A program made the position numbers and the translations under genes. Of a DNA stretch of 45,705 bases, positions 1-45,705 are shown one piece after another (positions within the stretch are counted from its first letter, which is position 1; every line of letters begins with the position of its first letter). Where the stretch lies: the IMG/VR virus record IMGVR_UViG_3300010938_000065, positions 1 through 45,705 of that record. The stretch is one strand, 5' to 3'. The notes beneath the pieces were generated by a model that saw only the letters and a program-made list of their open reading frames with translations, searched no databases and was not told the origin of the DNA. This DNA comes from a virus.

Positions 1-976
1 CAGAGAGTAAAACCTGTATAGGTATTTGATAAGGATTGGAATATGAAGAAAAAGGTCCACTCAAAATACGTGCTGTTGTTGAGTTATGGGGTACACAAAA
101 TACTCTACCGTCAGGTAGTAAAACTCCGCCAATGAAAGCATTGAGCCCAGGATAAGTACTTGAAGGTGTAGTTAAGGTATCTGTTACTGGGTTATAGATA
201 CGCGCTGTTGTTGAATTATGGGGTACACAAAATACCCTACCATCGGGCAGTAAAACACCGCCATTAAAAGCAGCGCCTCCAGGATACGTACCTGAAGGTG
301 TAGTTAAAGTATCTGTTACTGGGTTATAGATACGTGCGTCTGTTGAATTAAAGGGTACACAAAATACTCTGCCGTCGGGCAGTAAAACGCCGCCATCAAA
401 AGCCGAGCTTCCAGGATAAGTACCTGAAGGTGTAGTTACAGTATCTGTTACTGGGTTATAGATACGCGCGTCTGTTGAATTAAAGGGTACACAAAATACC
501 CTGCCATCAGGTAATAAAACGCCGCCAGAAAAAGCACCGGTTCCAGGAAAGCCTGAACGTATAGTTAAAGTGTCTGTTACGGGGTTATAGATACGTGCGT
601 CTGTTGAATTAAAGGGTACACAAAATACCCTACCATCGGGCAATAAAACACCACCAGCAAAAGCACCGCCTCCAGGATAAGTGCCTGAAGGTGTAGTTAC
701 AGTATCTGTTGCTGGGTTATAGATACGTGCTGTTGTGTTGTTATGGGGCACACAAAATACCCTACCATCGGGTAATAAAACGCCGCCAATGAAAGCACTG
801 ACTCCAGGATAAGATCCGGAAGGAGTTTCTGTTACGCCGCTTTGCGTATTAAAATATTGCCCCGTATTATTCCTATTCCTTTGGGTAATAGTTTGCAGTA
901 TATTTAATACGTCTGTCTTTAACGTATTCGTATTACTGCTTAAATTTTCAAATAAATTGCCTTTTAATTTAATCAT
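1..976 (-). CDS. Kelch-like repeat tail-fibre/receptor-binding protein, partial (C-terminal end beyond window)
   Basis: Open reading frame starting at ATG 976-974 and still open at base 1. The first 50 residues are unique. From residue 51 there are six repeats of 43-44 residues, each with the core GGVLLPDGRVFCVP followed by NSTxARIYNPxTDT. The tail after the last repeat (ARILSGPF..NPYQ..) matches the C-terminus of the neighbouring paralogue at 1224-2207, so only a few residues should be missing beyond the edge. Six short beta-rich units suggest a Kelch/beta-propeller-like fold. Position at the distal end of a tail-fibre block suggests a receptor-binding tip. The fold and role are inferred; the repeats are directly visible. 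Confidence 0.8.
   Translation of the reverse strand, partial: MIKLKGNLFENLSSNTNTLKTDVLNILQTITQRNRNNTGQYFNTQSGVTETPSGSYPGVSAFIGGVLLPDGRVFCVPHNNTTARIYNPATDTVTTPSGTYPGGGAFAGGVLLPDGRVFCVPFNSTDARIYNPVTDTLTIRSGFPGTGAFSGGVLLPDGRVFCVPFNSTDARIYNPVTDTVTTPSGTYPGSSAFDGGVLLPDGRVFCVPFNSTDARIYNPVTDTLTTPSGTYPGGAAFNGGVLLPDGRVFCVPHNSTTARIYNPVTDTLTTPSSTYPGLNAFIGGVLLPDGRVFCVPHNSTTARILSGPFSSYSNPYQIPIQVLLS
62..826 (-). repeat. Tandem repeat array 1 (six units of 129-132 bp, coding)
   Basis: Six in-frame units inside the left-edge gene. The marker string gtacacaaaata recurs every 129-132 bp. Units are nearly identical at DNA level. They differ mainly at fixed codons: the residue after FCVP, T or D in NSTxAR, the pair before AF, and the residue after AF. 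Some units use IRSGFPG in place of TPSGSYPG, which makes them one codon shorter. Near-identity should allow recombination within this gene and with array 2. Confidence 0.9.
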
Positions 977-1004
977 ATAGCATCTTTATTAATAGCAATT
1001 CAGA

Positions 1005-1214
1005 TTACCCAATCAGGCTATTTCTCCAATCGCCGTTAACTGGTTCAGATGGCATTATAACTTCTACATTAAAATTTGTTACTTGATAGTCAGGGGATGA
1101 CAAAAGAGAATTTACCATTTCTTGGTTTTCCTCTGTTTTTAAAATTCTAGAAATAACTTGACCGTTTTCATCTAGAATCTCTAACATATTATTGGCATTT
1201 TTGATAGTTAGCAT
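1005..1214 (-). CDS. Hypothetical protein, 69 aa, between the two Kelch-like genes
   Basis: Short minus-strand gene with a strong Shine-Dalgarno (AAGGAG, 6 nt before ATG). It begins MLTIKNANNMLEILDENGQ and ends NGDWRNSLIG. No cysteines, signal peptide or membrane segment are visible, and I do not recognise the family. It sits between two paralogous repeat fibres, so it may be a fibre-assembly or accessory protein co-transcribed with them. That role is inference from position only. Confidence 0.7.
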   Translation of the reverse strand: MLTIKNANNMLEILDENGQVISRILKTEENQEMVNSLLSSPDYQVTNFNVEVIMPSEPVNGDWRNSLIG

Positions 1215-1223
1215 AAGATCTCC

Positions 1224-2207
1224 TTAAAGTTTATTAAGATATGCGGAAAGTAAAAGTTGTTTAGTAAATTGATAAGGATTTTGGTTTTTACTAAAATTAC
1301 CAGTTAGAATACGTGCCGTTGTTGAGTTAACAGGAACACAAAATACCCTACCATCGGGCAGTAAAACACCGCCAACAAAAGCACTGGTTCCAGGATAAGA
1401 GCCTGAAGGCGTAGTCAGAGTATCTGTTACTGGGTTATAGATGCGTGCGTCTGTTGAGTTATGGGGTACACAAAATACCCTACCATCAGGTAATAAAACA
1501 CCGCCAAAGAAAGCGCCGCCTCCAGGATAAGAGCCTGAAGGTGTAGTTAAGGTATCTGTTACTGGGTTATAGATACGTGCGGTTGTTGAGTTGGAGGGTA
1601 CACAAAATACCCTACCATCGGGTAGTAAAACACCGCCAGCAAAAGCGCCGGTTCCAGGAAAGCCTGAACGTATAGTTAAAGTATCTGTTACTGGATTATA
1701 AATACGTGCGTCTGTTGAGTTACGGGGTACACAAAACACCCTACCATCAGGTAATAAAACACCGCCAATAAAAGCACCAGTTCCGGGATAAGAGCCTGAA
1801 GGTGTAGTTACAGTATCCGTTACTGGGTTATAGATACGTGCTGTTGTTGAGCCATGGGGTACACAAAACACTCTACCATCAGGTAGTAAAACGCCGCCGA
1901 CGAAAGCGTCGCTTCCAGGAAAGCCTGAACGTATAGTTACAGTATCTGTTACTGGATTATAAATACGTGCGTCTGTTGAGTTAACAGGAACACAAAATAC
2001 CCTACCATCGGGCAGTAAAACGCCGCCGTAGAAAGCGCCGCCTCCAGGATAAGAGCCTGAAGGTGTAATCGTTTGATCATTAAAATTTGCGTTTTGATAT
2101 TTATAGCTCTTATCAACGACAAATTTAATAGCTCTTGGAAAATCTTTTAAATCCGTGCTAAAATCTGAATTTTCTTGTAAAATATTATTTTCTATTCTGA
2201 ATTTCAT
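1224..2207 (-). CDS. Kelch-like repeat tail-fibre/receptor-binding protein (327 aa)
   Basis: Complete paralogue of the left-edge gene. A 47-residue unique N-terminus is followed by six 43-44-residue repeats (about residues 48-301) with GGVLLPDGRVFCVP and NSTxARIYNPVTDT. A short C-terminal tail is rich in Q, N and L. The repeats fit a beta-propeller of about six blades, each with a central DGR turn. The start ATG lies 2 nt after the stop of the upstream fibre gene, so the two are probably co-transcribed. Its location among fibre genes suggests a host-recognition tip; the N-terminus may be the attachment part. The fold assignment is inferred from repeat length and the G-G...D-G-R pattern. No enzymatic motif is seen. 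Confidence 0.8.
   Translation of the reverse strand: MKFRIENNILQENSDFSTDLKDFPRAIKFVVDKSYKYQNANFNDQTITPSGSYPGGGAFYGGVLLPDGRVFCVPVNSTDARIYNPVTDTVTIRSGFPGSDAFVGGVLLPDGRVFCVPHGSTTARIYNPVTDTVTTPSGSYPGTGAFIGGVLLPDGRVFCVPRNSTDARIYNPVTDTLTIRSGFPGTGAFAGGVLLPDGRVFCVPSNSTTARIYNPVTDTLTTPSGSYPGGGAFFGGVLLPDGRVFCVPHNSTDARIYNPVTDTLTTPSGSYPGTSAFVGGVLLPDGRVFCVPVNSTTARILTGNFSKNQNPYQFTKQLLLSAYLNKL
1305..2066 (-). repeat. Tandem repeat array 2 (six units of 129-132 bp, coding)
   Basis: Repeat region of the 1224-2207 gene, homologous to the array at 62-826 and in the same orientation. The last unit is truncated after ARIL in both genes. Two of the six units use the shorter IRSGFPG variant, against one in array 1. 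The two arrays are direct repeats about 1.2 kb apart, so a crossover could delete or fuse the intervening gene. Confidence 0.9.
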
Positions 2208-2209
2208 AA

Positions 2210-4102
2210 CTAATTATCCAATATTACACTAAAATTATTAAGAGTGCCGGTATCTGTAATTGTACCAATTACCCAACAATCCCTAATAGTATTAGTATTT
2301 CCGCTAACAGTTAAATTACCAGTAATTTTTACGTTTTGCAATATATTGTTATTACCGCTAATTGTCATATTTCCATCCACAATAGACAAATGTCCTTCGC
2401 CTCTAACCACAACATCGCTCTGACTCCAAGTAACAGCCTCTGTAATTGTGGTGCGTAACATTACAATAGCTGATCCTACACCAGAATCAGTTAATGCGTT
2501 TTGTAAAGAATTATGCGTAGCTAAACCAGCGTCAACTTGTGCGGAAGTACCGACGATTATATTTTCAAAAGAAACTGGAGTAACCAGTTTATCATCGGTT
2601 AAATATAGTACGCCAAATCCCTTTAATTTGGCGGTCATAGAAGCGGTGATTCTGGCTAATAAATTTAAAATTTTATATTTATATGTAAATTTTATACTTT
2701 GCCCAGTAATATCTGACCAATTAGTTCCATCATAAGATTTAGCCAATGGATCTACGCCTGCTGTATCAGAGCGTATAGCTAATTGGGTAACTCCTGCAGA
2801 AAAAGAATTTTTATAAGAATCGTCTGTTGTAAATACTATGTGATAAGTACCGGCTTTAAGCACTTGATTGCCAAAATTAATCACAAGGCTACTTATGCCA
2901 GAAGAAATATCTATAAGTCTGGTATTTACAAAACTTATTAAATCGGCACTTGCAGAAGACGGATTACCACCACTATCCCTAACTAAGTTGATCGTTAAAT
3001 TCCCCGCAGGAGAACCTGTCTTGTTTACTTTAAAAGTAAATTCATTAACTACTCTATTATCAGTTAAAATAAGCCTTTGGGAAATTTGCTGTGCAGTTGT
3101 TTTATTTAATACTTGATCTGCAGAATCCGTAAGGGTACCGGCGGTGCTAAAAGTTTCAGTCGCAAACTGTTTTACTCCACTATACTCACCAGTCAAGCCA
3201 TTTCGCTGCATCGTTACCGTTTGCCAAGTAACGCCGTTGTCCCGGCTTAATTGGTATGTAGCACCGGTGTCTATATTATTGTTGTCCCAAAATACAGTAA
3301 ACATTGCGGCGTCTACATCTCTTGCTTCTTCATAAAAAGATGAATCTAAAAGATTTATAGACCGAAGAACTTGGCTAGCAGTAAAATTATATGTTTTTGT
3401 AACTAAACTAAATGTAGCTGTCGTGTTTCCAGTATCTACGTTAACTAACTTATCAGAAGCAAAAACAGAAGGAGTCAAATATTTTAGATAACTACTATCG
3501 AGTGAATTACGTAAAGCAATGGATTCTTCAACCAATCCACCGCCTAATCCTCCACCAGATCCTGTGCCAAATTGAGCTATTTTATTTTGTGCGATATTTT
3601 GGATGACCCCGCCAACATTTTGTACTACGATAAATCCTAATGCCAAAGTTTCATCTGGCGCTGGCGGTAGATTAGTTATGGCTGCAGTTTCTGTTGCGGC
3701 ATCTGTTCCGACAATAGTATTCAAATTCCCAGACGCATCCAAGTAGACTAAAACGGCTGCATAATTACCTGAAGCAACAGTAAGAACGGTTGTACCGCCT
3801 GGTGAACAGGTTATGTTGCCGCCTGAAGCGGCAGGAAAAGTGATAGTTCCAGAAGAAAATTGAATATAAGAAGACCCAACATGCGGAATTGCGCGTCTAC
3901 GATTGGATTCTGTATTTGTGAGATCGCTACCACTAACATTTACTATTAAATTTGCAGGATTATTGGCAGAAATTCTTAAAAGGGCAGTAAGATCCGTATT
4001 AATTGAGCTAAGTAACTTACTAAGCTCAGGATTCGTAGAGGTACTAAGTTGATTTAAAGTGCCTCTATAAATACTCTGTCTTGCGTCAAATTTTTGTGAC
4101 AT
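2210..4102 (-). CDS. Tail-fibre protein with C-terminal beta-helix-like region (630 aa)
   Basis: Large virion-type protein with a GAGG Shine-Dalgarno before ATG. The N-terminal third is Ser/Thr/Gly/Asn-rich and contains a glycine stretch (GTGSGGGLGGG) near residue 185, likely a flexible hinge. The C-terminal 100 residues read as short repetitive strands (GNMTISGNNNILQNVKITG, GNLTVSGNTNTIRD). This is typical of a right-handed parallel beta-helix seen in phage fibres and tailspikes. No catalytic residues can be assigned. It lies between the 99-aa protein and the Kelch-like genes in a same-strand block, so it is most likely a fibre shaft or tail appendage. Confidence 0.75.
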   Translation of the reverse strand: MSQKFDARQSIYRGTLNQLSTSTNPELSKLLSSINTDLTALLRISANNPANLIVNVSGSDLTNTESNRRRAIPHVGSSYIQFSSGTITFPAASGGNITCSPGGTTVLTVASGNYAAVLVYLDASGNLNTIVGTDAATETAAITNLPPAPDETLALGFIVVQNVGGVIQNIAQNKIAQFGTGSGGGLGGGLVEESIALRNSLDSSYLKYLTPSVFASDKLVNVDTGNTTATFSLVTKTYNFTASQVLRSINLLDSSFYEEARDVDAAMFTVFWDNNNIDTGATYQLSRDNGVTWQTVTMQRNGLTGEYSGVKQFATETFSTAGTLTDSADQVLNKTTAQQISQRLILTDNRVVNEFTFKVNKTGSPAGNLTINLVRDSGGNPSSASADLISFVNTRLIDISSGISSLVINFGNQVLKAGTYHIVFTTDDSYKNSFSAGVTQLAIRSDTAGVDPLAKSYDGTNWSDITGQSIKFTYKYKILNLLARITASMTAKLKGFGVLYLTDDKLVTPVSFENIIVGTSAQVDAGLATHNSLQNALTDSGVGSAIVMLRTTITEAVTWSQSDVVVRGEGHLSIVDGNMTISGNNNILQNVKITGNLTVSGNTNTIRDCWVIGTITDTGTLNNFSVILDN

Positions 4103-4116
4103 TATAGCCTCATTAT

Positions 4117-4416
4117 CTATGCATTACGGATCTTTCTAAATCTTATTATATCACCGGTTATTAAATCAAATGTAAATTGAACTTGAGTTCTTGGCGGCGA
4201 TCCTACAAATATATAATCTGCAATATCATCTAATACTTGACCATTACAATATACTTCTAACTCCTGTCCATCATAAGTGCCGCTGAGCGGTAATGCAACA
4301 TTTGTTCCAGCGGTTATAGTACTTGACACTGTTAAACTTTCATCATAAATAGGTATGCTAGATGCTTCATCAAAGCTCCTTGGTATTCCATTAATTAATC
4401 TTAAAAATCTTCCCAT
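4117..4416 (-). CDS. Small virion protein with a fibre-type domain (99 aa)
   Basis: The core LEVYCNGQVLDDIADY followed by QVQFTFDLITGDIIRFRK matches, by eye, a segment of the 904-aa fibre encoded at 7211-9925 (LEVYLNGQYLRLGVDW ... QMQLEIGDSLEFRI). The small protein therefore appears to be a free-standing copy of a beta-sandwich module also used inside a long fibre. The start has only a weak Shine-Dalgarno. It is transcribed with the fibre genes on both sides. The role (cap, connector or decoration) is unknown. Confidence 0.7.
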   Translation of the reverse strand: MGRFLRLINGIPRSFDEASSIPIYDESLTVSSTITAGTNVALPLSGTYDGQELEVYCNGQVLDDIADYIFVGSPPRTQVQFTFDLITGDIIRFRKIRNA

Positions 4417-4442
4417 TATTTATGCCCATACTATTTAATCAA

Positions 4443-6443
4443 TTAATTGACACCTAAGAATTGACGATCTACGAAAATCTTATTAGTATCTTCAACAATA
4501 CCTACCTTGGTAACCGCCTCATTTGCTGCTGTTGGTGCTGTAACGCTAAAGGCCCCCGCAGCCGTAAGATATACTGGCTTACCAATATCTCCTGCTAAAA
4601 ATGCAGTATCTGAAGACCCTAATGTGTGGCTTCCTAACATAATAACATTAATATTTTGACCGGCAGAAACGGCAGTTGTAGAAAGAGCGACGCCAATAGC
4701 CCAAAACTTATCTGAAACAGAAGCATCTTTATCTGCTTTATATATTCTGCCCGCAGTTTCGCCTGATAGTGCCCATCTAACTATAAAAGAAGTATTTGCG
4801 GCAAATGATTCGCCTGCGACCAAAGTCTTCTTAATAAGTGGTGCAGACTGAACAGAAAGAGCGGTTCCTGCGCCGCCTGCAATTGTGTTTTGATCAGCAA
4901 CGTTACTATTAAGGTGTGCTGCCTGAATCCCCGCCGCTTTCACTTGAACTGTATCTGCGGCAACTTCTAGGCTAGCATTATCCGTATTAACAGCAAGCGG
5001 TGAACCTGCGCCACCAACAAGACCTGCTCCTGCAACCGATGCGGCTAGATGATTTTCATTAATTCCAGCCGCTTTAACACGAAGGGCATTAGAAGAAATC
5101 TCAATGGTAGAATTATCTACTTGGACAGCTACACCAGAAGCGCCTGATAGTATAGCGCCAGCGGCATCAAATTTAACTCCCAGCTGATTAGAGCCATTGA
5201 TCTGCAGGCTAGGATTAACAGATTCTAATTTAATGCGCAATTGACCGGCAGAATTACCTGGATTGGTAGATTCTAGACCAGAAACAGACGCTAGATCAAC
5301 GCTGATTGCACCGCCTGTTAGGGTAATCATGTCATGTCCACTAAAGTGATTAGCGGATGAAATTACCCAAGTAAGTGCTGTAGTGCCAAGAGTTATATTA
5401 TCTGCGGTCTGTGTGTATTGTTTATCGGCATTTACAGTACCTTCTGCTACCCAAACTGTCGCTGATTGTAATTCAGAGGCGGTATCGGCATCAGCAGAAC
5501 GGCTAAGAGAATAATTTGTTCCAATGCCACTTACAACATAGATACCGTTTTGAGCAGGGTCGGTCTGATCTTTTAACAAAACGCGATCATTATTGGCAAG
5601 AGATACGCCATCAATCGTAAGTGTAGTTTCTGAGCCAGAACCAACAAGAGGTACGTTTGCCGTGGAAGCTACACGAACGTTATTTTTCCATTTGTTGCCA
5701 TTTATTAAACTATCTACATATGCCTTAGTAGCTGCATCCTGGGCTGAAACAGGATCGGATAGATTTGTAGCCTTAAAACTACCAAATGACTGATCTGCCT
5801 GGAATGCATTTGCGCCAGAAACCAGGATAGCCTGTTCGTAACGAACAGAATGACCGGCTGCACTACCAGCTGCAAGACCGGTTAGTTTAAAACCGCCCAT
5901 CGGCTGATCAGCGGTGAAAGCGCGGGAACCGTCTTTCAAAATAGCATTATTAACATCGGCCAGATTAACATTAGCATCTGGCATCAAAATGGTGCGGATA
6001 GTGCCTGTTGAAATTGCGGATACTTCAAATGCGGCCTTCTTTGTGTTATCGACATTATCAAAAATGCGAAAGGTGGCGTCGCTAAACTCTACTGCACCGG
6101 CAGTTGCAAGGGCTGAATCAATCGCAACGAGTGCTGATCTAACAGTAGAAGAGGCCGGACTAAAATTGGTATAGCCACCGGCATCGCCAATAAGCGATGA
6201 ACCGGAAGTTGTTCCTAATTCAGATTCGGTAAAATATCTATTATCATGATGATGTAAAGTGGCTGAAATATCACTACCATTTTGAAGAGTAACAAGATTG
6301 TCTAATATGGTTTTAGTTAAAAGCGTACCGGCACCGCCAACGCCCCCAACCTTAAGATCTTGGACTACAATGGTATTAGCTGATAAATCAACTTGACGCT
6401 GTATACCGCCTACTAATCTAGATAATCTAGTAATTTCAGCCAT
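4443..6443 (-). CDS. Long tail-fibre protein (666 aa)
   Basis: Strong GAGGAG Shine-Dalgarno before ATG. Fibre hallmarks include an HHHDNRYFTESE segment near residue 67, common in phage tail fibres, and QDAATKAYVDSLINGNKW, followed by a DPAQNGIYVVSG segment typical of fibre domains. The middle has repetitive Ala/Ser/Asn-rich units (for example LRVKAAGINENHLAASVAGAG followed later by VQVKAAGIQAAHLNSNVA) that suggest a trimeric beta-structured shaft. The C-terminal 130 residues form a compact globular-looking domain. No protease or chaperone motif is seen. Host adhesion is the likely role. Confidence 0.8.
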   Translation of the reverse strand: MAEITRLSRLVGGIQRQVDLSANTIVVQDLKVGGVGGAGTLLTKTILDNLVTLQNGSDISATLHHHDNRYFTESELGTTSGSSLIGDAGGYTNFSPASSTVRSALVAIDSALATAGAVEFSDATFRIFDNVDNTKKAAFEVSAISTGTIRTILMPDANVNLADVNNAILKDGSRAFTADQPMGGFKLTGLAAGSAAGHSVRYEQAILVSGANAFQADQSFGSFKATNLSDPVSAQDAATKAYVDSLINGNKWKNNVRVASTANVPLVGSGSETTLTIDGVSLANNDRVLLKDQTDPAQNGIYVVSGIGTNYSLSRSADADTASELQSATVWVAEGTVNADKQYTQTADNITLGTTALTWVISSANHFSGHDMITLTGGAISVDLASVSGLESTNPGNSAGQLRIKLESVNPSLQINGSNQLGVKFDAAGAILSGASGVAVQVDNSTIEISSNALRVKAAGINENHLAASVAGAGLVGGAGSPLAVNTDNASLEVAADTVQVKAAGIQAAHLNSNVADQNTIAGGAGTALSVQSAPLIKKTLVAGESFAANTSFIVRWALSGETAGRIYKADKDASVSDKFWAIGVALSTTAVSAGQNINVIMLGSHTLGSSDTAFLAGDIGKPVYLTAAGAFSVTAPTAANEAVTKVGIVEDTNKIFVDRQFLGVN

Positions 6444-6491
6444 TTATGTATCTCCTCTTTGTTTATTTTATTATTGTCTATACTACGTAAT

Positions 6492-6707
6492 TTAAGATTG
6501 TTGTCCTTTTTGCTTTTCATTTAAAGATTCTATAGTTACCATCATCTTGGCGTTCATTCCGTATATATTCAATAGTTTATTAGATTCTTCGACCGCTTTA
6601 TCACAGATTTCTCTAATTTTATCGCCAAGTCTTTTAGATAATTCATCAATTTGTTCTGGTGCCATATTTTCAATATTTATTTTTCTTTCTCTATTTGCAA
6701 TGTCCAT
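6492..6707 (-). CDS. Hypothetical protein, about 71 aa, in fibre block
   Basis: The start is placed at ATG 6707-6705, beginning MDIANRERKINIEN, because AGGAG lies 8 nt upstream. A longer frame using TTG at 6734 would overlap the preceding gene and has no ribosome site. The protein is charged, probably helical (ERKINIEN, LSKRLGDKIREICDKAVEES), with one cysteine and no membrane segment. It lies between two structural genes and may be a small assembly factor. The family is not recognised. Confidence 0.65.
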   Translation of the reverse strand: MDIANRERKINIENMAPEQIDELSKRLGDKIREICDKAVEESNKLLNIYGMNAKMMVTIESLNEKQKGQQS

Positions 6708-6717
6708 AAAATATCTC

Positions 6718-7173
6718 CTACAATTGTCCAACAACAGAAAGCATTACCTTTAAATCTTTCCACAAAGGATTAAATTCATTTTTAACTATTACACCTACGA
6801 AAACTACAAAATCTCCAATTGAAAAACCAGATATTCCTATTTCTGGTTTTACGTCAATTAAATCTCCATTTTTATCCAAATAAATAGGACTTCCAATAGC
6901 AAAGGTGGTGGATATATTTTCAAGCCTTCCTGTATGGACAACCGATCCGGAAGCAGAGGCGAGAATATCTTCTCCTGTAACGCCTATAATAGCACTGACT
7001 TGTGATTCAATAGAAGGATTTACTTTTATAAGGCTTCCGTTAGAATCAACGGCAACAACCGTAGCCTTATTCAATTGGACACCGGTTCCATTAACATAAT
7101 TAGTAGAACCGCTTCTAGAGGAAATAGACGTTGCATTTGCCTTTGTTCCTCTAAAATTTGGAGAAAATGACAT
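6718..7173 (-). CDS. Virion-type protein (151 aa), beta-rich
   Basis: A beta-rich protein beginning MSFSPNFRGTKANATS, with alternating hydrophobic strands and turns (NGTGVQLNKATVVAVDSNG, AIGSPIYLDKNGDLID). It resembles small capsid-decoration or fibre-associated proteins. It also resembles in style the C-terminal domain of the 666-aa fibre next door (both have GxPxYLxxxG), which hints at a shared module. An AAGG ribosome site is present but distant. The stop TAG overlaps the ribosome site of the following small gene, so the two are coupled. Confidence 0.6.
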   Translation of the reverse strand: MSFSPNFRGTKANATSISSRSGSTNYVNGTGVQLNKATVVAVDSNGSLIKVNPSIESQVSAIIGVTGEDILASASGSVVHTGRLENISTTFAIGSPIYLDKNGDLIDVKPEIGISGFSIGDFVVFVGVIVKNEFNPLWKDLKVMLSVVGQL

Positions 7174-7210
7174 TTTTATTCACCCTTTTTACATTTGATA
7201 AGCTTTCATA

Positions 7211-9925
7211 TTATAGAATGTACCACTGAGCGCCATCGGTAACTAAAGTGAACGATTCGTATTGTACCGTAGTAGTTTGACTGCTTACACCATCAATTAA
7301 ATCAAAACCATTCGCTAAAATAGTCATCGCATTGGCTGTAGCATCGATCTTTTTAAAATAAAAGATATGGCCGGTAGCACTTGCAGCGGAAGGAAGCGAA
7401 AAAGTAATCGATCCGGCAGAAGCATCGGCCAGTAATACATTATCGGTAAGCAAAACTGTGTAATTGGCAACTTTTGTAGAAATAGCCACCGGACCACCGG
7501 CAGCATCTGCGCCAGGAGGGCCTTGTGGTCCAGGAGGCCCTTGTGGTCCGGGTCCGCCACCACCGCCACCCGGCCCACCTGTGGCGTCTATGCGAAACTC
7601 CAAAGAATCGCCAATTTCAAGCTGCATTTGGATTTGAATTTGGTTGCTTGCCGAAAGTGGAGCACCTACTTCAAGCCAATCCACACCCAAACGTAAATAT
7701 TGACCATTAAGATAAACTTCTAGGACACCTTTACCGACAGTATATTTCTGTGGTAAAGAGCCCATTCTAGAGTTATTTGGTAGAGTAATGTTAGTCCCGG
7801 AAATAATAGGGCCATTTAAAGAGGTTGGAGGAGTAGCTCCAGAAGCCACTATATCAACTGTTTCGTCATACGATGGCTCATCAAGTAGCGTATTTAATGT
7901 GGCTACTGCTTGATCAAGTTCTTTTATGGCAAGAGTTAAATTATCGCCATCTTTAATAGCAATATTGCCTGTGCCAGTACCTTGTTGAACAATTGTAATA
8001 ACTAACGAACCAACATTAAAATTTGCCGCATCGGCAGCAATACCGGCAGAAGTATTAGTTACGCGAACAGTGTCATTGTTTGGGTTTGCTAATTGGACAG
8101 CACTAAAATCATCGGCTACTGTACCATTTAGTGCCGAAGCAACAGCAGCGGCTACCTGGATAGCGGTCCAACCAGTAAAAATATTAACCTGAATACCTGG
8201 CGACTTACCAGCCGGTGTTGGATCTACGCCCGTGCCATCTTTATTAAACCAAACATAATATTGACGATAATTGCCAGATGAATTTATAAAGAAGTATTGA
8301 TTACTAGAAATGGAAGCAGCATTACCAAATTTAAGGTCTGTGATCTCTGGAACAGAACCTGGATTTAAAGCCGAAACATATTGTGGAGCATATTCTCTTT
8401 CGTGGGCAGATCCGATATACATGAGAAGTTCTTTAGATGTAGTATCGGAAACATCGCGATCTTCGCCTTGATCAAGTTCTGCGCCTAGGAAACGAACATA
8501 AATTTTAGGCTGTGATCCTCCATTATCTGAACGAAGAAATAACCAAAAAACATCTTTATCTGAAGGGACGTTTTTCTTATTAGCGATAAAAATATGGCGA
8601 TTTGTGCTAGGAGTAGGAGAAGTCTGATATGAACCAAATGCATATTTGGCCTTGGCTCCAAAAATACCTGTTGAAGTACCCCCAAAGTTCTCAGTAAGAG
8701 TAACTTGTGATGAAGAATCTACGGACAAAATTTTATAATATCCAGCATCAGTATCTGCGCTCAGTCTTACCCAGTCGCCAGCCTGAAGTTGTGTAGTCCA
8801 AGGCACAGCGCCTACAGATGTAACGATAGCGCTGCCGTTAGTAAAAATAAGGTTTGGAACTATAGGTACACCGCGAACTAAAGTTACGTATGCAACTTCA
8901 TTATCGGCTAACACTATGTCAGTTGTAGCAGCGTTAGCGGCTAGTTTGTAAGAAAGCCTAGAGCCAATAACACTGATATAAATGTCTTCATCCCAATTTA
9001 TTTGTCCGGCCTGAGTAAGAGTTTTACCGTCTGATGGTAAGACGCCATGGGCAATTGATCCTCTACCGGTAACAACAGTATTACTTAAATCCTCACGAAG
9101 AAGTTCAAGAGATCCAGCAGAAGAAGCTTCATACCAATATGTGGTTCCCTTAATTTCAAGGATAGATGACATTATGGCATTGGCCCAATCCTTAAAATTG
9201 GCAAGCATCTTATCGCCACCGCCAAATGGATTAGAAGTATTGGTAGTAGTTGTAGGCGGATTTTCTGTACGACCCTCTGGTTGCGCATTCCATGGATAAA
9301 CAAAAAATGGATCTGGGCTAGCCCCACCAGTGCCTAATCTAAATAGTAGATTTCTTGAATCAGTAATCGATACGACATTGTTGCCAGAATCCGTAGTAAT
9401 AATTGCAATGGGCAATATATTATTTGCCCAGGGCGTGGTAGTTATAACGAATTGATATTTAAGAATTGTAGCAGCGGGCGCCACTACGGCATCTTCAGAT
9501 TTAGTTGTTGGGTCCCAAAGTTGCTTTTGAACGTTAGTCGTAGGATCATTAAAACGCTGATAATCAAGGCCGACATAATTTGTAGAACTTGGTACAAAAG
9601 CGCCGGTTACATTAGTATTAGTTGCGCCATTAAGCCGTTCTGGCTGTGTCCCAGAGGGGACTAAAAGAAAAGTACCTGATTGGCTTGCTGAAATATGTAA
9701 TATTGCGCCCGGATCAACTAATACTTGTAAGCTATTGGCAGCATTACCAATAGCATTAGTCATTGAAATTTCAAAGCCGCGAATAATATATCCCTGATTT
9801 GTACCAGTGATAAATGCTTGAATATATTGATCAAAATCATTTGAAACAGCAGATTCAATAGATCTTAAATCACTAGAATCAACACGCTGTTGTGAAAGTA
9901 GGTTTTCTCGCCTTTGGACCGCCAT
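7211..9925 (-). CDS. Very long tail-fibre protein with collagen-like tract (904 aa)
   Basis: First gene of the fibre block, with AAGGA about 8 nt before ATG. The N-terminal 100 residues (MAVQRRENLLSQQRVDSSDL...) are probably the baseplate-proximal attachment. Around residues 690-780 there is the LEVYLNGQ module shared with the 99-aa protein. Residues about 783-805 are glycine-rich then collagen-like (GPQGPPGPQGPPG), expected to form a short triple helix and enforce trimerisation. The last 90 residues form a small beta domain ending DGAQWYIL, probably the tip. No enzymatic motif is seen. Likely a side or long tail fibre. Confidence 0.8.
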   Translation of the reverse strand: MAVQRRENLLSQQRVDSSDLRSIESAVSNDFDQYIQAFITGTNQGYIIRGFEISMTNAIGNAANSLQVLVDPGAILHISASQSGTFLLVPSGTQPERLNGATNTNVTGAFVPSSTNYVGLDYQRFNDPTTNVQKQLWDPTTKSEDAVVAPAATILKYQFVITTTPWANNILPIAIITTDSGNNVVSITDSRNLLFRLGTGGASPDPFFVYPWNAQPEGRTENPPTTTTNTSNPFGGGDKMLANFKDWANAIMSSILEIKGTTYWYEASSAGSLELLREDLSNTVVTGRGSIAHGVLPSDGKTLTQAGQINWDEDIYISVIGSRLSYKLAANAATTDIVLADNEVAYVTLVRGVPIVPNLIFTNGSAIVTSVGAVPWTTQLQAGDWVRLSADTDAGYYKILSVDSSSQVTLTENFGGTSTGIFGAKAKYAFGSYQTSPTPSTNRHIFIANKKNVPSDKDVFWLFLRSDNGGSQPKIYVRFLGAELDQGEDRDVSDTTSKELLMYIGSAHEREYAPQYVSALNPGSVPEITDLKFGNAASISSNQYFFINSSGNYRQYYVWFNKDGTGVDPTPAGKSPGIQVNIFTGWTAIQVAAAVASALNGTVADDFSAVQLANPNNDTVRVTNTSAGIAADAANFNVGSLVITIVQQGTGTGNIAIKDGDNLTLAIKELDQAVATLNTLLDEPSYDETVDIVASGATPPTSLNGPIISGTNITLPNNSRMGSLPQKYTVGKGVLEVYLNGQYLRLGVDWLEVGAPLSASNQIQIQMQLEIGDSLEFRIDATGGPGGGGGGPGPQGPPGPQGPPGADAAGGPVAISTKVANYTVLLTDNVLLADASAGSITFSLPSAASATGHIFYFKKIDATANAMTILANGFDLIDGVSSQTTTVQYESFTLVTDGAQWYIL

Positions 9926-10083
9926 TTAGGATATCCTTTAGAAAATTATATATTCTTTAAATAAGATTATGGGGTTAACTTTATACATAAAGTGCTTTAC
10001 TAATAAATATTTATCATATAAAATAAAATACGAGATGTAAAACGAATCTTTGCTATATACTCCTAATAAGGAACCTATTTAGA

Positions 10084-10455
10084 ATGGGCAAAGCTAGAAC
10101 AGACCGTTACGGTAATACTCGTGAGCAAAAATTAATCAATGAAAACAGAATGTTAAAAAAAATGATTAAATCTTTAAGAAGAGAGCTTCAAAAGGTTAAT
10201 AATTATGAGCATATACGTGATATTTTAGAGGGAAATTGCCAAGAAGAACAGGCGCAAGAAACACGTAATGTATTGGAAAACCTAAAAAAAATATGGGCAT
10301 GTCATGCTTGTAACGAAGGTGTTCTAGAAATAAATATCTATAGTAAACTTGGTGAAAGCTGGTACTATCGTAAATGTAATAGTTGCGCACATCGCACACC
10401 GGGTAAAAAATATACTAGCGAAGTAACCGGTATATACACTCAACATAAAAAATAG
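10084..10455 (+). CDS. Zinc-ribbon protein with N-terminal coiled coil (123 aa)
   Basis: The N-terminal 75 residues are highly charged and helical (NENRMLKKMIKSLRRELQ), likely a coiled coil. The C-terminal part carries two CxxC pairs (CHAC near residue 73 and CNSC near residue 98) separated by about 22 residues, a classical zinc ribbon. AAGGA lies 11 nt upstream of ATG. It is the first plus-strand gene after the divergent fibre block. The 158-bp region between them must hold promoters in both directions, although no clean -35/-10 pair is seen. Nucleic-acid binding or transcription is plausible but unproven. Confidence 0.75.
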   Translation: MGKARTDRYGNTREQKLINENRMLKKMIKSLRRELQKVNNYEHIRDILEGNCQEEQAQETRNVLENLKKIWACHACNEGVLEINIYSKLGESWYYRKCNSCAHRTPGKKYTSEVTGIYTQHKK

Positions 10456-10646
10456 TTATTCATTTACCCAATAGCAAATAAATGGGTGATTGTTTCTATA
10501 ATAATATTTAGCGACGCCTCTCATACCTTCCTTACCGTAAACACTGTGTAATCTACGGTACCAAAATAATGAGACAAATTTACAAATAAAAAACACTGGA
10601 CATACTGTTTGTAATAAATGCCACGATAATCACCTAGCGTCTGCAT
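10456..10646 (-). pseudogene. Possible small minus-strand gene split over two frames
   Basis: Two overlapping minus-strand frames both look protein-like. One opens with ATG at 10646 (MQTLGDYRGIYYKQYVQ, 41 aa, stop at 10521). The other ends at 10456 with SVYGKEGMRGVAKYYYRNN and then HPFICYWVNE, but has no ATG and would need GTG at 10596. Joined by one frameshift near 10560 they would give a protein of about 63 aa abutting the stop of the convergent plus-strand gene. No ribosome site is visible. It could be a decayed gene, a sequencing frameshift, or chance. Confidence 0.25.
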
Positions 10647-10738
10647 CACTAGCGGGAGTATTTATACAAGAAATAAAAATACTTATAGCGGCCACTAAAT
10701 ATAATGAAAATGCTAATGCTTTAGGACAGTTTCTAAAA
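10647..10738. other. Non-coding stretch upstream of tRNA
   Basis: Part of the roughly 350-base interval between the zinc-ribbon gene and the tRNA. Apart from the doubtful small ORF to the left and the hairpin and promoter to the right, I see no feature here. A plus-strand open frame runs through it (10543-10840, with CNKCHDNH) but has no usable start and ends inside the tRNA. Confidence 0.4.
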
Positions 10739-10764
10739 AGCTTCCATGAAGCTGCCCTATTTTT
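10739..10764 (+). terminator. Terminator-like hairpin before the tRNA promoter
   Basis: Perfect stem AGCTTC-CAT-GAAGCT (10739-10753) followed within 7 nt by five T residues (10760-10764). An outer partial pairing GGACAG/CTGCCC extends the structure. It lies immediately upstream of a candidate promoter, so it could insulate the tRNA-ligase transcript from read-through. Confidence 0.45.
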
Positions 10765-10765
10765 C

Positions 10766-10794
10766 TTGAGCTTTTTAAAAAGTTATATTAGTAT
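10766..10794 (+). promoter_or_regulatory. Candidate sigma70-type promoter for tRNA-Ile
   Basis: TTGAGC (10766-10771), a 17-nt spacer, then TAGTAT (10789-10794), each matching consensus at 4 of 6 positions. The tRNA 5' end is 7 nt downstream, so transcription could begin at or next to the mature tRNA end. It may also drive the ligase. Confidence 0.45.
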
Positions 10795-10801
10795 CTTCTG
10801 T

Positions 10802-10878
10802 GGGCTCGTAGCTCAGTTGGTTAGAGCAGCCGTCTTATAAGCGGCAGGTCCTGGGTTCAAGTCCCAGCGGGCCTACCA
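10802..10878 (+). tRNA. tRNA-Ile (anticodon UAU, reads AUA)
   Basis: Complete 77-nt cloverleaf with encoded CCA. The acceptor stem is GGGCTCG/CGGGCCT with wobble pairs and the D-stem is GCTC/GAGC. The anticodon stem GCCGT/GCGGC encloses loop CTTATAA, with anticodon TAT at 10836-10838. The T-arm is CTGGG-TTCAAGT-CCCAG. The discriminator is A75 (10875), then CCA. The genes around it use ATA codons for isoleucine often, so a tRNA for this codon, rare in many bacteria, would aid late protein synthesis. The DNA ligase gene follows 50 nt downstream. Confidence 0.95.
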
Positions 10879-10927
10879 ATTTTTTCAAAATTAAGTAATT
10901 TTAATTGGGTTTCTTTTAAAATTCAAT

Positions 10928-12163
10928 ATGCATATTATAAAATTTTTTGAAGAAATCAATTCTACTAATTCCCTAAAAGAAAAAGAAGCTATTCTTTCTA
11001 AATATAAAAATGATGAATATCTAGCCGAATTAATCAATAGAAACTTAGATCCTTATAAATTATTTCAATTTAATAAAATACCTAATTATACCGCTAATCC
11101 AGAAGGCAAAAAGGGGATAGAGAATTATAAAGCTTTTATCAATTTAACCGATAAGTTACTTATTCGTAATATTACTGGAAATGCAGCTAAAGAGGAAGTT
11201 ATAAAATTTTTTACAGAAAGTAATAGTGAAGAAGCTAAAATATATGAAAAAATTCTTCTTAAAGAATCTCTTGGAATTGGGGCAACTACAGTAAATAAAG
11301 TTTGGAAAAATTTTATCCCAGAATTTAAATTAATGTTAGCTCCTAATAAACTTCCAGAGCTAACTCAATTAAAATACCCTTCTTACGTTCAGCCAAAGCT
11401 TGATGGTTACAGGTGTATTTATTGGGAAGGTAAGCTATGGAGTAGATCAGGAAGACCGTTTCCTAATAAGAATTTATCCGAATATTTTAAATCTCTTAAT
11501 AATGTAAAAAATTATGTTTTTGATGGAGAATTATATATTCATGGAATTAAATTTCAAGATTTAACAAAAATTTTAAATGCAGAAAATATTTCCATACCTA
11601 ATAAGCTTAAATATATTGTTTATGATTGTTTACCAGAAAAAGATTGGTGTTCTCAAAAATCAAATATAGCTTATCAAGACAGACTCTCTAAACTTAGAGA
11701 ACTTCTTAACGATAAAGTGGCTGATTATAAAAAAGTTCTTGATATCTCTTCCGATACTGTTAATCAAGCTTCAGAGGTATTACCTTTATATAAAAAATAT
11801 TTGGAAAATGGCTATGAAGGTATTATGATTAAGGATATAGCCGGATTATATAGATGGAAGAGAGTATCTTTAAAATCTGGGGAAATGGTGAAATTAAAGC
11901 CATTTAAAACAATTGACGTAAAAATAAAAGGAATTTATGACGGAGAAGGCAATTTTAAAAATGTGGCAGGTGGTGTGGTTATTGACTATAATGGTATTGC
12001 CGTTAATATTGGTAGTGGGTTTGATTTATCTTTGCGAAAAAAGATGGCCGAACAGCCATATAACTTTATCGGCAAAACGATTGAGATTCAATATTTTGAG
12101 GAAACTGAAGACGGCTCACTTAGATTTCCTACGTTCAAAAGATTTAGACCAGAAAAAGATTAA
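10928..12163 (+). CDS. ATP-dependent DNA ligase (411 aa)
   Basis: Seals nicks in duplex DNA during replication or repair through an enzyme-AMP intermediate. Nucleotidyltransferase motifs are in order: motif I KLDGYR (residues 157-162, Lys157 the adenylation site), motif III FDGELY (198-203), motif IV EGIMIKD (297-303) and motif V MVKLKPF (320-326). An OB-fold-like C-terminus follows, with GNFKNVAGGVVIDYNG and a terminal RFPTFKRFRP typical of motif VI. An N-terminal helical domain (about 1-140) precedes the core. No NAD-ligase domains are present. There is no good Shine-Dalgarno; ATG lies 49 nt after the tRNA. Length is normal for phage ATP ligases. Confidence 0.93.
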   Translation: MHIIKFFEEINSTNSLKEKEAILSKYKNDEYLAELINRNLDPYKLFQFNKIPNYTANPEGKKGIENYKAFINLTDKLLIRNITGNAAKEEVIKFFTESNSEEAKIYEKILLKESLGIGATTVNKVWKNFIPEFKLMLAPNKLPELTQLKYPSYVQPKLDGYRCIYWEGKLWSRSGRPFPNKNLSEYFKSLNNVKNYVFDGELYIHGIKFQDLTKILNAENISIPNKLKYIVYDCLPEKDWCSQKSNIAYQDRLSKLRELLNDKVADYKKVLDISSDTVNQASEVLPLYKKYLENGYEGIMIKDIAGLYRWKRVSLKSGEMVKLKPFKTIDVKIKGIYDGEGNFKNVAGGVVIDYNGIAVNIGSGFDLSLRKKMAEQPYNFIGKTIEIQYFEETEDGSLRFPTFKRFRPEKD

Positions 12164-12245
12164 TAATTAATTAAATTTTATTTATTGACTTTATGTATTA
12201 ACAATAAACTTATTCTAATAATTAGAGCTATATAAAAATATAAAA

Positions 12246-12800
12246 ATGAAATATAAACCTCATGAAATCTTTACAAGTCTTGATTTAGAAATGAATCAGC
12301 CCAGTAATACAATTATTCAAATTGGGGCTGTAGTAGGCAATATTAGAACTGGAGAAATTCTAGAAAAGCTCTGTATTAACGTACATACCGATGAAATACT
12401 TAGCCCTAATGTTATGAAGTTGACCAAAATACAACAAAAAGATGTAAATAATGGCATGGAATTAATAGATGCTTATAAAGAGCTAAGGCGAATTCATATG
12501 GAGCATCGCTCTTTTACTAATCCTATAACATGGGGCGGTGGAGATTCAGCATTGTTATTTAAACAACTTAAATCCAAATACACTGATTTTGATAGTTGGC
12601 CTTTTGGTAAACGTTGGATTGATGTTAAAACTATTTTTGTAGGATGGCGTATAGCAAACGGCGAGCCTTTACAGGGCGGCTTATCCAGAAGCATGGCTAA
12701 GGTAAATGTAATATTCAAGGGCCAGGCCCATAATGCGGGATGGGATGCAGAAAATACGTTTAATATGTTTAGAAAAATGCTTGAAATCTTAAAAAATTAA
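12246..12800 (+). CDS. DEDDh-type 3'-5' exonuclease (184 aa)
   Basis: RNase T/DnaQ-like fold with the acidic residues in sequence: ExoI SLDLEM (Asp13, Glu15), ExoII WGGGD (Asp100), ExoIII HNAGWD (His162, Asp167). It resembles stand-alone ERI-1/KapD-like exonucleases rather than a polymerase domain. Substrate (RNA or DNA) cannot be told from sequence. It follows the ligase by 82 nt. A TTGACT at 12185-12190 lies in that gap, but its best -10 (TATTCT, 20-nt spacer) is poor. There is no clear ribosome site. Confidence 0.88.
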   Translation: MKYKPHEIFTSLDLEMNQPSNTIIQIGAVVGNIRTGEILEKLCINVHTDEILSPNVMKLTKIQQKDVNNGMELIDAYKELRRIHMEHRSFTNPITWGGGDSALLFKQLKSKYTDFDSWPFGKRWIDVKTIFVGWRIANGEPLQGGLSRSMAKVNVIFKGQAHNAGWDAENTFNMFRKMLEILKN

Positions 12801-12832
12801 AATTATACCATTCAATTAAAAATCGATATTTA

Positions 12833-13270
12833 TTAACTTCTAGGAACCCTATCAAGAGCAAATAAAGGCACTAACCCTCTAAAATCAAAATTAAGTTTAT
12901 AAGTACCGCGATTAGGTATTGTATGCGATTCCCTTGTTACCTTTGCTTGTGGGATAAATAGTATATCTTCTTGAGTAGCTCGATCAACTATTCGTATGGA
13001 AATATAAGGCGAAGACAATACATCAGTAAAAATCGGGCGCATGCTTTTTGCCTGTAAACCGCCACTTAACTTCAAACGAAGACCGCTTACACTGCCAGTT
13101 GCTTCAATACGTGTAACGGCAATTTCTTGAGGATAGGGACTATCAATACCATAAATAGGTTCTTCACCATATGAAATACTAAAGCTTAAGCTTTCTACTT
13201 CTTTGTATCGTGTATTATTGATCCAAAGCTCTATATGAGCGCCTGTAAGTACGACCGGTAAATTGGCCAT
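12833..13270 (-). CDS. Tail-tube-like virion protein (145 aa)
   Basis: Beta-rich protein with GAHIELWINNTRYKEVESL then GEEPIYGIDSPYPQEIA, the hydrophobic/polar strand pattern and GEEPIYG turn seen in contractile-phage tube-fold proteins (XkdM/gp54/Hcp-type). It is the last gene of the long baseplate operon, 2 nt after the stop of the 629-aa protein, with a GGAG ribosome site. It could be a tube-initiator or baseplate-tube adaptor rather than the main tube protein. The tube-fold assignment is from pattern, not a firm match. Confidence 0.55.
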   Translation of the reverse strand: MANLPVVLTGAHIELWINNTRYKEVESLSFSISYGEEPIYGIDSPYPQEIAVTRIEATGSVSGLRLKLSGGLQAKSMRPIFTDVLSSPYISIRIVDRATQEDILFIPQAKVTRESHTIPNRGTYKLNFDFRGLVPLFALDRVPRS

Positions 13271-13272
13271 AT

Positions 13273-15162
13273 TTATTCTCCATAAATCTTAGAAATCTCA
13301 GAATATTGAGTGCCCCACTTGCCTAGCCCAATGTCATTGGGATACAATATCGTGAAAATAATATTAATTCCTATAGCTGACACTTCTTTAATAAGGTTTT
13401 GAGCATAAGTACGGCCACTAACAATATCGGTCAAAAAGAATTCGTAATCCGATCCATCGGCTGCCGGGATGACTGGAGATTTTAAAGGAATTAGCCTAAC
13501 GTCGCCATTAATAAAATGTTCATTTTGAATAGTATATGCTGGACTAATTAAAATACTATTGTTTGATGGCACAGCAATATAAGGAACCGGCCCTTCTTGA
13601 TTATCGGCCCCATAGTCAAACATAATATATCCTTGCGTATCAGGAAAGCCGGTCGAATCATCTACCGATATTACTCTTGAAGAATTACTATTTAAATTTT
13701 GAGCTAATTTAGTGGAAACACTACCTACCACAAAAGGCTGTGTAATATCATAAATATACGGCCCCGGCTGATTAGGCTGTAAAGAAATAGGGTCTCCCAA
13801 TGGACCGCTTGAGATTATATTAGCAGAACCTGTATAGGTTATAGTTAACGTATTTGTTAAAGAATTATTCTGTATATTAGCAATATTATCACTATTTACT
13901 TCTGCAACAATACCGGGAATCTGATTGATAGCATTTACTAAATTTTGTGTAGTTTCTAAAATATTGGCGCCAATAGTAAAATTGGTACCGGCTACTAAAG
14001 AAGTAGTGGTAGTAATAGAAAATATATCCCCTGTATTAGGCTGAGCATTTAAAGTGAACGTTCCTCTTGGCGAATCATGAATATGGGCGGAACCTGCTCG
14101 CTCACGTCTTACAACCTTAGTAACAGATGGCAAGAAAATTTGTAAAGTTTTAGCTTCAGTTTGATAAATTGCGGCATAAGAGAAATTGTCGGAAAGAATT
14201 TTTTTAATAGGATCATAAAATAATACGGCTTTATCATCGCCCTGAGTAACAATGCCAGGGGTGCCTGTTACGTTAACAATTTCAAAATAAGAATTGCCTA
14301 CCGTCCCACCCTTAGATTCTAAAATTGTATAAGAACCTTCATTAGAGGAAGCGGTAAAACCGCCGCCAAATATATTTACATAATTACCGGCAGATACTTT
14401 TCCTAACTGAGGATTGGCTCCACCTGTCCAAGTAAAACGAACCTTACCGCCAGGCTGTAAAGAAATAGTCCATTGGGTAGACATATTTCCGCCAGCCGGT
14501 ACAGGCGCATCAAATAATAAAGCATTTTGTGCACGACCGCCTAATACTGTAACAGAAGATGTAGGGCCAATGGTATTACTGACGATTTCTACATAGTTGC
14601 CAGCACCGTTATTTTTAGAAATAGCCGTAGCACTCATTCCCTGACTACTTAAATATGCTGTAATAGCATCTGCCACTTCCTGTGCTTTTGCTGCGGCAAT
14701 ATTTTGAAATTCTGTAGCAGTAAATGGAATTGTTACATTAACATTACTATCAAAATTTACTATTAGAGTATCACCGTCTTGGAGCACATAGGGCTCAACT
14801 GCCCTGGCAGGACTTGTAGCCTTAGTAAATTCATCTCCGAATACAGCCGTTAATATTTTATTAAGCAGATCTCGTACTTGTTTACGATTCTTTATCTGTA
14901 ATCCAATCTCTCGAAATACATCATCACCAAGACCAACGTTTGCCGGTCTAGTAATACCAAATTCAGCAAGCCTAGCATCTAAGTATTGACCAGATGCGGT
15001 AGCAATAAACAGATTGTCATTAACAGCTGCTATAGAATTTACTAAATAACTAGAAGCAGTGGCAAGTGCATTAAGAACTGCATCTACATTTTTGCCTTTT
15101 AGGGCAGGATTTAGATACGATCTCAATCTTTTATATTCTTGTTGATTAGTGACTATTGCCAT
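13273..15162 (-). CDS. Baseplate protein, 629 aa
   Basis: The N-terminus (LNPALKGKNVDAVLNALATA ... ASGQYLDARLAEFGITRP) resembles baseplate-wedge openings in which a helical segment is followed by YLDxLAxxxGI. The following RKQVRDLLNKILTAVFGDEF region is helical. The middle has beta-rich modules, including a WTISLQPGGKVRFTWTG ... GNYVNIFGG ... NEGSYTILE unit that is also present in the neighbouring 1875-aa protein. AAGGTG lies 5 nt before ATG. It is likely a wedge or wedge-associated component built together with the next gene. Confidence 0.7.
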   Translation of the reverse strand: MAIVTNQQEYKRLRSYLNPALKGKNVDAVLNALATASSYLVNSIAAVNDNLFIATASGQYLDARLAEFGITRPANVGLGDDVFREIGLQIKNRKQVRDLLNKILTAVFGDEFTKATSPARAVEPYVLQDGDTLIVNFDSNVNVTIPFTATEFQNIAAAKAQEVADAITAYLSSQGMSATAISKNNGAGNYVEIVSNTIGPTSSVTVLGGRAQNALLFDAPVPAGGNMSTQWTISLQPGGKVRFTWTGGANPQLGKVSAGNYVNIFGGGFTASSNEGSYTILESKGGTVGNSYFEIVNVTGTPGIVTQGDDKAVLFYDPIKKILSDNFSYAAIYQTEAKTLQIFLPSVTKVVRRERAGSAHIHDSPRGTFTLNAQPNTGDIFSITTTTSLVAGTNFTIGANILETTQNLVNAINQIPGIVAEVNSDNIANIQNNSLTNTLTITYTGSANIISSGPLGDPISLQPNQPGPYIYDITQPFVVGSVSTKLAQNLNSNSSRVISVDDSTGFPDTQGYIMFDYGADNQEGPVPYIAVPSNNSILISPAYTIQNEHFINGDVRLIPLKSPVIPAADGSDYEFFLTDIVSGRTYAQNLIKEVSAIGINIIFTILYPNDIGLGKWGTQYSEISKIYGE

Positions 15163-15171
15163 GTGTCACCT

Positions 15172-18100
15172 TTACAAAATTTGAGAAACAGAAATGTCAA
15201 TGCTAGGGTCAAGGATAAAAGCCTTTTGACTTGGAGTTAAAGCAATCAAATCATTGGTTGGAGAAAAATTGGGAGAAGATACTGCAACTGAAACAATGCC
15301 TGGGATAGTTGTAACCGCAGAAATAATTGAACTAATAGCAATAGAACGTCCAACTGGATTAGAATTAATCAATGAACTTACATTACTACGCACTTGCTCT
15401 ACAATAATACCAAACGGCACACCAGTCTGTAGCCTTATTTCGAGCGATATTTTCACTCTTAAAGCAAGAGGCTCGCTAATAAAAATATCTGCACCGGCAG
15501 CGCCTACTCCAGGATAAGTGATAGAATCTCGTGGATCGCCATATATTACTCTATTTGCTTCTCTGATTAGACCTGTATTATATTTATAACTATCTAGACC
15601 CTGTCTAATGACAGTTTCAAATTCCAACTTATTAAGAGCAACGGCCTCTACTAAGCCAGCTTCATTAATTTTTTCAAACTGATTATTTGTATCAAATACA
15701 ATCAAATTATTATTCTGACTATCTGGCTGAAATGCCACTAAATGAACACGCTTATAACCATAATATGGGATACCTTCTTGAACATAAAAAGAAGATAAAA
15801 GACCATTTAAGCTTACATTTGTTATAGCTCCTAATACATTATCAATTACTACATTATTTTTATTTATTACTTGAGTAATAGTATAAGTACCGGCATTGGA
15901 CGCCCCTAATTGGGTACCAGAAATTACTATTTTATCACCTGGCACAGTTGCTTCATATTCATAAAATGTTAATGATGAAGATGTTAGCGTAACTTCTTCT
16001 TGAATTGCATTTTCATTTTCAATCCAAAAACTATCATTAAAACGTCTAATTACACGATAAGTTCCTTGATTAGGCGCAGAAAATGGGGCACCAATAATTA
16101 CAGTATCGCCTTCTGTCACGCCAGTAGTAGCTGAAAATGTACCGCCAGAATATGTATCACTAGCCTCAAATACTGAATTCGGATTAGTTACCTGCAATGT
16201 TAATCCATCGTTGGATACGCCAGTAACTAAGAAGGTGCCGTTATTAGCAGAATTAGATAGACCTGAAATAGTAACTAAATCGCCTATATGTAAACCACTA
16301 AATGTTGCCGACCCAGTCAATAATATATATTGTGCATCGCTGGTTCCAGATACTGGATTTACGCTTAAAGTCCCCCCGCCGCCAGCATTAAAGTTGACTG
16401 CAAAAGATAAATAATGGGTAGAAGAGTCGCTTCCGGTCCAGCTTAAACATACCAAATTACCCTGCTTTTCGACCCTAAAAACTAACCCGCTTAATCCAGC
16501 TATAGTTCTTGGTGTGCCAAAATAACGTTGAGTTAAAGTATCATGTAATAAAGTAATAGTGCTCTTACCAAGGCTAGGCGAATTGGGGGTAATTGTAACA
16601 CTTGAATTACCTGCCAATAATGTTGCTTTTTGTTGTGCCACAGAAGCTTGCAATCTAAACCATTGATCGCTTGCAACACCTGCAGAAGCAGTTTGATTTG
16701 CCGAAATAGACATTAATGTATTATCTATTTTTGTTCCAGAACCCAATACCGGAAATGAATAACCATTAGCGGTACCGCCAATTATTTGAATATAACCATT
16801 GGAACCTATTGTATTGGTAGAAAATTCTAGAATACTGTCCCTGTTAGCAGTATTAACAGTTCCTACAGTAGTAAAACCCGTAACAGCTAAAACAGACACA
16901 AATTTTAATACTTGTTCGATTGTAGTTGGAACTATACGTATATTTTCACCATTATTGAATGCATAACCTACATCTGACGGTAAATCTAATGCCTTCTTAA
17001 GAACAAATTGTGGAGATCCACTTAAGTTACTAGACGCAATCCAATTTATGCCATCTAAAAGCGAAACATGCTTATAAGTAAATCCGCTATCTTCATAAGT
17101 ACTTAAAACAATAATTCCAGAGCCTGTCATACCCCCATCATTAACAATTGTAGCAGTAACATATTGAGTTAAATTTGCATTTACATAATTAGCAATCTGA
17201 GCAGCTGTAGTAGGAACGGATTGGTAAAAATTAATTGAATTATTGACTAAAATAGTCAAACCAGCCTGAGCAACAGCTTGACCCGTGGGCATTTGTACAG
17301 AAAAACTATTGGCTGTAGGAGTAAAGCCCACTTGAGTAGATACTCTAAAAACTCCGGTATTTTTAACATTAAATCCCGTAGACGTTAAAATATTGACATA
17401 TTCACCGCCCGAAAGCGTAGGTAACGGGCTAGTACCACTGCCACTCCAGGTGTAGGTCACTTGATCAATACCTGGAGATGGAGTATTAGGGGTAATAGTA
17501 ATTGCCCAAGGACCGCTTACGCCAACACTACCAATAGAATTACCGCTTTGTAAACTAATGTAAATCGCAATAGTTGAACCAACGGTTACTGTGCTATTAA
17601 TAGAACTATTGGCAGCCGAAGGGTATACATATCCAACGGTAATTCTCTCGCCGGTTCTTCCCCAAGGAACAGAACGATATAATAGCGCGGTTTGCGAGGG
17701 TGTAGGCTTAAGAACCTTCTTAGCCTGCATCAATACTTTATAATTACTAAAATCAAATGATGGGCCAAATGAAGATACAAAACTGCCAGTTGGACCATTA
17801 TCAAAATCATAGGCATTAAAATTATGAGAATTTATGGTATACGTAGTATTCGTAAGTGCTTTACGAGCAAAGGGAATTTGAAATGTATTCTGAACCGGAT
17901 TATTATCAAGTACTGTAACAATAGAATCGTTATAACCAAAATCCAGTGGGCTTAATAAGAAAAATCTATCATTTAAACGTAATCTACGTACATTTGGATT
18001 ACCAGTGATATTCACCGTAGTTCCAACTAAAGAAGTTTCTTGAGAGCTTTCTCCAAATGGTTGTTCATCTTTTATGATTCCATAGGGATGTAAAAAGGTT

Positions 18101-20799
18101 ACTAATTCATTAGGATCTCTATTAGAAAAATTAATATTTGATCCAAACGTATTTAAGAAAGTGTCTGGTGGATTAGCTACAGATTCTGAACTAACCTTTG
18201 CATGTATAAAAAGCGGTATTTGTGCCCGAGCATTTTGATTATCGGCAAAAGCAATTAAAGAAGTTTGGCTAACTGCAGAAGTTCCGTTTGCAAAATTTAA
18301 TAACTTACCATTTGGATCAGAAGTAACAATTAATATTGATCCAGTATTATTCAAAGTATTGGATTTAATAGTTAAATGTTGATCTTGAACTACACTAAAT
18401 GTGACACTATCACTTTGTTCTTGTAAAAAGGCTGCTACGGAATCCAAAGTTTGTGTAGAAGTAGGAGTTTTAAACTTTTGTGGGACAGAAGTGCTTCTAA
18501 GAACCACAAAACCATCTAAGAATAAAACGCCTGTAACAGGCACTACAGCTGCCCATTCAGATGCGGTCACTTTAATATCTAAAGTAGTGGCGCTAACCGC
18601 ATTAACTCTGCCTTCTAGTCTATTAGATGCTACTAATTCATTAGACCAAACAATAACATAATCTCCTACCTGTACATTGGAAAATGCATTGGCCGTGGTA
18701 GAAGTGTAGCGAACAATATTAGGCGATGGAGTTGAAATATCAATAAAAGTATTACTAGTTACACCGGTTGATATTATCTGACCAGGATTGTCAATCAATA
18801 CCCATATATATCCTTCGGATAAAAAGGTAATAGCTCCACCAGGAATAGGGCCGCTTTGTACAATAGCCTCGGTTTGGGTAGTGCCAGCAGTCAGACTATC
18901 TCCGGCTGATAAAGGAACTGCTAGAGTACCTTGAGCAGTATTACGATCAAAAACATAGTCGGATGCCTTACCAGTAGAGGCTAAACCGATACTGGCGCTA
19001 AACATATTTTTAACAACAAGTGTAGAAGTAGGATCAATTACTACCGATGCTCTATTATTGGCCCCAAGATTACTAGTAATTTTTAGCTGATTTCCTACTT
19101 CCGAAACAGTAACGCCAACCATTTTAGCGTTCATAACCTGAACCCATGAAGATAAAGAGTTAGAGGAAGATACGCTAGTATATAAACCGGTAGCAATAAA
19201 ATCAGCATTAGTGAAAGTATAGGTAATAAATGAAGTTCCATCAACGGATATAATTAAAGTATCTCCATTAGCGATGCTTGGAGACCATAGAGATTGTGCT
19301 TGTGAAAATACCGATGCGGTATTGCCGTCTTCACTTAATGGAATATTATTTTTATAAAGCCGTAAAGTCTGTGCTTCACTGGACGGGAACCCTAACTGAA
19401 CGGAAGCGTCCCGACCCTGAGTAATTGGGGTAGCCGTTTTAATAGAATTATCTGTTTCAGAAATTGGCCTAATAACTACATTATTGCCATTTCCAGCCGT
19501 GGTAGCTTCAAAACCCAAGGTAGTATTAGCATTGATACTAGCAGTTACTTCATAGGCGGTAGCTCCCCCTGGGCTTTGAAAATCAGAATTAGCAAAAGTA
19601 TGCTGATAAGTAATGCCGCCGACCGTGACAGCTAAAGTATCGCCACCCTTTAAATCAAATGGAGCAGCATTCGTAGATTGCAAAAATGCCTTTGCGACTG
19701 AAGTTTGTGTGCCTCCAGTTGATAATTGAAAAAACTTTTCTCCACCAATGGCGTTATCAATAATATGTTCAATAGCAATACCTGCAGTTTTAGCTTCATA
19801 TGGCCTACCGCCACTAGTGTCAATAAATATAGTAGCAGAACCATCGGCATTTGTTACTAGTGAATTACTAGCGATAGTGGCATTTTCATCGGTAGCAGTT
19901 ACGCCTATTAATGCATTTTTAACAGCCGTAGCAGTACCTAGCCCAGTTGAAGCAAGCGCACCCTTAATTCTAGTACGTAGATGGTCGTCGGTTTCTGTAT
20001 CAGTGCCATTTGAAAGAGTGCTAGGATTAGTGACAATAGCACCATTAAATGGCGGCGAGGCAAATTTATTGATAGCCCCAATCGGAGCATTTCCAGATGA
20101 ACCGGGAAGAAGGGCCGTAATAGGAACATTGTTTACTTCTGTTTCTCCGTCTAAAATTACAGCTTGTTGAGTAACACTATATTGCACATCTGGAGAAACA
20201 CCGTTAGATGGAGCAACCACGATTGTATTTATAGGGATAGTTCTATTGCCACCTTGGGCAAGAATAACTGATTCACCAATATTATGAAATTTGGTAGTTC
20301 CAGTAGTTAAAGTAATCGCAAAATATGTGCCAATCGGAGTAATAGATGAATAAGGGATTGGACCTTCTGAATTTAAAGTACCACGACCAATATAAATACT
20401 GCCAGTAGGAGTAAAACCAGTGTCACTGCCTACGTAAATAACAGTACTTCCTATATTCGGAGGATTTACGCCCGCATAAATAGTAGTAGATACCTTATTA
20501 AAAGAGCTATCTATTATTTTAATAAATCCTGTAGCTGGCACAGATTGAATAGAAGTAATACCATGCTCTCTTGCAATGGCTTGTAAAGCAGCTCCCGTAG
20601 CAAAATCAATACTAGAATTTAAAAGTGTTTGAAAAATATCGCCTGAAGAACGGGCAATGGCTAAAGCTACGGTCTCAAAAAAAGATGTACTTGCAGAACC
20701 TACGGCAGGGCTACTAATGCCGGTCTTAGCAGCATACGTAGACAGCATATCCCCTAAAATCTGATCATAACTTAAGGGTTGTACTTGATTATTCGCCAT
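15172..20799 (-). CDS. Giant baseplate J-like (gp6-type) wedge protein (1875 aa)
   Basis: The N-terminal region (SYDQILGDMLSTYAAKTGI ... ATGAALQAIAREHGI) and the region around residues 210-290 (ALLPGSSGNAPIGAIN, TDTETDDHLRTRIKGALAS) carry the pattern of baseplate J/gp47 proteins. The C-terminus (LALRVKISLEIRLQTGVP ... NPVGRSIAISSIISAV ... TTIPGIVSVAVSSPN) matches the C-terminal part of the same family. Between them lie about 1300 residues of inserted beta-rich modules with repeated G-D-x-V-x-I-x-G ... N-x-G-T-Y units. J proteins are usually 300-700 residues, so this is very large. GGAG precedes ATG. It should form the wedge core linking to the gp25-type protein encoded upstream. Confidence 0.85.
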   Translation of the reverse strand: MANNQVQPLSYDQILGDMLSTYAAKTGISSPAVGSASTSFFETVALAIARSSGDIFQTLLNSSIDFATGAALQAIAREHGITSIQSVPATGFIKIIDSSFNKVSTTIYAGVNPPNIGSTVIYVGSDTGFTPTGSIYIGRGTLNSEGPIPYSSITPIGTYFAITLTTGTTKFHNIGESVILAQGGNRTIPINTIVVAPSNGVSPDVQYSVTQQAVILDGETEVNNVPITALLPGSSGNAPIGAINKFASPPFNGAIVTNPSTLSNGTDTETDDHLRTRIKGALASTGLGTATAVKNALIGVTATDENATIASNSLVTNADGSATIFIDTSGGRPYEAKTAGIAIEHIIDNAIGGEKFFQLSTGGTQTSVAKAFLQSTNAAPFDLKGGDTLAVTVGGITYQHTFANSDFQSPGGATAYEVTASINANTTLGFEATTAGNGNNVVIRPISETDNSIKTATPITQGRDASVQLGFPSSEAQTLRLYKNNIPLSEDGNTASVFSQAQSLWSPSIANGDTLIISVDGTSFITYTFTNADFIATGLYTSVSSSNSLSSWVQVMNAKMVGVTVSEVGNQLKITSNLGANNRASVVIDPTSTLVVKNMFSASIGLASTGKASDYVFDRNTAQGTLAVPLSAGDSLTAGTTQTEAIVQSGPIPGGAITFLSEGYIWVLIDNPGQIISTGVTSNTFIDISTPSPNIVRYTSTTANAFSNVQVGDYVIVWSNELVASNRLEGRVNAVSATTLDIKVTASEWAAVVPVTGVLFLDGFVVLRSTSVPQKFKTPTSTQTLDSVAAFLQEQSDSVTFSVVQDQHLTIKSNTLNNTGSILIVTSDPNGKLLNFANGTSAVSQTSLIAFADNQNARAQIPLFIHAKVSSESVANPPDTFLNTFGSNINFSNRDPNELVTFLHPYGIIKDEQPFGESSQETSLVGTTVNITGNPNVRRLRLNDRFFLLSPLDFGYNDSIVTVLDNNPVQNTFQIPFARKALTNTTYTINSHNFNAYDFDNGPTGSFVSSFGPSFDFSNYKVLMQAKKVLKPTPSQTALLYRSVPWGRTGERITVGYVYPSAANSSINSTVTVGSTIAIYISLQSGNSIGSVGVSGPWAITITPNTPSPGIDQVTYTWSGSGTSPLPTLSGGEYVNILTSTGFNVKNTGVFRVSTQVGFTPTANSFSVQMPTGQAVAQAGLTILVNNSINFYQSVPTTAAQIANYVNANLTQYVTATIVNDGGMTGSGIIVLSTYEDSGFTYKHVSLLDGINWIASSNLSGSPQFVLKKALDLPSDVGYAFNNGENIRIVPTTIEQVLKFVSVLAVTGFTTVGTVNTANRDSILEFSTNTIGSNGYIQIIGGTANGYSFPVLGSGTKIDNTLMSISANQTASAGVASDQWFRLQASVAQQKATLLAGNSSVTITPNSPSLGKSTITLLHDTLTQRYFGTPRTIAGLSGLVFRVEKQGNLVCLSWTGSDSSTHYLSFAVNFNAGGGGTLSVNPVSGTSDAQYILLTGSATFSGLHIGDLVTISGLSNSANNGTFLVTGVSNDGLTLQVTNPNSVFEASDTYSGGTFSATTGVTEGDTVIIGAPFSAPNQGTYRVIRRFNDSFWIENENAIQEEVTLTSSSLTFYEYEATVPGDKIVISGTQLGASNAGTYTITQVINKNNVVIDNVLGAITNVSLNGLLSSFYVQEGIPYYGYKRVHLVAFQPDSQNNNLIVFDTNNQFEKINEAGLVEAVALNKLEFETVIRQGLDSYKYNTGLIREANRVIYGDPRDSITYPGVGAAGADIFISEPLALRVKISLEIRLQTGVPFGIIVEQVRSNVSSLINSNPVGRSIAISSIISAVTTIPGIVSVAVSSPNFSPTNDLIALTPSQKAFILDPSIDISVSQIL

Positions 20800-20855
20800 T
20801 TATAAGCTCCGTAATTCTATAATAAAGATTGATATTTTATACATTCTTTATATCG

Positions 20856-23426
20856 TTAGCTTACAATTTTAAAAGTAATGGGGAAAACACCAGTCTGACC
20901 AACTATAGATATATTTAAACTAATAAGCAATTCAGGAGGTGTAACCTGAATTTGTAAATTATCTACGCCCTGAAAACGTGGGTCTTGTTGAATTAAAGTA
21001 TTGATTTGATTATATAAATTCTGAACATTCAAATCAGAAACACTTGTACCCGGACTTACACCAAACCCAAATTGTGGATGTAATATCCAAGTGCCTAATA
21101 TTACAGAAAAAGCTATTTTTAACCATTGAATAATGTTAGTTAATCCATATGCTAAATTAAAATCACCAAAGGCGTTGGTTACTAAATCACCATTTTCATC
21201 AACCAACCAATCTACTCCACTTAACCCTGTTAACGGGTCTTTTGCAGCAACGCCTGGCGGAATCACATTAACTTGCCCAGGAACGGTAGGAGTCGGTAAA
21301 TTGCTAGGAATAAAAATCTTCTGTTGCGAATTAGTAGTTCCAGGAATATAAGCTTGAATATAAGCGCTATCAAGAGTGGTATATATATCTAAATTTGGAT
21401 CGCCGTCTAAAGTTATCAAATATCCAGAATCGTTGGCTAAAGCCGCAATACCGGTGATATGTCTAGAGGTAGGTAATTGAGTGCTACTTTTTAATGTCAC
21501 TATTTGACCCAAATATAAATTTGTATTACTAGAAACTACTACCTGTCTACCAATACCATTACTTAATAATGGTAATTGAAAACCATTTTCGTCTATATAT
21601 GGTTCTTTTAAGTCATTCATTGTGGCAATTTCTAACCATCTACTAGGGTCGCCTAAATAACGGGCGGCAATACCTTCAATTGTAAGTCCATATGGGACTG
21701 GCACTAAAATTTTAGAAATAGGCATATTAAAAGCAATACCGCTTTGATCTGCTAAACCAGCAACAAAATCTAAATTATTTTGAACATTTAAATCATCGAT
21801 TTGAGTAGTAGCGCTTAAAGTATAACAAGATTGTACAAAATTATAAAGCGAATTTAACAAATTAAATTCCCCAATATTCATTGGCTGAATCCTTGAAGTA
21901 GGAGATGGTCGATTATAAACTTTGTCAAAAAATACATTTCCAGCCCCAAAATGGTCTGCCAATTGAAGTGCTAATTCAAGAATCGTATTAGCATTATTTT
22001 TAATTTGTTGTACACTAAGAGATGTATTAGCAATAATATTATTTAACTTATTTTGCTGAGCAGTATTTAAATTAAGCTGATTTACAGGTATTTGGTCTAA
22101 CAACTCTATAAATGCGTTGGGATTATTAAAAATTTGATTAGTATTATCTATAGATTGTAATGCAGCAATAGAACTACCGAGCTGTCCGCTATCTGCAGCA
22201 GATCGAGTAATTCCACCCCTCTCTTTTGCCGCCAATGCAATTGCTGCTATGGCACCAATAGAAGCAGCTCCAGTAACAGCATTAGTTATAGCATCACGAT
22301 TCTTAAAAGTAAATTCGTCTAGAGCACTATGATAATCTTTAACGAGAGATGAAGGTAAATCAGAAGCTGCTAATACAATTCCCAAAAAATCTTTGACAAA
22401 TCTTGCAGTTTGACTAAATACATTAAAAATATTATCAACATCGCTTCTTATCGCGCTAATAAGAGCTATAGCAGAACTAGCAGCTAGTCTTGCTTCGGTA
22501 ATAGTATTTAAAACTTTTTGTAAAATACCTGTAGTTAATATAGGTGCTTCTGCTCGCTTTGCCGTTGTATTTTGATTAAGCTCAATACGACGCCACGCTT
22601 TAAGCTGAAGACTAAAATCAATATTAATCGGTCTATTTGCTGATTGTGTCCAATTAAATTGAACCGGAGTAACTACATAACTTTGATTCTGCTTTGGCAT
22701 ATCCAGAACAAGACGCCATGAAGCATTTTTTGGATCTTTTTTAGCTTCTGCATATTGTTCAAGAAACTGTTGCAATGAAAGCGCTTGATAATAACCGGTA
22801 GTAAATAGTTCAGATTCAGTCGGGTCTTCCGCTTCTGGTGGGGTAGCAGGGTGGGCGCTAGAAACTGCATTAACTATTTGAGTAGCTCTTTGAGCTAATT
22901 CTTTGGCAGCATTAATGGTGCCTCCAAAAAATGATTGAAGAAAAGCACCAACACCTTTAGATTCCTTGGGAATTCCAATACTGCGCCTTTGATTCCATAC
23001 CCCAAAAGTGCCGTTAATATTAATAATTTTGAATTTAATACCATTATGTTCTTCTAAAACGCCCCTTAGAGTTGCCGAAGTATTTATAGCGTATTGGTCA
23101 ACTATACTTAGCTGTTGAGGTGTAATAGGCAAATTATAAATCCATCGAGAACTATTTAAAGAAGTTTCTTCAGGTATTATATTTATAATAGGATTACCTA
23201 TTTGATTACTAACTATATCTACCCCTACTTTTATATCCACTTTTTTAGGATCGCCTACGATTCGTACAGGAGATGACGAAACGTCTACTACTAATAAACG
23301 ATAAGGATATAGCTGATTCCAGCGTTTTGGATCTAAAACGATAGGATGAAAAAAGGCACTATTTACATTATTTAAATTCCAAGGAGCTTCATTTGGATTA
23401 CTTTCTAATATGCTAAAAATACCCAT
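20856..23426 (-). CDS. Baseplate protein with LysM (gp53-type) and gp25-like domains fused (856 aa)
   Basis: Two recognisable modules lie at the C-terminal side. Residues about 571-612 are LysM-like (VPYGLTIEGIAARYLGDPSR then WLEIATMNDL). Residues about 739-856 are gp25/gpW-like (DENGDLVTNAFGDFNLAYG, QWLKIAFSVILGT, HPQFGFGVSPG). The N-terminal 280 residues are beta-rich (YRLLVVDVSSSPVRIVGDPK), followed by a long helical stretch (about 290-560). In T4, gp53 and gp25 are separate wedge proteins; here they occupy one chain. It precedes the J-like gene in the operon, as expected. Its 5' end faces the plus-strand lipoprotein gene across 66 bp. Confidence 0.82.
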   Translation of the reverse strand: MGIFSILESNPNEAPWNLNNVNSAFFHPIVLDPKRWNQLYPYRLLVVDVSSSPVRIVGDPKKVDIKVGVDIVSNQIGNPIINIIPEETSLNSSRWIYNLPITPQQLSIVDQYAINTSATLRGVLEEHNGIKFKIININGTFGVWNQRRSIGIPKESKGVGAFLQSFFGGTINAAKELAQRATQIVNAVSSAHPATPPEAEDPTESELFTTGYYQALSLQQFLEQYAEAKKDPKNASWRLVLDMPKQNQSYVVTPVQFNWTQSANRPINIDFSLQLKAWRRIELNQNTTAKRAEAPILTTGILQKVLNTITEARLAASSAIALISAIRSDVDNIFNVFSQTARFVKDFLGIVLAASDLPSSLVKDYHSALDEFTFKNRDAITNAVTGAASIGAIAAIALAAKERGGITRSAADSGQLGSSIAALQSIDNTNQIFNNPNAFIELLDQIPVNQLNLNTAQQNKLNNIIANTSLSVQQIKNNANTILELALQLADHFGAGNVFFDKVYNRPSPTSRIQPMNIGEFNLLNSLYNFVQSCYTLSATTQIDDLNVQNNLDFVAGLADQSGIAFNMPISKILVPVPYGLTIEGIAARYLGDPSRWLEIATMNDLKEPYIDENGFQLPLLSNGIGRQVVVSSNTNLYLGQIVTLKSSTQLPTSRHITGIAALANDSGYLITLDGDPNLDIYTTLDSAYIQAYIPGTTNSQQKIFIPSNLPTPTVPGQVNVIPPGVAAKDPLTGLSGVDWLVDENGDLVTNAFGDFNLAYGLTNIIQWLKIAFSVILGTWILHPQFGFGVSPGTSVSDLNVQNLYNQINTLIQQDPRFQGVDNLQIQVTPPELLISLNISIVGQTGVFPITFKIVS

Positions 23427-23492
23427 CGCTATGCCTCTAATTAAAGATTGTCAGTTTATAAGCTAGCAAAATATATGATATAAATATATAGT

Positions 23493-24056
23493 ATGAGAAG
23501 ATTAATAATTGTTTTTATTATATTTTTTATAATCCTAAATATACCATCTTGCACTTCTTTAGAAATAAAACCTCGACCAGACTATAAGGATGTCGATCCA
23601 AGAGCGCAAAGTTACGTTAATGAGTATATATATCTAAGTAAGCAAAATCATTTGAAATTTAAACACAAAGTAACTCTGGGCCTTAAACATATTGAACAAA
23701 GTGATACCATAGGGTTATGTACTTTGGGAAAATATTTTAGAGAAATAGATCTAGATATTAATTATTGGAATAAAGCGTCTGAAATTGGCAAATTAGCTTT
23801 GGTATATCATGAACTTACCCATTGTTATTGTGATAGGGAACATGATTATGGAAAAGATAAAAAATATCCAGAAAAAACTGCCGATATAATAAAAGAGGGC
23901 ATCGATAACTCTTTAAACAAAAATCCTAAACACGGATATTGGAATGATGAGTGCCCCACTAGTATAATGCATCCAACAATAGTAGAGGACTATTGCATAA
24001 AAACACATTATAATGAATATATTACAGAAATGTTTGATAGATGTAAGCCCTTTTAA
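23493..24056 (+). CDS. Lipoprotein with HExxH metallopeptidase motif (187 aa)
   Basis: Signal peptide with a long hydrophobic core (RRLIIVFIIFFIILNIPSC) and candidate lipid-attachment Cys20, so probably membrane-anchored in the host envelope. Mid-protein motif YHELTHC (His106, Glu107, His110) is a zinc-metalloprotease HExxH signature. A following CDREHDY offers His117 or Asp residues as a third ligand. Cysteines at 76, 111, 113 and near the C-terminus may form disulphides in the periplasm. ATG has no Shine-Dalgarno. It is a plus-strand insert in a minus-strand baseplate block. Peptidase activity is inferred from the motif; its substrate is unknown. Confidence 0.7.
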   Translation: MRRLIIVFIIFFIILNIPSCTSLEIKPRPDYKDVDPRAQSYVNEYIYLSKQNHLKFKHKVTLGLKHIEQSDTIGLCTLGKYFREIDLDINYWNKASEIGKLALVYHELTHCYCDREHDYGKDKKYPEKTADIIKEGIDNSLNKNPKHGYWNDECPTSIMHPTIVEDYCIKTHYNEYITEMFDRCKPF

Positions 24057-24057
24057 T

Positions 24058-24432
24058 ATGATGACTTCAGAACAAGCCAAAATAGTAACAATAGTTTATA
24101 ATAAACTTATAAATAATGAATTTAGAGAATGGAACGACATAGATGAATATCTAGAAATATTAGAATACCTAGACGATGATCAGCTTCATAGAGAAGCAGA
24201 TGTTTTATTCTCTACACATAAAAATAAACAAATGGGATGTCCACATAAACATAAAGATTCTAACCCCTGTTTTGTAAAATATATTCTAGAGGCCGTAGAA
24301 GCAATTTTAGATCTTTACAAAGAAACCGGCCAAATGCACAAAAATAATCGCTATATATTGCAAAATTATTTAGCTTTAACACAAGATAAACAAATCATAG
24401 AGTTAATTGATCCTAAGAGGAATAATACGTAA
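24058..24432 (+). CDS. Hypothetical protein, about 124 aa
   Basis: The start is placed at ATG 24058, 1 nt after the stop of the lipoprotein gene; a longer frame from 24013 would overlap that gene by 44 nt. The protein is acidic and helical (LEILEYLDDDQLHREADVL) with a Cys/His cluster CPHKHKDSNPC near residue 60 that could bind metal. No Shine-Dalgarno is evident, so it is probably translated by re-initiation. It overlaps the 3' end of the convergent gene 24403-24666 by 30 bp. Confidence 0.6.
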   Translation: MMTSEQAKIVTIVYNKLINNEFREWNDIDEYLEILEYLDDDQLHREADVLFSTHKNKQMGCPHKHKDSNPCFVKYILEAVEAILDLYKETGQMHKNNRYILQNYLALTQDKQIIELIDPKRNNT

Positions 24433-24666
24433 TGTTTTAAGACATTCTTTGGCTTCTATGCTTTCTTGCTTATTTCCATTTCTTATAATATATTGTAAAT
24501 GTTTTAATATTTTTCCGTAAAATATGGCCGCACCTCTTTTTGAAAAAGCAAAATTGCCTTTATAACTAAAAAAATCAGATCCCACCTGTATTATATAAGT
24601 AGTAGATTCTGCAGCAAATACTTCTTTTATAGTAAATCCTTTAAATGGACTTTTTTCATTAGACAT
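24403..24666 (-). CDS. Hypothetical protein, 87 aa
   Basis: Begins MSNEKSPFKGFTIKEVFAA. It contains an SDFFSYKGNFAFSKRGAAIF segment and a helical C-terminus (KECLKTLRIIPLRIN). Its ATG overlaps the stop of the CPBP-like gene by one base (TAATG), which indicates translational coupling. The 3' end overlaps the convergent gene. I do not recognise the family. Confidence 0.65.
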   Translation of the reverse strand: MSNEKSPFKGFTIKEVFAAESTTYIIQVGSDFFSYKGNFAFSKRGAAIFYGKILKHLQYIIRNGNKQESIEAKECLKTLRIIPLRIN

Positions 24667-25205
24667 TATATATGGCCTAAAATAATCCGTGCATATAAAG
24701 CAATACTAATATCCCACATTATATGGCATAACATTACTGTGCCAAAACCATATTCCTCGCCTTTTTGCATTGAAAATGGCACATAAAACATAATCAAAAT
24801 AGCGGCCCAAAAACCTTGATATACATGTCCTGAACCAAATGAAAGCATAACCATCAATAATGCTATTAAATTAATCGGCTTAGCAAACCATCTATTGCCT
24901 AACATTTTCTTTAAAATAACCAAAGGAAGACCATGGCAAGCATCTTCCCAAAATACGGTTAAGGTCATTGGCAATGGTATCCGTAATATGCTTCGCAATG
25001 GTTCTTTCAAAGTATCATCATCCATATACCTTGCCATAAAAATTCTAAAGCATGTCAATAGGACCATAAAAATGCCCCATTTAGCTAAAGCTTTTTTATC
25101 TATCCTAAGCAATGTTTTATAATCTGACTTAGCAACAGAAAATAATACGGCTATACCCAATATCCAGGAAGGCCACATATAATTAACAATAGTTTTAAAA
25201 TCCAT
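24666..25205 (-). CDS. CPBP-like (CAAX protease-type) membrane protein (179 aa)
   Basis: Hydrophobic, with about five or six membrane segments. The CPBP motifs appear in order but altered. WEDACHG stands where the family has EExxxR. FGSGH (FxxxH) and CHIMWD (HxxxD/N) match motifs 2 and 3. Members are intramembrane proteases or bacteriocin-immunity-type proteins. With Glu-Glu changed to Glu-Asp and no Arg at the expected spacing, activity is uncertain. AAGG lies upstream of ATG. It lies between virion gene 25214-25921 and an 87-aa gene inside the baseplate operon. It could protect against envelope toxins, alter superinfection, or process a membrane protein; none is shown. Confidence 0.55.
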   Translation of the reverse strand: MDFKTIVNYMWPSWILGIAVLFSVAKSDYKTLLRIDKKALAKWGIFMVLLTCFRIFMARYMDDDTLKEPLRSILRIPLPMTLTVFWEDACHGLPLVILKKMLGNRWFAKPINLIALLMVMLSFGSGHVYQGFWAAILIMFYVPFSMQKGEEYGFGTVMLCHIMWDISIALYARIILGHI

Positions 25206-25213
25206 AATTCGCC

Positions 25214-25921
25214 TTAAGTTGCTATTCCTGTTCCACTACCATTAGCACTAATTCCGCAAACCTGCGAACCACCTGGAACGCACGTTCCCGTAATAGTTAC
25301 TTGCCCAGTAGAATGTTGTTCAATAAGTAATACATAGCTTTCTGCAATAGCTTGCGCTAATCTTGGCCAAAATTTTCCTTTTAATCGCGGAGCGCCTGCA
25401 ACTATAAGAGATTTAATGGCGGATGCAGAAAGTCCGCTAAATTGCCCATTATTTATTTGGCCAACCCCAGAATAAATCTGGGGATGAGTGGATACTAATG
25501 TCCAGGCTGTCGGATAATACGACATAAAAGCGTCATTGATACCAGTTACTAAAGCTAACAAAAACCGTCCAGAATTTGTAGGGCCGGGAGGAAAAGGATC
25601 GTGTGTGGTTACACCAAAATCGGCCTGAATATAACCACGAATTCTAGTATAGGCGTCTTGAATAAAAAATGAAGAATCAGTAATAATGCCAATACCAGAA
25701 CCTGTACCTGTAACCGGTGGTGAACCCTTATTTCCAGAATCGCTTGTAGTAAACGTAATTATTGGGCCACCATTTATAATGCCAAGTCCGATAGCCTGAC
25801 ACATTTCAGTATAATACGAAGGATCTCCTTGATTTAAAGGATGAATATTACTAACTGCCGCCATACGTGCATCAACGTTAGTTTGAATTAATGCCGCTAA
25901 GGCGCTTCCAGAAACTGCCAT
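25214..25921 (-). CDS. Virion-associated protein (235 aa)
   Basis: Begins MAVSGSALAALIQTNVDARM, with an amphipathic N-terminal helix, a MCQAIGLGIINGG helix, and a Gly/Ser/Thr-rich flexible segment (about residues 58-80). The C-terminus is beta- and glycine-rich (ITGTCVPGGSQVCGISANG) with two cysteines. It lies directly downstream of the spike gene and is co-oriented with hub, spike and tape measure, so it is probably a baseplate or tail component. No catalytic motif is seen. Confidence 0.65.
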   Translation of the reverse strand: MAVSGSALAALIQTNVDARMAAVSNIHPLNQGDPSYYTEMCQAIGLGIINGGPIITFTTSDSGNKGSPPVTGTGSGIGIITDSSFFIQDAYTRIRGYIQADFGVTTHDPFPPGPTNSGRFLLALVTGINDAFMSYYPTAWTLVSTHPQIYSGVGQINNGQFSGLSASAIKSLIVAGAPRLKGKFWPRLAQAIAESYVLLIEQHSTGQVTITGTCVPGGSQVCGISANGSGTGIAT

Positions 25922-25983
25922 AATTTACTCTTTTTTGAACTATATTTAAAGATTTCAAAGTATATATTACATATTCCCATAAT

Positions 25984-26940
25984 CTATCCAGATTTAACAG
26001 TAGGAACCCCCATAGTTGGGACCCCGGTAATATAATCAACTACTGGATCGGTAACATCGGTAAGAATACGCCCTGCTGAACCATTCAATTCAATTTGAGA
26101 TCCTTTCTCTACAATTCTACCTCCTGCCTGAACAGTGGTTTCTCCGCCAGAACTGGCATTAATTTTTCCAGAAGCCGTAATATTTGCGTCTGCACATTGA
26201 ATATTGGCATTTTTTTGGGCGGTAACATTAGCATTACCATCTGTAAGCACATTTACATCGCCCTTTGCCTGGATAGTTGCTACACCATTTTTATCTAATC
26301 TAAATGTAATAGTTTTATGATCGATTTGAAAAGAACCATCTGTTTCAATTTTTACAGTAGTATCTCCTTGGCTAGAATCTATAACCTTACCATTATTGTC
26401 AGTAGCGCCTCGAAATACTAGACTAGTACTGCCGTCCGTATTCACTTTAATATGAACACCATTGTATTCTCCTTCTAAATGTGGAGCACTATTAGATAAA
26501 GTGGAAGCCCTATCCGGATGACGGAGCCCCCCAAGAATAACGCCTTTACCTGTAGTTCCATCCAGACATAAGACCAGAACAACAGCACCGTCTTGACCTT
26601 TAGTATTTTCTTCGTGTCCAACAGTGCTTTTACGCGTTTGTACTCTAAAGTTCTTTTCAAAAAAATCGGCTATTGAACCAAAAGAATCTGCGGATAAGCA
26701 ATTTTTATAGGTTATTAATGCTACACCTCTATTAGCATCCTGCTCAAATACGATAACATCATATTCAGTAGATAATTTAGTAATGTTATTGACGTGAGAT
26801 ATATCATAAGACCTTACCACTATTCCTAAACGCAAGGCCGTATTATTAAAAGATTTTTGAAAACCTTTTACAAAATCATTAGGATCATGTGTTAACAATC
26901 CGTACGGTAATACCGTACCGTTATCTAAAAAATTACTCAT
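25984..26940 (-). CDS. Baseplate central spike protein, gp5/VgrG-like (318 aa)
   Basis: The N-terminal half resembles an OB-fold (YDVIVFEQDANRGVALITYK ... GAVVLVLCLDGTTGKGVILG). The C-terminal half is repetitive (VNVLTDGNANVTAQKNANI, ADANITASGKINASSGG), as expected for a triple-stranded beta-helix needle. No lysozyme domain is present, unlike T4 gp5. It starts 8 nt inside the hub gene (overlap 26933-26940), which indicates coupled translation and the usual hub-spike pairing. It should pierce the outer membrane at the tip of the tail. Confidence 0.82.
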   Translation of the reverse strand: MSNFLDNGTVLPYGLLTHDPNDFVKGFQKSFNNTALRLGIVVRSYDISHVNNITKLSTEYDVIVFEQDANRGVALITYKNCLSADSFGSIADFFEKNFRVQTRKSTVGHEENTKGQDGAVVLVLCLDGTTGKGVILGGLRHPDRASTLSNSAPHLEGEYNGVHIKVNTDGSTSLVFRGATDNNGKVIDSSQGDTTVKIETDGSFQIDHKTITFRLDKNGVATIQAKGDVNVLTDGNANVTAQKNANIQCADANITASGKINASSGGETTVQAGGRIVEKGSQIELNGSAGRILTDVTDPVVDYITGVPTMGVPTVKSG

Positions 26941-28882
26941 TTCTCTTCTTCTTTATAGTATTTGGTTTATTTGGTAATACATTAATCTGTTTAGGTTGTG
27001 GGAAAGAGGTATTAGGTTTATCTAGAGGCTTAAGCTTATCTACACTAAACCCTCTTGATGCGATAGCCTGACTTTCTGATATTCCGGGTAAAATTTGGGC
27101 ACCGTCTTTATCTGTATCATAATCATCATCGCGCTCCCTATAAGCATTTGAATTAAGCATTTCAGCATATATAGTACCATATTTAGCACTACTTGTAACA
27201 GAAACCCCTTGACTTACTTTAATAATAGTACGAAAAGTTTTTTCGCCATTAGTTGGGTTATATGTACAGTTATGTACCACCTGTTCAATATGATAGACAA
27301 TTCCTTCAAATTCTAAATTGTCACCAACAGCAATAGGGTCTGGAATTCCAGCAAAAATAAATGTACCGTTCATTTTTAGGTGGCCACCAATTTTTGCATC
27401 ACCTACAATACGTGCCCAAATAGGGCTATTAAAGGCGGTCCTATCGTGTGAACCATAAACATCAAACATACTAGCCGTAATATTTGGGCGTAAACCACTT
27501 CTTTGAATATCATTTAAATCAAATACATAATTAAGACTTTTACTTTCCAATGTATAATCTGCCCCTAAAACACCGCCCTGTATGATTCTAGCAAATAATT
27601 GTACAAAATTTACCCTAGCAGCATCATCTCTGCCGATATCTTGAGAAATTAGTAAGGCCGGATTAATTTTCCAACGAGGTAAAGTCATAAATTTAGTAAC
27701 AGGAGTATGGGCACCAACTAAATTGTCTCGCACAAAATCTTCTGATGTAAATGGGATTTGCCGTAATATTACCGTTGGCATTACCTTACCGTTTCTATCT
27801 ACTCTAAAAGTAGTAAAGAATTCATTTAATGGACCATTTATATACTGACTTAAAACATCCCACGCCTTCACCTGATTCCAATATTCTGGTAACGGCAATG
27901 CTTTACCGGCACAAGGAGTTGTCGTATAAAAGAAACGACCTCTAACCTTGCCAATTTTAGGGTTCATACCCTGAGCAATAGCGGCGTCTGAATCTGCAGA
28001 AGTATTATTCCCAGTAACTGTATAATTTTGAATACCAAATAAATAATTATAAATATCCTTAGCCGCCTCTACTTTAGTAGGTATACCAAGTAATCTGCCT
28101 ATAATAGCAGGCATAAAAAATTTATCGTTAGGAGACTGAAATTCATTACCAGTAATATTATTATCCTTATTTATCCCAGATCCTATAAAGCTTCCTATCA
28201 AAATAGATATTAAATCTTGAATATCCTGGTTTTGGTTTGCATTTACCACTTGTCCATAAGTTTCAGCAATTCTAGAAGCAAATACTAATGAACCTTGTGT
28301 CTGTAAAGTTACAGAAGGGTCAAAATAAAGCATATTATTAAATTCCGTAAATGCAAAACCTGTAATTCTAAATAGTACAGATTTAATACCATTTTTAGGA
28401 TCAACTATAGTAACAGTTCTTCTAACAGACTGAACTTTAAATAAACCTTTGAATCCATCTTTAAGTCCATTTATAGGCCCTTTGCCAGAAATTGCATTTT
28501 GATAAATCCTATCTACATCTGCGCTCCAATTAAGCATATTTACGAATACAAAGTCGCCTGGAGCTATAGCGGTTAGATAATTAGTATCCGTTTGAAGCAA
28601 CACTATTTCTACACTTGGAGTAAAAGATGATTTACTACTAGTAGTAACCACGCTTAAACAATCATTGGTGACTACTAAAGGATCTAATGTCTCTTTAAGA
28701 GCCTCTAGGGCATTAGGATTTTTATTGACAACATTGGCATTTTTAATTCTAAGAGTATCTCTATAGCGCCAACGAATAAAAGTGAGCATCCAAGATGGAC
28801 TGGTACCATTATACGAATTTAATTCGTCATTACCTAATCCAGTCGGTTCTACATTATATATAAACGCTCTAGAATCTGACAT
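26933..28882 (-). CDS. Baseplate hub protein, gp27/gpD-like (649 aa)
   Basis: Lies between the tape measure and the spike, the conserved hub position. Segments such as VEIVLLQTDTNYLTAIAPGD and IKSVLFRITGFAFTEFNNM are typical of the tube-like barrels of gp27/late-control-D proteins. The C-terminal GGHLKMNGTFIFAGIPDPIA then VGDNLEFEGIVYHIEQVVHN has the D-protein pattern of a domain that reads out co-ordinates and binds the spike. It has a long tail of charged residues ending in IKKKRNE. No lysozyme or peptidase motif is seen. Confidence 0.8.
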   Translation of the reverse strand: MSDSRAFIYNVEPTGLGNDELNSYNGTSPSWMLTFIRWRYRDTLRIKNANVVNKNPNALEALKETLDPLVVTNDCLSVVTTSSKSSFTPSVEIVLLQTDTNYLTAIAPGDFVFVNMLNWSADVDRIYQNAISGKGPINGLKDGFKGLFKVQSVRRTVTIVDPKNGIKSVLFRITGFAFTEFNNMLYFDPSVTLQTQGSLVFASRIAETYGQVVNANQNQDIQDLISILIGSFIGSGINKDNNITGNEFQSPNDKFFMPAIIGRLLGIPTKVEAAKDIYNYLFGIQNYTVTGNNTSADSDAAIAQGMNPKIGKVRGRFFYTTTPCAGKALPLPEYWNQVKAWDVLSQYINGPLNEFFTTFRVDRNGKVMPTVILRQIPFTSEDFVRDNLVGAHTPVTKFMTLPRWKINPALLISQDIGRDDAARVNFVQLFARIIQGGVLGADYTLESKSLNYVFDLNDIQRSGLRPNITASMFDVYGSHDRTAFNSPIWARIVGDAKIGGHLKMNGTFIFAGIPDPIAVGDNLEFEGIVYHIEQVVHNCTYNPTNGEKTFRTIIKVSQGVSVTSSAKYGTIYAEMLNSNAYRERDDDYDTDKDGAQILPGISESQAIASRGFSVDKLKPLDKPNTSFPQPKQINVLPNKPNTIKKKRNE

Positions 28883-28890
28883 ATTTATTA

Positions 28891-31455
28891 TTAATCGGTT
28901 GAACTATTAGATTTTGGACTATTTGCGTGTACCGGTCTTTTAGCCACTCTTTCAAACGCCCATCTCTCTAAAGAAAACAGACCTTCATAAGGATCTCTAC
29001 CGGCAACTATATTTTCTTGGATCTTAGTAGCAGCATTGGCAGCTTCTTGATCAAAACTAAAGAAGCGCTGTAATATACCTTCTTGGCTAACCTGTTCTCG
29101 AACAGTCGAAGCGCTGCGCCATAATTCTTCATTTCTACTCATACGATCTGCAGCCCTTGTAGCAGAATCTGCCAAACTATCAATAATTTTTGCCAACGTT
29201 CTTAGAGATACGCCAGCTTCACTTGCAGAAGCCGCCACGATCTTATCAAGATCAAGTCCGGTTTCTTTATCTGAAAATTTTTTATCCGTTTCTTGTTGCA
29301 CTTGAGTTCTTAATTTATCTAATTGACTCCCTAATTCTGGATGTCCTTCTTTTAATTCTTCTATAGCCTTTTGTGATTCTAAACCAATAGCATAACGAAT
29401 AGCTTCAGCTGTACTTAATCTTTTATCTATCGTTTTAGCCATACTTGCAGCTATACCTAATCCGACCTCGCCCGCTCCCTTTTTAGCAAATTTAAATGTA
29501 GTTAAATCAAGTTTTTTGCCTGCTTTTATTTGTTCTATTATATGGCGCTTGATTTCATCAACACCGGCTCTTATAGCTTTATCTCTTTGCAGACTTTTTA
29601 TAGCCACATCGTCTAATTGTTGACCTGAACGTATTTTAACTGCCTCTGCAGGAGTTAAACCGGCCTCCGTAGCAGCAGCGATAACTATTGGATTGTCAGG
29701 ATCTAATTCATCCGGTCTAAGACTAGCAAAAGCTTCAAGAAGAGCAGGGTCCTTTATTTTTCGAAAATGTTCATTACTCATTAATGAGCCAATATTTAAT
29801 GCCCCTAAATAACCTTGTGTCTGTGTTACTCCAGTTTGATAAGCCTCAAAAGCTGTTCTACCAGCTTCAATACCACGTATTGTAGGAGCACCGGTCACAA
29901 AAGCGCCCATTTGTTCAGCCAATCTACCCGCACTAGCTTCGGATATTAGACCACCTCTCGAAACGGCTTCGGCTACATTTTGCATAAATTTTCTATTCTC
30001 TTCAGCATATTTTGATTTATCTAATCCTATTTGTTGTGCGGTAGAAAAAATATCTATTAATGCATTTTTAGAAGCTTCTGGTAAGCCACCTCCTAAAGTA
30101 CCGCTCAATAAACCGAATAACTGAGTAGCATTAGTCAACCCAAGCCCACGCTGCGCTTGTAAGGCAAATACGGATTGATTAGCCATAGCGGTTGAACCGC
30201 CGGCGGCCATAATTTGATGTGCAGCTTCTACGGCCATTTCATCCCTAAAACCTGCACGTGTAGCTCGCCGTAATAAGCCTTCGGCTCCAAAATATTCTTT
30301 ATCCGTTAAACCAAGCAGTCTTTGAGTTTGAAGATCGCGCATCGTATTTTTTCGAAGTCTTTCAACCGCATCTTTCATAAATGGTGATTGTTGTTTGTAT
30401 GCTTCGAAAGCAGTATTAAGATCTTGAGCCCATTGCACGTTTTGTATTTCTCTATAACGTTCAGGATCTGTTAAAAATGCTTTACTTCTTTCAGTACCAA
30501 ATAATAAACCCCCACCAGCGCCAGCGATTCCAAGCGCGACCATACGTCCGACCACGGGAGCGGCGGCTCCAAGAGCAGACATACCTCCGATAGCAGGGGC
30601 AGCCAAGGCACTGCCCGCAATCAAACCGACACCGCCTAAAACTTTCAAAATATCTACAACTGTCTCTCTAGTTCTAACGGCATCAGCAGCTTCTGCGGCT
30701 CTTTTACGTTGTTCTTCAAACATTGATTCATAGACAAATTCTCCAGACTGCATCTGTTGAAGCATTCTACCAGTAGTGCCTCCAATAGCTTCGCCACGCA
30801 TTCTAGCTATATCTACCGGTCTACGGGCATAATCCTGAAAAAATGGCAATCCAGCCGCTAACATGCCTGCTACACCGGATATACCCATACCTATCATTCC
30901 CATACGTTCCGGCCCAGATAGCCCACCTAAAAAGTCGGCAATCCCTCTCATACCGCCACGGACTCCTCCGCCGCCAGCAGCCCCTATTTGATATGCTTCT
31001 TTTGCTTTTTGAATCAGTTCTTGATAAGATCGAGTTTGATTTTTAATGATTTGAAAAATTTTGCCCTCATTTTCCAATTTTTTATCTGATAACTTTTTCA
31101 GTTCGTTTTCAATAACTAATACATCTTTTACATTATTCTTATTTTTCTCTTTCCAGGCATTTAAATCTTTTTCCTGTTTAATTATTTCTTTTTGTGTATC
31201 AAGAAGTTTACGAAGCGTGTCTTGAGCGTCGGTTTTTGCTTTTTGTTGTGCCTGTTGATATTCTCTATATGCGGGAGTACCTGGAAGCGGCCCTAAACCT
31301 AACTGTTCAAGCTTACCAGAAATCATCCTTTGCATGGCTATTTGGTTAGGTTCTAAATTAATACGACTAAGCTGTTCTTGCGCTCGTCTAATGCCTTGAG
31401 CAAATTCTTGAGAATCCAAACTTAATTTGGCTGAAATTTCAAGTTCTTTTTTCAT
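28891..31455 (-). CDS. Tail tape-measure protein (854 aa)
   Basis: The N-terminus (ELEISAKLSLDSQEFAQGIR) is the usual tape-measure opening. A coiled-coil region follows (LDTQKEIIKQEKDLNAWKEK), then Gly/Ala-rich hydrophobic segments (GMIGMGISGVAGMLAAGLPF near residue 195, and VGLIAGSALAAPAIGG near 275) that could insert into the inner membrane, then a long helical body. At about 1.5 angstrom per residue, 854 residues would span roughly 130 nm of tail. AAGGT lies upstream of ATG. It is the first gene of the minus-strand tail operon. Confidence 0.85.
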   Translation of the reverse strand: MKKELEISAKLSLDSQEFAQGIRRAQEQLSRINLEPNQIAMQRMISGKLEQLGLGPLPGTPAYREYQQAQQKAKTDAQDTLRKLLDTQKEIIKQEKDLNAWKEKNKNNVKDVLVIENELKKLSDKKLENEGKIFQIIKNQTRSYQELIQKAKEAYQIGAAGGGGVRGGMRGIADFLGGLSGPERMGMIGMGISGVAGMLAAGLPFFQDYARRPVDIARMRGEAIGGTTGRMLQQMQSGEFVYESMFEEQRKRAAEAADAVRTRETVVDILKVLGGVGLIAGSALAAPAIGGMSALGAAAPVVGRMVALGIAGAGGGLLFGTERSKAFLTDPERYREIQNVQWAQDLNTAFEAYKQQSPFMKDAVERLRKNTMRDLQTQRLLGLTDKEYFGAEGLLRRATRAGFRDEMAVEAAHQIMAAGGSTAMANQSVFALQAQRGLGLTNATQLFGLLSGTLGGGLPEASKNALIDIFSTAQQIGLDKSKYAEENRKFMQNVAEAVSRGGLISEASAGRLAEQMGAFVTGAPTIRGIEAGRTAFEAYQTGVTQTQGYLGALNIGSLMSNEHFRKIKDPALLEAFASLRPDELDPDNPIVIAAATEAGLTPAEAVKIRSGQQLDDVAIKSLQRDKAIRAGVDEIKRHIIEQIKAGKKLDLTTFKFAKKGAGEVGLGIAASMAKTIDKRLSTAEAIRYAIGLESQKAIEELKEGHPELGSQLDKLRTQVQQETDKKFSDKETGLDLDKIVAASASEAGVSLRTLAKIIDSLADSATRAADRMSRNEELWRSASTVREQVSQEGILQRFFSFDQEAANAATKIQENIVAGRDPYEGLFSLERWAFERVAKRPVHANSPKSNSSTD

Positions 31456-31572
31456 TACAATACCTTATAAAAAAGAAAAATAAATAATCCTATTCTCTTT
31501 AAGATTCAAATTATATATATCATAAGTTAAGTATATGATAATATTAGTCAATTTATACTATATTATCACTAG

Positions 31573-31601
31573 TTGACTTATAAAGACGGTTGTTATATGA
31601 T
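31573..31601 (+). promoter_or_regulatory. Sigma70-type promoter for the 31622-33198 operon
   Basis: TTGACT (31573-31578), a 17-nt spacer and TATGAT (31596-31601), each 5 of 6 to consensus. The ATG of the first gene lies 20 nt beyond with GAAGGT between. It is in a 166-bp divergent region; no comparably good promoter is seen for the opposite tape-measure operon. It suggests host-polymerase expression of the operon. Confidence 0.7.
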
Positions 31602-31621
31602 CTGAATAAGAAGGTATTGAT

Positions 31622-31837
31622 ATGGCTGAAAAGAAAAGAAACAGCATTAAAAACCTTATTAAAAAGAAAAAACCTAAACAAAAACATGCTCTTATTACAC
31701 AAGAAGAATATTTGGAACATCTTATTATGATAAGCGAACGTAATATAACTAATCAAGGTTCAAGTATAGATGAATTTTTTCAAAATCAGGTTAATAAGTT
31801 GAAAAAAGAATTAATGGAATTGAGAAAAAATAAATGA
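31622..31837 (+). CDS. Hypothetical basic protein, 71 aa
   Basis: Very lysine-rich N-terminus (KNLIKKKKPKQKH) and a charged helical C-terminus (NKLKKELMELRKNK). GAAGGT lies about 7 nt before ATG. Its stop overlaps the next gene (ATGA at 31834). Possibly nucleic-acid or membrane binding, but there is no recognisable family. Confidence 0.75.
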   Translation: MAEKKRNSIKNLIKKKKPKQKHALITQEEYLEHLIMISERNITNQGSSIDEFFQNQVNKLKKELMELRKNK

Positions 31838-32016
31838 CATATTTTAAAGAATATATAAAATCATGGTTATATATAGCTGCTACCGTTAGTTTGATACATT
31901 TATTGCTTTGTGCCAGTGGTTTTAATGGAGGTCAATTAATTGCATGGTATCTTTTATTTTTATGCAATCTTACGGCAATAGCCGGTCCGATTAAAATAAT
32001 GATAGAAAAGCATTAA
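31834..32016 (+). CDS. Small membrane protein, 60 aa
   Basis: Two hydrophobic helices (YIAATVSLIHLLLCASGF and LIAWYLLFLCNLTAIAGPI) with a short turn, ending KIMIEKH. It overlaps the upstream gene by 4 nt (ATGA), so it is translationally coupled. It is co-expressed with an outer-membrane protein further downstream. Function unknown. Confidence 0.7.
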   Translation: MTYFKEYIKSWLYIAATVSLIHLLLCASGFNGGQLIAWYLLFLCNLTAIAGPIKIMIEKH

Positions 32017-32020
32017 ATAG

Positions 32021-32120
32021 CCGCCCATAGCGTAATGGTTAACATACAAGTTATACCTCTGACCAAAAGATGGCTACTAATATGAGTCAGATCCTGGTTC
32101 AAGTCCAGGCGGGCGGACCA
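32021..32120 (+). tRNA. Unusual tRNA-like gene (about 100 nt), anticodon not assignable
   Basis: Seen: a 6-bp acceptor stem CCGCCC (32021-32026)/GGGCGG (32111-32116), a T-arm CCTGG-TTCAAGT-CCAGG (32093-32109), and ACCA at the 3' end. The middle is not canonical. A 6-bp stem TCTGAC/GTCAGA (32058-32063, 32086-32091) encloses a 22-nt loop. A weaker alternative, CCTCT/AGATG around 32056-32072, gives loop GACCAAA but lacks U33 and has a mismatch; it would leave a long variable arm. No register has a full 5-bp stem and a U33 loop. It may be a degenerate or insertion-bearing tRNA, or a tRNA mimic. Confidence 0.5.
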
Positions 32121-32134
32121 AAATAGGAGAATGG

Positions 32135-32620
32135 GTGTTTAAAAAAATTATTTTAATAGGATCGCTATTTTCGAATATAGTCTTTGCCAACGAAATTATT
32201 GTAGATATCGGGCTGGGAGCCTTTAACACAAAAAGCGATAATATTTCACAAGTAAAAATAGCAAAAATTGGCATACAAAAAGATATATGGAATAATTTAA
32301 GGCAAAGATTCAACGTTGGCGGTTGGATAGATTCTAGAAGTCGCGATTTTAATAATAGTGTCTTAGTAGGATATCAATTAGGATTTGTGGTAAAAAATGA
32401 TATTTTCGAAGCAAACGTATTTAGTGGCCCTACAATTATCAGTAATACCGATGCTTTATTGGGCGGACATTTTCAATTTAATGAAACTGTTTTTTTTGGA
32501 ATAGTGGATAAAAACGGTAATGCTATTGGATCAGCTTGGAATCATTTTTCTAGCGCCGGCCTAGAAATGCCAAACCATGGTAGAGATTTTATGGGATTGG
32601 AAATCAAATTTACATTTTAA
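32135..32620 (+). CDS. PagL-like outer-membrane lipid A deacylase (161 aa)
   Basis: Starts at GTG, since AGGAG lies 5 nt upstream and the nearby ATG at 32131 is closed after two codons. A signal peptide ends at FA before NEI. The rest is a short beta-barrel pattern ending in Phe (EIKFTF), a barrel signature. Near the C-terminus AWNHFSSAGLEMPNHGRDF matches the PagL active-site block: H137 and S139 give H-x-S, then AGL..PN.G. The family's third catalytic Glu is an Asp (D151) at that spacing. It would remove the 3-O acyl chain of lipid A in the outer membrane. Family by motif; activity inferred. Confidence 0.7.
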   Translation: MFKKIILIGSLFSNIVFANEIIVDIGLGAFNTKSDNISQVKIAKIGIQKDIWNNLRQRFNVGGWIDSRSRDFNNSVLVGYQLGFVVKNDIFEANVFSGPTIISNTDALLGGHFQFNETVFFGIVDKNGNAIGSAWNHFSSAGLEMPNHGRDFMGLEIKFTF

Positions 32621-32622
32621 GT

Positions 32623-32928
32623 ATGAATAATATATATATTTATCCAGACGGAACTTCCAGTATGCACGAACCAAGTGATGGTCAAATATTTGTAGAATGG
32701 GATGCTAATCAAAAAGTCAAAAAAATATGGCAATGGGACGGACACAAACAACAATGGTTTGATGTTACAGTATCTGGTAGTTCCGTACCTTTTAATGGAA
32801 TAGCGTCTACATCGTCTAAAAACGGTGATGCACTACAAAAAGAAATTCCTATTAAAAAATGCGAATGTGGATCAGAAAAATGCGGTTTTTATACACATTC
32901 TTCATGGTGTCCCAAATATCAGACTTAA
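32623..32928 (+). CDS. Hypothetical cysteine-tailed protein, 101 aa
   Basis: ATG lies 2 nt after the PagL-like stop, so the two are one transcript. The N-terminal part is acidic and aromatic (FVEWDANQKVKKIWQWDG), followed by a Ser/Thr linker. The C-terminal 25 residues hold KCECGSEKCGFYTHSSWCPK, with four Cys and one His in a metal-binding arrangement. Cytoplasmic by the absence of a signal. Function unknown. Confidence 0.7.
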   Translation: MNNIYIYPDGTSSMHEPSDGQIFVEWDANQKVKKIWQWDGHKQQWFDVTVSGSSVPFNGIASTSSKNGDALQKEIPIKKCECGSEKCGFYTHSSWCPKYQT

Positions 32929-32943
32929 TCCTTTGAGGATTTC

Positions 32944-33198
32944 TTGTTATTTTTTATTATTTTATTCTTATTTTTTCCAATATTCTTTGTAATATTAATA
33001 AGTTATGAAGATGGTGTACAATTTAATCTATTGAAAAAACTATTATGTAAATTTGGATTACATAAACTTAAAGTTAAATTTGGTAAACTTAAGATAAACA
33101 AATATTATTGTCAATATTGCAAAAAACCAAGAAAGCGTCCTAAATTAACTATGATTGATGGCAGTAATAAATGGTATAAAAATAACTATAAATTCTAG
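32944..33198 (+). CDS. Single-pass membrane protein with CxxC motif (84 aa)
   Basis: Starts at TTG 32944 with GAGGA 4-5 nt upstream; no in-frame ATG exists early. A strongly hydrophobic N-terminal helix (FFIILFLFFPIFFVILIS) is followed by a basic region with CKFGLHKLK and YYCQYCKKPRK, a split Cys/His cluster that could bind zinc. It is the last gene before the TnpB element, which lies 13 bp past its stop. I infer an inner-membrane protein; role unknown. Confidence 0.65.
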   Translation: MLFFIILFLFFPIFFVILISYEDGVQFNLLKKLLCKFGLHKLKVKFGKLKINKYYCQYCKKPRKRPKLTMIDGSNKWYKNNYKF

Positions 33199-33202
33199 CA
33201 AT

Positions 33203-33211
33203 AAATTTTAA
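33203..33211. repeat. 9-bp direct repeat (AAATTTTAA), left flank of mobile element
   Basis: The identical 9 bp lie immediately outside both ends of the element (33203-33211 and 34331-34339) in the same orientation, as a target-site duplication would. AT-rich sequence makes chance agreement possible but unlikely at full length directly on both edges. Confidence 0.6.
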
Positions 33212-33380
33212 CAACCTGCCCCACTAGGCTGCGCCTAGCAGGACTCCTTTCAGGGGATTGATCGCCTTCTTACGAAGGCTCTCCTGTCCCTTTCGAGCTA
33301 TGTTGACCGCAGCATTGAAGTCAGCGTGCAACTCACTGTTACATGACGTGCAACGAAACGTTGCACGGTTCACTCGACTC
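33212..33380 (-). ncRNA. Candidate omega (re)RNA scaffold at the 3' end of tnpB
   Basis: TnpB elements encode a guide RNA scaffold overlapping the 3' end of tnpB and the element end. Only 12 bp separate the tnpB stop from the edge, so the scaffold must lie inside the coding sequence. Strong hairpins are there: GCCTTC-TTAC-GAAGGC (33264-33279) and CTAGGC-TGC-GCCTAG (33224-33238), the latter enclosed by CCTGC/GCAGG (33215-33219, 33238-33242). The guide would be the minus-strand sequence outward from 33211. The 5' limit is a guess. Confidence 0.35.
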
Positions 33381-34288
33381 TGCTTGTCTATAACGCCACA
33401 GACGGAGCATGTTTGAGAAGTATATGCCGGGTTAACCCAAGCGACATATACTCCTTCCTCCTGCGCGCGTTCCGTGGCTCGACGTGCAAAGTAGCTCCTA
33501 GCCCAACGGTCGATCCGAAGATTGCTAAGAACTTTGGGATGCTCAACAACTAGATTCCGTGAATCTTGCTGACAACGTATCAACGCACGATTCACTTCAA
33601 CATCAAGCTGCTGTTTAAGTAAAGTTTTGAATGGCTTCTTTGGATGCTTCTGTATTTGGCGTTCCCGTTGAGCATCACGTTCCTGACACATGATTGATTT
33701 TAGATTTCTGCCGAGATATCCGTCTGATCTGGCTACGCCGTGGGCGATACCAACATCAACACCCATAGATTTTGGTTTCGGTGTGGCGGCTTCTATTTCT
33801 TTCGATACAAATACACGAGCGTACCATTTGCCATTCCTGATTTGGACTACCTCACTGTGATCTGAAAGTGTCCAACCATTCCTGAGTTTATCATTCAACT
33901 TTCTATGGGAGCGTGCTGGAATCCGCACCTTGTTTCCCCACTGACTCGTGATTGTAAGCCAATAATCGAACGTGCTGTCCTTTGATGGAGAAATGGTTGC
34001 AGGGCATGACTCGAAATTGACTTGGGGACAATTAGATTTATCGCCGTTAGCCTTTGTAGCAGCACGATGTGCCGCAATAACTCCCATAGCTTGCTTCTGC
34101 GCTTGGTTAGCTAACTTACCCATCCCTTTCGTTGAAAAGAACCTGACATGGGGTTTGAAGTAGAGTTGGGTGACAAAATATTGAAGATAGAGCCTGTAAC
34201 GGGATGCTGAATACCGCACATCTTCCAATTTTTGAAAGTTCGGAAGGATTTGGAGTTGGTAGGCTCTGGTAATTGTTTTAGTTCTCAT
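33224..34288 (-). CDS. tnpB: TnpB (IS200/IS605-family OrfB) RNA-guided nuclease (354 aa)
   Basis: RuvC-like catalytic residues in order: Asp178 in MGVDVGIAHG, Glu249 in VVEHPKV, and Asp323 in HADFNAAVNIA. A zinc ribbon lies before the last (Cys294, Cys297, Cys313, Cys316; CSVCG ... CTSC). The N-terminus RAYQLQILPNFQKLEDVRYS is the usual TnpB opening. Length is slightly short of the 370-400 typical. All catalytic residues are intact, so it may be active as an omegaRNA-guided DNA nuclease that retains the element. AAGGG lies upstream of ATG. Codon usage is GC-richer than phage genes. Confidence 0.93.
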   Translation of the reverse strand: MRTKTITRAYQLQILPNFQKLEDVRYSASRYRLYLQYFVTQLYFKPHVRFFSTKGMGKLANQAQKQAMGVIAAHRAATKANGDKSNCPQVNFESCPATISPSKDSTFDYWLTITSQWGNKVRIPARSHRKLNDKLRNGWTLSDHSEVVQIRNGKWYARVFVSKEIEAATPKPKSMGVDVGIAHGVARSDGYLGRNLKSIMCQERDAQRERQIQKHPKKPFKTLLKQQLDVEVNRALIRCQQDSRNLVVEHPKVLSNLRIDRWARSYFARRATERAQEEGVYVAWVNPAYTSQTCSVCGVIDKQSRVNRATFRCTSCNSELHADFNAAVNIARKGQESLRKKAINPLKGVLLGAA

Positions 34289-34330
34289 AATCCCTTACTT
34301 ATTATAGGTACAGCCTAGTGGGGCAGGTTG

Positions 34331-34339
34331 AAATTTTAA
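34331..34339. repeat. 9-bp direct repeat (AAATTTTAA), right flank of mobile element
   Basis: Partner of the repeat at 33203-33211, directly abutting the right end of the element and 6 bp short of the lipoprotein stop. A target-site duplication is not expected for IS200/IS605 transposition, so the pair is unusual. Confidence 0.6.
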
Positions 34340-34345
34340 ATACAA

Positions 34346-34495
34346 TTATCTACGTGATTCAATATCTTTTTGAGGAATTTCTTCACATATATAAAGATTG
34401 GAGCCAAGTAACCGACAATTCTTAACCACGATATTTACTGGACTATTAGCACAGGCCGATAGCATAATTAGGCAAAAAATAAACAAATATTTCAT
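34346..34495 (-). CDS. Small lipoprotein (49 aa)
   Basis: Begins MKYLFIFCLIMLSACANSP, a clear signal peptide with lipobox LSAC, so it should be processed and lipidated. The mature part is about 35 residues (VKNCRLLGSNLYICEEIPQK) with two more cysteines. ATG (34495-34493) overlaps the stop of the upstream gene as ATGA, supporting its reality. It is not proline-rich like known outer-membrane spanins. The mobile element is inserted 15 bp beyond its stop. A periplasmic or outer-membrane role is likely; exact function unknown. Confidence 0.7.
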   Translation of the reverse strand: MKYLFIFCLIMLSACANSPVNIVVKNCRLLGSNLYICEEIPQKDIESRR

Positions 34496-34845
34496 AAATA
34501 TTTATCTTCTTTTGTAATTCTACCATCGAGTATCATGTTAATAAAATTCTTTTTTAAAATTCGTTTTGGCTCGATTCTTTTAAGCCATTTAAATCCAGTA
34601 TTATCTCTAACAAGCACTTGTGCGGAACAAATATAATATGGCATTGTATCTGAATCAATGGTTAACTTATAACTACCATCACCTACTACTGGCTCATATA
34701 AAATATCGCCATCAATAGTTTTCATCCCATGAAGGACTTTTTCTATTGGTTTTCCGACAATATTGTACATAGCATCGCTTAAATATGTGTCGCCAACCTT
34801 GGGTGGATTTAAATACAATAATAACCTGAGAAGCCAGGCACGCAT
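34492..34845 (-). CDS. Hypothetical protein, 117 aa
   Basis: N-terminal basic/hydrophobic stretch (MRAWLLRLLLYLNPPK), perhaps a membrane-proximal helix. The body is beta-rich (DGDILYEPVVGDGSYKLTID) with a KWLKRIEPKRILKK basic patch. ATG is 1 nt beyond the stop of the Rrf2-type gene, so it is co-transcribed with it, and it is coupled to the small lipoprotein downstream. Not recognised. Confidence 0.7.
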   Translation of the reverse strand: MRAWLLRLLLYLNPPKVGDTYLSDAMYNIVGKPIEKVLHGMKTIDGDILYEPVVGDGSYKLTIDSDTMPYYICSAQVLVRDNTGFKWLKRIEPKRILKKNFINMILDGRITKEDKYL

Positions 34846-34846
34846 A

Positions 34847-35182
34847 TTAAATGGTCGTATTTATAAAAGCATCGACGATGGCCTTATTAAGCCTACTTGT
34901 AGGTGCTTGATCAAAACTTACAGTGCCAAAATCACGTCCTACAGCTTTTGCAACGTGCCAAGCAGTTATAGGCCCATTTTCGCGATTCAAGACATAACCG
35001 CCACCAGGACCGCGACGAACAGTGACAAGGCCGGCCTGCCTTAGATTACGCATAACCTGTTCAAGAAAATTTATCGTAGTATCAATCGTATTCGCAAGAT
35101 CAGAGGTACGAGTAGGTCCTTCACGATTTTTGAGCATATTTACTGCATTAATACCGACTTCTAGCTTTTTATTTAATTTCAT
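34847..35182 (-). CDS. Rrf2-family transcription regulator without Fe-S cysteines (111 aa)
   Basis: Winged helix-turn-helix of the Rrf2/IscR type: NKKLEVGINAVNMLKN, then IDTTINFLEQVMRNLRQAGL as the recognition region, then the family marker VTVRRGPGGGYVLNRENG for the wing. IscR binds a [2Fe-2S] cluster through three cysteines; this protein has none. It is shorter than IscR (about 160 aa) and lacks the Fe-S and effector tail. GAGGAG lies close upstream of ATG. It likely acts as a constitutive DNA-binding repressor or a phage switch; its target is unknown. Confidence 0.82.
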   Translation of the reverse strand: MKLNKKLEVGINAVNMLKNREGPTRTSDLANTIDTTINFLEQVMRNLRQAGLVTVRRGPGGGYVLNRENGPITAWHVAKAVGRDFGTVSFDQAPTSRLNKAIVDAFINTTI

Positions 35183-35192
35183 ATTTGTCTCC

Positions 35193-35627
35193 TCAATTCA
35201 TCTTATCATATTTATATAACAGTTCAACTATTTTATTGACCTCGTTTTGTGTCAAACCTATAAATCCATTGGTTTTAACTAATCTTGGAGTTAATTCGCC
35301 CATATCTGAATTATCATCTAAAATAACAAAATTATTTACATTTTTATGTCTATCTAACCATGCTTTAATCTGATTACCTCGAATACCCTTTTCATCTCCA
35401 GTAATATCAATTACACGCTTAGGATCAATACCATTAGATTTTAGAATATCTCTTACAGCATGAAGACCATGAATACGCCAAGAACTGGATACGACAATTT
35501 TAAGTTCTGGAACTTTTTTAAGCAATAAATTCAAATTCTTACACGCCATTTTAGAAAATGTAGCTCCTTCAGTTTTATAACCATATGGATTAAGAACTCC
35601 ATCAAAATCTAAAAACAAAACCTTCAT
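35193..35627 (-). CDS. HAD-superfamily phosphatase (144 aa)
   Basis: The start is placed at ATG 35627, because GGTGG lies just before it and an earlier ATG at 35645 would overlap the upstream lipoprotein. Motif I LFLDFDGVLN supplies the Asp nucleophile and the second Asp. Motif II VVSSSWR supplies Ser. A motif IV-like ILDDNSD follows. There is no cap domain of any size. Small phage HAD proteins of this type are related to polynucleotide phosphatase and nucleotidase domains, so nucleic-acid end repair or nucleotide dephosphorylation is plausible. Substrate not determined. Confidence 0.8.
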   Translation of the reverse strand: MKVLFLDFDGVLNPYGYKTEGATFSKMACKNLNLLLKKVPELKIVVSSSWRIHGLHAVRDILKSNGIDPKRVIDITGDEKGIRGNQIKAWLDRHKNVNNFVILDDNSDMGELTPRLVKTNGFIGLTQNEVNKIVELLYKYDKMN

Positions 35628-35628
35628 A

Positions 35629-35832
35629 TTACCACCTATATACATCGCAAGTGATTTTAAATTCTATTTTTTGGCATCGGCTATTAGGAGATTTACAATT
35701 TATATCTCCATTATTATCTAAACTTGTGGCCATTGATTTACCACAATTCATATATATTTCCTTACTTATAAAAGTAGAACAACCATTAAATAGGGCAACC
35801 ATCAGGAACGTTAATAATCTTACTATAACCAT
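35629..35832 (-). CDS. Small lipoprotein (67 aa)
   Basis: Signal peptide MVIVRLLTFLMVALFNGC with lipobox FNGC (Cys18), so likely a lipidated envelope protein. The mature part has four further cysteines (MNCGKS, INCKS, SRCQK, ITCDV), probably disulphide-bonded in the periplasm. Its stop TAA lies 1 nt before the HAD start and its 5' end overlaps the upstream gene by 47 nt, so the three are coupled. Function unknown; no proline-rich spanin signature. Confidence 0.65.
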   Translation of the reverse strand: MVIVRLLTFLMVALFNGCSTFISKEIYMNCGKSMATSLDNNGDINCKSPNSRCQKIEFKITCDVYRW

Positions 35833-36040
35833 AGAATTTTGTCAACCTTTTAATAGTATCAATTACTTCTTCTGGCCACCCAGAGATTTCTCCTATATAA
35901 TATGCTACGGCTACGCAAGGGACCATAGTAGAGACTGATAAAGAAGAAATTATCTTATAAATATCTTCGTCTTTATGGTTTTCATAGTAACTATGAATAA
36001 ATTTTTTGTTTATTCTATATAGTTCTATATCTAAAACCAC
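35786..36040 (-). CDS. Hypothetical protein, 84 aa
   Basis: Starts at GTG 36040, 2 nt after the GMP-reductase-like stop. It contains ENHKDEDIYKIISSLSVST and VPCVAVAYYIGEISGWPEEV, followed by IDTIKRLTKFYGYSK. Moderately hydrophobic but without a clear membrane helix. It overlaps the downstream lipoprotein gene by 47 nt. I do not recognise the family. Confidence 0.6.
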   Translation of the reverse strand: MVLDIELYRINKKFIHSYYENHKDEDIYKIISSLSVSTMVPCVAVAYYIGEISGWPEEVIDTIKRLTKFYGYSKIINVPDGCPI

Positions 36041-36042
36041 GG

Positions 36043-37125
36043 TTATTCTCTACCATGAGCGCCATTCTCACGCCTTGTCGCGTTACTAATTTTTACAAAT
36101 TCTACATTATCATGAAATTCATTAATATTGCTAGCCCCGACATATGTCATGGCAGAACGTAAGCCGCCTTCTATATCTTGTAAAATATTCTTAACAGGAC
36201 CTTTATAATTTACATAAAAAGCTTCGCCTTCATCAGTGCGCCACGCAGCATTTTTTCTTTGAATTTCATAAGACTCTTTTGAGGCCGATCCACGATATTT
36301 CTTTCTCAATAATTGAGTTTTAGATAACTCAGAAGCTTCCTCAATACTAACTATATTTCCCGTAGCATCTAAAATATCACCAGGAGTTTCATCTGTACCA
36401 GATAGCATACCGCCAAGCATAACTAGATGCGCTCCTGCTCCAATTGCCTTAGCAATATCGCCAGGGGTTTTCATGCCACCGTCTGCGATTATAATGACTT
36501 CGGTATTTTTTAATAAATTAGCAATTTCAATTACGGCAGAAAGCTGCGGATATCCTACGCCAGTCTTAAGCCTAGTAGTGCAAGCACTTCCTGGGCCAAT
36601 ACCTATTTTTATACCATCAACAGCAGTGCCTGTATATTCTAAAAATGTTTTTACACTATCTGAGCTAGCAAAATTACCCACAAAAATAGAGCCATTATCT
36701 CCAATAATTTCCTTAAGTCTTTTTACCTGTTCTACTACGCTTATTTGAGCACCATGGGCTACATCAATAACAAAATGAGAAGCCCCAGAATCTAGTAATG
36801 CTTTTGCTCTTTCTAATTCCATATTTCCAATACCGATAGAAACCCAAGGAGATAGATGGTGACCGAGAAAATATTCAATAGATTCTTTGAACATAGCTAC
36901 ATTATCCTGTATGGAGCAAAATCTATGCATACATCCACGAGCACCGACTTTTGCTAGTGCTTTACACATTTTAGGACCAGTCACAGTGTCCATATTTGAC
37001 GATATTACAGGAAGAAATAGATTATCTCCGCGTACATTAACAGATAAGTTCACGTCCTGTCTACTAAAAATATTTGAAAATCTTGGAATGATAAGCACAT
37101 CATCAAATGTAAACGTTTCCTTCAT
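36043..37125 (-). CDS. guaC: GMP reductase-like enzyme, IMPDH/GMPR family (360 aa)
   Basis: A TIM-barrel enzyme that acts on purine nucleotides. GIGPGSACTTRLKTGVGYPQ contains the catalytic Cys182 loop. ADGGMKTPGDIAKAIGAGA and LVMLGGMLSGTDETPG are phosphate-binding segments. DIEGGLRSAMTYVGA near the C-terminus is the family ending. No CBS domains are present, and GVGYPQ plus the EGEA..VNYKGPV stretch is closer to GMP reductase (GMP to IMP) than IMP dehydrogenase. That split is a judgement by eye. It overlaps the deaminase stop (ATGA), so it belongs to the nucleotide operon. Confidence 0.85.
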   Translation of the reverse strand: MKETFTFDDVLIIPRFSNIFSRQDVNLSVNVRGDNLFLPVISSNMDTVTGPKMCKALAKVGARGCMHRFCSIQDNVAMFKESIEYFLGHHLSPWVSIGIGNMELERAKALLDSGASHFVIDVAHGAQISVVEQVKRLKEIIGDNGSIFVGNFASSDSVKTFLEYTGTAVDGIKIGIGPGSACTTRLKTGVGYPQLSAVIEIANLLKNTEVIIIADGGMKTPGDIAKAIGAGAHLVMLGGMLSGTDETPGDILDATGNIVSIEEASELSKTQLLRKKYRGSASKESYEIQRKNAAWRTDEGEAFYVNYKGPVKNILQDIEGGLRSAMTYVGASNINEFHDNVEFVKISNATRRENGAHGRE

Positions 37126-37484
37126 TGTATTTTCTCCTTTTTAAAGCTTCCTGCATAAGAATACACTATTTCTTTCACGCCACAATCAATTAAAAATCGC
37201 CAACAAGACTCACAAGGTTTTGCTATAGCCCAAATACCATTCTTTTGCTGTCTAAAAATATAAGCCGTGGCTCCATTAACTTTATACCCAGCATTTACAA
37301 CAGCCATAAATTCTGCATGCACATATTTCCAATTATGCGGACTTTTTGGGTGGGTTTTAAGCAGATTAAATCCAACACCTAATACTTTTTTACCTTTAGC
37401 AATAACACAGCCAAGCTTATGGCTATGATGATCAGATTTTTTGCTAGCTTCTTTGGCTAAATATAAAAAATGTTCTTGTCTCAC
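37122..37484 (-). CDS. dCMP/cytidine deaminase-family protein (120 aa)
   Basis: Zinc-dependent deaminase motif: VHAEFM (His56, Glu58) and PCESCW (Cys91, Cys94). The KLGCVIAKGKKVLGVGFN strand-turn is typical of the family. At 120 residues it is shorter than T4 dCMP deaminase and lacks its allosteric insert. In an operon with ThyX, conversion of dCMP to dUMP, the ThyX substrate, is the natural role. A nucleoside, tRNA or riboflavin-type substrate cannot be excluded. GTG start at 37484 overlaps the ThyX stop as GTGA. Confidence 0.8.
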   Translation of the reverse strand: MRQEHFLYLAKEASKKSDHHSHKLGCVIAKGKKVLGVGFNLLKTHPKSPHNWKYVHAEFMAVVNAGYKVNGATAYIFRQQKNGIWAIAKPCESCWRFLIDCGVKEIVYSYAGSFKKEKIQ

Positions 37485-38362
37485 GTCAAACCTTCAAATT
37501 TTGTAATATTTTCATTTGGAAGGGTTTTACGATATTGTATCCAACCACGCAAATTACCAGACAGCTCTCTTGGAACATCGCCGTATTGTGCTTTTGCTTG
37601 ATGTTCTGCCGGAGAAGCATGAATAGGTACTTGACCTAAAAGACGATCATAAAGACGAAGATCTTGTTCAACGGTAGTGGCTGTACCGTCATGATTTAAA
37701 TATGAAACGCGAGCACAACGAGCTACCGAACGCTTAATAGCCAAATGCATGGCATCTTCGGAATCTTTCAAACTTGAAATTTTAAAATAATCTTTTATTT
37801 CCTGAATGGCCAAATCATCAACGAAAGGAAGGTGCCAACAATCGACTTCTAATTGTTGTGGAAGATGGGCTTTATATTTTTCATACATAATGTCTGACAA
37901 CATATGAATTTCGGGCTGCGCATCTTTATGGCAACGAAGAGCAAAAAAATTATCAAGATCAGTGGCCGTCATAATCACAGTAATGGTGGAAAAAGGCTCA
38001 AGAATACGATTTGCATATTGCTTATGAACTTCCAGGGTTGCAAGTTCATTTGCACATTCAACCATATAATCTCTAGCTTTAAGCCATATTTTAACGGCCT
38101 TATCATGGACCTCGTCCGTTAATATTTCACCACCCTGCATACCCTTTTGATTTTTAGTAAAAGCTTTGGGTATAACCGGATTATCCATTACCATTTGAAT
38201 AGATTTTTTTACTGGAATGGCTCTAGAACTAGACGCATTTCTAGAAAATACACGATGAGTCATAAATTCTGCATGAATAAAACGAGGGTATTTCAACACA
38301 AAAGTAGTAAGCCTTATTCCATTAGGGCCTATTGAATCTGCTATAATATCGACTTCAATCAT
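37481..38362 (-). CDS. thyX: FAD-dependent thymidylate synthase ThyX (293 aa)
   Basis: Makes dTMP from dUMP using methylene-tetrahydrofolate and FAD/NADPH. The ThyX motif HRxxSxNxxSxR is HRVFSRNASSSR at residues 36-47 (Thr35 replaces the leading Arg of RHR). Other family blocks are EVHKQYANRILEPFS and PIHASPAEHQ. The 3' part has the SGNLRGWIQYRK ending. Length is typical. It is translationally coupled to the deaminase. Its ATG overlaps by 8 nt a small membrane gene encoded upstream. Confidence 0.92.
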   Translation of the reverse strand: MIEVDIIADSIGPNGIRLTTFVLKYPRFIHAEFMTHRVFSRNASSSRAIPVKKSIQMVMDNPVIPKAFTKNQKGMQGGEILTDEVHDKAVKIWLKARDYMVECANELATLEVHKQYANRILEPFSTITVIMTATDLDNFFALRCHKDAQPEIHMLSDIMYEKYKAHLPQQLEVDCWHLPFVDDLAIQEIKDYFKISSLKDSEDAMHLAIKRSVARCARVSYLNHDGTATTVEQDLRLYDRLLGQVPIHASPAEHQAKAQYGDVPRELSGNLRGWIQYRKTLPNENITKFEGLT

Positions 38363-38513
38363 TTTTATCTATAAAATTATTAATCGTACTTTTAATCACT
38401 ATATATAACCATAGAATGGTTAAACCCCAAGGCAATATAGTTGCAACAACCAATACAGATTTGGGAACATTCTTAAGCTCTATAGTTATCCTTTTGATAA
38501 CGCTATAGTTCAT
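38355..38513 (-). CDS. Small single-pass membrane protein (52 aa) within nucleotide operon
   Basis: Begins MNYSVIKRITIELKNVPK, then one membrane helix (VLVVATILPWGLTILWLYIV) and a short tail ending FIDKND. Its ATG overlaps the peptide deformylase stop as ATGA (38510-38513) and its stop lies 8 nt inside ThyX, so it is wedged into a tight operon. Overlaps on both sides make it credible despite its size. Function unknown. Confidence 0.65.
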   Translation of the reverse strand: MNYSVIKRITIELKNVPKSVLVVATILPWGLTILWLYIVIKSTINNFIDKND

Positions 38514-39001
38514 TTTACTTTTAATCCCCATTTTTTGGCAAGCTCTTTACGTTTTTTTCTAGAAATACTGTCATTTTCCATAAATCCTTTGCCATCTAAA
38601 TGTTCAATTTCATGTTGTACGCAAACAGCATAAATATCTTTAAAAACAGCTTTATTAGCCATTCCTTTAACATCTTGGAATGCAACAGAAACCCAAGCCT
38701 TACGAGAAGGGACTATTAAATATTCTCCTGGCGCACTTAAACAACCTTCTCTTAGTCCTGCGGGCACAATAGAAGTTTCTATAATAATGGGGTTTATAAT
38801 TTCTAACCTTTTATTCTCAGGCCCTTCCATCACAAACATTCTATGGTTTAGAAGCACCTGATTAGCAGACAAACCCATTCCATTATTTGCCTTCATAGTA
38901 TCCCACATAGCGTCTAGCCAATATTGCAAATCCCTATCAAAATTATATATAATTTGAGTAGGCTTAAAAAGATGTGGGTGGGGAAACCTTAAAATTTCCA
39001 T
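38510..39001 (-). CDS. def: Peptide deformylase (163 aa)
   Basis: Removes the N-formyl group from nascent proteins. The three family motifs are present: GMGLSANQ (residues 41-48), EGCLS with metal ligand Cys87, and HEIEH (His130, Glu131, His134), the last with Glu in place of the more usual Asp in HEIDH. Length is normal (about 165). Phage deformylases are known in marine viruses and may keep host translation products active. It is the first gene of the operon def, small membrane protein, thyX, deaminase, guaC. Upstream 188 bp (39002-39189) is AT-rich with no clean promoter. Confidence 0.93.
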   Translation of the reverse strand: MEILRFPHPHLFKPTQIIYNFDRDLQYWLDAMWDTMKANNGMGLSANQVLLNHRMFVMEGPENKRLEIINPIIIETSIVPAGLREGCLSAPGEYLIVPSRKAWVSVAFQDVKGMANKAVFKDIYAVCVQHEIEHLDGKGFMENDSISRKKRKELAKKWGLKVK

Positions 39002-39189
39002 CGAATAACTCTTTTAAATATATTCTACTATATTAAACCTATAATATACAGAATTTTTAGATAATTAATTTTTTATATTTTTAACAATTAAATAAAAAAT
39101 GCTATATCTAATTGCATAAATAATAAGCATAATCAAGGTTAGCTATATGCCAACTATAAAAGTAGCTTCCAACCAACCTTTCTTTCTGA

Positions 39190-39534
39190 TCACTGAATAT
39201 GCCATTGCAGATTAATAGTATAAGCGGTAGGAGTTATAGTATTATTGACCGAATCACAAATTCCTAAAGTTGGCAATTTAAAATTTAAACTTTTATTTTT
39301 ATAAGTCTTATAGGCAAATCCCGTTATGCCAACCACTGACATCCCATCTTTGCCGAGATAATAATTGCCTTTCTGATCGGCATAAGAAATAAGGCTATTT
39401 TCATATTTGCTAACTAACTGATAAATTCCATTATGTTTTAAACTAACTTCTACAGCTTTATTACAAGCATCTGAATAGATACTATTAGTTACTAAAACAA
39501 CACAAAAACTAGTTATTGCAGAATCAATAATCAT
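39190..39534 (-). CDS. Hypothetical, possibly exported protein (114 aa)
   Basis: N-terminal hydrophobic stretch (MIIDSAITSFCVVLVTNSIY) without a basic start, so export is only possible. Later ISYADQKGNYYLGKDGMSVV and a beta-rich C-terminus ending INLQWHIQ. Two extra cysteines (DACNK, GICDS). It lies 2 nt after the stop of the next upstream gene. Family not recognised. Confidence 0.6.
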   Translation of the reverse strand: MIIDSAITSFCVVLVTNSIYSDACNKAVEVSLKHNGIYQLVSKYENSLISYADQKGNYYLGKDGMSVVGITGFAYKTYKNKSLNFKLPTLGICDSVNNTITPTAYTINLQWHIQ

Positions 39535-39536
39535 AA

Positions 39537-39743
39537 TTATGAGTTATGATCGTTCCACCACTGGCCATCCACTTCCTCATCCCATTCTGGCAATGGGTCG
39601 CCTTTCTCTAATATTCTATCAGAAAGATCGAATAAATGTCTACGCATTTTTTCATCTTTAGTATCTAAAAGTTCTCCTATAGCTCGAAAAGCTTCTCTAT
39701 CCGTTAACTTACCTTCTTGCCAATGTTTACATATTGTACACAT
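39537..39743 (-). CDS. Hypothetical CxxC protein (68 aa)
   Basis: Begins MCTICKHWQEGKLTDREAF, with one CxxC at the start. An acidic helical body (DEKMRRHLFDLSDRILEKGD) and an Asp/Trp-rich end (EVDGQWWNDHNS) follow. It is part of a run of short genes (39190-40566). No clear family; metal binding would need a partner. Confidence 0.65.
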   Translation of the reverse strand: MCTICKHWQEGKLTDREAFRAIGELLDTKDEKMRRHLFDLSDRILEKGDPLPEWDEEVDGQWWNDHNS

Positions 39744-39766
39744 TTTTTAACATACCACTTATAATA

Positions 39767-39964
39767 TTAACTATCAAAATCACGTTCTTTATGATGAGAC
39801 TGTAAAGAATCACCATAATAATCTATATTGGTCTTTATTAAATCTTTTATCTTTAAATATGCATCCTTGCATATTGAACATCTTTCATTTTCAATACTAT
39901 GCTTACTATAAACAATTTTTCTCCATTTATATCCACAATAAGTACATTCAAGTTCGATATCCAT
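39767..39964 (-). CDS. Small zinc-ribbon protein (65 aa)
   Basis: CTYCGYKWRK near the N-terminus and RCSICKDAY about 20 residues later give two CxxC pairs, a compact zinc ribbon. The C-terminus is a basic/acidic tail (KTNIDYYGDS, HHKERDFDS). ATG overlaps the upstream stop by one base (TAATG), so it is coupled. Nucleic-acid or protein binding is likely but no target is evident. Confidence 0.7.
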   Translation of the reverse strand: MDIELECTYCGYKWRKIVYSKHSIENERCSICKDAYLKIKDLIKTNIDYYGDSLQSHHKERDFDS

Positions 39965-40299
39965 TAATCACCCTTTAATTCATTTATTCTATACAGAATA
40001 ATAGAAGCTATAAAAGAAGTCAAATTTTTCACCAAAATATTATAATCTTCATCTTCTTTAATATCTTCTTGTATAAGATACTTAAAATATCCTGGGCAGG
40101 AAAATTCAGCTTTTTCTAAAAGACTATTTCCTTTTTCTTCTATATTAAGCTGATACCAATCATGCGCCAAGCACACATAGGCTTTAGCTAAAATACGTAA
40201 TGGAACAGTATCATACTTAGAATCCCAAAAAACTTCTTGTTCTTCTAATTGATTAATTAATTGCCTATCGCTTTCAGATATATCGCCCGCAATCTTCAT
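39964..40299 (-). CDS. Hypothetical protein, 111 aa
   Basis: Acidic, mostly helical protein (GDISESDRQLINQLEEQEVF; VPLRILAKAYVCLAHDWYQL) with a C-terminal helix SFIASIILYRINELKGD. One base overlaps the zinc-ribbon gene. Its ATG lies 6 nt from the transposon relic at 40305, so the ribosome site falls in or near the relic. Family not recognised. Confidence 0.65.
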   Translation of the reverse strand: MKIAGDISESDRQLINQLEEQEVFWDSKYDTVPLRILAKAYVCLAHDWYQLNIEEKGNSLLEKAEFSCPGYFKYLIQEDIKEDEDYNILVKNLTSFIASIILYRINELKGD

Positions 40300-40304
40300 A
40301 TTTC

Positions 40305-40365
40305 ACAGCCTGTCCTATTACGCTGCGCTTGATCTATTATAGGCGCAATCTAGTGGAATAGATTT
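40305..40365. mobile_element. 61-bp MITE-like relic of the TnpB element (both ends joined)
   Basis: The left half (40307-40334) aligns with the tnpB-side end of the element at 33211-33238: CCTG, CC, CTGCGC blocks are shared. The right half (40335-40365) aligns with the other end at 34301-34331: TATTATAGG and CTAGTGG are identical. Order and orientation match the full element with the gene deleted. Roughly two-thirds of positions agree, so it is older than the intact copy. It lies in a 72-bp gap between minus-strand genes. Confidence 0.6.
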
Positions 40366-40371
40366 AATTTA

Positions 40372-40566
40372 TTAATAATATTCCTGTAAATCATCAATCA
40401 ATTCAGCTTCACGCGCATCAACATCTTCCCATTCATTATCATTATTTTTAACCATATAATTTATGCCCCAATTATCACTAAAACCTCCCTGACAAACACA
40501 GTAAACTTTATATTTTTTTCCTTTGGTTAAAGTTTTAGTGGATTGGCCAGTATATAAAATAGTCAT
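40372..40566 (-). CDS. Small phage protein (64 aa)
   Basis: Begins MTILYTGQSTKTLTKGKKY, then KVYCVCQGGFSDNWGINYMV, and an acidic tail. The T-K-x-L-x-K-G-K-x-Y opening resembles small SH3-like phage proteins of unknown role. AAAAGG precedes ATG. No catalytic motif. Confidence 0.65.
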   Translation of the reverse strand: MTILYTGQSTKTLTKGKKYKVYCVCQGGFSDNWGINYMVKNNDNEWEDVDAREAELIDDLQEYY

Positions 40567-40583
40567 TAAAAATTCCTTTTTAA

Positions 40584-40982
40584 TTATTCATTCTTCAACC
40601 ATCGATTTTTTGGCATAAATTCCGCAGCAGATAAATCATCATAAATCCAAGTAGGTTTACTTATAACTAAATCAACATAATCCTCCAATTTCAATGCTTT
40701 AACCGCAATCTTAGCCCAATTATAGCCTCCCGCAGACCAAACTACAACAGTATGATTACGCATTTTATATTTTTTTAATTCTTCAATATGAACATTATGC
40801 GGCACAATTCTAGTAATCCAAACACCAGAAGGCACTGGTTCACTTTTCCAGTTAGGTATCATAGATTTGTCGCAAGTAATATCGATACCATATTTTTCTA
40901 ATTGTTCTTGTGTAGGGCTCCAAAGAATTAAAGTATCGTCCACATCAAAAAATACAATATTATTTCCCGGTATTACTATCAT
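40584..40982 (-). CDS. HAD-superfamily hydrolase (132 aa)
   Basis: Motif I FFDVDDTLILW gives the Asp-x-Asp nucleophile pair. Motif II VVVWSAGG supplies Ser. The conserved Lys is in VISKPTW, followed by a YDDL motif near the C-terminus. The second HAD enzyme in the window and unlike the first in sequence. Substrate unknown; small phosphate esters or nucleotides are likely. It lies next to nrdA in the same direction. Confidence 0.8.
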   Translation of the reverse strand: MIVIPGNNIVFFDVDDTLILWSPTQEQLEKYGIDITCDKSMIPNWKSEPVPSGVWITRIVPHNVHIEELKKYKMRNHTVVVWSAGGYNWAKIAVKALKLEDYVDLVISKPTWIYDDLSAAEFMPKNRWLKNE

Positions 40983-41006
40983 ACCATATTAGTATAACAT
41001 ATATAT

Positions 41007-42746
41007 TTATGCTTCACAAGCAGCGCATTCATCTTTTGAACGAGAAGCTAAATCGCCTCTAAGAACTCCTTCAGCACGAAGATAATAAAGAGATTTAAGT
41101 CCTTGTTGCCAAGCTGCAATATGGACTTCATGTATATATTTAGGTGACGCATTATTAGCGAAAAATAAATTAACACTTTGTCCTTGATCTATCCAAGCTT
41201 GGCGTTGAGCCGCCTGTTTTATAATCGCATGTTGATTAATTTCCCTAGCAGTTAGAAAAACAGCCTTTTGTTCAGCACTTAAAATGTCTAAATGTTGTAC
41301 ACTGCCCGATCGTTCATTAATACTCTTCCAAATTTCTGGAGTATTTTTACCTAATTTTTCCAATACATGCTCCAACGTGGTATTTTTACGAATAAAAGTG
41401 CCTTTGGCCGACTTCTGAGAAAAAATATTTGCCGCAATAGGTTCTATACCAGCCGAATATCCGCCAGAAATAGTAGAATTAGATACAGTGGGTGCTATAG
41501 CCAAAAGATGGGTATTTCTACGGTTAAACCCCTCGCACCATTCTGGTTCACCAAATTCTTTAGCAAGTTTTATGGTAGCAGATTCTGCATCATTTTTAAT
41601 TTTTCTAAAAATTTGCGCATTAAGCATCATAGCTTCAAAGCTATCAAATGGGATCATTTTGCTTTGAAGTAAGGTATGCCAACCAAGAACTCCAACGCCA
41701 ATGGCACGCCCCTTAATTGCGGAACGGCGAGAGGCTTCAAGGCCGGGAATAAATTCTGATTTGCGAATATATTCTTCAAGAACGGCATCTAGAAAACGCA
41801 CAGCAACCTCTATAGCATCAGTATCCTTCCATTCGTCCCATTTAACAAGATTCATAGACGAAAGACAGCATACAAAGCTATGCTGAACGTCCGTATACAG
41901 CATGATTTCCGTACAAATATTGGAAGTGCTAACTTTTAGTCCGTTTTTTACATAGCATTCTGGATTAGCTTTATTTACGTTATCTGAGAAAAATAGATAA
42001 GGTTCTCCAGTTTCCACTCTAGCCTTAAGGATTTCTTGCCAAAGGTGGCGTTTAAATTGGTCGCCCCTTAACATTGCATTCATCCACTCATCGTTAATAC
42101 ATATACCATGATTTAAATTAAGGCAACGTCTATTGGCATCTCCTGTCGGACGGCGAATATTGATGAATTCTTCAATATCTGAATGGTCTATAGGAAGATA
42201 TACTGCAGATGCACCACGCCTAGTAGAGCCTTGTGATACTGAAACGGTGGTAGAATCATACACTTTTGCCCATGGAATAACCCCTTCAGATTTACCGTTA
42301 CCACGTATAGGAGATCCGCGTCCACGAACATCGCCAAGATATATACCGACGCCCGCGCCATTCTTAGAAAGCATAGCCAGTTCATGCGACTTAGAAAAAA
42401 TAGAATCAACACTATCGCCAACGTGTATAGAATTGCAAGAAATAGGCAAGCCACGATCGGTGCCCATATTACTTAGTATAGGAGATGCTGGACAAAGCCA
42501 ATTTTTCCACATTGCATCAAAAAATTTTTGACTCCACTTTTTACGCTCATCATGGGTAGTATAATAATTTGCAGCAGAATTTGCTATCCTCCAATACATT
42601 TTTTTAGGCGTTTCATTTGGAAGCATATACCCATTCATTAAAACTTTAAAACCTTCTTCATTCATCCATTCTGGTATTTCGCCTTTCTTTTTGAGTTCTT
42701 CTAGGTCTTCAATATATGGATTGTCTGGCTCTTTCAAAAATTCCAT
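41007..42746 (-). CDS. nrdA: Ribonucleotide reductase class I large subunit (579 aa)
   Basis: Reduces ribonucleotides to deoxyribonucleotides with NrdB. Active-site residues are present: Cys104 in LPISCNS, NICTE (Asn276, Cys278, Glu280), and Cys293 in FVCCLSS. SLYYLRAE has the paired radical-transfer tyrosines, and the C-terminal redox pair is Cys574 and Cys577 in ECAACEA. It lacks an N-terminal ATP-cone, so it is shorter than E. coli NrdA (761) and probably lacks the overall-activity regulation by ATP/dATP. GGGAG lies before ATG. The next upstream gene is nrdB, 2 nt away. Confidence 0.95.
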   Translation of the reverse strand: MEFLKEPDNPYIEDLEELKKKGEIPEWMNEEGFKVLMNGYMLPNETPKKMYWRIANSAANYYTTHDERKKWSQKFFDAMWKNWLCPASPILSNMGTDRGLPISCNSIHVGDSVDSIFSKSHELAMLSKNGAGVGIYLGDVRGRGSPIRGNGKSEGVIPWAKVYDSTTVSVSQGSTRRGASAVYLPIDHSDIEEFINIRRPTGDANRRCLNLNHGICINDEWMNAMLRGDQFKRHLWQEILKARVETGEPYLFFSDNVNKANPECYVKNGLKVSTSNICTEIMLYTDVQHSFVCCLSSMNLVKWDEWKDTDAIEVAVRFLDAVLEEYIRKSEFIPGLEASRRSAIKGRAIGVGVLGWHTLLQSKMIPFDSFEAMMLNAQIFRKIKNDAESATIKLAKEFGEPEWCEGFNRRNTHLLAIAPTVSNSTISGGYSAGIEPIAANIFSQKSAKGTFIRKNTTLEHVLEKLGKNTPEIWKSINERSGSVQHLDILSAEQKAVFLTAREINQHAIIKQAAQRQAWIDQGQSVNLFFANNASPKYIHEVHIAAWQQGLKSLYYLRAEGVLRGDLASRSKDECAACEA

Positions 42747-42748
42747 AT

Positions 42749-43711
42749 TTACTCCCAGATTTTACTAAAGTCCATAGAACCTTTGGAATAATCTGTGACT
42801 CGTTGTGCAAAAAAATCCGCATGGCTTACACCACTACTTAAAACATCAAACCAAGCCATGCGCTGAATGGCTTCTTTATCAATGTTTTTCCAATTTTGTT
42901 TTAAACCTAAATCATTCAATTTTGTATTGCAACGAAAACGAATAAATGCTTTCATATCTTTTGCCGTAAGACCTTCAATATCTCCCATTTCAAAAGCTTT
43001 ATCTATAAAAGCATCTTCTAGTTCTACGGTAGTTCTGGCAGCATCATAGATAATTTTTTTATTCTCATCAGTCCAAATTTCAGGATTTTCACTGATTAAG
43101 GTTCGGAACAGCCAACATCCAGCCTCACTGTGAAGCGATTCGTCTTTAATGGAAAAAGCAATAATTTGTCCAAGCCCTTTCATTTTATTAAATCTGCTAA
43201 AATTCAATAAAATAGCGAAAGAACTAAATAAATTTACACCTTCATTAAATGCCGAAAATACGGCCAAAGACTTTGCGATATCTTCTTTAGATCTACCCTT
43301 AGTTTCAATAAGTCTATCAATTTTAGCCTTGGCAGTAGGTTCATGCAAAAATGCCTCAAAATCTTCTAATCCCAACGATTGATTAAGATACGCATAGGCG
43401 GCGGCATGGATCGATTCCATGGAAGCAAACGCGGAAGCCATCATTTGAATTTCCGGTTTCTTAAATTTTCTAGAAACAAAAGAACTCCAATAATCTTGGA
43501 TAAAGATTTCGGACTGAGTAAATCCTTTAAGGATATGGCCGATCACGTTTCTTTCAGCATCTGTTAAATTAAGTTTCCAATCATTAATATCAGATGCCAT
43601 TGCGATTTCAGAATGTAACCAATGCGATTGTTGCTGTAATTCCCAATATTGATATGCTTGTGGAAACTCAAACGGAGCATAAGTAACTCTTGGTGTTAGA
43701 AGGGTCCCCAT
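42749..43711 (-). CDS. nrdB: Ribonucleotide reductase class I small subunit (320 aa)
   Basis: Carries the diiron site and tyrosyl radical. Using codons from the alternative TTG start at 43750, ligands are Glu81, Glu112, His115, Glu170, Glu204 and His207, with radical Tyr119; the spacings match E. coli NrdB (84, 115, 118, 204, 238, 241, 122). Residues are SEIFIQDYW, MESIHAAAY, FNEGVNL and KDESLHSE. I place the start at ATG 43711 (MGTLLTPRV), because a promoter at 43787-43762 would make the TTG start almost leaderless. An AGGA lies 12 nt upstream. Numbering from the ATG is 13 lower. Confidence 0.93.
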   Translation of the reverse strand: MGTLLTPRVTYAPFEFPQAYQYWELQQQSHWLHSEIAMASDINDWKLNLTDAERNVIGHILKGFTQSEIFIQDYWSSFVSRKFKKPEIQMMASAFASMESIHAAAYAYLNQSLGLEDFEAFLHEPTAKAKIDRLIETKGRSKEDIAKSLAVFSAFNEGVNLFSSFAILLNFSRFNKMKGLGQIIAFSIKDESLHSEAGCWLFRTLISENPEIWTDENKKIIYDAARTTVELEDAFIDKAFEMGDIEGLTAKDMKAFIRFRCNTKLNDLGLKQNWKNIDKEAIQRMAWFDVLSSGVSHADFFAQRVTDYSKGSMDFSKIWE

Positions 43712-43761
43712 TTTTATTTTACCATCCTGTTTTAAATTTTCTTGGGCCAAGATTTTTATAT

Positions 43762-43792
43762 TTATAAAGACATATTATTTTTTAACTGTCAA
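43762..43792 (-). promoter_or_regulatory. Candidate promoter for nrdB-nrdA
   Basis: On the minus strand, perfect TTGACA (43792-43787) is followed by AT-rich DNA with TTATAA at 43767-43762 (19-nt spacer) or CTTTAT with 17. A TATAAATA, the T4-late core, overlaps but lacks support elsewhere. The start codon ATG 43711 would lie about 45 nt downstream. Confidence 0.5.
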
Positions 43793-43800
43793 GAATACGT

Positions 43801-44097
43801 TTATTTGTCATCTAATATTTGCTTAATTTCCCCAGCTAGCTTAGCGCGTTGATTATCTAAATTAGTTCTTAAATAATGCATCAAAAACAGCATATTAATA
43901 GATACGCAGATAAAAATAAAAGTTGAATTACGAATATACAATTGATTAATCAAAACAATTATTAAATTAGCCAAAAACAGTAATGTAACGAACTTGGTCG
44001 CTATCCACACGCTTTTAAGACAATATTTTAAAGATAATTTTTTTAATTTTTTCTTTTGTTCATCCGTCAGATCAGGAATTTTATCAATAGTACTCAT
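43801..44097 (-). CDS. Membrane protein (98 aa)
   Basis: The start is placed at ATG 44097, overlapping the upstream stop (TGATG); a GTG nine bases earlier is less likely. The N-terminus is charged (KIPDLTDEQKKKLKKLSLK), then two membrane helices (FVTLLFLANLIIVLINQL; FIFICVSINMLFLMHYL) and a basic/acidic tail. Probably an inner-membrane protein; role unknown. Confidence 0.65.
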   Translation of the reverse strand: MSTIDKIPDLTDEQKKKLKKLSLKYCLKSVWIATKFVTLLFLANLIIVLINQLYIRNSTFIFICVSINMLFLMHYLRTNLDNQRAKLAGEIKQILDDK

Positions 44098-44729
44098 CAG
44101 TCCCACCAGGTATGGTCGTATTTTTTCAATAGATAGGCCAAGCGATTAATATCGTTTTTTCTATCGGTCTCGCCTTTTTTAAAGCACTCTACTAGCTCTT
44201 TTCTTTCCTGTTTTTTTATTTTTTCAGAAGCACCCCGCGTATTTTTTCTATATATTTTTAGACTATAACTTATTACTTGGCCCTTAGAATCATAATTAGG
44301 AGTAAACTCGCGTTTAGGTGTTCCCCACTTAGTGTCATGGATTTTAAGGTATTTATCTTTATAATCATCTTTATATAATCTTTTACAGATTTGAATAGCC
44401 TCTTTTAAAGCTTCCATGTCTTCTTTTTGCTGAACAACATAACCGTTTTCCAAGCAATCATACAAACGCTGCATTTTAAAGGCCAAAAGATCATAAAGAT
44501 AAGAGGCATCAAAATCATAATTAGACCAACCAAATTTAGCATAAGCCAAAGAACGCTGTATACGATCCTTATAATCATAAAATGAGCGTATTACAGGATA
44601 ATAAATCTTATAAAATATAAATTTTGTAATAATACCAAATATTTTTTCTAGTCTTGTATCGGATTTTTCTTTGGTGGCTAACCATCTTTTTATAGAAGAC
44701 GCTTTTCTAACAGCTTTAGAACGCAGCAT
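44097..44729 (-). CDS. Conserved-type hypothetical protein (210 aa)
   Basis: Start at ATG 44729 (MLRSKAVRKASSIKRWLATK), because AAGGGG sits 7 nt upstream; a longer frame from 44798 would overlap the next gene by 44 nt. Strongly basic, with many Tyr/Trp residues (YYPVIRSFYDYKDRIQRSL) and helical segments, and a charged C-terminus (KKQERKELVECFKKGETD). No signal peptide or catalytic motif. Possibly an RNA- or DNA-associated protein; not recognised. Confidence 0.65.
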   Translation of the reverse strand: MLRSKAVRKASSIKRWLATKEKSDTRLEKIFGIITKFIFYKIYYPVIRSFYDYKDRIQRSLAYAKFGWSNYDFDASYLYDLLAFKMQRLYDCLENGYVVQQKEDMEALKEAIQICKRLYKDDYKDKYLKIHDTKWGTPKREFTPNYDSKGQVISYSLKIYRKNTRGASEKIKKQERKELVECFKKGETDRKNDINRLAYLLKKYDHTWWD

Positions 44730-44754
44730 TATTGGCCCCTTATAATATAATAGT

Positions 44755-44964
44755 CTAATCTTTAAGTATAAAAGCGCGATAAAAACCTTCTTCATCAATT
44801 AAGACATCCAGTCCCAATTGTTTATTGGCTTGAACTATTTCTTCTATGTTATAATAATTTTTATGCCCAATTTCAACCCATACTCCTCGTTCACCAGGCT
44901 CACGCTTACGGTTAGTCCAAACTAAATATGGTTTACCAAATTTATCAATTCTAATTTCGTGCAT
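44755..44964 (-). CDS. Hypothetical protein, 69 aa
   Basis: Good ribosome site GAGGAA before ATG. Begins MHEIRIDKFGKPYLVWTNRK with REPGERGVWVEIGHKNYYNI, then an acidic tail ending YRAFILKD. Beta-rich. It lies 2 nt from the MazG-like stop, so it is co-transcribed. Family not recognised. Confidence 0.7.
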   Translation of the reverse strand: MHEIRIDKFGKPYLVWTNRKREPGERGVWVEIGHKNYYNIEEIVQANKQLGLDVLIDEEGFYRAFILKD

Positions 44965-44966
44965 TT

Positions 44967-45344
44967 TTATTCCTCTAAAATTTTCCGTTCAACGTCCAAA
45001 TTACGATTCAAGGCGGCTTGTTCAGAAAACTTTTCCCCATATCGGGCACGTAGCTTGGCGATATTTTTTTCCATTACTTCTTCCAACGATACCCCAAGTG
45101 AATCACACGCTACACCAATATACCACATTAAATCGCCAAGTTCTTCCACCGCATTGGCCTTATCGAAAGCCTTGCCATAAAACAAATGTTTTTTCATGGC
45201 ATCATTAATTTCACCGGCTTCGGTAGCAATACCAATAAAAGCATGTATTAAACGAATAGTGGATTCATTGAATCGGCTTTTAATAGCTTCAAAATTAGTT
45301 GATTCAGTTTTAAGTACGTTTTTTACATATTCATTTGGTTTCAT
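44967..45344 (-). CDS. MazG-like nucleotide pyrophosphohydrolase (125 aa)
   Basis: Four-helix fold of the MazG/dUTPase-like class. EAGE (Glu42, Glu45) and later EELGD (Glu68 and Asp71) supply the metal-binding acidic residues in the usual ExxE...ExxD arrangement. It probably hydrolyses non-canonical or excess NTPs to NMPs. Phage MazG proteins have also been proposed to alter host ppGpp signalling, although that is debated. GGGG precedes ATG by 7 nt. It heads the gene run toward nrdBA. Confidence 0.88.
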   Translation of the reverse strand: MKPNEYVKNVLKTESTNFEAIKSRFNESTIRLIHAFIGIATEAGEINDAMKKHLFYGKAFDKANAVEELGDLMWYIGVACDSLGVSLEEVMEKNIAKLRARYGEKFSEQAALNRNLDVERKILEE

Positions 45345-45458
45345 TTAAATACCCCATTTGTAAAAATGCTGCAAAGTTATTATATTACCATAAATCCTAA
45401 AAAGGAAGGTTTTAATTTAATTATTTAGATGGTTTACAATATATGTATCACATTACCT

Positions 45459-45490
45459 TTTTAATATTTAAAAAATAAAAAATATTAAAA
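45459..45490. terminator. AT-only inverted repeat between two minus-strand genes
   Basis: Perfect 11-bp stem TTTTAATATTT/AAATATTAAAA (45459-45469, 45480-45490) with a 10-nt loop. It contains no G or C, so it is a weak terminator candidate for the small gene at 45500-45631. Confidence 0.3.
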
Positions 45491-45499
45491 TATCTTTCT

Positions 45500-45631
45500 T
45501 TATTTACGTTTACCCCGATTGATAGCGTCTACCCATTCTTTGGGCGGTTTCTGTTTTCTCAGGTCCTTGAGCTTCTGAGCCCATTTGCGGGCGGCGCCTT
45601 TTTTCGGGATATTCACTTTCTTCATTTGCAT
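45500..45631 (-). CDS. Small basic protein (43 aa)
   Basis: Starts MQMKKVNIPKKGAARKW with GAGGT about 4 nt before ATG. It continues AQKLKDLRKQKPPKEWVDAI and ends in basic residues. Strongly basic with a likely amphipathic helix. Its DNA is richer in G+C than the surrounding intergenic sequence, as coding DNA would be. Possibly nucleic-acid binding; not recognised. The 74 bases to its right hold no clear feature. Confidence 0.6.
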   Translation of the reverse strand: MQMKKVNIPKKGAARKWAQKLKDLRKQKPPKEWVDAINRGKRK

Positions 45632-45705
45632 AATACCTCATTTTTTGAATAATTATTAATCTGCTTTTTAAATTCCTTATAATACTTGACTACTTACATC
45701 AAACA

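What the first reader, a model, noticed from the sequence alone, without database searches (positions are those of the whole stretch)
33203..34339. TnpB-only element with perfect inverted ends and a 9-bp target duplication
Known IS200/IS605 elements have subterminal hairpins, no long inverted repeats, and insert without target duplication. Here the 20-bp ends are exact inverted copies and AAATTTTAA flanks both sides. This suggests that a transposase other than TnpA moved it, with TnpB as the sole cargo and its RuvC residues intact.
Basis: partly seen in the sequence, partly recalled or inferred. Interest (0 to 1): 0.65.

Follow-up and report, generated by a model that had tools for sequence, protein, structure and literature searches.

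The report
Phage TnpB inside an inverted-repeat transposon
A bacterial-virus genome carries a gene for a TnpB nuclease, a relative of the ancestors of CRISPR Cas12, packaged between perfect inverted repeats and a 9-base target duplication, so it was probably moved by an ordinary cut-and-paste transposase supplied by another element and not by TnpB's usual partner, an arrangement known in eukaryotes and their viruses but for which I found no bacterial or phage precedent.

Summary
A 1,119-bp insert (33212-34330) in a Caudoviricetes contig holds one intact gene, tnpB. Its ends are 20-bp exact inverted repeats (24 of 26 bp), and AAATTTTAA is repeated directly on both sides. Shuffles never reproduced this. 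Among 94 TnpB loci surveyed, this was the only one with such ends plus a duplication. The insert is 47% G+C, against 36% for the rest of the window, and sits between two convergent genes without breaking either.

The interpretation needs one change. This TnpB groups with serine-TnpA (IS607-type) TnpBs, not with tyrosine-TnpA (IS200/IS605) ones. Neither family makes terminal inverted repeats or target duplications. The best reading is a non-autonomous cut-and-paste element that captured an IS607-type tnpB and was mobilised in trans. The only published parallels I found are eukaryotic and eukaryotic-virus Fanzor elements. The right repeat contains the tnpB stop codon and folds into a 12-bp hairpin where the guide-RNA scaffold is expected.

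Not shown: a second copy, an empty site or a partner transposase. The 20-bp end was absent from every collection scanned, and the nearest TnpB (71%, another phage) lacks the repeats. Verdict: real; new variant of a known kind; mechanism inferred.

The parts
33203..33211 (.). left target-site duplication AAATTTTAA
   Evidence: direct reading
33212..33237 (+). terminal inverted repeat at the 3' side of tnpB (20 bp exact 33212-33231, 24/26 overall); contains the tnpB stop codon
33218..33244 (-). 12-bp hairpin GUCCUGCUAGGC-GCA-GCCUAGUGGGGC, candidate last stem of the guide-RNA scaffold; overlaps the inverted repeat
   Evidence: fold, z -2.5 to -3.25
33212..33300 (-). inferred omega/re-RNA scaffold region (end of tnpB plus terminal repeat), with perfect hairpin GCCTTC-GTAA-GAAGGC at 33264-33279
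   Evidence: folding and raised codon identity with L004 over the last codons (15/19 vs 97/220, post hoc p=0.004; scan test not significant); inferred
33192..33211 (-). predicted guide 5'-TTAAAATTTATTGCTAGAAT (starts with the target duplication)
   Evidence: inference by analogy with known TnpBs; not tested
33224..34288 (-). tnpB, 354 aa, IS607-type clade, RuvC D178/E249/D323 present
   Evidence: AlphaFold2 mean pLDDT 86 with Foldseek hits to Cas12f/TnpB
34301..34306 (-). TATAAT, possible -10 box just inside the 5'-side repeat; no -35 recognised
   Evidence: reading; not called by the scan; weak
34305..34330 (-). terminal inverted repeat at the 5' side of tnpB (exact part 34311-34330)
34331..34339 (.). 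right target-site duplication AAATTTTAA
   Evidence: direct reading
32944..33198 (+). left neighbour ORF (84 aa), ends 4 bp before the duplication, intact
34346..34495 (-). right neighbour: 49-aa lipoprotein-like ORF, stop codon 6 bp outside the duplication, intact

Best explanation
The insert is a small non-autonomous cut-and-paste (DDE-type) transposon whose only gene is an IS607-type tnpB. Shown: a unit of foreign composition with exact terminal inverted repeats, flanked by a 9-bp direct repeat, between two intact convergent genes, holding one intact TnpB with all RuvC residues. Inferred: (1) a DDE transposase encoded elsewhere (host chromosome or another element) bound the 20-26-bp ends, cut the element out, and joined it to a 9-bp staggered cut in the AT-rich gap between two phage genes; gap repair gave AAATTTTAA on both sides. 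(2) TnpB replaced or lost its serine TnpA partner and now rides in this element. (3) TnpB makes its guide RNA from the 3' end of its own gene; the scaffold ends in the hairpin inside the right repeat, and the guide is read from the duplication and the flanking phage sequence. (4) TnpB with that guide cuts phage genomes that lack the insert, so that repair from an insert-bearing genome copies the element in, as a homing or anti-loss device. The same 20 bp would then serve as transposase site, stop codon and RNA scaffold.
For: Exact 20-bp inverted ends plus an exact 9-bp direct repeat, far beyond chance. The left end copies the reverse complement of the 3' arm and tail of the right-end hairpin (12/12), not of its 5' arm (9/12), so these are true inverted repeats and not two similar subterminal palindromes. 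G+C 0.47 against 0.36 for the rest of the window; no other window of that size is as high. TnpB intact and correctly folded in silico. TnpB in an 18-member clade (support 100/93) holding all six serine-TnpA-linked TnpBs in the tree and none of the tyrosine-TnpA-linked ones. No TnpA of either type found by similarity in the window. Unique in a survey of 94 TnpB loci. Precedent: eukaryotic Fanzor2s of IS607 origin, and Fanzor1s, in TIR/TSD transposons (PMC10711439; PMC3627910).
Against: No second copy of the ends, no partner transposase and no empty site were found. The closest TnpB (L004, 71%) lacks terminal inverted repeats, so the repeats are not an old shared feature of this TnpB lineage. 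The transposase family is not identifiable from a 9-bp duplication and these ends. The guide-RNA role of the right end rests on folding and a modest post hoc conservation signal. Cellular genomes could be scanned only with an exact 20-mer (none found) and with two N-terminal peptide patterns (no relative), so absence there is weak evidence.
Confidence: 0.72

Rival explanations
1. An IS607- or IS200/IS605-type solo-TnpB element moved by a TnpA in trans; the inverted ends and the direct repeat are incidental (end hairpins that happen to match, AT-rich flanks).
For: The TnpB is IS607-type; most phage TnpB loci surveyed have no TnpA detected nearby. Another solo element (L069/L071, two copies at different sites) shows a 17-bp AT-rich inverted repeat near its ends without a duplication, so inverted matches can occur in solo-TnpB elements.
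Against: A 20-bp exact GC-rich inverted repeat at the very boundary plus an exact 9-bp direct repeat is not matched in shuffles or in 93 other loci. The repeat includes bases outside the hairpin palindrome. Serine and HUH TnpA reactions do not make a 9-bp duplication (PMC6188088; family knowledge).
Confidence: 0.13
2. The tnpB was inserted into, or captured by, an older inverted-repeat element or gene context, and the present unit is a fossil or domesticated gene that no longer moves, as L004 may be.
For: Single copy; no partner found; in L004 the tnpB has the base composition of its surroundings and no inverted ends.
Against: Ends and duplication in the window are still exact, which suggests a recent insertion; base composition is unlike the phage.
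Confidence: 0.1
3. TnpB itself made the staggered break and the 9-bp repeat by fill-in, without a DDE transposase.
For: IS607 TnpB cuts leave 5' overhangs (about 16 nt on one strand and 22 nt on the other, PMC11061315).
Against: The reported stagger is about 6, not 9; no known TnpB joins DNA ends; it does not explain the inverted repeats.
Confidence: 0.03
4. Assembly artefact: a chimeric join created the inverted ends.
For: The window is a metagenome-derived virus record and reads are not available here.
Against: Both junctions show an exact 9-bp repeat and both neighbouring genes are intact, which a chimera would not produce.
Confidence: 0.02

Closest known systems
Fanzor2* elements: IS607-derived Fanzor2 in TIR/TSD cut-and-paste transposons of an alga and molluscs (PMC10711439)
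   Same: TnpB-type nuclease of IS607 ancestry inside a unit with terminal inverted repeats and target duplication
   Different: those are eukaryotic; this one is in a bacterial virus, encodes TnpB and no transposase, and has a 9-bp duplication
Fanzor1-only TIR elements, e.g. SPu-1 (33-bp TIR, TA duplication) and the IS4-type elements of Ectocarpus and its virus (18-bp TIR, 8-bp duplication) (PMC3627910)
   Same: the nuclease is the main or sole cargo of an inverted-repeat transposon, including in viruses
   Different: Fanzor1, eukaryotic hosts, often many copies or a linked transposase
IS607 family
   Same: TnpB clade
   Different: no serine TnpA; has inverted ends and a 9-bp duplication
IS200/IS605 family, solo-TnpB members
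   Same: TnpB-only, hairpin at the right end
   Different: TnpB clade, true inverted repeats, target duplication
MITE-like or passenger-carrying non-autonomous derivatives of DDE insertion sequences
   Same: inverted ends plus duplication, no transposase
   Different: cargo is an RNA-guided nuclease; parent insertion sequence unknown

Membership tests
IS200/IS605 | HUH (Y1) TnpA, in cis or in trans | tested here: not met
   no Y1 TnpA match in the 45.7-kb window; in trans not testable
IS200/IS605 | no terminal inverted repeat and no target duplication | tested here: not met
IS200/IS605 | TnpB groups with Y1-linked TnpBs | tested here: not met
IS607 | TnpB of the serine-TnpA-linked clade | tested here: met
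   18-row clade, support 100/93, all serine-linked rows in the tree and no Y1-linked row
IS607 | serine TnpA in the element | tested here: not met
IS607 | no inverted ends and no duplication | tested here: not met
DDE cut-and-paste element (non-autonomous) | terminal inverted repeats | tested here: met
DDE cut-and-paste element (non-autonomous) | fixed-length target duplication | tested here: inconclusive
   9-bp duplication at one site; only one insertion known
DDE cut-and-paste element (non-autonomous) | transposase that shares the ends | tested here: inconclusive
   none found with the 20-mer or the ends; cellular genomes only poorly searchable
DDE cut-and-paste element (non-autonomous) | empty target site with one copy of the duplication | not testable with these tools
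   no related phage with these neighbours found; nearest named phage shares only a 35% baseplate protein
RNA-guided TnpB nuclease | RuvC D/E/D and zinc ribbon intact | tested here: met
RNA-guided TnpB nuclease | guide RNA from the right end | tested here: inconclusive
   hairpins and codon conservation only; no Rfam match, and none in IS607-type controls either
Fanzor2* | IS607-derived nuclease inside a TIR/TSD transposon | tested here: inconclusive
   anatomy met; eukaryotic origin not met (phage contig)

The most novel reading that the evidence does not exclude
A prokaryotic counterpart of Fanzor capture: an IS607-type TnpB has been taken over by a DDE cut-and-paste element in phages, and its guide-RNA scaffold has been rebuilt on the terminal inverted repeat, so that one 20-bp sequence is transposase site, stop codon and RNA hairpin. 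The left repeat may also pair with the right one in read-through transcripts (computed duplex -50 kcal/mol against -20 for the hairpin) and silence guide formation unless transcription starts inside the element.
Probability: 0.3. Interest if true: 0.75.

Novelty: new variant of a known kind. Interest (0 to 1): 0.56.

Why it matters
TnpB nucleases are thought to persist by returning their own transposon to sites from which it was lost, and their coupling to particular TnpA enzymes is taken as defining. Captures by unrelated cut-and-paste transposons are documented for the eukaryotic descendants (Fanzors). A clear case in a bacterial virus would show that such partner switching is not confined to eukaryotes. 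It would also let one test how TnpB copes with a transposase that does not choose the motif TnpB needs, in a 1.1-kb element in laboratory bacteria.

Tried and rejected
Exact 20-mer in genome and viral collections: none. 17-mer: one chance hit inside a tail-gene ORF. Ends against plasmids and phages at permissive E: only chance hits, e.g. Bacillus pumilus 84% over 32 nt at E=5. Whole element against phages and plasmids: nothing beyond one chance 31-nt match. TnpB relatives: one 71% homologue (L004) and one truncated 55% homologue (L066); neither has these ends. A weak resemblance of L004's downstream DNA to the right end (13/20, p=0.02 uncorrected) was not relied on. Related phages by tape-measure or GuaB protein: no syntenic relative. 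Rfam: no known RNA family. Two similar subterminal palindromes as the source of the inverted repeat was rejected because the left end matches only one arm plus the unpaired tail.

Full report
OBSERVATION. The sequence is as described: AAATTTTAA (33203-33211), CAACCTGCCCCACTAGGCTG (33212-33231), its exact reverse complement (34311-34330), AAATTTTAA (34331-34339). The inverted repeat runs to 26 nt with 24 matches. The 20-mer occurs nowhere else in the window at 3 mismatches. The window is a 45,705-bp virus record with baseplate J, LysM-type baseplate, ribonucleotide reductase, ThyX and GuaB-like genes; the nearest named phage is Myxococcus phage Mx1 at 35% for one baseplate protein.

THE INSERT. 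It is 1,119 bp and 47% G+C; the rest of the window is 36%, and no other window of that size is as high. It lies between an 84-aa ORF on the plus strand (stop at 33198) and a 49-aa lipoprotein-like ORF on the minus strand (stop at 34346-34348). Leaving out the insert and one duplication, 19 bp separate the two convergent stop codons, so no ORF was broken.

THE GENE. The only gene is tnpB (354 aa). Pfam finds the TNB domain, PHROGs call it transposase, and the closest solved structures by sequence are Cas12f/TnpB. D178, E249 and D323 and the zinc-ribbon cysteines are invariant or nearly so in relatives. AlphaFold2 gives mean pLDDT 86, with Foldseek matches to Cas12f, ISFba1 TnpB, ISDra2 TnpB and mimivirus Fanzor2. 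In a tree of 86 TnpBs the window protein, L004 and L066 form a clade inside an 18-member group (100/93) that holds all six serine-TnpA-linked TnpBs and none of the Y1-TnpA-linked ones. The exact branch inside the group is not firm (94/55).

THE ENDS. IS607 elements have neither terminal inverted repeats nor target duplications (PMC6188088 abstract; PMC3627910); nor do IS200/IS605 elements (family knowledge). I asked whether two similar subterminal hairpins could mimic an inverted repeat. The right end does fold into a 12-bp hairpin, GUCCUGCUAGGC-GCA-GCCUAGUGGGGC. But the left end matches the reverse complement of the 3' arm at 12/12, against 9/12 for the 5' arm, and also copies the unpaired tail AGGTTG, so it is a true inverted repeat. 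In 94 TnpB loci (85 with enough flank) the window is the only one with an inverted repeat of 12 or more at the boundary plus a direct repeat of 6 or more. A contrasting case is L069/L071: two copies of one solo-TnpB element at different sites share a 17-bp AT-rich inverted repeat and a conserved left flank TTAACGT, with no duplication, as expected for insertion at a fixed motif.

GUIDE RNA. The tnpB stop codon is inside the right repeat, so no separate 3' region exists. The last part of the gene contains a perfect GCCTTC-GTAA-GAAGGC hairpin, and with the terminal hairpin it folds better than shuffles (z -2.5 to -3.25). Against L004, codons for identical residues are identical in 15 of 19 cases at the end and in 97 of 220 elsewhere (p=0.004, post hoc). 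A window-scan test was not significant (544/5000). No Rfam family matches, nor did any in the IS607-type controls. The scaffold role is therefore likely by analogy, not shown. If the guide starts at the end of the repeat it would read TTAAAATTTATTGCTAGAAT and, in the empty site, be preceded by TTGTAT. Where an IS607 guide starts can shift relative to the transposon end (PMC10711439).

RELATIVES AND COPIES. The exact end is in no genome or viral contig scanned. A 17-mer gave one chance hit. BLAST of the ends gave only chance hits. The element has no meaningful DNA match in phages or plasmids. L004 (71%, a 223-kb phage) has a tnpB of local base composition without such ends, and L066 (55%) has none downstream. 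No related phage supplied an empty site. Cellular genomes were searched only by the exact 20-mer and by two N-terminal peptide patterns, so a parent insertion sequence may well exist there.

MECHANISM AND NOVELTY. [quoted passage not shown] The transposition step is inferred from anatomy; the nuclease and guide steps are inferred from family. In the open literature searched, TIR/TSD capture of this nuclease type is described for Fanzor1 and Fanzor2 of eukaryotes and their viruses (PMC3627910, PMC10711439); six searches gave no prokaryotic case. The library lacks most subscription papers, so an existing description cannot be excluded. I rate it a new variant of a known kind.

Noticed in passing
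L069 1721-3198 and L071 1787-3264: The same solo-TnpB element (94% identical) at two different sites in two viral contigs; 17-bp inverted repeat CATATAAAAATATATAA near the ends, conserved left flank TTAACGT, no target duplication.
   Followed up: partly
window 32135-32620: PagL-like lipid A 3-O-deacylase ORF (Pfam PF09411, 7.5e-7) in a phage, near the insert; possible surface-modification gene.
   Followed up: no
window 34847-35182: Rrf2-type transcription regulator (PF02082, 3.4e-19) encoded by the phage.
   Followed up: no
window 2-976 and 1224-2207: Two adjacent proteins built of near-identical GGVLLPDGRVFCVP...ARIYNPVTDT repeats, probably kelch/propeller-like tail proteins; Myxococcus phage Mx1 also has a kelch-repeat gene beside baseplate J.
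   Followed up: no
window 34346-34495: 49-aa lipoprotein-like ORF (MKYLFIFCLIMLSACANS...) ending just right of the insert and overlapping the end of the next ORF; perhaps a spanin-type lysis protein.
   Followed up: no
window 36043-37125: IMP dehydrogenase/GMP reductase-like gene beside ThyX, deaminase, peptide deformylase, RNR and MazG genes: a large nucleotide-metabolism block.
   Followed up: partly
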